Part shown: piece after piece, positions 1 to 36,856 of the stretch | Layout of the letters: every line of letters starts with the position of its first letter | Numbering within the stretch: the stretch's first letter is position 1 | Source: Bacteroidia bacterium | GTDB lineage: Bacteria; Bacteroidota; Bacteroidia; J057; JANWXU01 | Length of the DNA: 36,856 bases | NCBI GenBank assembly: GCA_025057395.1 | Contig: JANWXU010000030.1 | Location: forward strand, 1 to 36,856 | Reading direction: 5' to 3' | Position numbers and translations under genes: made by a program | Notes under the pieces: model-generated | The model's input: the letters and a program-made list of their open reading frames with translations, nothing else | Told to the model about the DNA's origin: nothing | Databases searched by the model: none

Positions 1-438
1 AACCAATCGGAATTATACAACAGCTATCCGGCACGCCAAAAAATTTTGTCTTACTTCTTCACCTTTTTTGAGGTTGCTCGAACGGAAAGAACCTTTATTT
101 CTCGTACGCTTCATAAAGATAGAATTGTGGGGGCGTATGCTAAAAAGTTTAAAGAAATAGTTCTTGATATTATTCAGGAAGGAATTGCTACAGAAGATAT
201 CCAAGAAAGATTCTATAGTAGTTACTATCCTGATATCGTCTGGAATTTGCATTATTCTCTGCTTCTTTTTTGGATAAATGATGATTCTGAAAATTTTGTA
301 GAAACCGAGAAAGCAATTGAAATATATTCTAAAGTTCCATTAGAAATAATGGGCCCCAATATATTTGATAGCATTTTTGAAACTATCAAATTTTCGATAA
401 AGCAAATCAACATACCCAAATTGCTTAAACGCTTATAA
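1..438 (+). CDS. TetR-family regulator, C-terminal part (5' truncated by window edge)
   Basis: The reading frame is open from base 1 to the stop at 438, so this is the C-terminal ~145 residues of a longer protein. The visible part is all-helical and looks like the ligand-binding/dimerisation domain of a Bacteroidota-type TetR regulator; the N-terminal helix-turn-helix would lie upstream of the window. A TTG at 46 is an internal codon and not a convincing start. The gene ends 37 bases before the ABC1-kinase gene on the same strand, which suggests co-transcription. From memory, a TetR-type protein next to this kinase family is a recurring pair in Bacteroidota. The family call is moderate because the DNA-binding domain is not visible. 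Confidence 0.6.
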   Translation, partial: NQSELYNSYPARQKILSYFFTFFEVARTERTFISRTLHKDRIVGAYAKKFKEIVLDIIQEGIATEDIQERFYSSYYPDIVWNLHYSLLLFWINDDSENFVETEKAIEIYSKVPLEIMGPNIFDSIFETIKFSIKQINIPKLLKRL

Positions 439-475
439 CATAGAGTTGGTTTCTCTCCCCAAATAAATAGGGCAA

Positions 476-1759
476 ATGGCACAAGACCGAGTTCCTACTA
501 GCAAAATTGAAAGAGCCTCTAAGTTTTTGAAGACAGGCATCAAAATTGGAGGCAACTATGTTAAGCACTATCTTAGTAGTAATAAAGATAAAGCTAGGCT
601 TGAGGAGCAAAATGCTAGGGATATATTTGAGGGTTTTTCAGAGCTAAGAGGTTCTGCGCTGAAGATAGCTCAAATTTTATCCATGGATACAGTCAATTTT
701 TCTCAGGCCTTTACAGAGATAATGCAAAAAGCGCAGTATTCTGTCCCGCCCATGAGTGCTCCTTTGGCAGTACAAGCTTTTACTCGTTCCATGGGCGTAA
801 GCCCCGAAAAGGTGTTTGATAAGTTTGATGCTATGGCCCATAAAGCTGCCTCTATGGGGCAGGTACATGTGGCTTATAAAAATGGAAAAAAGTTAGCAGT
901 AAAAATACAATATCCGGGTGTGGCAGATTCCATCCAATCAGACATAAGAATGGTTAAATCTGTTGCCCCTAAAATAGTAAATGCTTCTTTACAGGAGCTT
1001 AATCCTTTTTTTGAAGAAATTGAGGCCCGGCTTTTAGAAGAAGCAGATTACCGAAAGGAGCTACAAAACTCTTTAGCATTCAAAGAGAAATGTTCCTGTT
1101 TGCCAGGTATTATCTTTCCAGAGTATTATCCCGAGCTTTCCTCTGACAAGGTAATTACTATGGAGTGGTTGGAAGGCTTACACCTTCGAGAGTTCCTTTC
1201 CACTAACCCAAGTGCTGAACTTAGGCATCAAGTAGCTAAGCATATTTGGGACTTCTATGAATTTCAGATCCATGAGCTAAAGGCCGTAAACGCAGACCCC
1301 CATCCTGGTAATTTCCTATTTCGTGATGATGGAACGGTAGGTGTGCTTGATTTTGGCTGCACAAAAGTTTTGAGTCCGGAGCTTTATCAAAATTATTTTA
1401 CTCTTGCCGAGCCCGACTTATTTGAAGATACGGAGCGGGCAGAACTAGTTTTATTGAAATTAGAAATTTTACGAGAAAGTGATACCCCTGATAAAAGAAA
1501 GCACCTATTGGGTTTATTTCGTGAATTAATTACTCTTATTGCTACTCCTTATCATCAGGGTAGGTTTTATTTTAATGATGATGCTTTTTATGAGAAGCTT
1601 AACCGTGTAGGAACGGAAATTAGTAAGTTGAGGGAAATACGCGGTAGTAAAGACTTTTTATTTATTAATCGTACTTATTACGGGCTGTATTCTCTATTTC
1701 AGCAGCTGGATGTTGAGCTCGAAACAGCTTGTAAGTATCGAGATTTTTTAAAGAAATAG
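476..1759 (+). CDS. ABC1/AarF/UbiB-family atypical kinase-like protein
   Basis: 427 residues, ATG start. The ABC1 (UbiB/COQ8-like) fold is shown by an alanine-rich nucleotide loop KAASMGQVH (residues 123-131), the lysine in VKIQYPGV (K143), the catalytic-loop-like NADPHPGN (D274, N279) and the metal-binding LDFG (D292). The family's KxGQ motif is present as KIAQ (residues 63-66), with alanine for glycine. Members are atypical ATPases/kinases linked to isoprenoid-quinone or lipid metabolism. Unlike UbiB, no C-terminal transmembrane helices are evident, so it is probably cytosolic or peripheral. It follows the TetR-type gene closely and is followed by a long terminator hairpin. The family assignment is strong; the substrate is unknown. 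Confidence 0.88.
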   Translation: MAQDRVPTSKIERASKFLKTGIKIGGNYVKHYLSSNKDKARLEEQNARDIFEGFSELRGSALKIAQILSMDTVNFSQAFTEIMQKAQYSVPPMSAPLAVQAFTRSMGVSPEKVFDKFDAMAHKAASMGQVHVAYKNGKKLAVKIQYPGVADSIQSDIRMVKSVAPKIVNASLQELNPFFEEIEARLLEEADYRKELQNSLAFKEKCSCLPGIIFPEYYPELSSDKVITMEWLEGLHLREFLSTNPSAELRHQVAKHIWDFYEFQIHELKAVNADPHPGNFLFRDDGTVGVLDFGCTKVLSPELYQNYFTLAEPDLFEDTERAELVLLKLEILRESDTPDKRKHLLGLFRELITLIATPYHQGRFYFNDDAFYEKLNRVGTEISKLREIRGSKDFLFINRTYYGLYSLFQQLDVELETACKYRDFLKK

Positions 1760-1763
1760 GGTT

Positions 1764-1831
1764 AGCTCTACTCCTTAGAAGTACTATACGTGAGGTACCA
1801 TGTAAAGAGTGTAAGGGGTAGAGCTTTTTAA
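1764..1831 (+). terminator. Terminator after the ABC1 kinase gene
   Basis: A 14-bp stem (AGCTCTACTCCTTA at 1764-1777 with TAAGGGGTAGAGCT at 1812-1825, one G-T pair) encloses a 34-base loop and is followed by TTTTTAAAT. The U-run is on the plus strand, so it serves the kinase gene; the convergent nfu gene ends just beyond, at 1848. Confidence 0.7.
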
Positions 1832-1847
1832 ATATATTATATTTCGG

Positions 1848-2396
1848 CTAAATAGCTTCTACAGCTTTTACGTGCTCGGGAAATAAGCGTATCAGAAGGC
1901 TTTGGATCCCGTGTTTTAAAGTCATGGATGAGGAAGGACATCCTGAGCAGCTTCCTCTCAATTTGAGTTTAACTATGCCATCGTCAAATCCTTCATAAAT
2001 TATATCGCCTCCGTCCATTGCTACTGCAGGGCGTACTTGTTCTTCAATAACCTGTATAATCTTTTGCTCGATATCGCTTGTACCCAAAAACTTAGGTGTT
2101 ACTTGTACGTTTTCTAATACTGGTAAACCCGCTTCGAAAAACTTTTGTATTTCCGCCTTAATAACCGGAATCACGTCATTCCATTGTGCATTATCATCTT
2201 TAGTAAGGGTTATAAAATTACGGCCAATAAAAACTCCTTGAGTAAAAGGGTAGCGGTATAGACGCTCAGCCAGTTGGGAGTTGCCTTTTGCACTTTCAGC
2301 ATCTGGAAAATCAGCTACTCCCTCCTCTAAAATGATTTCGTCTAATACAAATTTCAAACTCGATGGATTGGGTGTTAGTTCAGTGTAGATAAACAT
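1848..2396 (-). CDS. Nfu-type iron-sulfur cluster carrier (NifU C-terminal family)
   Basis: 182 residues, ATG start. Residues 1-85 match the Nfu N-terminal domain, beginning with the typical TPNPSSLKF stretch (residues 8-16). Residues 108-180 form the NifU C-terminal domain with the CxxC motif GSCSGCPSS (C150, C153), which bridges a labile [4Fe-4S] cluster between two monomers for delivery to apo-proteins. The length and two-domain order match bacterial and mitochondrial NFU1-type carriers rather than NfuA, which has an A-type N-terminal domain. The gene is monocistronic and convergent with the kinase gene. Complex I, encoded in part in this window, is one likely type of client; that link is inferred. 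Confidence 0.9.
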   Translation of the reverse strand: MFIYTELTPNPSSLKFVLDEIILEEGVADFPDAESAKGNSQLAERLYRYPFTQGVFIGRNFITLTKDDNAQWNDVIPVIKAEIQKFFEAGLPVLENVQVTPKFLGTSDIEQKIIQVIEEQVRPAVAMDGGDIIYEGFDDGIVKLKLRGSCSGCPSSSMTLKHGIQSLLIRLFPEHVKAVEAI

Positions 2397-2812
2397 AGTA
2401 TTTTAATATTGTGATTACTCAATCAAACAATCGATGGAGAAAAAAAGTTTTGTGGGCTATAACAATGAAGAGTAGTTAACACTAACAAAAACATCTTCCT
2501 AAGCTATAGAAGCTTGCGATTTATCTGCCCAAGGTAGTACATAAAAAATTAAATATTTCATTGCGCTCCCCTACAATTCCCAAATCTAGCTCCCATTCTC
2601 TAAATTAAATTATTGAGCTGAAGTAAAGTTTAGTAGTTTGCATTTGTAAAAGAATGAGTTGTGAAATATATGGTATTAGATGCTCTTAGCTAAGAAAGTG
2701 CAATTTAGGGAACTATAAGAATAAAAAAAATTCTTTTTTGTATTTTGTATAAAGAAAACTTTTGTTATATAGGATAAAAGAAGTATATTAATCTATCACG
2801 TAGAAGTAAGTA
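2397..2812. other. 416-base divergent intergenic region, no gene recognised
   Basis: The region lies between the divergent nfu and TPR genes. All frames are short or broken. CAAATCTA at 2581-2588 reads TAGATTTG on the minus strand and fits the -7 consensus TAnnTTTG, but it is about 190 bases from the nfu start and has no clear -33 partner. No strong hairpin, tRNA or riboswitch fold is evident by eye. Confidence 0.5.
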
Positions 2813-3637
2813 ATGCGCGTCTTAACGTTTTTTCTACTTCTAGTAAGTATACTACAACAAGAAGTAGGAGCCCAAAGTTTAACTCCTAGAGCTGCTCATC
2901 ATTATGATTTGGGAATTGAGAAATTCAAAAAAGAAGATTATTGGGGCGCTCTAGCAGAATATGACACTGTAATTATGCTTTCTCCTAATGAGCCTGATGC
3001 ATATTTTAATAGGGGGCTAGTGAAAAGAAAAATAGGGGATATTAAAGGAGCGATTGCAGATTACTCCCAAGCTCTAAAATTAAATCCTTATGATGCGGCA
3101 GCTTATTATAATCGGGCTTTTCTTAAGCAAATGTTAGGGCAGACGCATGCTGCTATTGAAGACTACACGTTGGCTATAAAATACAACCCTAATGATGCGG
3201 ATGCTTATTTGAATCGTGGAGAGGCTAGAACGAAATTACTAGATTATCGCAATGCTATTCTTGATTTTACCAGAGCAATACAGCTAAAGCCAGACTACTA
3301 TCAGGCTTTTTATAACCGTGCTAATGCTAAAAGAGATGCTTTGGACCACCATGGTGCTCTACAAGATTATAATAAGTCGCTTGAAATTAACCCCCAATTT
3401 ACTGCTGCTTTAGTCAATCGTGCTCTTACTTATACAAGAATGAGTCGATTTACCGAAGCCCTTGCCGACTACACTAGAGCTATAGAGATAAATCCTTACG
3501 ATGGAGAGGCTTTCTTTTATAGAGCACAAACTAAAATTAAAATGGGAGATAAAAATGGTGCTTGTGACGATATGTACAGTGCAATTGAAGTAGGTTATGA
3601 CAAAGCTTTTACAGACTTCCAAAAGCTTTGTCAATAA
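2813..3637 (+). CDS. Periplasmic/secreted TPR-repeat protein
   Basis: 274 residues. An N-terminal signal peptide (hydrophobic residues 3-16, ending at VGAQ, about residue 21) is followed by about seven consecutive 34-residue tetratricopeptide repeats (residues ~26-262), with the expected spaced G/A/Y pattern such as AYFNRGLVKRKIGDIKGAI. Nothing but TPRs is present, so this is a protein-interaction scaffold acting outside the cytoplasm, with no catalytic role visible. The next gene starts 50 bases downstream on the same strand, and both proteins carry export signals, so a shared transcript is possible. The partner protein is unknown. Confidence 0.85.
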   Translation: MRVLTFFLLLVSILQQEVGAQSLTPRAAHHYDLGIEKFKKEDYWGALAEYDTVIMLSPNEPDAYFNRGLVKRKIGDIKGAIADYSQALKLNPYDAAAYYNRAFLKQMLGQTHAAIEDYTLAIKYNPNDADAYLNRGEARTKLLDYRNAILDFTRAIQLKPDYYQAFYNRANAKRDALDHHGALQDYNKSLEINPQFTAALVNRALTYTRMSRFTEALADYTRAIEINPYDGEAFFYRAQTKIKMGDKNGACDDMYSAIEVGYDKAFTDFQKLCQ

Positions 3638-3687
3638 GCTTGAAAATTTTTATTTAATTTTATTGGGTATGAAGTAGTAAGTTTTGT

Positions 3688-4887
3688 ATGGTTATGAAAT
3701 ATTTTAACAAACTATTGATTCAACTTTTTTTATTGGTTTATGCTGCTATAAGCTGTCAGGGCCAGCTATATGAAGTAAGTGGACCGTTTCGAGTAGGAGA
3801 GAAAGAATTTTCTTTTACAGACGCTACTCTTCCTAGTGGAAATCAAAGAATTACAGGAAGAATTTTTTTTCCTGCTCATGCAGCTAATACCAATGAATTA
3901 GCAAATGATACTTTTCCGGTAGTTGCTTTTGGGCATGGTTTTAATATTAGCTATTTGAGTTATCGTAATATTTATCGCCATCTTGCTTCTTGGGGCTATG
4001 TTGTGATTTCTCCTGATGTTCAAAATGGAATCAATGTTAATCATCGAATTTTTGCCCAGCAATTAGCCGCCTGCATAAAATATCTTAAAAAAGAGGGCCA
4101 AACTGCTGGTTCTTTTTACTTTCAAAAAATAGCATCTACCAGCGCATGTATGGGGCATTCGATGGGGGGAGGAAGTAGCTTTCTAGTTGCTTCCGTTTTT
4201 GATAGTGTAACGGCATTAGTAGGGTTGGCGCCCGCAGAAACCAATCCTTCCGCAGTGGAGGTACTAAAGAGTAATTCAGTGCCGATTCTAATTATTAGTG
4301 GTAGTTCTGATAATACTACTCCCGAAAGTCAGCACCAAGCACCTATGTATAGTGCTTCTCCCGCCTCGAAGCTATGGATTAGTTTACGAGGAGGAGCTCA
4401 CTGTAAATTTACGGATGGACCTACTATTTGCGACTTAGTATCTTCCCCTGGAACTATTAGTCGAGAGGAGCAGCTTACTCTTACTAGGAAATATATAACT
4501 CCATTTCTAGGCTATTATTTAAAAAATATTTCGGACGCAAAGACCTATATTTGTGGTGATTCTATTTTAGCAGATAGCGCTTCTGGCCGTTTACAATTTT
4601 TTACTAATATTTCTTGCACACCGCCTACTCACACCTTTGCTAACGAATTGACTAACTCTTTTATATCCTGCTATCCTACTATCTTTACAAATAAATTTGT
4701 AGTACAAGTTAGAGAGGACGGCATTTTTAGAATTTTTAATAGTAAGGGTAAGCAATTATTTGAAAGTTTTTTAGTTGGGACTGGAAATTATTACTTTAAC
4801 TTAGATGATAGCGAAGAAGGACTCTTGATCTGGTACTTTCAGAGTTCTAACAAAGTGACTCAGGGTAAGCTTATTAAGATGAATTAG
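3688..4887 (+). CDS. Secreted alpha/beta hydrolase, PETase/cutinase-like (dienelactone hydrolase superfamily), with T9SS tail
   Basis: 399 residues. A signal sequence covers residues ~1-25; the AISC at its end could be a weak lipobox. The hydrolase domain spans ~30-280. The nucleophile elbow is MGHSMGGGS (Ser158), the acid lies in ISGSSDN (Asp208) and the base in RGGAHCKF (His238). The nucleophile motif, triad spacing and the AP-(W/A) loop before the acid strand resemble PETase/cutinase-type polyester hydrolases. The tryptophan seen in PETase APW is alanine here (LAPAETN). Residues ~320-399 look like a type A T9SS sorting domain (YPTIF...IFNSKGK...GLLIWYF...KLIKMN), implying export to the surface or medium. 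The natural substrate is unknown: ester, polyester or lipid. It ends 4 bases before the convergent DUF4476 gene. Confidence 0.78.
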   Translation: MVMKYFNKLLIQLFLLVYAAISCQGQLYEVSGPFRVGEKEFSFTDATLPSGNQRITGRIFFPAHAANTNELANDTFPVVAFGHGFNISYLSYRNIYRHLASWGYVVISPDVQNGINVNHRIFAQQLAACIKYLKKEGQTAGSFYFQKIASTSACMGHSMGGGSSFLVASVFDSVTALVGLAPAETNPSAVEVLKSNSVPILIISGSSDNTTPESQHQAPMYSASPASKLWISLRGGAHCKFTDGPTICDLVSSPGTISREEQLTLTRKYITPFLGYYLKNISDAKTYICGDSILADSASGRLQFFTNISCTPPTHTFANELTNSFISCYPTIFTNKFVVQVREDGIFRIFNSKGKQLFESFLVGTGNYYFNLDDSEEGLLIWYFQSSNKVTQGKLIKMN

Positions 4888-4891
4888 TTTT

Positions 4892-5506
4892 TTAATACCC
4901 TTGAGCAATATGGAGCGCTAAAAATTCTTGGAGTTCTGCAATACTCTCTGGGTATTGAAGGGCTTCATTTACAATAGAATAATTAGTTTTATCGAAGGTA
5001 AAAGCAAAAGCAAATTTTGCAATTTCCAGTCGACTGCTCTCAAAAGAGAACTGTAGCATAATGTCACGCACTTGGGCACTACTAACACAGTGATTACCAA
5101 TGATTTCTTTAGCAAGTGCTATGCGGCTAGATTCAAAGGAACGAGAAGTGAGCGCAAACATAGCCTCCTCGAATTGATGTGGAGTGAGGGTGGGATAAGA
5201 ACATTGGCGGTAGGACAAAGCAGGGGGAGGAAAGCAGGGTATAATTACTCTTTTGGTTTCCCAATGACCCGGTATCCAAATTTTTCTGTTACAGCTTCTG
5301 TCTACTATCCAGTGTCCTGCTATCCAAATTTTTTCCTCTTTATAGCAGGAAGAGGGGGTAAAAAACGTTTCTTGGGGCTGGCGTGGTTTATGAAATGAGG
5401 CTGCGGTGTGCTGTGCTTTACTTAGAAAGGGCAGCTGTAGCATCAAAAGCAAGGTAATTATTTGCGAGTACATGGGGCTCCAAGCAGGTTTCTTGAACAT
5501 TGGCAT
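4892..5506 (-). CDS. DUF4476 secreted protein with WxxGHW repeats
   Basis: 204 residues from the ATG at 5506; a TTG seven codons upstream is a poor alternative and a further ATG lies two codons downstream. A signal peptide (hydrophobic LLLMLQLPFL ending SKAQ) comes first. Two short aromatic repeats follow, WIAGHW and WIPGHW, about 17 residues apart and of the YxWxxGHW type. The C-terminal ~90 residues carry the DUF4476 pattern of two related helical units, with MTPHQF-like PHQFEEAMFAL, SFESSRIALAKEII and SFESSRLEIAKFAF. DUF4476 is common in Bacteroidota exported proteins and has no assigned function. The gene is divergent from pdhA. Confidence 0.75.
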   Translation of the reverse strand: MPMFKKPAWSPMYSQIITLLLMLQLPFLSKAQHTAASFHKPRQPQETFFTPSSCYKEEKIWIAGHWIVDRSCNRKIWIPGHWETKRVIIPCFPPPALSYRQCSYPTLTPHQFEEAMFALTSRSFESSRIALAKEIIGNHCVSSAQVRDIMLQFSFESSRLEIAKFAFAFTFDKTNYSIVNEALQYPESIAELQEFLALHIAQGY

Positions 5507-5588
5507 AGCTTTGACTGGTAATTTCAAAACAACTTGAGCAGTGCTAAAAATATGCCAAATTGGGGTTTTAAGGTAATTAAATTGTAGT

Positions 5589-5616
5589 TTGTTATGGATT
5601 TCTATATATATTTTTG
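5589..5616 (+). promoter_or_regulatory. Candidate promoter for pdhA (distal)
   Basis: TATTTTTG at 5609-5616 fits the Bacteroidota -7 consensus TAnnTTTG, with TTG at 5589-5591 as a -33 element 17 bases upstream (slightly short spacing). It is about 165 bases before the pdhA start. Confidence 0.35.
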
Positions 5617-5688
5617 TAATATGGAGATTATCAATAAGTTATGCTATTGAGAAAAAATGAAGTCGAATAGATTAGATGGAAGTAAACC

Positions 5689-5696
5689 TAATTTTG
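5689..5696 (+). promoter_or_regulatory. Candidate -7 element for pdhA (proximal)
   Basis: TAATTTTG matches TAnnTTTG exactly, 83 bases before the ATG at 5780. No TTG is seen at the expected -33 position, so support is the -7 match and location only. Confidence 0.35.
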
Positions 5697-5779
5697 CAAA
5701 AGGTTAAAATAAATTTTCTATTAATCTGAATTTTTAGATATATTGCTTAATATTAGTTAAATAATACAATCCATAAAAA

Positions 5780-6808
5780 ATGGGAAAGACTAAAGCAAAA
5801 GAAAGTGAAGTAATTGCTGCCAAAATATATTCGAAGGAGCAGGTTTTAAAGTGGTACGAAGAGATGCTTCTAATTCGTCGTTTTGAAGAGAAGGCAGGAC
5901 AAGTTTATGGGCAGGGCAAAATTCGGGGTTTTTGTCATTTATATATTGGTCAGGAAGCGGTAGCTGTAGGGGTAGAAAGTGCAATTCGCCCTGATGACTA
6001 TGTAATTACTGCTTATCGCGATCATGGGAATGCCTTAGCAAGAGGGGTCTCTGCCAGAGCTTGTATGGCCGAACTGTATGGCAAGGTAACAGGGTGTACC
6101 AAGGGTAAGGGAGGTTCTATGCACTTTTTCTCTAAGGAGCATAATTTTTTAGGGGGACACGGCATTGTGGGCTCTCAAATTGGCTTAGGGGCAGGTATTG
6201 CTTTTGCTTGTAAATATAGGAAGGAGGATAAAATATGCATATGTCTCTTTGGAGATGGTGCTGCAAGGCAAGGTATTTTGCACGAGTGTTTTAACTTAGC
6301 TATGTTTTGGAAATTACCTGTAGTCTATATTTGTGAGAATAATAAATATGCAATGGGAACTTCGGTCGAGCGAAGTTCAAATGTAACGGATATTTATCAA
6401 TTAGGGGCTGCTTACCATATGCCCTCCGAGCAAGTAAATGGGATGGATGTAATTAGTGTTTATGAAAGAGTAAAAGCGGCTGCCGACTATGTACGGGCGG
6501 GTAACGGACCAATTTTTCTAGAAATAGTAACTTATCGTTATAAAGGGCACTCTATGTCGGACCCTGGCAAGTATAGAACCAAAGAAGAAGTTGCAGCTTA
6601 CCAGGATCAGGATCCTATTCTAAAGTTGAAAGCTTACATGTTTGAAAGTAACTATGGTTTCACGGAGGAAGATTTTGATGCAATTGATGAGCGGGTAAAA
6701 GAAGTGGTAAGAGACGCTGTAGAGTTTGCTGAAAAAAGCCCCTACCCCGATCCCTCCGAAATATATACTGATGTGTATGTAGGAGATTATCCTTTTATTG
6801 TTGATTAA
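5780..6808 (+). CDS. pdhA: Pyruvate dehydrogenase E1 component, alpha subunit
   Basis: 342 residues, the usual length. E1 alpha binds thiamine diphosphate and, with E1 beta, decarboxylates pyruvate and transfers acetyl to E2 lipoyl groups. The sequence shows FCHLYIGQEAVAVG near the N-terminus, the substrate-channel TAYRDHGNALARG, KGKGGSMHFF, the ThDP/Mg motif GDGAA...NN (G158-G160 to N187-N188), and the loop YRYKGHSMSDPGKYRT. These features favour pyruvate over branched-chain E1. No E1 beta or E2 gene is adjacent: the gene stands alone between a divergent gene and a bidirectional hairpin. An E2 gene lies 5.5 kb away on the other strand. Confidence 0.93.
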   Translation: MGKTKAKESEVIAAKIYSKEQVLKWYEEMLLIRRFEEKAGQVYGQGKIRGFCHLYIGQEAVAVGVESAIRPDDYVITAYRDHGNALARGVSARACMAELYGKVTGCTKGKGGSMHFFSKEHNFLGGHGIVGSQIGLGAGIAFACKYRKEDKICICLFGDGAARQGILHECFNLAMFWKLPVVYICENNKYAMGTSVERSSNVTDIYQLGAAYHMPSEQVNGMDVISVYERVKAAADYVRAGNGPIFLEIVTYRYKGHSMSDPGKYRTKEEVAAYQDQDPILKLKAYMFESNYGFTEEDFDAIDERVKEVVRDAVEFAEKSPYPDPSEIYTDVYVGDYPFIVD

Positions 6809-6828
6809 TAATTAAAATAGTATTAAGG

Positions 6829-6876
6829 AAAGCACGAGCCTGGGTTTTTGGCTTTCTAAAAGCTCGTGCTTTTTAT
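6829..6876 (+). terminator. Terminator shared by pdhA and the convergent permease gene
   Basis: A perfect 11-bp stem (AAAGCACGAGC at 6829-6839 with GCTCGTGCTTT at 6862-6872) has a 22-base loop and a plus-strand T-run (TTTTTATTTT). It abuts the permease stop codon at 6873-6875, so it probably also stops minus-strand transcription, though the minus side has a poorer U-run. Confidence 0.75.
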
Positions 6877-8099
6877 TTTGCTAAAGATTGGGTGATGGGT
6901 TGTTTAGCAGCATGGATACAAGGATAAATACTTGAAAGAATACATAAACTAATAACAGTAAGTCCTACAAGGAAAATGTCTAGGGCTTGTAGTTCTACAG
7001 GGAAATAGTCAATAATAAAAGACTCGCCTCCTTTAATGCGAAAGATTCCGAATTGAGCTTGTAGGAAAGTAAGGAAAATACCTAGTGCTAAGCCGCTGCT
7101 CCCGCCATAAATTCCAACATAGAGCCCTAAAGCTAAGAATATTTGGGCAATTTTACCAGGTGTAGCACCCATCGAACGTAAGATACCAATATCTTTGCGT
7201 TTTTCTAAAACGATTATTGTAAGGCTGCTAACAATATTGCTAGCTATAAGGAGCAAAATAAGTGTAATTACCCCAAATCCAATTTTTTTTTCATTTTTCA
7301 TTAGTTCGTACAAAGTTTGATGTTGTTCATACCATGTTAGAATGGCAAAGCTAGAACCTAACTTTTGCTCAAGAATTTTTTTGACTTTTTCTGCTCTGTG
7401 AGGAGAACTTACGGCTAGTTCGAATGCTGAAATTGCATCTTGTACTTCAAATAGTTGACGTGCATTTTCAATATTTATTAAAACAATTTGCTCATCGTAT
7501 TCTTTTTGCATGCTGAAGATTCCTGCTGGGTAGACTTCTAATTGGCGAATCGTCTCTTCAGCAATAGGGGATAGATTCTTTTTTTCAGGCACTGTGAAAA
7601 GCTGCATAGGGTTTTCCCATAGGCTAGGCGTAGCATTTACAAAATAGGCTACTCCTGTTCCCATTACTATAGTGGGGGGGGTCTTTTGAAGTATAAACTC
7701 CCCTGCTTGTAGTAGCCTTTTAATTTCACTTACCTTTTCAAACTCTCTTCCTACCCCCTTTAGCTCAATAACATGCTGTTTGTCTTTATTTTTTAATATT
7801 GCCTTTCCTTCGAGGATTGGAACAATAGCGTTAATTCCGGGGGTAGATCTTATTTTTTGTATTAGTTCTGGTGTAGGAACAAAATATTTTCCTTTGCGGG
7901 GAGTAATTCGCAGGTCGGCGTCAAAATCCTCAAACATATCTCGTACAAGCGTATGAAAACCATTAAAAACAGAAAGTACAAAGATAAGAGCCGCTGTACC
8001 CAATGCGATTCCTACTATTGAGATGGTTATAATAATATTGATAGCTGCAGGCAGGCTTTTGGAAAGAAGGTACCGGCGAGCAAGTAGGAAAATAAGCAT
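6873..8099 (-). CDS. ABC transporter permease, LolC/LolE (FtsX/MacB) type
   Basis: 408 residues. There is one N-terminal membrane segment (residues ~20-48), a large extracytoplasmic MacB_PCD-like domain (~50-260) and three C-terminal segments forming the FtsX domain (~275-400). The conserved cytoplasmic stretch EKRKDIGILRSMGATPGKI lies between the second and third segments. LolC/E proteins, with a LolD ATPase, extract outer-membrane lipoproteins from the inner membrane. No LolD gene is next to it. It lies 20 bases downstream of rbfA on the same strand, so they are probably one transcript. Lipoprotein release is inferred from the family; other FtsX-type exporters remain possible. Confidence 0.85.
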   Translation of the reverse strand: MLIFLLARRYLLSKSLPAAINIIITISIVGIALGTAALIFVLSVFNGFHTLVRDMFEDFDADLRITPRKGKYFVPTPELIQKIRSTPGINAIVPILEGKAILKNKDKQHVIELKGVGREFEKVSEIKRLLQAGEFILQKTPPTIVMGTGVAYFVNATPSLWENPMQLFTVPEKKNLSPIAEETIRQLEVYPAGIFSMQKEYDEQIVLINIENARQLFEVQDAISAFELAVSSPHRAEKVKKILEQKLGSSFAILTWYEQHQTLYELMKNEKKIGFGVITLILLLIASNIVSSLTIIVLEKRKDIGILRSMGATPGKIAQIFLALGLYVGIYGGSSGLALGIFLTFLQAQFGIFRIKGGESFIIDYFPVELQALDIFLVGLTVISLCILSSIYPCIHAAKQPITQSLAK

Positions 8100-8119
8100 G
8101 AAAAGGGGAAGTTGCTTTA

Positions 8120-8494
8120 TTATTCTGGAGAAGGGTTAGAGTTATTTTGGTTTTTGATTTGGGCTAGAAGTTCATCAATTCGGTTAGCGTATTTTAATGT
8201 ATCATCTTCGTAGAAAGTTAAGCTTGGCATTACTTTTGTCAGATGTCGGATTTCTTTAGCTAAAAGATGCCGAATTTTGAGAGTTTCAGCATTTAAAATT
8301 TTTAATACCATAGGAAGTTTTTCTTCGGGCAAGCAAGTGATATATACCCGAGCAATTTGCAAATCAGCAGTAACTCGTACAAAGCTAACAGTAATCATAC
8401 AACCCAGTTCGGGCTCTACCTTTTGGCGTATAATCTGACTTAGTTCTTTTAAAATAACCCGGGCAAATTTTTTTTGTCTGGTAGATTCTTGCAT
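8120..8494 (-). CDS. rbfA: Ribosome-binding factor A
   Basis: 124 residues, a typical RbfA length, with a single KH-like fold. The opening STRQKKFARVILKELSQII, the central ITVSFVRVTADLQIARVYI and the late PSLTFYEDDTLKYANRIDELL are all characteristic, the last being the family signature. RbfA binds the 30S subunit and assists 16S rRNA 5'-end maturation and cold adaptation. It is followed after 20 bases by the permease gene. Confidence 0.93.
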   Translation of the reverse strand: MQESTRQKKFARVILKELSQIIRQKVEPELGCMITVSFVRVTADLQIARVYITCLPEEKLPMVLKILNAETLKIRHLLAKEIRHLTKVMPSLTFYEDDTLKYANRIDELLAQIKNQNNSNPSPE

Positions 8495-8578
8495 AAGAAA
8501 AGTTAGGTTAGGTTGTTTGCTTTAATCAATTCTAGAAAAATAAATATGCACAAACGACTGGAAGAAGAAAAACATTTG

Positions 8579-9316
8579 TTATACTCTACCTACAGTAACT
8601 ACTGAGAGTCCTACTTTTTGAAGGGTGAGTTTATCTATAAGCTTGAAAAGAGGAACAAACATTTCGTAAATTTTCATTTGGTTTTTAGGAATAGTTTTAT
8701 TTTTTTGAATTTTTCCTGAAATATACCAACCAGGTATGCCCATTACATTAAAATAAAAAGACTTTAAAATAGTTATATTATTTTGTTCAAACAAAGCGTT
8801 GAGAGTTTTTTTTGTATAGCGTCGGTAGTGAAAAAGTTCTTCATCAAAGCGATTATACAGTGCGGGGTAGGCTGGTACTAAAATAATTAAAGTACCTTGC
8901 GGTTTAAGTAATTTTTTGGAATTATTAATTGCTAAAAGATCATTTTCTATATGTTCAATTACGTTGAGAGCAAAAACTGAATCAAAATAGCCTAGGTATT
9001 TAGCATACACTTTGTCAAAGTGGGGATGAACTAAATCTAGTAACAAAATATCTCCTAGGTTGGGGTAGGAAGCAAATCTTTCTTTTAATATGTTGCAATA
9101 ATTTTTGCGAATATCACTGACATACAAATTCTGTCCATTTTTGAGAAAAAATTGAGAAATATTTCCAATGCCACTACCCACCTCTAATATTTTACCCTGA
9201 GTATAAGGCACAATAGTTTGATACATCCATTCATTAAATTTATAGGCTTGGGCAATGGCTTCTAGTGTTTGTTGACCTTCTGTGTCAATTTCTTTGAAAG
9301 TAAATGCTTTGTCCAT
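8579..9316 (-). CDS. Class I SAM-dependent methyltransferase
   Basis: 245 residues. The SAM-binding motif I is ILEVGSGIGNISQFF (residues ~43-57), with the acidic motif II region YVSDIR, motif post-I LLLDLV and the VFALNVIEHIENDLLAI stretch typical of Methyltransf_11/23-type enzymes. The C-terminal ~80 residues are hydrophobic and basic (NVMGIPGWYISGKI), suggesting a membrane-associated or lipid-linked substrate. Its ATG is 2 bases after the stop of the glycosyltransferase gene, so the two are surely co-transcribed and may act on the same glycolipid or polyprenyl-linked glycan. The substrate is unknown. Confidence 0.82.
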   Translation of the reverse strand: MDKAFTFKEIDTEGQQTLEAIAQAYKFNEWMYQTIVPYTQGKILEVGSGIGNISQFFLKNGQNLYVSDIRKNYCNILKERFASYPNLGDILLLDLVHPHFDKVYAKYLGYFDSVFALNVIEHIENDLLAINNSKKLLKPQGTLIILVPAYPALYNRFDEELFHYRRYTKKTLNALFEQNNITILKSFYFNVMGIPGWYISGKIQKNKTIPKNQMKIYEMFVPLFKLIDKLTLQKVGLSVVTVGRV

Positions 9317-9318
9317 AT

Positions 9319-10056
9319 TTATTGCTTAGAAAAAATATTGTATTTAAGGATGCAATAGATAGCACGGAATCCATCTTTCCAACCAATTTTTTTGCCTTCT
9401 TGATAGGTTCTTCCGTAGTAGGAGATACCAACTTCATAAATTCGAATATTGGGGATACGTGCAATTTTTGCAGTTACTTCTGGTTCAAAACCGAATCGAT
9501 TTTCCTTGAGTTGTATCGATTTAATAATATCTGCTCGAAAAAGCTTATAGCAGGTTTCCATATCGCTTAAATTAAGATTACTGAACATATTAGAGATAAA
9601 GGTTAGGAACTTATTGCCAATTGTGTGCCAAAAGAAAAGGATTCTGTGAGCTTTGCCCCCTGAAAAGCGAGAACCATACACTACATCCGCAAATCCGTCT
9701 AATACAGGCTTAATAAGCAAATTATATTCTTGAGGGTCATATTCTAAATCTGCATCCTGGATGATGATATAATCTCCTGTAGCTACCTGAATTCCTGTTC
9801 TTATAGCAGCGCCTTTACCTTTATTTACCTCATGTTTATAGTATACAATATTTACCTCAGGATTTTGGCTTTTATATCGTAATACAGCTTCTTCCGTATC
9901 ATCCTTGGAGCAATCGTTAACAATTATAATTTCTTTTTCTATGTCATTCAATAGACTTACTGCTTTTACTTTATCTAGAATTAAATGAATGGTTTTGCCT
10001 TCGTTATATGCTGGTATTACAATTGAAAGTTTTCTAAAGTTTACTTTATTATTCAT
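9319..10056 (-). CDS. Family 2 glycosyltransferase, dolichyl/polyprenyl-phosphate type
   Basis: 245 residues from the ATG at 10056. A longer frame starts at 10110, but that start lies upstream of a strong hairpin (10076-10100) inside the would-be coding sequence and its first 18 residues are not family-like, so 10056 is preferred. The GT-A fold is shown by [36 protein letters not shown] and the metal-binding [12 protein letters not shown] (DAD). Such enzymes usually move a sugar from an NDP-sugar onto polyprenyl phosphate. No C-terminal transmembrane pair is present, so it is the DPM1-like rather than the GtrB-like form. It is coupled to the methyltransferase gene. Confidence 0.86.
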
Positions 10057-10075
10057 ATTCCACACAATAAATAAC

Positions 10076-10100
10076 ATACCTACCCTGAAAGGGTAGGTAT
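10076..10100 (-). terminator. Terminator-like hairpin after the large T9SS cargo gene
   Basis: A perfect 10-bp stem (ATACCTACCC / GGGTAGGTAT) with a 5-base loop lies 33 bases past the stop of the gene at 10134 on the minus strand. What follows on that strand (GTTATTTATTGTG) is U-rich but not a clean U-run. It may also attenuate entry into the glycosyltransferase-methyltransferase pair. Confidence 0.6.
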
Positions 10101-10133
10101 AGAGTAACATATAAGTTTTGTGATCCTAATGTT

Positions 10134-12215
10134 TTATTTGATAATTATCATCTTTTGAGTTTGTGCATGGTCATTGACCCACAGGGTATAAGTGTAAACG
10201 CCTTCTACATAATTTTGGGTAGAGAGTTCTATAGAATAATTTCCAGGTACTTGGAATCCTAACTCCCTGAGTTCCACTAATTGTCCTAAAAGATTGCGTA
10301 CTTCAAGTTTTACATTTGCGGGTTGCAGTAGTTTGTAAGGAATGATAGTTTGCTCATTAGCAGGATTGGGATAATTAGGTTCCAGGAAAGCATAATTTTG
10401 TACTAATTCCTTATCTCGGGAAGTGGGTTTGGCAATGCCAATGCGTATAGCAAAATCTGTAGTAGCTCTTGAGCGGTAAGGCGCCCATATGCCTCCTGTA
10501 ATTTCATAGCTACGGAAGGAGGTAGGTACTCCTATAGCTGTTTCATTGATTAGAAAATCCATTCTTCGGCGCGCACTGTCTTCAGTACTTGGTTGCCTAG
10601 GTACATGCGAAACAAAGAGTTTTTCGCCCCTATTAAGGATGATCTTGGGGGAAACAGGCACTACTACTCGGAAAAAGCTCCAGAGCCGGCCCGTTTCGGG
10701 CAAATACTCGTCTTCATAATACGAACCTTCTATTACTTTTGAAAAAATAGGAGTGGAACCTACAGTACCGCCTGGCCCATTATTTTTGTAAACCTTGGTT
10801 TTAAAACCCACCAGCGTATCAGGGCGATCTCCATTATTAAAAACTGCGTAGTGAAATATTAATTCTGTTACTTCTGCGGGGTAAAACGGGGGTTCAAACG
10901 ACATTCCTACTTCTAATCCGCCTCCCATTTCTCCCGCTCTAGGGTCGGGGTCTGCCACTTGTTGAGGATAAAGGTCTCTGAACATATGCCTATCGTATCC
11001 CAGTTCAATGGGAGACTTAGTTGTGTCGACTACTACAATTTCACCCTCTAACTCATCGTTAGTACTGAAATCGTCTCCGCCTAAAAGAGAAGTTTTTATA
11101 AAAACACGGTAAGTGCCAATTGCTCGCTTACCCGCAACAAAAGGCTTGTTGAAGGCTATAAGGCGACTTTCACCAGGTTGCAAGTTAGTAATCCGTAATG
11201 TATCATAAAGTTCACGCATAGGCCGGTTACCACCAAAAAAGTCAATAATACGTTGCGTAACTAAAATAATAGCAGGCGAGGTAATAGCAGAAGTACCCGT
11301 GTTTTTTATACTTGCTTGTATACGATAAGGGTCGCCTCCAGCACTTCTAAAAATACCTCCGTTTTCCTTATTAAATACCCATTCCGTCATTACGTCTTTA
11401 AATACGTAAGTTGGGTTTGTAGGAGGAGTGATTTCTATACTTAAGTTTTGAATAGCTGGCGAGCCTCCTCGAGGGGGCAAAACATTTTTAGCGATATTAA
11501 GCCCCAGTCTTCCTGTAATATTTTCCATTCCGATGGTGATATAATTCATGCCAGGGCGAGTATAGGAGCTAGCTACTGGACCCCTGCAATTTTTGTAGTT
11601 AATTACAATCTTTCCATCCTCACTTAATACTAATTGAAATGTATTGCTTCCACTGTAGTGTTCAGGGTTATCATTGGTCCAAAAAGGGACATTTTCGTAA
11701 GTAAGCACAAACTTTTTGCCCTCCGGAGTAGAAATTGTTTTGTAATAAGCTTTAGCATTGGGAATAGGAGCATGACTCGAATCTGTGAAGGTTAGGTCAC
11801 TAAGCCAAATACCTATAAAGTTATTAGGGGAAGTTGCAGGTCCTTCGGTAGGGAAAGTGGGAAACCCTTCTGTGTCGGAGGCAATATTCATTGCTCTGGC
11901 AAACATTACATAGCCATTAGTACCCATAAATAATTCATCGTATTCAAGCCAATAATACTTGAATTTAAAACCAATCGGGATAGGACCTACGAAATTGTCG
12001 TCTGAAATTCCTGTGATAGGAGTGCCATCTGAAATATCAATCCAACTAAAAGGGAAGGGATCTTGTGTATCTTCACTTGTTCTCCAACGATAGCCGTATC
12101 CACCTGTAGCCGCATCGTCTCCGCGTGTGGGAATAGGTTCTTGGGCTTCTACTTGATGAAAAGCCAACAATAGAAATAGAATAGCAAGGAGGTAATTTCT
12201 TTTACTCATACGCAT
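10134..12215 (-). CDS. Large T9SS-exported protein with type A sorting domain
   Basis: 693 residues. Signal peptide: hydrophobic LLAILFLLLAFHQVEAQ ending at ~residue 25. Residues ~35-260 form a beta-rich domain with FSWIDISDGTPITGI, FKFKYYWLEYDELFMGTNGYVMF and IGIWLSDL, a pattern of adhesin-like or lectin-like domains in Bacteroidota exported proteins. Residues ~280-395 look like an Ig-like/CARDB-type segment (SIKNTGTSAITSPAIILVT). The last ~75 residues are a textbook T9SS type A sorting domain (NYPNPANEQTIIPY ... VRNLLGQLV ... GVYTYTLWV ... KMIIIK). It should be exported across the outer membrane and anchored or released. No catalytic motif is visible. It sits 67 bases downstream of the E2 gene. 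Confidence 0.8.
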   Translation of the reverse strand: MRMSKRNYLLAILFLLLAFHQVEAQEPIPTRGDDAATGGYGYRWRTSEDTQDPFPFSWIDISDGTPITGISDDNFVGPIPIGFKFKYYWLEYDELFMGTNGYVMFARAMNIASDTEGFPTFPTEGPATSPNNFIGIWLSDLTFTDSSHAPIPNAKAYYKTISTPEGKKFVLTYENVPFWTNDNPEHYSGSNTFQLVLSEDGKIVINYKNCRGPVASSYTRPGMNYITIGMENITGRLGLNIAKNVLPPRGGSPAIQNLSIEITPPTNPTYVFKDVMTEWVFNKENGGIFRSAGGDPYRIQASIKNTGTSAITSPAIILVTQRIIDFFGGNRPMRELYDTLRITNLQPGESRLIAFNKPFVAGKRAIGTYRVFIKTSLLGGDDFSTNDELEGEIVVVDTTKSPIELGYDRHMFRDLYPQQVADPDPRAGEMGGGLEVGMSFEPPFYPAEVTELIFHYAVFNNGDRPDTLVGFKTKVYKNNGPGGTVGSTPIFSKVIEGSYYEDEYLPETGRLWSFFRVVVPVSPKIILNRGEKLFVSHVPRQPSTEDSARRRMDFLINETAIGVPTSFRSYEITGGIWAPYRSRATTDFAIRIGIAKPTSRDKELVQNYAFLEPNYPNPANEQTIIPYKLLQPANVKLEVRNLLGQLVELRELGFQVPGNYSIELSTQNYVEGVYTYTLWVNDHAQTQKMIIIK

Positions 12216-12282
12216 AAATATGAATGATAATTATAGCTAGAAAGGGTTGTGAGATTGATAGAAAAAAATATTTATGGTTTGT

Positions 12283-13824
12283 TTATACTTCACGATTAAT
12301 GTCCCAACTTTCAATATAGTCCGCTACTCTTCTTACAAACTGTCCCCCCAACGCTCCATCGATTACTCTATGATCATAAGAGTGAGATAAAAACATGAAA
12401 TGTCGTATTCCTATTACGTCTCCGGTGGGTGTTTCTATTACAGCAGGTTTTTTGCGAATAGCACCAATCGCTAAAACTGCTACTTGTGGTTGCATTATAA
12501 TAGGCGTTCCCATTACATTACCAAAGGTTCCGACGTTGGAGATAGTATACGTTCCATCAGCAATATCATTAGGGGTTAGTTTATTTTGGCGGGCTCTTGC
12601 TGTAAGGTCGTTTACTGCAGTTGCAAGTCCTGCTAAATTGAGCATATCTGCTTTTCGGATGGTAGGAACAATTAGATTACCACTAGGAAGAGCAACAGCT
12701 AAGCTTATATTGATATCTTTTTTTAGGATTATTTTATCCCCGTCTACACTAATGTTTACCATAGGAAAATCACGGATAGCACGGGCAACCAATTCCACGA
12801 ATATAGGAGTATAAGTTAGCTTTTGATTGTATTTTTTTTCAAAGATTTCTTTATTTCTCTCACGCCATAAAACAATATTGGTAACATCAGCCTCCACAAA
12901 AGAAGTAACGTGCGGCGCCACATGCTTAGAAAGAACCATATTTTCTGCTATCATTTTGCGCATACGGTCCATTTCTAAAATTTCGTATTCTCCCGTATAG
13001 GAATAAGTTTTAGTAGCTATGTTAGGAAATCCAATGCTGGTATTCAGGCTGCCCGTTTTAGACGTGGATGAAGGAATTGATGTGGCCACTGTAGCAGCGG
13101 CAGGGGTTGAGGAGGTAATTTTTTCTGCGTAAGAGGGCTGGGTTATTGTAGGGGAAGATGATGTTGGGGGAGGTGCTTCCACAACAGGTATTTGTACTGG
13201 GGGTGTTACCACCGGGGCAGCTGGTTGTTGAAACTCTGAAACAGGGGGCGTAGAAACGACCTGTGCTTTTAAAGTATTTCTTTTTTCTACATATTCAAGT
13301 ATATCTTTTTTAGTAACCCTTCCTTCTTGCCCTGTTCCTGGAATGCGGTCTAGTTCATCCATCGAGATATTTTCTTCTCGTGCTATGTTGAGGACCAACG
13401 GTGAGTAAAAACGTCCTCGTATTGGCTCTGCGAGGAGTGCAGCGGTGAGAACGGGATTTACGCCTGCTACCTGGCCCTGAATACTTTCTATTTTTTGAGC
13501 GGCTGCTAAAACAGGCTCTGGCATTTTATTAGTAGATTGCGCTGTTCCTACAATTACAGGCTCAGGCTTCTTGGTTGATTCTACTTCAGTTTCAATAACT
13601 GCTATTACAGTACCTACAGGTACTACATCACCTTCTTTGAACCTAATTTCTTCTAAAATACCACTTACAGGAGCAGGTACTTCTGAATCTACCTTATCTG
13701 TAGCTATTTCTAGTACTGTTTCTTCCGCTTCTATGCGCTCCCCCACTTTTTTAGTCCACCGAATGATGGTGGCTTCCATTATACTTTCACCCATTTTGGG
13801 CATTACCATTTCTACTCTTGCCAT
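12283..13824 (-). CDS. 2-oxoacid dehydrogenase complex E2 (dihydrolipoamide acyltransferase)
   Basis: 513 residues. One N-terminal lipoyl domain carries the lipoylated lysine in ATDKVDSEVP (K44). A linker follows, then an E1/E3 (peripheral subunit) binding domain at ~140-180 (FYSPLVLNIARE ... GTGQEGRVTKKDI). A long Pro/Ala/Thr/Ser-rich hinge (~190-265) precedes the C-terminal catalytic domain (~280-513), with the active-site SYDHRVIDG (His485). The single lipoyl domain and the MVMPKMGESIMEATI opening fit the branched-chain/2-oxoglutarate-like E2 group as well as pyruvate E2, so the acyl specificity is left open. The E1 alpha gene in this window is a possible but not adjacent partner. A hairpin leader lies upstream. 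Confidence 0.88.
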   Translation of the reverse strand: MARVEMVMPKMGESIMEATIIRWTKKVGERIEAEETVLEIATDKVDSEVPAPVSGILEEIRFKEGDVVPVGTVIAVIETEVESTKKPEPVIVGTAQSTNKMPEPVLAAAQKIESIQGQVAGVNPVLTAALLAEPIRGRFYSPLVLNIAREENISMDELDRIPGTGQEGRVTKKDILEYVEKRNTLKAQVVSTPPVSEFQQPAAPVVTPPVQIPVVEAPPPTSSSPTITQPSYAEKITSSTPAAATVATSIPSSTSKTGSLNTSIGFPNIATKTYSYTGEYEILEMDRMRKMIAENMVLSKHVAPHVTSFVEADVTNIVLWRERNKEIFEKKYNQKLTYTPIFVELVARAIRDFPMVNISVDGDKIILKKDINISLAVALPSGNLIVPTIRKADMLNLAGLATAVNDLTARARQNKLTPNDIADGTYTISNVGTFGNVMGTPIIMQPQVAVLAIGAIRKKPAVIETPTGDVIGIRHFMFLSHSYDHRVIDGALGGQFVRRVADYIESWDINREV

Positions 13825-13877
13825 TTGCTAATACATAAGTTAGGTATATTGCCGATGGTATACGCCTAAACTGCAAT

Positions 13878-13922
13878 GAACTTTTTTGCTTCACTGAATT
13901 TTACGAAGTGAAGTAAAAGTTC
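13878..13922 (-). promoter_or_regulatory. Hairpin in the 5' leader of the E2 gene
   Basis: A 15-bp interrupted stem pairs GAACTTTT at 13878-13885 with AAAAGTTC at 13915-13922, and CTTCACT at 13889-13895 with AGTGAAG at 13907-13913, leaving an 11-base loop. It sits between the candidate -7 element and the E2 start and has no U-run, so it is more likely a leader structure than a terminator. Confidence 0.45.
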
Positions 13923-13940
13923 AAAGTATTCAATTAATTC

Positions 13941-13948
13941 CAAATATA
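13941..13948 (-). promoter_or_regulatory. Candidate -7 element for the E2 gene
   Basis: CAAATATA reads TATATTTG on the minus strand, an exact TAnnTTTG match, 117 bases upstream of the E2 start and 125 bases after the nuoN stop. No clear TTG is seen at -33. Confidence 0.4.
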
Positions 13949-14072
13949 ATAAAAGATTTGATTTAGCTATAAATTTCTTAGGTTGGGAATAAAATAGTTC
14001 CCCCTAGTTTCTAGTTTTATTTTGGGAGCAAAGAGCAACTAGAATGAGGATAACTTATTAATTTATTCTGGA

Positions 14073-15572
14073 TTAATACCCTATTTCAAAGTTTTGTTGA
14101 AAAATAAAAATGAGCTTATCAAACCCATATATTCCTAGCAGAAGAGTGATTAGTATACTAAAGCTTAAAATTTCAGTTGATATAGAGGGAGATTGGGGTA
14201 TTTCGGGCGTAGCTTTTTTTCCAAATGCCATACAATTGAAAAGCATAATGGCGGGTACTTTCAAGTAATAGTATAACGAAATAAGGGTGGCAAGAATGCC
14301 TATTGCAAGTGCGACTAGAAAGTAGGAAGAAGAATTTTGCTGATGAAGAATATATACTTGTGTAAATAAATTAAATTTAGCACTAAACCCTGCTGTAGGA
14401 GGAAGACCGATAAGACCTGCAAAAAGTATAATCAGAGCTATACTTAATATTGGGAATTGTAGTGCTTTCCCTTCCCAATCTCTAAAGTATTCGCTACCTA
14501 TTTTTTCTGCTAGGAGAGTGCAAGCATAAAAGGCTCCATTTTGCATGAAAAGATAGATGCCCAAGTAGAAAAGTAAAACACCTGCTAAGGATGGGGCAAG
14601 AGTACCCAGCAGCAAAAATCCACTTTGGCCAATGCTAGAATATGCTAGTAGTTTTTTATAGTTTTTTTGTCCTAAAGCTCCAATATTTCCTACAAGGAGA
14701 GTTATAATTGCAAGTATGGCTAGTATATTTTGTACTGAAGATTGTAATGCGTCTGGTAAGCTTGCTACTAGTCTCATAATAAAAATTAGGGCAGCTATCT
14801 TTACGCTTGTTGCTAAGTAAGCTGCTGTTGCTGAAAAGGCGCCTGTATAAACATCTGCTATCCAAAAATGAAATGGAAAGGCTCCTATTTTAAAACTTAG
14901 TCCTGCTAGTATAAAACTATAGGCTCCTATGAGAGCCATGGAAGGCAAGGAGGAAACTAGCCAAGTCTGCTTTTGATTTACTAAATATAAATTCCCCGTG
15001 AAAGCAAAAAGCAATGAAATTCCATAGATGAAAACGCCAGCAGCTACTGATCCATAAATAACGTACTTGACCGCAGCTTCGGCTGCTGTTTTTTTCCCTT
15101 TAGGATATGCTACTAAACAATAGCTACTAATTGCACTGAGCTCCGTTCCTACAAAAACTAATATCCATTGATTGGCACAAATAAGAAGGTGTAAACCTAA
15201 AAAAGCTCCTAGAAGTAGTAGGTAGAGCTCTTGATTTCTAGGATAAAAGTTACTTTTTTGAATAAAAAGCAGCGTAGTTACTAGACCAATGTTTAATAAA
15301 ATACCGCCAATTGCTGTATAGCCACCTATAACTAAACTATTAAAAAATATAGAAAATGCTCCATTTCCTAGTGTAGGAAGGAGTAGAAGGTAAGAGGTCA
15401 AGGACCCAAAGGCGCTTGCAAGGGCCCCGTAGTAAAAGATAGCAGAGTTTTTATAGAAAGCTCCCACTATAATATTGAGGGCAATTCCTAGACATAAAAT
15501 TAAATGGGGAAATAAAAAAGGAAGTTCTCTTTTGATGTTATGAAATAGAGCAAACCATTCTAGAGCACTCAT
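14073..15572 (-). CDS. nuoN: NADH-quinone oxidoreductase subunit N
   Basis: 499 residues, strongly hydrophobic with about 13-14 membrane segments, matching the antiporter-like subunit N of complex I. Family features include the glutamate in VFVGTELSAISSYCLVA, the lysine in the AAVKYVIYGSVAAGVFIYG helix, LSFKIGAFPFHFWIADVY, and KKLLAYSSIGQSGFLLLG, then LPPTAGFSAKFNLF near the C-terminus. It takes part in proton pumping coupled to quinone reduction. It is the last gene of the purQ-nuoM-nuoN run, 18 bases after nuoM. Confidence 0.93.
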   Translation of the reverse strand: MSALEWFALFHNIKRELPFLFPHLILCLGIALNIIVGAFYKNSAIFYYGALASAFGSLTSYLLLLPTLGNGAFSIFFNSLVIGGYTAIGGILLNIGLVTTLLFIQKSNFYPRNQELYLLLLGAFLGLHLLICANQWILVFVGTELSAISSYCLVAYPKGKKTAAEAAVKYVIYGSVAAGVFIYGISLLFAFTGNLYLVNQKQTWLVSSLPSMALIGAYSFILAGLSFKIGAFPFHFWIADVYTGAFSATAAYLATSVKIAALIFIMRLVASLPDALQSSVQNILAILAIITLLVGNIGALGQKNYKKLLAYSSIGQSGFLLLGTLAPSLAGVLLFYLGIYLFMQNGAFYACTLLAEKIGSEYFRDWEGKALQFPILSIALIILFAGLIGLPPTAGFSAKFNLFTQVYILHQQNSSSYFLVALAIGILATLISLYYYLKVPAIMLFNCMAFGKKATPEIPQSPSISTEILSFSILITLLLGIYGFDKLIFIFQQNFEIGY

Positions 15573-15590
15573 TAAAACAAAATTAAACTT

Positions 15591-17255
15591 TTAGTGAAAC
15601 CAAAATTGTGCTGCTTTTTCTAAATCAACCAGTAGATTTTGCATTGCAGGACTAATACTGCTTAGCAACGTGCTAGGGAATAACCCTAAAAAAACTATTA
15701 AGATTGCAAAAGGGTAAAATTGACTTATTTCAAAAAAAGTTAAGTCTGAGAGTTTCTCCTCCCATTCTTTTTTTTCTGACCAAAAATGACCAAGAAACAT
15801 AGTCTGCAAACATTTTAAGAAGTAGCCCGCTATTATAATAATTCCTAGTACTGTTAAAATGGTTAAGGGTAAAGGCAGAGCTGGCGAAGATAGAGCACCG
15901 GCTAGGATTAAAAATTCCGCAATGAAGCCACAAAAGCCTGGTAAGCCTAAAGCAGCGAAAAAAGCAAGCATGATAAAGAAAGTATAATAAGGCTGTTTAT
16001 TCCAAAGTCCCTGGAAAGAAGACATGTTATAACTATGTACTCGGTTATATAAAACTCCTGCTAATAAAAATAGCAGAGCTGAAATGAAGCCATGCGCAAC
16101 GAATTCAAAGACTGCTCCATTGAAGCCTTGCGGGGTAGCTGAGGCAATACCCAATAGTACTAGCCCCATATGTGAAATGGATGAATAAGCTATCATTCTT
16201 TTGAGGTCCTTTTGTGCCAAGGCATTGAAGGCACCGTATAAGATAGAAATGATAGCTAGAATAGCTAGTGTAGTTTGTAGTTCAATAAAAACATCTGGAA
16301 AAATCGGTAAGAGCCATCTCAATAGACCATAGCCCCCTACCTTTAGCAAAATACCTGCCAGTAATACAGAAATAGGGGTGGCAGCCTGTACATGGGCATC
16401 TGGCAGCCAAGTGTGAAAAGGTACAATAGGTAATTTAATAGCAAAGGCCAAACCGATTCCAAGGAACCCCCATACTCGAATACTAGGCAAGGAAAAATAG
16501 GCTTGAGCAATATAATTTTTAGGCTCTATTAAATGAAAGTATTCTAAAGTATGGACCATTTCTGGATGGCTCAATTTATTTTTAGCAAGAAGTTGCCAAA
16601 TTTCATCTATTAAATTGTGTGAAACAGTTTCAGGGGAGGAAGCAAGTCCCATTTTCAGAACTGTAGCAATAGGGTCTATAACGGCTGCTTGCAGGGCAAT
16701 GATGGCTACCAGCATGCTTAGCGAACCTATTATTGTGAAGATAAAAAATTTAATGGCTGCATAAGTTCGTTTTTCCCCCCCCCAGCCGCCAATAAGGAAA
16801 AACATCGGAAGTAGTAGAAGCTCGTAAAAAAGAAAAAAGAGAAAAAAGTCAAGTGCCAAGAAGCAACCAATTAGGGCAGTATCAAAGACTAGCAGTAATG
16901 CGAAGTAAAGGTGAGACCTTTCTATATGCCAAGAAGCTAGAGAGGCAAAAAAAAGCAAAAATAAACTAAGAGCTACAAGCCATAGATTCAACCCATCTAT
17001 CCCCACGAGGTAGTTAATTTTTAAATAACCATTTCCTCCTAAGTTAATAAGAAGCCATTCTGTTTTTTCTAAAGTGTAAAATCCTTGGGAAGAAAGTGAA
17101 ATGCTAGGAGAAGTAGCTAAAAATATAAGTAACAGTGTTTGCAACGAAACTGTACCAATAGCAATATATTTACTTAGGCTATTTCTTAAGCTGGAGGGTA
17201 GAACAGCAAAGGTGGTAAGGCTAAGAAGTGGAAGAAAAATTAAAAGAGATAACAT
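15591..17255 (-). CDS. nuoM: NADH-quinone oxidoreductase subunit M
   Basis: 554 residues from the ATG at 17255; the frame also has a TTG two codons earlier. An antiporter-like complex I subunit with about 14 membrane segments: the glutamate in LFYELLLLPMFFLIG, the lysine in RTYAAIKFFIFT, the signature IKLPIVPFHTWLPDAHVQA, LKVGGYGLLRW, KRMIAYSSISHMGL, and LPGFCGFIAEFLIL. The stretch between the ALQAAV helix and the RVWGFLGIGLAF helix is ~67 residues, roughly 40 longer than I expect from E. coli NuoM. It is preceded 21 bases upstream by purQ instead of nuoL. Confidence 0.93.
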   Translation of the reverse strand: MLSLLIFLPLLSLTTFAVLPSSLRNSLSKYIAIGTVSLQTLLLIFLATSPSISLSSQGFYTLEKTEWLLINLGGNGYLKINYLVGIDGLNLWLVALSLFLLFFASLASWHIERSHLYFALLLVFDTALIGCFLALDFFLFFLFYELLLLPMFFLIGGWGGEKRTYAAIKFFIFTIIGSLSMLVAIIALQAAVIDPIATVLKMGLASSPETVSHNLIDEIWQLLAKNKLSHPEMVHTLEYFHLIEPKNYIAQAYFSLPSIRVWGFLGIGLAFAIKLPIVPFHTWLPDAHVQAATPISVLLAGILLKVGGYGLLRWLLPIFPDVFIELQTTLAILAIISILYGAFNALAQKDLKRMIAYSSISHMGLVLLGIASATPQGFNGAVFEFVAHGFISALLFLLAGVLYNRVHSYNMSSFQGLWNKQPYYTFFIMLAFFAALGLPGFCGFIAEFLILAGALSSPALPLPLTILTVLGIIIIAGYFLKCLQTMFLGHFWSEKKEWEEKLSDLTFFEISQFYPFAILIVFLGLFPSTLLSSISPAMQNLLVDLEKAAQFWFH

Positions 17256-17276
17256 ACGCAAATCTATGCCATAAGT

Positions 17277-17954
17277 TTAACTAAGTTTACCTAATATTGC
17301 TTCTAAAATAATGGTGCCGTCGGTATTTCCCATCTTAGGATTAGCGGCTCTTTCAGGATGCGGCATCATTCCTAGAACATTATAAGTTGCGTTACAAATT
17401 CCTGCAATATTGTGTAGTGAACCATTAGGGTTGGCCTCGGGGATGATTAGTCCCTCGGCAGTGCAGTACTGAAAAACTATTTGGTTTCTATCTTGCATGG
17501 ATTTTAATATGTTATCGGGGCAGTAATAGTTGCCTTCGGAGTGCGCAATCGGGATACGTAAAGGGTGAGAGGGCAAATTCGAAAATGCGTCGCCTGAACT
17601 TTTTATGTAAATGTGTTTACAGCAAAAGTGCATTGAAATGTTAGGTAATAGGGCACCCGGTAAAAGACGGGCTTCGGTAAGAATCTGGAATCCATTGCAA
17701 ATTCCTACCACTTTTCCTCCTTTTTGGGCAAATTCTTTAATAGCCGCCATGATGGGAGAAGTACTAGCAATAGCGCCGCTTCTTAAATAATCGCCATATG
17801 AAAAACCGCCTGGTAAAAAAACGTAATCCAGGGCAGGTAAACTGGTATCTTTATGCCAAACTCGTAAAACTTTTTTGCCGCTTACTTGCTCTAGGGCTTC
17901 TATTAAGTCTATATCACAATTGCTTCCAGGAAAGGTGACTACTGCGAGCTTCAT
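17277..17954 (-). CDS. purQ: Phosphoribosylformylglycinamidine synthase, glutaminase subunit
   Basis: 225 residues, a typical PurQ length. It is a class I glutamine amidotransferase: the nucleophile is in GKVVGICNGFQIL (C86) and the His/Glu pair in MMPHPERA (H199, E201). FPGSNCDIDL at the N-terminus and LPGGFSYGDYLRSGAIA are PurQ signatures. With PurL and PurS it makes FGAM in purine synthesis, PurQ supplying ammonia. The separate small subunit implies the three-protein PurLQS form. It lies just upstream of nuoM on the same strand; this is a spacing link, since no metabolic link is known. Confidence 0.94.
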   Translation of the reverse strand: MKLAVVTFPGSNCDIDLIEALEQVSGKKVLRVWHKDTSLPALDYVFLPGGFSYGDYLRSGAIASTSPIMAAIKEFAQKGGKVVGICNGFQILTEARLLPGALLPNISMHFCCKHIYIKSSGDAFSNLPSHPLRIPIAHSEGNYYCPDNILKSMQDRNQIVFQYCTAEGLIIPEANPNGSLHNIAGICNATYNVLGMMPHPERAANPKMGNTDGTIILEAILGKLS

Positions 17955-18216
17955 TTTTTGAGGTAAAATTACAAAAACCCTTATTAGCTCCTAAGATATA
18001 TTAAGTATAAAGTGATATTAAAAGTGATATTACCTTAGCATGCTTTTATAAAATATCTAGTTTTTTATTGCCTTACAAATTGCTATGGTTAACGACTAAG
18101 GGAAAGCGTATTTAGCTTCAAGTAGTTTATTACAGCAAAAATAGAGTTATGTTTAAAATTTTCTTAAAAAGTTAACTTTTCCAAAATTTAATTTACAAAT
18201 AATGTTTATCTTGCTA

Positions 18217-18224
18217 TAGTTTTG
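18217..18224 (+). promoter_or_regulatory. Candidate -7 element for the AlbA_2 gene
   Basis: TAGTTTTG matches TAnnTTTG exactly, 24 bases before the ATG at 18248. A transcript starting just after it would leave the TTG at 18233 at the very 5' end, favouring 18248 as the start. No TTG is seen at -33. Confidence 0.4.
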
Positions 18225-18247
18225 AGTTCTTTTTGATTCTGGGTATT

Positions 18248-18883
18248 ATGCACTTCGAAATTCACCCTTTGAAACAGTTGATAATGCAGGGGGAAGGGCC
18301 TATGCTGGATTTTAAAAAAACTATTAGCAGTGCTCCTAAAATTGCTAAAACTTTAGTGGCATTTGCTAATTGTAAAGGGGGGCGCTTGCTTATAGGGGTT
18401 AGGGATAACGGCGCAATAGTGGGGGTTTCGGTAGAGGAGGATTTGTATATGATAGAAAGTGCTGCCTATTTTTTCTGTAAGCCCCCTATCCATTATATTC
18501 CTCAGGTGCATAAATACAATAATTGCCAAGTTTTAGAAATTTATGTACCCGAAAGTAATCAAAAGCCCCATGCAGCTAAAGGTGAGGATGGAAAGTGGTG
18601 GGTGTATATACGCGTTAATGATCAGAGCGTTTTAGCAAGTAAGATTGTTGTAGATGTTTTAAGAAAAGAAAATGCTCAAGAAGGGGCTAAAATTACTTAC
18701 ACTTCCAAAGAATCGGCTCTGCTGCATTACCTTGCCCAGCACCAACGAATTACGTTGAAGGAATATTGTAAATTAATTAACATTTCTCGAAGGAGAGCCA
18801 TAAAAATTCTAGTTAATCTAATTCAAGCAGGTGTAATTCGGGTGCATCACACGGAAAAAACCGAATTTTATACTCTCAGTTAG
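18248..18883 (+). CDS. AlbA_2 (Schlafen-like) domain protein with C-terminal winged helix
   Basis: 211 residues from the ATG at 18248; the TTG at 18233 is a weaker choice. Residues ~12-115 carry the AlbA_2/Schlafen-like pattern: EGPMLDFKKTISS, KTLVAFANCKGGRLLIGVRDNGAIVGV, and the late KWWVYIRVNDQSVLA. This domain is found in nucleic-acid or ATP-binding regulators and in some defence proteins. Residues ~150-211 look like a winged helix-turn-helix (ITLKEYCKLINISRRRAIKILVNLIQAGVIRVH). It is therefore probably a DNA-binding regulator. It is followed 108 bases later by the OstA-like gene. The target is unknown, and no partner effector gene is nearby to suggest defence. Confidence 0.72.
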   Translation: MHFEIHPLKQLIMQGEGPMLDFKKTISSAPKIAKTLVAFANCKGGRLLIGVRDNGAIVGVSVEEDLYMIESAAYFFCKPPIHYIPQVHKYNNCQVLEIYVPESNQKPHAAKGEDGKWWVYIRVNDQSVLASKIVVDVLRKENAQEGAKITYTSKESALLHYLAQHQRITLKEYCKLINISRRRAIKILVNLIQAGVIRVHHTEKTEFYTLS

Positions 18884-18991
18884 TTTGAGCTAGAAAAGAA
18901 CATAGAATACTCTTCTTTATTGTAGCAAAGTGTTTTTGTATCTGAGGATACTCATTTCGTAAAGAAAGGGGACAAAGGTTAGTATCGTTTG

Positions 18992-20509
18992 ATGTATTTT
19001 TATTTTAGATTCCTTTACTTTCTAGTTTTTATTAGCCTTAGTGGTTCAATTCTGATAGCTCAAAATACACGCTCCGTACAAGTTGTTAATGCAGATATCC
19101 TAGAAATAGCAAAAACTCCAGAGGGTGAATTATTACGCAAGCTTGTTGGCAACGTTGTATTACAACAGGATACTACTTTCCTTTTCTGCGATAGTGCTTA
19201 CTATTTTACGGAGCGTAATTTTATCGAAGCCTATTCGAAAGTTAAAATCCTTATTGGTAAAAATATTTCTATTCAGGGAGATAAATTGAGTTACGATGGG
19301 AATAGTCGAATTGCTGAGCTATACCACAATGTTTTATTAACGCATAAACATAACCAACTAAAAACACATCGTTTAACTTATTATCGGGCTGAGGGTTATG
19401 CGGTATACCGTGAAGGGGGTACATTAAGTGATTCAGAGAATGAGTTAAGTAGCAAGCAAGGATATTATTATACACGTTCAAAAATTGCCTATTTTTACCA
19501 AAAAGTGGTAATGAAGGGCAAAAACTTTCAACTTACTACAGACTCTTTGAAATATATATTTCCTGAAAAAAAAGCTATCTTTATTGCTCCTACTTTTATT
19601 ACTACTACTGATAATCAGGAAATCTATACAGAGAGAGGGCATTATTTAAGTACTCAAAAAGAGGCTTTTCTTTATCAAAATTCCATACTCAAAGATAGTA
19701 CTTATACTATAAAAGCCGATACTATTTTTTACCAAGATAGTTTACAAAAAGGATGGTTTCATTGTGCAGTAAGTATTCGCAGAGATTCTAGCCTCTCTGT
19801 TTATGGTGAAAGGGCATGGTTAGATAGAAAGCTAAAGGAGCTGAAGATTACTGAAAATTCTTATTTAGTTTATTACTTTGCGAAAGACACATTGGTACTA
19901 TTTGGCGATACTCTATATAGTAGATACGATACCTTGAATCGCTATCAGAGGCTTCGTGCTTATCCTACGGTTCGGCTTACTTTCGGGTCTGTTTTGGCTA
20001 TTGCTGATTCTTTGGAGTATAATTTTCGAGATTCCACCTTGAAATTAATGCAGGATCCTGTTTTGTGGTCAGAAAATTATCAATTAAGTGGAGATACAAT
20101 CATTTTGTTTTTTAGAGGCAATACATTAGATTCTTTAGTCATTCCTAGCAACAGCTGGGGCATTCAGCAGGAAGACTCAGTCTTTTTTAATCAAATAAAA
20201 GCTAAAACCTTAATAGCAAAACTGAGGCAAAATCAAATTTACTATTTGTACCTAAATGGAAATTGTGAAAGCATTTATATAGTAAAAGACGGTAGCAAAT
20301 ACTTGGGGCTTAATAAATCTTTAAGTAAAGAAATGAAAATTTTTTTCAGGGAAAATAAACCCAGTAGGGTGGTTTTTATGCAAAAGCCCCAGGCTACTTT
20401 TTTTCCTATCTATCAAGTTTGGAAAAAAAATCACTTATTACCTGGTTTTGAGTGGCGACAGAATGAAAAGCCTTCTTATTACTTAGGGAGCAAGGCTCTA
20501 GCAAATTAA
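18992..20509 (+). CDS. OstA-like (LptA/OstA N-terminal family) outer-membrane assembly protein
   Basis: 505 residues from the ATG at 18992, which directly follows a TTG. Signal peptide: FLYFLVFISLSGSILIAQ. The body is a long run of beta strands with repeated OstA-type units, for example LLRKLVGNVVLQQDTTFLFC, DSAYYFTERNFIEAYSKVKI, and GDKLSYDGNSRIAELYHNV, the pattern of the OstA-like N_2 family widespread in Bacteroidota. LptA/LptD relatives form the periplasmic beta-jellyroll bridge carrying lipopolysaccharide to the outer membrane. The protein is longer than LptA (~185 residues) and lacks the LptD barrel, so its exact place in LPS transport is inferred. It is convergent with the next gene, with an 18-base gap. 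Confidence 0.8.
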   Translation: MYFYFRFLYFLVFISLSGSILIAQNTRSVQVVNADILEIAKTPEGELLRKLVGNVVLQQDTTFLFCDSAYYFTERNFIEAYSKVKILIGKNISIQGDKLSYDGNSRIAELYHNVLLTHKHNQLKTHRLTYYRAEGYAVYREGGTLSDSENELSSKQGYYYTRSKIAYFYQKVVMKGKNFQLTTDSLKYIFPEKKAIFIAPTFITTTDNQEIYTERGHYLSTQKEAFLYQNSILKDSTYTIKADTIFYQDSLQKGWFHCAVSIRRDSSLSVYGERAWLDRKLKELKITENSYLVYYFAKDTLVLFGDTLYSRYDTLNRYQRLRAYPTVRLTFGSVLAIADSLEYNFRDSTLKLMQDPVLWSENYQLSGDTIILFFRGNTLDSLVIPSNSWGIQQEDSVFFNQIKAKTLIAKLRQNQIYYLYLNGNCESIYIVKDGSKYLGLNKSLSKEMKIFFRENKPSRVVFMQKPQATFFPIYQVWKKNHLLPGFEWRQNEKPSYYLGSKALAN

Positions 20510-20527
20510 AATATTTTTTGCTTTTAG

Positions 20528-21853
20528 TTACTTATGGTTTTTTGAGAAGGCATGAGGGTAATTTTTTTCCACATTCCTGTATATTTTTAGCAATTCAAAG
20601 GTACCTGTTGATTCAATCGAATGCTCTTTACTTTTACCTTTTTGCTCGTTTAGTTTCTTCAGTAGCGTGATAGCGGCTTCTGATACAGGTATATCTGGAA
20701 AGGCTACTTCTCTAGCATAGTGTAAATACTTAATTATCCAAAAGGCATTCCACCATTGAAAAAAACGCTTAGTAAAAGTTTCTAAGCTTTTAGTTTGTTT
20801 TTTTATTTCATCTAATTTTTTTATCCATTTTACTTGTTCCAAAAAGCTACGCATAAAGAAAGGAAGGGACGCAGTTTTTTGAGTACTTTGTTGAATATCT
20901 TGAAAAAAATAGTAGGGTAAAAGCGAAAAGAAATCTCGCATTGCCTGGTAACTTTCTAAGGGTGCTGCTGCTACATATTGAAGTTTTCCTAATTGCCAAT
21001 CCAAAAGTGTTTTGCCCGTACCGAAAGGGGTTCTCGTTGAAACTCTTGCCGAAGGATAAACGCACGTAGTAGAAATTTCTGCAAAATTACCATAAGGAAT
21101 GAGTTTATGTAAAAAATAAAAATCCTCGCCAGCTTTTCGAGTGTTCATTCCGCCAACTGCGGCATAGGCGTAAGCTCTAGTAGCCATACATGAACCTACG
21201 GTGTGGAAGCTATAAGGGAATCTACACCACCGCAGAGCTTGTAGGTGATAGCGCATATAAAGTTCATATTGAATGATTCCCTCTACTATACTAGGATCAG
21301 CCTTTTCAATTGGGTGTTCAAAATACAAAGAAGTTCCTACTAGAGTAGAATTTCGTAAAAAGAAACTTTCTATTTCACAAAAATAGTTTTCTGCTACTTG
21401 GCAATCGGCATCTAAACTAATGATTACCCCCTGGGGCTTGCCATGCCTATAAAAGAGCTGAGCGGCTAAGTCCATGCCTAATTTTCTAGCTAAGCCTACT
21501 CCCGCTTTAGGGGACGGTAAATTTGAAAAATAAAGGGGTATAAGTGTAAAAGGAAATGTCCAATTGTTAGCTTCACTTATTAAAAATTCATAAGTTTCAA
21601 TATTAGTTTGTTTAACCTGGGGGCTATCTTCTTCGGAGTCGTTTATTACAAAAATTAATGCGGTAGCAAGAGTAGGAGCATGAGCTGCTCTTAGACTTTG
21701 CAATAAGTTTTCCAAGTCAGGTTCGTTATAACAAGGAATGACATATATAAAATCATAATTTTTTACTTCCCTTGGGGGTAAAGCTGCAAGAATATAGTTT
21801 TGTTTAAGTAGGTAGTTTTCAATAAGTTGAAGCTGGGTAGAGTTTATTTTCAT
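20528..21853 (-). CDS. Glycosyltransferase family 2-like protein
   Basis: 441 residues. The GT-A fold is indicated by YDFIYVIPCYNEPDLENLLQ, LIFVINDSEEDS, PKAGVGLARKLGMDLAA, the metal-binding VIISLDADCQV (DAD), and AGEDFYFLHKLIPYG with an ED acceptor-site motif. No membrane segments are clear, so it is probably cytosolic. The C-terminal ~150 residues are helical and basic with no recognised domain. The family is related to GT2/GT21-like enzymes; donor and acceptor are unknown. It stands alone, divergent from the hypothetical gene at 21954. Confidence 0.75.
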   Translation of the reverse strand: MKINSTQLQLIENYLLKQNYILAALPPREVKNYDFIYVIPCYNEPDLENLLQSLRAAHAPTLATALIFVINDSEEDSPQVKQTNIETYEFLISEANNWTFPFTLIPLYFSNLPSPKAGVGLARKLGMDLAAQLFYRHGKPQGVIISLDADCQVAENYFCEIESFFLRNSTLVGTSLYFEHPIEKADPSIVEGIIQYELYMRYHLQALRWCRFPYSFHTVGSCMATRAYAYAAVGGMNTRKAGEDFYFLHKLIPYGNFAEISTTCVYPSARVSTRTPFGTGKTLLDWQLGKLQYVAAAPLESYQAMRDFFSLLPYYFFQDIQQSTQKTASLPFFMRSFLEQVKWIKKLDEIKKQTKSLETFTKRFFQWWNAFWIIKYLHYAREVAFPDIPVSEAAITLLKKLNEQKGKSKEHSIESTGTFELLKIYRNVEKNYPHAFSKNHK

Positions 21854-21953
21854 GCTTCTAAAATAGATTTATTTAGGTTTATCTTACAAAATATCAACTT
21901 TTACTTCTAGAGTATTGTTATCATTTTATCAAAAGAGGCAAAAATTTTAGATT

Positions 21954-22526
21954 ATGGAAAACAAAAGTACTCAACTAAATTGTCCTGCTTCTACTTTCTC
22001 ACTTGAGCCTACAATTATTGAACAGAAAATTGCGCGGCTTCGTATTTGCATGACTATAGCTTCTGAATCAGAACCTTATTTTCGAGAGGGGAAAAAAATA
22101 TTAGAAACGCTTAAAGGAGTACAAGAAAAAAAAGCAGAAATAGAAGCATATGCAGCGGCATTTACTGCCCTTAAAGCTAAACACACAAGTTCTCCCTTGG
22201 AAAAACTCAATGCTGTTAATAAAGCTTTGCCTGTATTATTAAAACTTGCTCGTGAGAACCCCTTTAACGTTGAAATTTTATTTGTTAAAACGGCAGTTTT
22301 CTCGCGCTTACCCTTTTTCTTTCAAAGAACCAAAGAAGCTCTGGAGGATATTGAAAAACTAATTCAAATGCTAGAAAGGCAATGGCATAGTCTGCAGGAT
22401 AGTTTGCGAAATGTAATCATCGAATTTTTACTTACTTCTTCTTTAGCCAGCTATTCTCAAAAGCAAAGAGTCAAACAGTGCATAAAAAAAAGTTATTCTT
22501 CTCCTTCGAGTGAAATATTAGCATAA
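21954..22526 (+). CDS. Hypothetical helical protein
   Basis: 190 residues, predicted almost all helix, with charged/leucine-rich heptad-like stretches (ILETLKGVQEKKAEIEAYAAAF, shown in part; EALEDIEKLIQMLERQW). There is no signal peptide, membrane segment or known motif that I recognise. Three cysteines are present: one near the N-terminus (LNCPAS), one in RLRICMTIA, and one near the end (KQCIKK). The gene is transcribed divergently from the glycosyltransferase gene and convergent with trmB, so no operon context helps. Codon use looks like its neighbours. I cannot assign a function. Confidence 0.6.
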   Translation: MENKSTQLNCPASTFSLEPTIIEQKIARLRICMTIASESEPYFREGKKILETLKGVQEKKAEIEAYAAAFTALKAKHTSSPLEKLNAVNKALPVLLKLARENPFNVEILFVKTAVFSRLPFFFQRTKEALEDIEKLIQMLERQWHSLQDSLRNVIIEFLLTSSLASYSQKQRVKQCIKKSYSSPSSEILA

Positions 22527-22573
22527 CTATTTTGTTGGTTTTGTGCTGTAACACAGAATAGAGGCTTAAAAAT

Positions 22574-23209
22574 TTAATTTTGAAAGCGAAAGCGTATGTA
22601 ATGGGTGTTTAACCCCTGAGCCAAAAATTTGGTCTCGTAATCTGTAAGAATACTATTTTCTTCGTTAAGGTAGGGAGATTGGTATAGGTTAGGAGTATAC
22701 GCTAGAATTTCTACAGGCTGGAGTGCAAGCATTTCAAGTGTATATTCGTAAAGAGAGCGGCTATCGGTTTTAAGTTGTACCGTCGCTTGTGGCTTTAGTA
22801 TCTTGCTGTACTGTTCTAAATAATAAGGACTTGTTAAACGTCGGCGAATGTGTTTTTTTTTAGGATAGGGATCGGGAAAAGTAAGCCACATCCCATCTAC
22901 TTCGTTATTATTGAAAATTTCGGTAAGAATGAAAATATCGGTTCTTAGGAAGCGGACGTTATTAATGTTCCATTCAGTGGCTCTTTTAGCGCCTGCGTAT
23001 AAGCGGTCACTTTTTACATCAATGCCTACAATAAAACGGTCCGGAAAAGTTTGCGCGTAAGTGAGGGTGAAGCTCCCTTTACCGCAACCCAATTCCACTA
23101 TCAAAGGAGTTCCTAGGCGAGTTGCCCATTCCCCCTTCCAATGGGGATTATTAGCAAGAGAACAGGGGTAAGTAGGAAATTTATTCTTTTTTTCAGTCTT
23201 AGATTTCAC
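22574..23209 (-). CDS. trmB: tRNA (guanine-N7-)-methyltransferase
   Basis: 211 residues. It methylates G46 in tRNA using SAM. Visible signatures are the SAM motif PLIVELGCGKGSFTLTYA, the IDVKSDRLYAGAKRA stretch, the TrmB hallmark WLTFPDPYPKKKHIRRRL and the C-terminal NSILTDYETKFLAQG. The start codon is GTG at 23209: no ATG lies upstream before the in-frame stop, and none in the first 40 codons. It follows rodA by 30 bases on the same strand, so a rodA-trmB transcript is likely. Confidence 0.95.
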   Translation of the reverse strand: MKSKTEKKNKFPTYPCSLANNPHWKGEWATRLGTPLIVELGCGKGSFTLTYAQTFPDRFIVGIDVKSDRLYAGAKRATEWNINNVRFLRTDIFILTEIFNNNEVDGMWLTFPDPYPKKKHIRRRLTSPYYLEQYSKILKPQATVQLKTDSRSLYEYTLEMLALQPVEILAYTPNLYQSPYLNEENSILTDYETKFLAQGLNTHYIRFRFQN

Positions 23210-23239
23210 CTTATACCTGCGTTTCTAGGTTAATCTTTT

Positions 23240-24481
23240 TTATCGATTAGCGTAAAAATTAAGAAGAACAAAGAGCATCAAAGTAAAACTGATTAGGGAG
23301 GAGCCTCCATAGCTAAAAAAGGGTAAGGGTATGCCAATTACAGGGGCAAGACCTATTGTCATGGCAATATTAACAGCAATATGGAAAAAGAAAATTGACG
23401 CAATACTATACCCAAAAACTCGAGCATAAGTAGAACGGGCATTTTCTGCTAAAAATAAAATTTGGGCTAAAAAAGCAAAAAAGAGTACTAAAAGCAAAAC
23501 ACTTCCTACCCAGCCATATTCTTCTCCAACGGTACAAAAAATGAAGTCAGTAGCTTGCTGGGGTACAAAGTGGTATTTGGTACGATTGCCGTTTAAAAAG
23601 CCCTTTCCCCAAAATCCACCCGAGCCAATTGCTATTTTAGATTGGGTAGTATTCCAATTTAGCCCTAAGGGATCAATTTCAGGGTTAAACAAAGCAATAA
23701 TGCGATTTCTTTGGTGAGGCCTTAATATATGATTCACAATGTAATCTACGCTAAGTACTACTCCACTTAGGGAGGCTGCAAGGATAAGATGAATAATCTT
23801 GTATCTTGAACGAAAAGCAAAGAAATAAGATAGCCATGCTAAAAAAGCGATAATGGTGATAACCAGTAACTTATGAATGATTAAAGCCATTACTGAAAAG
23901 ACTATTACTAAAGAAAATAAAATAAAGTAAAGAGGATTTAAACCTTCGCGAAGTAACATGAAAATAAAGGACATGAAAACGAGTGCTGTGCCTGTATCCT
24001 TTTGCAATACTACTAATAGAGTAGGTAGACCAATAAGACTTGCAACGCCTAAGCGGTTGGTCCAGGATTTAAATGAAAAATTAAATCGCGACATAAACTT
24101 TGCTACTGCCATTGCTGTAAAAAGTTTCATAAATTCAGAGGGCTGTAGCCGCAAAGGACCTAATGTTAACCAGCTTTTAGAACCGTTTACTTCTTTCCCT
24201 ATTAGCAAAACCAATATAAGTAGTAAAATACCGGCTCCGTAGAGCACGTAACTTGAAATTTCTACTAAACGATTATCTAAAATTAAAACTATGAATCCTA
24301 AGATTCCTGCTATGGCAATCCAAAATAATTGTTTACCAAAATCATAGGATATATCAAAAATAAATGCATCGGGTCCTGCGTTTAGGCTAGTGGCTGCGTA
24401 AATATTTAGCCAACCTAGCAAAACAAAAAGTCCCCACAAAATAATACTTGTCCAGTCTATTTTTAAGCCTTCTCTTTCCAT
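23240..24481 (-). CDS. rodA: Rod shape-determining protein RodA (SEDS glycosyltransferase)
   Basis: 413 residues with about 9-10 membrane segments. SEDS features include ILGFIVLILDNRLVE, GSKSWLTLGPLRLQPSEFMKL, LPTLLVVLQKDTGTALVF, GSGGFWGKGFLNG, the signature FVPQQATDFIFCTVGEEYGWVGS and the end segment GIPLPFFSYGGSSL. RodA polymerises glycan strands from lipid II in the cell-elongation machinery, working with a class B PBP. The residues specific for RodA versus FtsW (WLTLGPLRLQPSEF with a short N-terminus) favour RodA. The class B PBP gene is not in the window. Confidence 0.93.
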   Translation of the reverse strand: MEREGLKIDWTSIILWGLFVLLGWLNIYAATSLNAGPDAFIFDISYDFGKQLFWIAIAGILGFIVLILDNRLVEISSYVLYGAGILLLILVLLIGKEVNGSKSWLTLGPLRLQPSEFMKLFTAMAVAKFMSRFNFSFKSWTNRLGVASLIGLPTLLVVLQKDTGTALVFMSFIFMLLREGLNPLYFILFSLVIVFSVMALIIHKLLVITIIAFLAWLSYFFAFRSRYKIIHLILAASLSGVVLSVDYIVNHILRPHQRNRIIALFNPEIDPLGLNWNTTQSKIAIGSGGFWGKGFLNGNRTKYHFVPQQATDFIFCTVGEEYGWVGSVLLLVLFFAFLAQILFLAENARSTYARVFGYSIASIFFFHIAVNIAMTIGLAPVIGIPLPFFSYGGSSLISFTLMLFVLLNFYANR

Positions 24482-24602
24482 CTTTTACTAGTTAGGTAAT
24501 AAAGGGTAGGGTCTAGAACAAATACTAGTACCTTGCCTAAGACTTTAGAGGTTAAAGTTTGTAGCCCATTGCTTTCAAAATTTGTAATTGGAGCTAACCT
24601 TT

Positions 24603-24637
24603 ATTTTGCTCAAAGATATTTTGCTTAAAGATATTTT
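24603..24637. repeat. Two 15-base tandem repeats at the rodA upstream region
   Basis: ATTTTGCTCAAAGAT (24603-24617) is followed directly by ATTTTGCTTAAAGAT (24618-24632), one base different, and by a partial ATTTT. The first copy contains CAAAGATA at 24611-24618, which reads TATCTTTG on the minus strand, an exact TAnnTTTG -7 element about 130 bases before the rodA start. The second copy has lost this match. No -33 TTG is well placed. Confidence 0.5.
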
Positions 24638-24648
24638 AAGTTAATAGA

Positions 24649-25524
24649 TCAAAAGACGTAATTGAAAATTTCTGTTTCCTGGTTATAAAATATGAGTCTT
24701 CCCTTAGCTCTAGAATCCAATTGCACATAGAACTCTTTATATAAGTCGTCATAGGCGTAGGTTACCGGCTTCATTTCTCCTGTTTCATAAAGTACTTTTG
24801 TAATTAGGCCCGCCACGGGTGCTTCGTATTGTTTAGGGAGAATGGTAAAGTAGATACGAAAAACTTTTTTCCCTGTAACTTTGTTGGTGCGATTGTCTTT
24901 AATCAAGCCACGCTCACCGTCTTTATACCAAAATTTACCGATAGGTAATATTTTGTATTGGGTTTGAATATCTAGTTTAGTTTGAACATTATGGAGGCGA
25001 GCTTGCAAGTTGCCTGCGTCAGCGCTTAAAAGTTCAATTTGTTGCTGCAAACGAGCTATTTCCTCCTCATATTTTTTATTGAGGCTTTTTGCTATTTCTA
25101 GCTCTTTGTTATCAGCAAGTTGTCCAAAGGCTTCTTCGATCGAAGGGGCGGTAGGTACAATTTGCATAATTTTTTCTTCGTATTCTCTAATTTTTTTTTG
25201 TAGCCTTTCTGCTCGTTGTTTATCGATTTGACCCGTTCTTAGGAGATAGTCGATGCGGGATTGGGCAATAACTAGTTCTTTTTTTATGCTATTAAGTTTA
25301 TTTTTTTCTAGTTTGAGTTGAAGAGACGTGTCATTGAGCTCTTCTTGTAATTGTTGGATTTTTTTTTCAAAATCTTCTACCTCAGTTTCAACTAAATCTT
25401 TAGCCTTTTCACAATCTTCTATGATCTTATTAAGGTTATTTTTTTCGAGATAAAAATTTATGGAGGTTGCTGTAGTAATAAGTAGGAGAATAATTGAAGC
25501 TATAAGAAGCAATCGGGTATTCAT
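24649..25524 (-). CDS. Membrane-anchored coiled-coil protein of unknown function
   Basis: 291 residues. A single N-terminal membrane segment (LLLIASIILLLITTATSI, residues ~4-21) is followed by a long coiled coil (~25-185) rich in K, E, L and Q (ETEVEDFEKKIQQLQEEL; RLQKKIREYEEKIMQIV). The C-terminal ~100 residues are beta-rich and globular (TGKKVFRIYFTILPKQYEAP, GRLIFYNQETEIFNYVF). The coiled coil should lie in the periplasm, anchored by the single helix. No family comes to mind. It may share a transcript with rodA, although 167 bases and a candidate rodA promoter separate them; this proximity to a wall elongation gene is only suggestive. Confidence 0.65.
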   Translation of the reverse strand: MNTRLLLIASIILLLITTATSINFYLEKNNLNKIIEDCEKAKDLVETEVEDFEKKIQQLQEELNDTSLQLKLEKNKLNSIKKELVIAQSRIDYLLRTGQIDKQRAERLQKKIREYEEKIMQIVPTAPSIEEAFGQLADNKELEIAKSLNKKYEEEIARLQQQIELLSADAGNLQARLHNVQTKLDIQTQYKILPIGKFWYKDGERGLIKDNRTNKVTGKKVFRIYFTILPKQYEAPVAGLITKVLYETGEMKPVTYAYDDLYKEFYVQLDSRAKGRLIFYNQETEIFNYVF

Positions 25525-25594
25525 CGCTTATTAAATTTATTTTATGGAGAAGCTAGCAAGTTTGAAGTTAGTTTTTGAAAGAATAATAATGAAT

Positions 25595-25602
25595 CAAAAA
25601 TA
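25595..25602 (-). promoter_or_regulatory. Candidate -7 element for the coiled-coil gene
   Basis: CAAAAATA reads TATTTTTG on the minus strand, an exact TAnnTTTG match about 70 bases before the start at 25524. No convincing -33 TTG at the expected spacing. Confidence 0.35.
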
Positions 25603-25725
25603 ATAAATATTACAACTATTTGTCTAAAAACAAAGTACAGCGTGGGGTTACGAAAAGTAATATTTAGAATAATCTAAATAAAGTTTATTTTTTTTCTATG
25701 CTACAATAAATGAAATTGTAGTTTG

Positions 25726-25733
25726 TATATTTG
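25726..25733 (+). promoter_or_regulatory. Candidate -7 element for scoA
   Basis: TATATTTG is an exact TAnnTTTG match 49 bases before the ATG at 25782. It overlaps the TTG at 25731 that would otherwise be the furthest upstream start, which argues that translation begins at 25782. Confidence 0.5.
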
Positions 25734-25781
25734 TTTGTTGAAAGATTAATTAATAAAAGGACGAAAGTAAATAATTTAGCA

Positions 25782-26498
25782 ATGATTAATAAGGTTGTAA
25801 AAGATGCAGATGAAGCAATACATGATATCCATGATGGTGCAGTTATAATGCTAGGAGGGTTTGGGCTTTGTGGAATTCCAGAAAATTGCATAGCAGCCCT
25901 AATACGGAAGGGAGTAAAAAATTTGACCTGTATTTCTAATAATGCGGGGGTAGATGATTTTGGAATTGGCCTGATGCTAAGACGCAGGCAGGTGAAGAAA
26001 ATGATTTCTTCTTACGTTGGTGAAAATGATATTTTTGAACAGCAGTTACTTTCTGGTGAATTAGAGGTAGAGCTTATTCCTCAGGGTACTCTAGCGGAGC
26101 GGATAAGAGCAGGAGGCGCAGGAATTCCTGCTTTTTATACTCCAGCAGGCTATGGCACAGAGGTAGCGGAAGATAAAGAACAGCGAATTTTCAATCATAA
26201 ACACTATATACTGGAGGAAGCGTTAGTTGCTGATTTTGCTCTAATAAAGGCTTGGAAGGGTGACCCAATGGGTAACCTTATATATAAAGCTACTGCTCGT
26301 AATTTTAATCCTATTATGGCTACCGCTGCTAAAATTACTATCGCAGAGGTGGAAGAGTTAGTACCTGTGGGAAGTTTAGACCCCAATTTTATTCATACTC
26401 CTGGAATTTATGTTAAGAGAATCTTTCAGGGCACTAATTATGAAAAAAGAATTGAGCAATTAACAACCAGAAAAAGAGAATCAGACTATGCTAGATAA
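25782..26498 (+). CDS. scoA: 3-oxoacid CoA-transferase subunit A
   Basis: 238 residues from the ATG at 25782 (a TTG at 25731 falls inside the promoter element and adds non-family residues). Class I CoA-transferase alpha subunit: [54 protein letters not shown] and [21 protein letters not shown] are family signatures. With the B subunit it exchanges CoA between succinyl-CoA and acetoacetate in ketone-body or short-chain acid metabolism. Its stop overlaps the scoB start by 11 bases (26488-26498), so translation is coupled. Confidence 0.92.
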
Positions 26499-27141
26499 GC
26501 ACGGTATTGCAAAAAGAATTGCTAAAGAGCTCAAGAACGGATACTACGTGAACTTGGGAATTGGGATTCCTACTTTAGTGGCTAATTATATTCCAGAAGG
26601 GTTGGACGTAGTTATTCAGTCTGAGAATGGACTTTTAGGAATGGGGCCTTTCCCTTATCCCGAAGAGGTAGATCCCGACTTGATAAATGCAGGTAAACAA
26701 ACTGTTACTGCTATTCCCGGCGCTGCCTTTTTTGATTCTGCAGAAAGCTTTGCGATGATCCGAGGTGGACATATCGACTTGACTGTTTTGGGTGCAATGC
26801 AAGTTTCAGAAAAAGGTGATATTGCTAACTGGAAAATTCCTGGTCATTTGGTTAAAGGAATGGGAGGAGCTATGGACCTTGTCGCTTCTGCTAAGTATAT
26901 CATTGTAGGAATGCAGCACTGCAACAAAAATGGCGAGCCTAAGTTAGTAAAAGAATGCACTTTACCTATTACGGGCCTAAGATGTGTAAAGCGGATAGTA
27001 ACCGACTTGGCAGTTATTGATGTAACGTATTTTGGCTTTCAGTTAATTGAAACAGCACCTGGTGTAACAGTGGAGGAAGTGCTTGCCAAAACGGGAGCTG
27101 ATGTTATTGTAGATGGGCATATTCCTGAAATGGATTTTTAA
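26488..27141 (+). CDS. scoB: 3-oxoacid CoA-transferase subunit B
   Basis: 217 residues. Catalytic glutamate in [14 protein letters not shown] (E46), which forms the glutamyl-CoA thioester. Other signatures: [19 protein letters not shown] at the N-terminus, [19 protein letters not shown], and KGMGGAMDL in the middle. The length and motif set match the bacterial two-subunit SCOT rather than the fused eukaryotic form. It overlaps scoA by 11 bases and is followed by a 12-bp hairpin. The substrate pair is inferred from the family. Confidence 0.93.
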
Positions 27142-27148
27142 GGAGTAT

Positions 27149-27190
27149 TGGGAAAGAGAAGTGAAAACATTCTTAATTTTCTCTTTCCCA
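27149..27190 (+). terminator. Hairpin after scoB
   Basis: A perfect 12-bp stem (TGGGAAAGAGAA at 27149-27160 with TTCTCTTTCCCA at 27179-27190) has an 18-base loop, followed by a weak T-rich tail (GTAGTCTTGCTTTTG). A second hairpin, TTAGGAGT / ACTCCTAA at 27210-27239, follows. Together they probably end the scoAB transcript, though neither has a clean U-run. Confidence 0.5.
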
Positions 27191-27289
27191 GTAGTCTTGC
27201 TTTTGAAGGTTAGGAGTGTTCCTGTAATTTTACTCCTAAATCTAGTATCTTGGATTTCTCTGTGAAACGTCGATGCATAATATTAATAT

Positions 27290-28117
27290 ATGAATGCTAT
27301 ACTTGTTCCGGTAGATTTTTCGTCTTATTCTGCTAATGCTTTAGTATATGGTCTGCAAATTGCTGCAAAAACAGGGTGGAAGTGCTATGCTTTAAGAGTA
27401 ACAAAGTTAAAGTTTACCAAATTTATTCATAGCGTAGAGGATATAGCCAAAAAAGAAAAAGAAGCTCTTGAAGAAGCTCAGCAGGAACTTCGAAATTTTT
27501 GTCAGGGAATTTATGAAAAGTATCCTTTTCTAAAGACGGTGCCGGCAGAGCAGTTAGTACGGGTAGGGCTGGTGGTAGAGGAAATTCTTTCCATAGTGGA
27601 AGAATTTGCATTTCAAATGATAATTATGGGGACGCAGGGCGCTGAGAGTACAGAAAAAAAAATTTTTGGGTCTAATACAGCTTTAGTAATCGAAAATACT
27701 ACGGTACCTGTTTTAGCTATTCCAGCTAACTGTGATTTATTTACTGTAGCTAATATTGTCTTTGCGCTGGATATTCATAAAAAGCCGAGCGATAGGGCAA
27801 TTCGTTTTTTATGTGAATTTGCGCAGGCTTTTGATGCATGGATTTCTATACTATATATTCAGAAAAAAAAAGAGGAGCCTAATTTAGATGAACTTGCAGG
27901 AGAAGCTCTAGGGTGGTTTTCTTATCCCAAGACGCGTTTAGAGGTCGTTGTGGATACAAGTATCCTGCACGGGATCGAGCTTTTTGTTGCGCAAAATCAA
28001 TTGGATATTTTAGCCCTGGTGGCGCGAGACCATGCTACTATTGAGCGTATTTTTGGCTCTAGCTTAGTACGAGAAATTGCACTGCATTTTCATTATCCCT
28101 TTTTAGCCCTGCATTAA
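27290..28117 (+). CDS. Universal stress protein, two-domain (UspA family)
   Basis: 275 residues in two Usp domains. Domain 1 (1-145): ILVPVDFSSYSANAL at the N-terminus and the nucleotide-binding GTQGAESTEKKIFGSNT (Gx2Gx9GS/T) followed by VPVLAIP. Domain 2 (~146-275) has the fold but a degraded motif, ending LALVARDHATIERIFGSS rather than G-x2-G. This suggests that domain 1 binds ATP and domain 2 is structural. Tandem-type Usp proteins are common in Bacteroidota and respond to starvation or stress. The next gene, a receiver-SpoIIE phosphatase, starts 56 bases downstream; the co-location with signalling genes is suggestive of a stress module. Confidence 0.9.
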   Translation: MNAILVPVDFSSYSANALVYGLQIAAKTGWKCYALRVTKLKFTKFIHSVEDIAKKEKEALEEAQQELRNFCQGIYEKYPFLKTVPAEQLVRVGLVVEEILSIVEEFAFQMIIMGTQGAESTEKKIFGSNTALVIENTTVPVLAIPANCDLFTVANIVFALDIHKKPSDRAIRFLCEFAQAFDAWISILYIQKKKEEPNLDELAGEALGWFSYPKTRLEVVVDTSILHGIELFVAQNQLDILALVARDHATIERIFGSSLVREIALHFHYPFLALH

Positions 28118-28173
28118 ATTAATGTATTAGTAGGTAAGTGTTTTTTGCTCCTTGGCAGAACCCACCGTTTTTT

Positions 28174-29898
28174 ATGAAGCCGGTTATTATTTGTGTGGAT
28201 GATGAAAAAGCAATTCTTAGTAGCTTAGAGCAACAAATTAAGCACTGGTTTGCTGGGCAATATGAGTGTGAACTTGCCCAAGGAGGCGAGGAAGCTCTTC
28301 TTTTAGTAGACGAATTATTAGAGGCTAATAGAAGAATTGCACTTATTATTTCAGACCAAATAATGCCCGGAATACAGGGCGATGAGTTATTAGTTTTATT
28401 GCACCAAAAATTACCAGAGGTTCCTAAAATATTATTAACAGGCCAGGCTAATTTTGCAGCTATTCAGAACGCAATTAGTAATGCTCGGCTGTATCGATAT
28501 ATTTCTAAGCCGTGGGAAGAAAATGACCTTATGCTTACTATTCAAGATGCTCTTACTAGTTTTGCTAGGCAACTTCAATTAATTGAGCATAATCGTTTGC
28601 TGCATTCTCTTGCAGAAGCCACTCAGCAGATTTCTAGTCAAATTCATTTTTCTTCTTTTGCTAGTTTATTGTTGGAAAGCGCTATTCGAACTATTGGTGC
28701 TCAAGATGGTTATCTTGTTTTGTGTAAGGATAAGAAGTGGTTTGTGGCTGCAGCGATATCTAGTGAGTCCAGTAAAAATCAAAATTTACAATATTGGGTC
28801 CAAAATAAAAATTTTGAACTTCTTCAAAGTGTCCTTACTAAAATTCAAGAAGTCCAAGGGCAAGATCACCCTTATCGTTTTAGTAGACTTTTTGCTCCTA
28901 TTTCTAGAAAAGGTAAGAACTTAGGATTCTTATTTCTCGAGTTTTTTCAGCCTGACCCTATTTTTTACTCTAATCGCCTGGAGGTTTTACAGATGTTGGC
29001 TAATCAGGCGGCTATTTGTTTAGAAAATTTGCAGCTTTACCACTACCTAGCTGTTCAGGCACAGGCTCTTCGAAGGGAAAAACAAAAAGTAGAGATTATT
29101 AACCAAGTGCTTAATGAAAAGAACAAAAATATTACTGATAGCATTCAGTATGCACGAAGGATTCAAGAGGCTATTATGCCCGAAAGATCTTTTTTGCAGC
29201 AGTATTTTCCTAACTCTTTTATACTGTATCAGCCCAAAGATATTGTAAGTGGTGATTTTTTTTGGTGGGTCGAAAAAGAGCATACTTTTATCATTGCGGC
29301 TGTCGATTGTACAGGTCATGGTGTACCCGGGGCTTTTATGTCGGTTATTGGTTCTAATTTACTCAATCAAATTGTAAACGAGTATGGAATTACCGAGCCT
29401 GATGCAATTTTACAATATTTAGATCACCGTGTACGAATAGTGCTCAAGCAAGATGATTATGGGGCAAGAGACTTATTGGGAAATGATAGTATGGAATTAG
29501 CCCTGTGTGCATATGAGCGTACCACCCGAACTCTAAAGTTTGCAGGAGCCAACCGGCCCCTGTATTTAGTACACGATGGCCAACTGTTAGAAGTTCCGCC
29601 TACCAAAGTATCAATTGGCGGCAAAAAAAATGAACAAAGTTTATTTTTTCGATTACACACTTTTAAAATAAATCCGGGTGATTGCCTATACATTTGCACA
29701 GACGGTATTGCAGACCAATTAGGAGGGCCAGAGCACAAGCGTTTCTCCACAAAGCGCCTTAAAGACTTAATATTAGCTCTACAACGGCTTCCCTTTGTAG
29801 AACAGCCCCATATTATTAGTGAAACAATTAAAGAATGGCGGGGTCTGCAAGAAGAACAAATTGACGATATTTTAATTATTGGTATTCTTTTTGAGTAA
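28174..29898 (+). CDS. Response regulator with GAF and SpoIIE-type PP2C phosphatase domain (active copy)
   Basis: 574 residues from the ATG at 28174; a GTG at 28138 adds 12 residues before the receiver and is less likely. Receiver at ~3-125: acidic D9/D10, phospho-acceptor D61, T89 and K112, all intact. A linker and a GAF-like domain (~140-300) follow, then a short helix bundle and a SpoIIE-type Ser phosphatase (~335-574). The metal-site motifs are all present: IVSGDFFWW, AVDCTGHGVPGAF, CTDGIADQLGG (D510) and the final DDILIIG. A likely role is dephosphorylation of an anti-sigma/anti-anti-sigma-type partner on phosphorylation of D61. A paralogue follows after 33 bases. Confidence 0.88.
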   Translation: MKPVIICVDDEKAILSSLEQQIKHWFAGQYECELAQGGEEALLLVDELLEANRRIALIISDQIMPGIQGDELLVLLHQKLPEVPKILLTGQANFAAIQNAISNARLYRYISKPWEENDLMLTIQDALTSFARQLQLIEHNRLLHSLAEATQQISSQIHFSSFASLLLESAIRTIGAQDGYLVLCKDKKWFVAAAISSESSKNQNLQYWVQNKNFELLQSVLTKIQEVQGQDHPYRFSRLFAPISRKGKNLGFLFLEFFQPDPIFYSNRLEVLQMLANQAAICLENLQLYHYLAVQAQALRREKQKVEIINQVLNEKNKNITDSIQYARRIQEAIMPERSFLQQYFPNSFILYQPKDIVSGDFFWWVEKEHTFIIAAVDCTGHGVPGAFMSVIGSNLLNQIVNEYGITEPDAILQYLDHRVRIVLKQDDYGARDLLGNDSMELALCAYERTTRTLKFAGANRPLYLVHDGQLLEVPPTKVSIGGKKNEQSLFFRLHTFKINPGDCLYICTDGIADQLGGPEHKRFSTKRLKDLILALQRLPFVEQPHIISETIKEWRGLQEEQIDDILIIGILFE

Positions 29899-29931
29899 AA
29901 TTTTATTTTTTTTGCCTAAAATTATGCTAAC

Positions 29932-31608
29932 ATGGTTAAGCCCATTATTCTTTGTGTAGAAGATAACCCCCAGCTGTGTGAGGCGCTGGTTGAACAAATA
30001 GACCAGCGAATTGGTGATGATTTTGACTGTTTAGCAGCGCCTAATGCTATCGAAGCTCTAGAAATAATAGACGAAATTATCGATAATGGTAAAGAGCTAG
30101 CGGTAGTAATAGCCGACCAAACAATTCCTAATGGAATCCATGGAGATGAGTTTTTGATTCGAGTGCACTCAGTATTTCCGGAAACTATTAAAATTTTGCT
30201 TTGCGAAAAGCACGAACTTAGCAGGGTTGCTAATGCGGTTGAAAAGGCTAGCTTGTATCGTTATATTTTGAAGCCATGGGAAGAGTATGATTTAGCGCTT
30301 ACTATAGAAGAGGCGGCAAGAAGTTATTTGCAATATTTACAGCTTGTTCAGTATAATCAATATAACCGCCTACTTCGTAGCCTTAATCGAGCTATGCAAG
30401 AGCTAAGTGGTGAAATTGAGTATGAAAAATTAATAAAGCGTTTTATTAATACAGCGATTCAAATAACTGAAGCTGAGATTGGCTTTCTTTTTCTTTATAC
30501 TCAGCAAAAGTTAAATATTGCTGCAGTAGCCTTTTCTAAGGCGGAGCAGGCTCGAAGGTTACAGCGCGATCTTGTAAAGCCCCAGCCCTCTTTGCTACAA
30601 GAAATTCTGATTAGTATGAAACAAGTTCTACACCGTCCTTTTGCTAAAGACTACCGAATGGCAGCTAGTATCACCCATAAAGGAAATACCCTAGGATATG
30701 TATATGTCGAAAATTCCATTTCAGGAAATGTTTTTGATGTGAACCACAAAGAAGTGCTGCAAATGTTTGCTTCTCAGATGGCAATTTCTCTAGAAAATGC
30801 GCGCCTTTACAGAAATTTAGAAAAGAAATCTAATGAATTAATTCAGATTAAGGAAATTATTGAAACTAAAGAAGAAGACATCAACGAAAATATTACTTAT
30901 ACAAGTAAAATTTTAAGGGCCACCCTTCCTAATCCTAAGTATTTTTTACAACTTTTTGCCGATTCTTTTCTTTTCGAACATCCTAGAGAACAAATAGGGG
31001 GGGATTTCCTGTGGTGGAGTGAAAAAAATGATCTCATTTTTTTCGCTGTAGTGGATTGCACAGGCACAGGCGTGCCAGGAGCTTTTATGGCTATTGTAGT
31101 AAATAATTTGCTTACTCAAATTATCAATCAATATGAGTTATTAGAATTAGAAGCAATAATGCAAATGCTTAACTTGCAATTGCAGGCCGCTATTGACGAA
31201 GATTACGCGCTTTCGCTTTCTTTTTGTTGCTTAAATCCTGATAGAAATCTTCTTAAATTTTTAGGTGTCAAGCGTAGTATGCTAATTATTAGGGAGGGAG
31301 AAACTATTGAAATTCAAAATAATCGCTTTTATTTAGATAATCGTACTGATCCTCGTATTTACTTTAAAACAACTACCGTGGACTTATACAAGGGAGATGT
31401 ACTGTTTCTATACACTAATGGAATAACTAATCAGTTAGGGGGTAAAGAGAAAAAGAAGCTGGGCATTAAAAGAATAAAAGATTTCTTAATTGCTAATAAT
31501 AATTTACCTTTGCCTCAGCAAGGGCAGGCTTTACAGAAATTATTGCAAGAGTGGCGTGGCAATCTACCGATTTTGGACGATATGCTGGCTATGGCAGTTA
31601 AAATTTAA
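29932..31608 (+). CDS. Receiver-GAF-SpoIIE paralogue, probable pseudophosphatase
   Basis: 558 residues, with the same domain order as the preceding protein (receiver ~1-128, GAF ~145-300, SpoIIE-like ~325-558) and clear sequence kinship throughout. The receiver keeps D11, D62 and K114, but the conserved Thr/Ser is Cys (C91, KILLCEK). In the phosphatase domain IGGDFLWW is kept, GHG becomes GTG (CTGTGVPGAF), and the metal-binding aspartate of TDGI is asparagine (TNGI, N496, codon 31417-31419). The stretch around the activity-linked loop (SMELALC in the neighbour) is shortened. A fold-intact but weakly active or inactive phosphatase is therefore inferred, perhaps a regulator or competitor of its neighbour. 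Confidence 0.85.
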   Translation: MVKPIILCVEDNPQLCEALVEQIDQRIGDDFDCLAAPNAIEALEIIDEIIDNGKELAVVIADQTIPNGIHGDEFLIRVHSVFPETIKILLCEKHELSRVANAVEKASLYRYILKPWEEYDLALTIEEAARSYLQYLQLVQYNQYNRLLRSLNRAMQELSGEIEYEKLIKRFINTAIQITEAEIGFLFLYTQQKLNIAAVAFSKAEQARRLQRDLVKPQPSLLQEILISMKQVLHRPFAKDYRMAASITHKGNTLGYVYVENSISGNVFDVNHKEVLQMFASQMAISLENARLYRNLEKKSNELIQIKEIIETKEEDINENITYTSKILRATLPNPKYFLQLFADSFLFEHPREQIGGDFLWWSEKNDLIFFAVVDCTGTGVPGAFMAIVVNNLLTQIINQYELLELEAIMQMLNLQLQAAIDEDYALSLSFCCLNPDRNLLKFLGVKRSMLIIREGETIEIQNNRFYLDNRTDPRIYFKTTTVDLYKGDVLFLYTNGITNQLGGKEKKKLGIKRIKDFLIANNNLPLPQQGQALQKLLQEWRGNLPILDDMLAMAVKI

Positions 31609-31642
31609 TAGCTTAATAAAATTATAATCAAATTCAATATTT

Positions 31643-32962
31643 ATGACTAAAACTATTGTTAGTAATGCACAAGCTCTTTTAGCAAGAAGAAATAAAGTTG
31701 TACCCAAAGGAGTAGGTATATTTGCTCCTACTACCGCACAAAGTGGGAGTGGTCCTATTCTTACTGATTTAGATGGAGAAGAGTGGATAGATTTTGGTTC
31801 TGGCATTGGGGTTACTGCTCTGGGACATTGTCCGCCTACAGTGGTACGAGCTATTCAGCAACAAGCGGAAAAACTTATTCATGCTTGTTTTCATGTATCT
31901 ACTTATGAGCCTTATGTTGCTTTATGCGAAAAATTAATACAGCTCTTTCCGCATGGTGATGCTACTAAGGTAATGCTTACTAATACCGGTGCGGAGGCTA
32001 TTGAGAATGCAATTAAGATTGCGAGGCAAGCTACGGGACGTCCAGCAATAATTTGCTATACGGAGGCTTTTCATGGCCGTTCAATGATGGCTATGACCCT
32101 TACCTCTAAAATTTCCTATAAAATTGGATGTGGACCCTTTGCGCCAGAAGTATATCGTTTACCCTTCCCTAATTATTACTACTATGGGGATGGGCTAACG
32201 GAAAGTGCCTTCATTGAAAGAGAAATTCAACGGTTAGATATATTTCTTAATAGCCATGTAGACCCCCATTCAGTAGCTGCTATTGTTATAGAGCCTGTAC
32301 AGGGGGAAGGGGGGTTTAATGTCGTTCCTAAAGCTTACTTACAAGCACTTAGAAAAAAATGCACTGAGTTAGGGATTTTGTTAATTATTGACGAGGTTCA
32401 AACTGGTTTTGGGAGAACTGGTAAATGGGCTGCTTACCAACACTATGACGTGGTGCCCGATATTTCCACTTGGGCAAAAGCTATGGGCGGAGGTTTGCCT
32501 ATAGGCTGTGTAATTGGAAAAGCTGAAATTATGGATGCTACTACGCCAGGTACTCTGGGTGGAACTTACCTTGGTAATCCTGTATGTTGTGCTGCCGCCC
32601 TTGCCACTATTGAGTATATGGAGTCTATTAATTTGCCTGCCAAAGCTCAGACTATAGGTCAAATTCTTAGAAGGAGGTTAAAAAGTATGCAAGTTCGCTT
32701 CCCGCAGATTGGAGACGTGCGAGGATTAGGAGCTATGCTTGCTATTGAGCTCGTTAGGCCGGAAGATTCTAAAAAACCCAATCCTGAACTTTGTACAGAA
32801 ATACTGGAGGCATGCTGGAAAAGAAATCTCCTGATATTGCCTGCAGGCATGCATAAAAATATTATTCGTTTTCTTGTTCCATTAATTATAGAAGAAGAGC
32901 TCTTACAAAAAGGACTTGATATATTGGAGGATGCATTTGAACAAGTTTGTTCAGCCTATTAG
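31643..32962 (+). CDS. Class III PLP-dependent aminotransferase (4-aminobutyrate aminotransferase-like)
   Basis: 439 residues. The PLP lysine is in TWAKAMGGGLPIG (K279), with the other class III signatures IDEVQTGFGRTGKWAA (residues 249-264), MLTNTGAEAIENAIKIAR, TEAFHGRSMMAMTLT and GGTYLGNPVCCAAALA. The overall pattern, including IVIEPVQGEGGF, is closest to 4-aminobutyrate or 5-aminovalerate aminotransferases (GabT type); ornithine aminotransferase is an alternative. It transfers amino groups to 2-oxoglutarate. No succinate-semialdehyde dehydrogenase gene is next to it, so the specificity is uncertain. It lies 34 bases after the phosphatase paralogue and 45 bases before the DCC gene. Confidence 0.86.
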   Translation: MTKTIVSNAQALLARRNKVVPKGVGIFAPTTAQSGSGPILTDLDGEEWIDFGSGIGVTALGHCPPTVVRAIQQQAEKLIHACFHVSTYEPYVALCEKLIQLFPHGDATKVMLTNTGAEAIENAIKIARQATGRPAIICYTEAFHGRSMMAMTLTSKISYKIGCGPFAPEVYRLPFPNYYYYGDGLTESAFIEREIQRLDIFLNSHVDPHSVAAIVIEPVQGEGGFNVVPKAYLQALRKKCTELGILLIIDEVQTGFGRTGKWAAYQHYDVVPDISTWAKAMGGGLPIGCVIGKAEIMDATTPGTLGGTYLGNPVCCAAALATIEYMESINLPAKAQTIGQILRRRLKSMQVRFPQIGDVRGLGAMLAIELVRPEDSKKPNPELCTEILEACWKRNLLILPAGMHKNIIRFLVPLIIEEELLQKGLDILEDAFEQVCSAY

Positions 32963-33007
32963 TTTTAGTTAGTTAAGGAGTTATAGAGTTCTTAATTTGA
33001 AGCTGCT

Positions 33008-33481
33008 GTGACAAAAGAAGAATTTTATGCCAAAATAGTTGAAACTCTAGGCCAGAATATTATTAATGTGGAAAAACTTAAGGGATGGTCACCCCTTGTT
33101 ATTTTTGATGGGGAATGTGGTTTTTGCAATAAGTGTGTCTATTGGCTCTGGAAACTGGATAGGGCTGGCATCTTATATTTTGTAAGGGCTAGTTCTAATT
33201 TAGGAAGGCGTATACTTTATTTCTTTCAGCCTTATGAAAAAGCCGAGGATAGTGTATTTTTTATCTACAAAGGAAATATTTATTCTAAGTCGCAAGCAGT
33301 AATCCGGGTTCTTGAGCTACTTCAGGTCCCAATGGCGGGTATAGGGTGGTGGATACCCCCCTTTTTTAGAGACTTTCTTTATGACTGTATCGCTAGCAGC
33401 CGCTACTATCTAATAAATAATAATTCTACGGCATGTAATTTGGAATATATGCATGCTTTTGCCAATCGACTTTTAGATTAA
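33008..33481 (+). CDS. DCC-family (DUF393) thiol-disulfide oxidoreductase-like protein
   Basis: 157 residues with a GTG start at 33008; an in-frame stop lies just upstream (32993) and no ATG is nearby. The DUF393/DCC hallmark is VIFDGECGFCNKCVYWLW (C-x-x-C). The later VFFIYKGNIYSKSQAVIRVLELL and the C-terminal region rich in aromatics are also typical. DCC proteins have a thioredoxin-like fold and are proposed to act in redox or membrane electron processes; the function is not settled. The N-terminal extension of ~30 residues before the motif is longer than common. It precedes the desaturase gene by 28 bases. Confidence 0.8.
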   Translation: MTKEEFYAKIVETLGQNIINVEKLKGWSPLVIFDGECGFCNKCVYWLWKLDRAGILYFVRASSNLGRRILYFFQPYEKAEDSVFFIYKGNIYSKSQAVIRVLELLQVPMAGIGWWIPPFFRDFLYDCIASSRYYLINNNSTACNLEYMHAFANRLLD

Positions 33482-33509
33482 TTTTAGATTTATTGATTTT
33501 GCTTTACAT

Positions 33510-34532
33510 ATGTTAATTACAGATCCAACTTTTGTAGCCGGTAAGCCTTATAGCAGTATGGAAAGGTGGTTACTGCAATGGATTAATGATGAGCGTGATC
33601 TACCCTTTTTACGTCTCTGCGCTATTTTATTTTTTACAACAATACCCTTTGCTATTTACTTATACATTTCTCAACCTTTCTATTGGTGGGTAGCTGCCCT
33701 ATATTTTATTTATAATAACGCTTTGTGGCTAGGTCCTTTTGTTTTAATGCTACATAATACTTCCCATCGTGCTCTTTTTAAGAGAAAGTATAATTTTTTG
33801 AATTACTTTATTCCCTGGGTTCTAGGCCCTTTTTTTGGAGAAACTCCAGAAAGCTATTATGCTCATCATATTGGTATGCATCATCCTGAAAATAATTTGA
33901 AGGACGATTTAAGTAGCACCATGGCTTACCAAAGAGATAGTTTAGTGGATTTCTTCCGCTATTTTTTTAATTTTTTTTTCTTAGGGGTATGGGAGCTTAG
34001 TACCTACTTGCGGAGAAAAAAGAGAAAGAAACTACTATATCGTTTTTGGAAAGGGGAATTTTCTTTTTATATTTTCGTTACCCTTTTATGTTTTGTTAAT
34101 TGGAAAGCAACGCTAGTTGTCTTTATTATTCCTTTTATTTTTACTCGTTTTATGATGATGGCTGGTAATTGGGCGCAACATGCATTTATTGATCCACAGT
34201 CCCCTAACAATTGTTATCGCAATAGTATCACTTGCATTAATACTCTTTACAATCGGCGTTGTTTTAATGATGGCTATCACATTGGTCATCATTTGAAACC
34301 CACTATGCATTGGACTGAATTGCCTTTGGAATTCCAAAAAAATATAAAAGTTTACGCACAAGAAGGGGCTATTGTTTTTCATACTATAGACTTTTTTATA
34401 ATATGGTTATTGCTTATGCTCAAGCGCTACGATTGGTTAGCTCGTTTTTATGTAAACTTGCAGCCTTCTGTTATTCTTTCAAAGGAAGAAATTATTGAGT
34501 TATTAAAAATGCGTACAGCTCGGTGTGTTTAG
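33510..34532 (+). CDS. Membrane fatty acid desaturase
   Basis: 340 residues with four or more membrane segments. The three histidine boxes that bind the di-iron centre are clear: HNTSH (82-86), HHIGMHH (119-125) and HIGHH (257-261), with an extra histidine in GNWAQHAF (H224). Such enzymes introduce double bonds into acyl chains using oxygen and an electron donor and so adjust membrane fluidity. The family is fatty_acid_desaturase, PF00487-like. Regiochemistry cannot be read from the sequence. The preceding DCC thioredoxin-like gene, 28 bases away, might supply redox function, but this is speculation. Confidence 0.9.
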   Translation: MLITDPTFVAGKPYSSMERWLLQWINDERDLPFLRLCAILFFTTIPFAIYLYISQPFYWWVAALYFIYNNALWLGPFVLMLHNTSHRALFKRKYNFLNYFIPWVLGPFFGETPESYYAHHIGMHHPENNLKDDLSSTMAYQRDSLVDFFRYFFNFFFLGVWELSTYLRRKKRKKLLYRFWKGEFSFYIFVTLLCFVNWKATLVVFIIPFIFTRFMMMAGNWAQHAFIDPQSPNNCYRNSITCINTLYNRRCFNDGYHIGHHLKPTMHWTELPLEFQKNIKVYAQEGAIVFHTIDFFIIWLLLMLKRYDWLARFYVNLQPSVILSKEEIIELLKMRTARCV

Positions 34533-34738
34533 CTAAGGAATACTAATGCTTGCTTATTAATAATAAGTAGGAGGATAAGTATCCTTGCTCACAGATGTAT
34601 TAGCATTTTTATTTTAAGCGCTGGTATTTGAGAATCAAAGCTTAATTTTAAGACTCAAGCTTGAGTTTAATCAACTGTGGTTTGTTGTTGGGCTATTTCT
34701 ACTTGTGTTTTTGTTCAATTTCGAAGTTGATAACATAA
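34533..34738. other. Convergent intergenic region with a 14-base palindrome
   Basis: Between the convergent desaturase and DUF4412-like genes. ACTCAAGCTTGAGT at 34653-34666 is a perfect palindrome. The rest holds only short A/T-rich inverted repeats, and no strong terminator with a U-run is clear on either strand. Confidence 0.5.
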
Positions 34739-35503
34739 TTATCTCCTATAATCATATCCTAGTATTTTAAAGCTTTTAGGGATAGTAAACTCTTCTTTTT
34801 TAAAGTTTTTTCTTTGAATTCGAGTTGCTACGATTTCGATTTTTCGCTCTGAATTTTTTCTTATTGTCTTTAACGGAATACATCCATTGAGTCCTTTGGT
34901 TAAAAAGGCAGCTCTAGCTGTGGTATGAGGAGGGAAAAAAGATAGGTCTACTCGGTATTTGGGAGAAATGTAAAAGATAATTTCTTCACCATTTCTTTTT
35001 TTAGCTTTGTAGCCGTAGCACATCACATTTAAAATTTTAATAGAGTCTCCCAAGGGCACTGCGGTAGGTATTTCATCATCGTCTACCTTATAAGATTCAT
35101 TTCTAAAAACACGCTTATTTGCAGCATCTACAATGTACATATGGTTAGAGTCTGAAAGGAAGATTCTGGTAGTAGGAAAAACTTGCCTAATTTTCGGTGG
35201 GATAGGGTTATAAGGATCAAAAAAATTTGAATGGTCTTCTAACCCTACGTTATCTCCATAAAGCTGCACAATAAAGTCGCCCTCGCGAATAATCAGGGTC
35301 ATATATCGGATATCATTCAATACTGCCAAGTCTTCAGCTATTTCACCCTCTACTTTAAATTCATAGTCAATGAATCCACAAAACGCTGGCTCCTTGGAGG
35401 GAATATTACTTATAGCCTCCCCTGTTTGAGCATATCCTTTTTGGAAAATTTGAACTAATACAACTAGTATAACCAACGGTGTAATTATGAATTTTTTAAT
35501 CAT
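34739..35503 (-). CDS. Secreted protein, GLPGLI/DUF4412-like
   Basis: 254 residues. Signal peptide: FIITPLVILVVLVQIFQKGYAQ (shown in part), ending near residue 26. The mature part opens with CGFIDYEFKVEGE and closes with a strand-rich stretch IEIVATRIQRKNFKKEEFTIPKSF, the pattern of DUF4412/GLPGLI-type periplasmic proteins, in which a late (F/Y)xIPxx(Y/F)K-like element ends a LolA-like fold. Cysteines at CGF, MCYGY and NGCIPL may form a disulfide. The function is unknown. Its start lies inside the histone-deacetylase-like gene (8-base overlap), so the two are co-translated. Confidence 0.6.
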   Translation of the reverse strand: MIKKFIITPLVILVVLVQIFQKGYAQTGEAISNIPSKEPAFCGFIDYEFKVEGEIAEDLAVLNDIRYMTLIIREGDFIVQLYGDNVGLEDHSNFFDPYNPIPPKIRQVFPTTRIFLSDSNHMYIVDAANKRVFRNESYKVDDDEIPTAVPLGDSIKILNVMCYGYKAKKRNGEEIIFYISPKYRVDLSFFPPHTTARAAFLTKGLNGCIPLKTIRKNSERKIEIVATRIQRKNFKKEEFTIPKSFKILGYDYRR

Positions 35504-36398
35504 ATAAATTTTTGATTACTTTAATTGTATTGGTATGTGCATTAATGATATCTGCGTAATGGTTAGAATAACCACCCCCCATTACAACAACTATAGGTAT
35601 TTGCAAAGACTGAGCCAATTCTAACACAAGCTCATCTCTTTTTTTACATCCTTCTAGGGTCAAATTTAATTTTCCTAATCGGTCGGTAGCAAGTACATCG
35701 ACTCCCGCTATGTAATATATAATATCAGGTTGAAATTGGGTTATTACCGAGGGTAAAGTAGACTTTAAAATTGAAAGATAGTTTTCATCCCCTGTGCCCG
35801 TGGGAAGAGAGATGTCTAAGTCGGATCTTTCTTTTGCAAAAGGATAGTTCTCATGAGCATGCATTGAAAAAGTGAAAACTGCCGTGTGGTCTTCAAAAAT
35901 TTTTGCTGTTCCATTACCTTGATGTACGTCTAAGTCGATAACTAGTCCCTTACAAATTTTTTTTTGTTGTATTAAATAGTTAAGACTGATAGCAACATCA
36001 TTTAATATGCAAAACCCCTCGGCTCTATCTTTATACGCATGATGGGTACCCCCTGCAAGGCTAACTCCAATTCCTTCTGTTAGCGCATATAAAGAACTCC
36101 AAAATGTTCCACTTGCAGAAGCAATACTACGCCTTACTAAGGCTATAGATTGTGGAAATCCAAGTCTTCTCTCTTCTTGTATACTTAGCCTAAGATTCTT
36201 TACTCTTGCCCAGTATTCCTCATCATGAGTTATGAGAATAATTTCTTCTTTGATAAATTCTGGAATGTATAGCTGTTGGGGCTCTAAAATACCTTGATAT
36301 AAAAGCTGTTCCCGCAAAAGCTCGTACTTTTGCATCGGGAAGCGGTGCTTAAATGGCAACGGTACCTGATAAGTATCAGAATACGATACCCTTAACAT
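35496..36398 (-). CDS. Histone deacetylase family protein (class IV-like)
   Basis: 300 residues, single domain. Zinc ligands are seen in IDLDVHQGNGT (D157, H159) and AGVDVLATDRLGKL (D234). The catalytic histidine pair is in GGTHHAY (H119, H120) and the transition-state tyrosine in GGGYSNHY (Y277). The N-terminal PLPFKHRFPMQKYELL is typical of the class IV (HDAC11-like) bacterial group. In bacteria these enzymes deacylate proteins, polyamines or acetoin-pathway substrates. The target is unknown. It overlaps the secreted-protein gene by 8 bases, and begins 26 bases after the 5S rRNA terminator, so it could receive read-through from the rRNA unit. Confidence 0.88.
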   Translation of the reverse strand: MLRVSYSDTYQVPLPFKHRFPMQKYELLREQLLYQGILEPQQLYIPEFIKEEIILITHDEEYWARVKNLRLSIQEERRLGFPQSIALVRRSIASASGTFWSSLYALTEGIGVSLAGGTHHAYKDRAEGFCILNDVAISLNYLIQQKKICKGLVIDLDVHQGNGTAKIFEDHTAVFTFSMHAHENYPFAKERSDLDISLPTGTGDENYLSILKSTLPSVITQFQPDIIYYIAGVDVLATDRLGKLNLTLEGCKKRDELVLELAQSLQIPIVVVMGGGYSNHYADIINAHTNTIKVIKNLYD

Positions 36399-36423
36399 CT
36401 TCTTTAAGATTCTATTTAACTAT

Positions 36424-36453
36424 AAAAAAAGCCCTTTCTTTGAGAAAGGGCTT
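36424..36453 (-). terminator. Rho-independent terminator after the 5S rRNA gene
   Basis: An 11-bp perfect stem (AAGCCCTTTCT at 36429-36439 with AGAAAGGGCTT at 36443-36453) has a 3-base loop, and the minus-strand RNA continues with a run of U (A-run at 36424-36430). It sits 7 bases past the 5S 3' end and is the clearest terminator in the window. Confidence 0.9.
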
Positions 36454-36459
36454 AATAAA

Positions 36460-36570
36460 TTCGGCGGCGACCTACTTTCCCACGTGTTACCGCAGTATCA
36501 TCGGCGTCTGATGACTTAACTTCTCTGTTCGGAATGGATAGAGGTGCACCCATCAGCTTTAGCCACCTAA
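36460..36570 (-). rRNA. rrf: 5S ribosomal RNA
   Basis: About 110 bases on the minus strand. The conserved core CCATTCCGAACAGAGAAGTT and the downstream GCGGTAACACGTGGGAAAGT are 5S hallmarks, and the terminal stem pairs GGTGGC (36567-36562) with GCCGCC (36468-36463), one G-U. The length and AGTAGGTCGCCGCC end match Bacteroidota 5S. Exact ends are uncertain by a few bases. No 23S 3' end is seen in the 286 bases upstream, so this is either a long spacer or an unlinked 5S. Confidence 0.93.
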
Positions 36571-36856
36571 CTCTTCTCTATTTTTCTCCCCACCTTCTCT
36601 CACTTTCCTCTTCTTACTTTTCTTTCCTCTTTTTTACTTTTTTACTTTATTTCCCTTTTGCTTATCTTTTACTCATTTTTTATTTCTTCTTTTCTTGATT
36701 TTTGGTGCTTGATCTTTTGTTGGGTTGCGTTGTGTTGTTGTTTCTTTTTTTCTTGTCAATTTTGTTTTTTTTTTTTTAATTTTTTTATATGGTAAGTGAG
36801 GGGGTAATAGAATAAACTATTCGAATAAAAATTAAATAAAATTATGGTAAATAATA
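36571..36856 (-). other. Purine-rich 5S leader/spacer, edge of window
   Basis: From 36571 to about 36770 the plus strand is almost all C and T, so the minus-strand RNA running into 5S is A/G-rich with very few U, then an A-run (36766-36778 region) follows upstream. No ORF, tRNA or 23S sequence is recognised. A perfect 10-base palindrome TATTCGAATA lies at ~36818-36827. Confidence 0.6.

Follow-up and report, generated by a model that had tools for sequence, protein, structure and literature searches.

What can a receiver-GAF-SpoIIE protein with a damaged phosphatase site do directly beside an intact relative of the same architecture? The question arises from two consecutive genes, here called copy 1 and copy 2, in a 36,856-nucleotide stretch of a Bacteroidia genome (contig JANWXU010000030.1 of assembly GCA_025057395.1; this whole stretch is the window, and all positions in Table 1 refer to it). 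Both proteins have the domain order receiver, GAF, helical linker and SpoIIE-type PP2C, and their genes lie on the same strand with a gap of 33 bp. The receiver and SpoIIE domains score above the curated Pfam cut-off in both proteins (PF07228: 67.8 bits in copy 1 and 64.9 bits in copy 2, for a cut-off of 25), and the GAF domain of copy 2 just reaches its cut-off (22.5 vs 22.4 bits) and that of copy 1 does not. An in-frame GTG is present at 28138, 5' of the copy 1 ATG at 28174. The gene of a universal stress protein (Usp), which a first-pass annotation of the window had placed upstream of both copies, is indeed found there on the same strand, and would probably be co-transcribed with copy 1 as one transcription unit; genes for a class-III aminotransferase, a DCC1-like protein and a fatty-acid desaturase lie 3' of the pair. 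A scan for Bacteroidota-type promoters, uninformative as such, gave no site in the gap that separates the two copies.

Table 1. Coordinates of the features of the tandem locus within the window
Feature	Position	Strand	Basis
Usp gene	27290..28117	+	Pfam PF00582, E 1.1e-26; 56 bp 5' of the copy 1 ATG
Copy 1, receiver-GAF-SpoIIE phosphatase gene, intact, 574 aa	28174..29898	+	ORF, Pfam, residue alignment
Copy 1 receiver domain (D9, D10, phospho-acceptor D61, T89, K112)	28186..28542	+	PF00072, E 4e-15; alignment
Copy 1 PP2C/SpoIIE domain (metal Asps D361, D378, D510, D564)	29179..29895	+	PF07228, E 1.6e-18
Copy 2, receiver-GAF-degenerate SpoIIE gene, 558 aa	29932..31608	+	ORF, Pfam, predicted fold
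Copy 2 receiver domain	29947..30303	+	PF00072, E 7.6e-8; alignment
Copy 2 receiver-GAF joint helix and GAF domain	30307..30801	+	conservation ratio 1.03, orthologue level
Copy 2 PP2C/SpoIIE domain, active site degenerate	30931..31605	+	PF07228, E 1.2e-17
T379 in place of the His of GHG (giving GTG)	31066..31068	+	alignment
Point of the 11-residue deletion, C-terminal to the switch helices, where copy 1 has GARDLLGNDSMEL	31192..31212	+	alignment
N496 (codon AAT) in place of a metal-binding Asp (SpoIIE D746 type)	31417..31419	+	alignment
N500 (codon AAT), a further Asp-to-Asn change in the motif (TDGIAD to TNGITN)	31429..31431	+	alignment
D549, kept, equivalent to SpoIIE D795	31576..31578	+	alignment

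The metal-binding aspartates were placed by a profile alignment of both phosphatase domains and their relatives against SpoIIE (3t91, 5mqh and 5ucg) and SiaA (6k4e), with SpoIIE residues numbered as in the 3t91 chain. The four metal aspartates of copy 1 correspond, in the order of Table 1, to SpoIIE D610, D628, D746 and D795 (profile alignment to 3t91/5ucg), and its receiver has the full residue set, i.e., the acidic pair, the phospho-acceptor Asp, Thr/Ser and Lys. The first-pass claim that the first protein keeps all receiver and metal-site residues is thus borne out by the alignments, and by these residues copy 1 is probably an ordinary, active receiver-GAF-SpoIIE phosphatase. At the same four positions copy 2 has D358, D375, N496 and D549; it is a member of the fold that lacks the aspartate at the Mn ligand position D746. 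The 11-residue gap of copy 2 precedes the MELALC strand, and a loop Asp that is present family-wide is lost with the gap. The copy 2 receiver keeps E10/D11, the phospho-acceptor D62 and K114, has CEK for TGQ and a one-residue insertion after P66, and falls short of the residue set at one site, Cys91 in place of Thr/Ser (Thr89 in copy 1). It may still be phosphorylated with this composition, and its switching is likely altered. All changes that had been listed for the second protein (C91, GTG, N496 and a shortened region on the MELALC side) were recovered in the alignment and codons, and a search for a nearby substitute ligand found no acidic residue left within the TNGITN motif. We also considered a single-base sequencing error behind N496; it would leave the verdict unchanged, since neither GTG and N500 nor the deletion and the remaining lost invariants depend on it.

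In SpoIIE, Mn1 is bound by D628, D746 and D795, and the second site consists of D628, G629 and D610 (PMC3517971). N496 is at the D746 position and thus deprives copy 2 of one of the three carboxylates that hold Mn1, and because of this loss efficient PPM catalysis would be lost as well. The Asn is rare at this position: a TNG motif was found in 3 of 130 full SpoIIE domains of six genomes (the genome of the pair and five further genomes of the order) and in none of 122 scorable domains from fetched loci, all of which have Asp at the D746 position, in a set biased by being found mainly with DCTGHGVP or receiver patterns. These counts speak against TNGI being common among active enzymes. We take D239 of human PPM1A to be the equivalent of the SpoIIE D746 and copy 2 N496 position. 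The D239N form of PPM1A is used as a standard phosphatase-dead protein (PMC7978383). Copy 2 therefore combines the PPM fold (predicted, TM 0.90 to 6k4e) with ligand loss (N496), and, as read from its residues, very probably lacks normal phosphatase activity and is likely a pseudophosphatase. D358, D375 and D549 are still present and may hold one metal, with which residual activity is possible. Of the proposal that the second protein is a pseudophosphatase, the metal-ligand loss (a D239N-type change in a rare TNG) stands, and strict inactivity is a prediction. It is improbable that copy 2 has kept phosphatase activity through a modified metal site, with Asn as a weak ligand or with a single metal in use. 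This explanation agrees with the three metal aspartates kept out of four and with one protein (L136) in which a TNG-type Asn is the sole metal-site change of an otherwise canonical domain, but not with the D239N precedent, the constant Asp of the 122 domains (pattern-biased as they are) and the loss of 16 of 40 family-invariant PP2C positions, the GHG and the loop Asp among them.

The PP2C fold itself is predicted to be retained. An AlphaFold2 model of copy 2 (20 alignment rows) has a mean pLDDT of 88, with a pTM of 0.51 and an uncertain mutual arrangement of the domains; it contains an alpha/beta domain at the GAF position and is silent on metals. The best PDB match of the model is the PP2C domain of SiaA (6k4e, with the TM of 0.90 on target length), and P. 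aeruginosa RssB (3f7a/3f79) is next.

Copies 1 and 2 fall into one supported subfamily (100/98), single intact members of which are found in several other families of the order; within this subfamily, copy 2 is a divergent paralogue. The two proteins are 35% identical (31% in the GAF domain and 30% in the linker), and their sisterhood is neither supported nor rejected (AU p = 0.18). The view of the locus as a duplicated pair holds for the shared domain order, but given this identity and the AU test the duplication may be neither recent nor exclusive. A scan of genome contigs with the copy 2 protein gave no orthologue of copy 2, and the best matches in 40 relatives were all copy-1-like.

Selection along copy 2 was approached through invariant positions, defined as those that do not vary in the rest of the family. 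In the PP2C domain, 24 of 40 such positions are unchanged in copy 2, whereas each of ten relatives, copy 1 included, keeps 89-100%; this loss exceeds what chance would give. The corresponding counts for copy 2 are 30 of 38 (receiver) and 13 of 18 (GAF domain and linker). Expressed as a ratio to the normal level, the conservation of copy 2 is 1.03 in the GAF domain and preceding helix versus 0.64 in PP2C, a GAF-minus-PP2C difference of 0.40 (95% interval 0.26-0.51; 200 column resamplings). The linker is relaxed (0.67), the switch helices have ratios of about 0.78-0.81, not significantly above the rest of PP2C, and the lowest conservation, 0.46, is that of residues 421-469, the sheet region after the switch helices. 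Since the GAF domain and joint helix have normal conservation while PP2C is relaxed, selection appears to have been lifted from the catalytic core and kept on the sensor and helix. If copy 2 were a redundant duplicate turning into a pseudogene, relaxed conservation in PP2C, receiver and linker, a long branch (1.59 vs 0.84, i.e., about twice that of copy 1) and the failure to find an orthologue would be accounted for. However, 558 codons stay open despite divergence down to 35% identity, the codon-position base composition is normal and resembles that of neighbouring genes, the GAF domain and joint helix are conserved at orthologue level, and the fold is predicted with high confidence; we thus give such decay very little weight. 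Copy 2 is probably kept as a folded regulatory protein, more than as a product of simple decay.

Because the GAF domain and adjoining helix are kept and the active site is lost, a dimer partner fits copy 2 best: with a probability of roughly 45%, copy 2 is a non-catalytic regulatory partner of copy 1 that acts through a heterodimer. In RsbU and SpoIIE, PPM activation involves dimerisation via the linker and switch helices (PMC12143880, PMC5468089). We infer that copy 2, presumably co-transcribed with copy 1 and predicted to be inactive in vitro, would pair with it via the GAF domain and flanking helices and would supply a further receiver and GAF input that is tuned differently, and that the dead partner would set or damp the activity of copy 1. 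A non-catalytic paralogue beside an active one offers a small system in which regulation by bacterial pseudo-PPM subunits can be studied.

The first-pass annotation had favoured a different role, in which copy 2 binds the phospho-partner of copy 1 without hydrolysing it and thereby competes with or tunes copy 1; such binding would protect the partner. In the genome, which is 96% complete, a single STAS protein (C201, 121 aa) could be detected, versus about 24 full SpoIIE domains. The search for STAS and anti-sigma-type genes also gave one short RsbW-like HATPase kinase (C71, 170 aa); both proteins are away from the contig of the pair. So many SpoIIE-type phosphatases with a single detectable STAS protein raise the question of how the phosphatases are used. 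A PPM enzyme mutated in its active site can hold on to a substrate and shield it, e.g., PPM1H D288A (PMC6850886), and within the copy 2 PP2C domain conservation is highest in the switch helices (not significantly so, as noted above). Conversely, the residue lost in copy 2 differs from that of the trap mutant, erosion is strongest in the sheet region that follows the switch helices, a region that also carries the 11-residue deletion, and one detectable STAS protein stands against about 24 phosphatases. Competition for the same phospho-partner is thus not supported, and we regard it as unlikely.

SpoIIE-type matches number 16-32 per genome in the six genomes, with 27 in the genome of the pair (G000). 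In a profile-based reading, 9 of the 130 full domains are degenerate, i.e., have lost a metal-site Asp, and three of the nine carry Asn at the D746 position. Two of the degenerate domains are among the approximately 24 essentially full domains of G000: copy 2 and C197:12480-14204, which reads SGN, GKG, TSG, ED and adjoins an intact REC-GAF-SpoIIE gene. Another tandem of an intact followed by a degenerate REC-GAF-SpoIIE protein was found in uncultured Bacteroidia N1_Bin_Bin_101 (L184, CALDDN010000007.1); its second protein has lost all SpoIIE motifs, has a weak SpoIIE profile score of 6.2 bits that is above all 200 shuffles, and gives a model (pLDDT 74) matching RssB and RsbX. The search for further pairs thus yielded two intact/degenerate tandem loci besides that of copies 1 and 2 (G000:C197 and L184). 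One tandem pair (L183) has both members intact, and in a tandem triple of another architecture (G006:C6) the third copy is degenerate. Degeneration arose at least three times on the tree, with placements that are unsure owing to long branches. Enrichment of degenerate domains in tandems is not significant (3/9 vs 14/121, p = 0.095), and the association with the receiver-GAF architecture is post hoc and weak (p = 0.03 with L125 and 0.11 without it). REC-GAF ORFs that match only up to residue ~320 (L309-L312) were considered as extreme SpoIIE decay and rejected, their C-termini being histidine-kinase-like by motifs.

Degenerate REC-GAF-SpoIIE proteins without a tandem partner also occur (G001:C30, G001:C1 and G006:C86), and they agree with an alternative in which the pseudo-PP2C domain of copy 2 binds and delivers an unrelated protein under receiver/GAF control, independently of copy 1. 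RssB, a receiver and PP2C-like protein, works without phosphatase activity (PMC5468089, PMC12143880), and its structures follow SiaA among the matches of the copy 2 model. Such a role is quite unlikely here, as RssB has no GAF domain and copy 2 has one, and as copy 2 adjoins an intact paralogue.

Several observations touch the dimer reading from either side. The residue losses, the kept GAF domain and helix, the predicted fold, the codon-position composition, the 33 bp tandem, the recurrence of intact/degenerate pairs and the repeated losses on the tree favour it; the low identity of the copies in GAF (31%) and linker (30%), the relaxed copy 2 linker, the remaining D358, D375 and D549, the failure to find an orthologue through which the conservation of copy 2 over time could be followed directly, the lone degenerate REC-GAF proteins and the lack of significant tandem enrichment count against it. 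A broader proposal, rather doubtful at present, is that tandem receiver-GAF-PPM pairs form a recurrent class in Bacteroidota, in which one member has lost catalysis repeatedly and acts as a regulatory subunit devoted to the intact protein next to it. If true, the phosphatase dimers of this class would be asymmetric, with one active and one inactive member, and would receive separate receiver and GAF inputs from the two. A literature search of partial coverage gave no description of bacterial intact/degenerate PPM pairs and no paper naming both pseudophosphatase and RsbU.

Among known systems, RsbU, RsbP, RsbZ and SpoIIE resemble the pair in having a PPM domain driven by N-terminal sensors via a helical linker; copy 1 is like them in its four metal aspartates, whereas copy 2 lacks the D746 equivalent. 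The closest solved structure, both by sequence (E 2.7e-57, family profile) and by fold (TM 0.90), is the PP2C domain of P. aeruginosa SiaA (6k4e). SiaA actively dephosphorylates SiaC and has another N-terminal sensor, whereas the active site of copy 2 is broken. RssB, the stress sigma factor adaptor of E. coli and P. aeruginosa, is a bacterial precedent of a non-catalytic PP2C-like protein (PMC5468089, PMC12143880), and is like copy 2 in its N-terminal receiver and non-catalytic PP2C-like output. RssB delivers sigma-S to ClpXP. Its architecture is a receiver followed by the PP2C-like domain with nothing between, whereas in copy 2 a GAF domain and a helical linker intervene; in addition, copy 2 keeps the last strand and adjoins an intact paralogue. 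The eukaryotic PPM pseudophosphatases TAB1 and PHLPP2 have lost conserved metal ligands and are left with one metal site (PMC12002173); they share with copy 2 the PPM fold and the metal ligand loss, and differ from it in their unrelated sensor domains. Precedents for a non-catalytic PPM protein are already known in RssB, TAB1 and PHLPP2.

The genome carrying the window (G000) contains 27 SpoIIE phosphatase matches versus one STAS-domain protein and one short RsbW-like kinase detected genome-wide; the phosphatases are in large excess over known partners. Directly before many intact REC-GAF-SpoIIE genes lies a stand-alone receiver, about 135 aa long, and the window pair, copy 1 together with copy 2, has no such receiver in front.

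The same genome also has a second tandem pair, on contig C197, in which a degenerate REC-GAF-SpoIIE gene (motifs SGN, GKG, TSG and ED) comes first and an intact one follows 66 bp downstream. In the uncultured Bacteroidia MAG N1_Bin_Bin_101 (L184), an intact REC-GAF-SpoIIE gene lies 100 bp ahead of one for a REC-GAF protein in which no SpoIIE motif can be recognised any longer. The third copy of a tandem triple of SpoIIE proteins (about 860 aa each) in genome G006 has lost metal residues (GCGRQG, TSG, GD). In genome G007, an inserted DDE transposase ORF splits a REC-GAF-SpoIIE gene, and at four loci (L309-L312), histidine-kinase-like C-termini are joined to the same REC-GAF front end. The short SpoIIE protein L136 of genome G005 has a domain that is canonical apart from a single metal-site change, SNG. 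It offers a natural case for testing whether Asn is by itself enough to abolish activity.

Positions of the features, by locus or contig
Feature	Locus	Positions
Stand-alone receiver	L058	9611-10024
Stand-alone receiver	L059	8796-9209
Stand-alone receiver	L060	11591-12004
Stand-alone receiver	L063	9337-9744
Stand-alone receiver	L069	4309-4713
Stand-alone receiver	L183	3267-3656
STAS-domain protein	G000:C201	5874-6167
RsbW-like kinase	G000:C71	1482-1847
Tandem pair	L068 (G000:C197)	7445-11017
Tandem pair	L184	5995-9538
Tandem triple	L314 (G006:C6)	5359-13027
Split gene	L279 (G007:C54)	7333-10198
Transposase ORF	L279 (G007:C54)	8748-9812
REC-GAF-kinase-like	L309	6152-7873
REC-GAF-kinase-like	L310	5951-7597
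REC-GAF-kinase-like	L311	5292-6995
REC-GAF-kinase-like	L312	6758-8419
L136	L278 (G005:C61)	8869-9903
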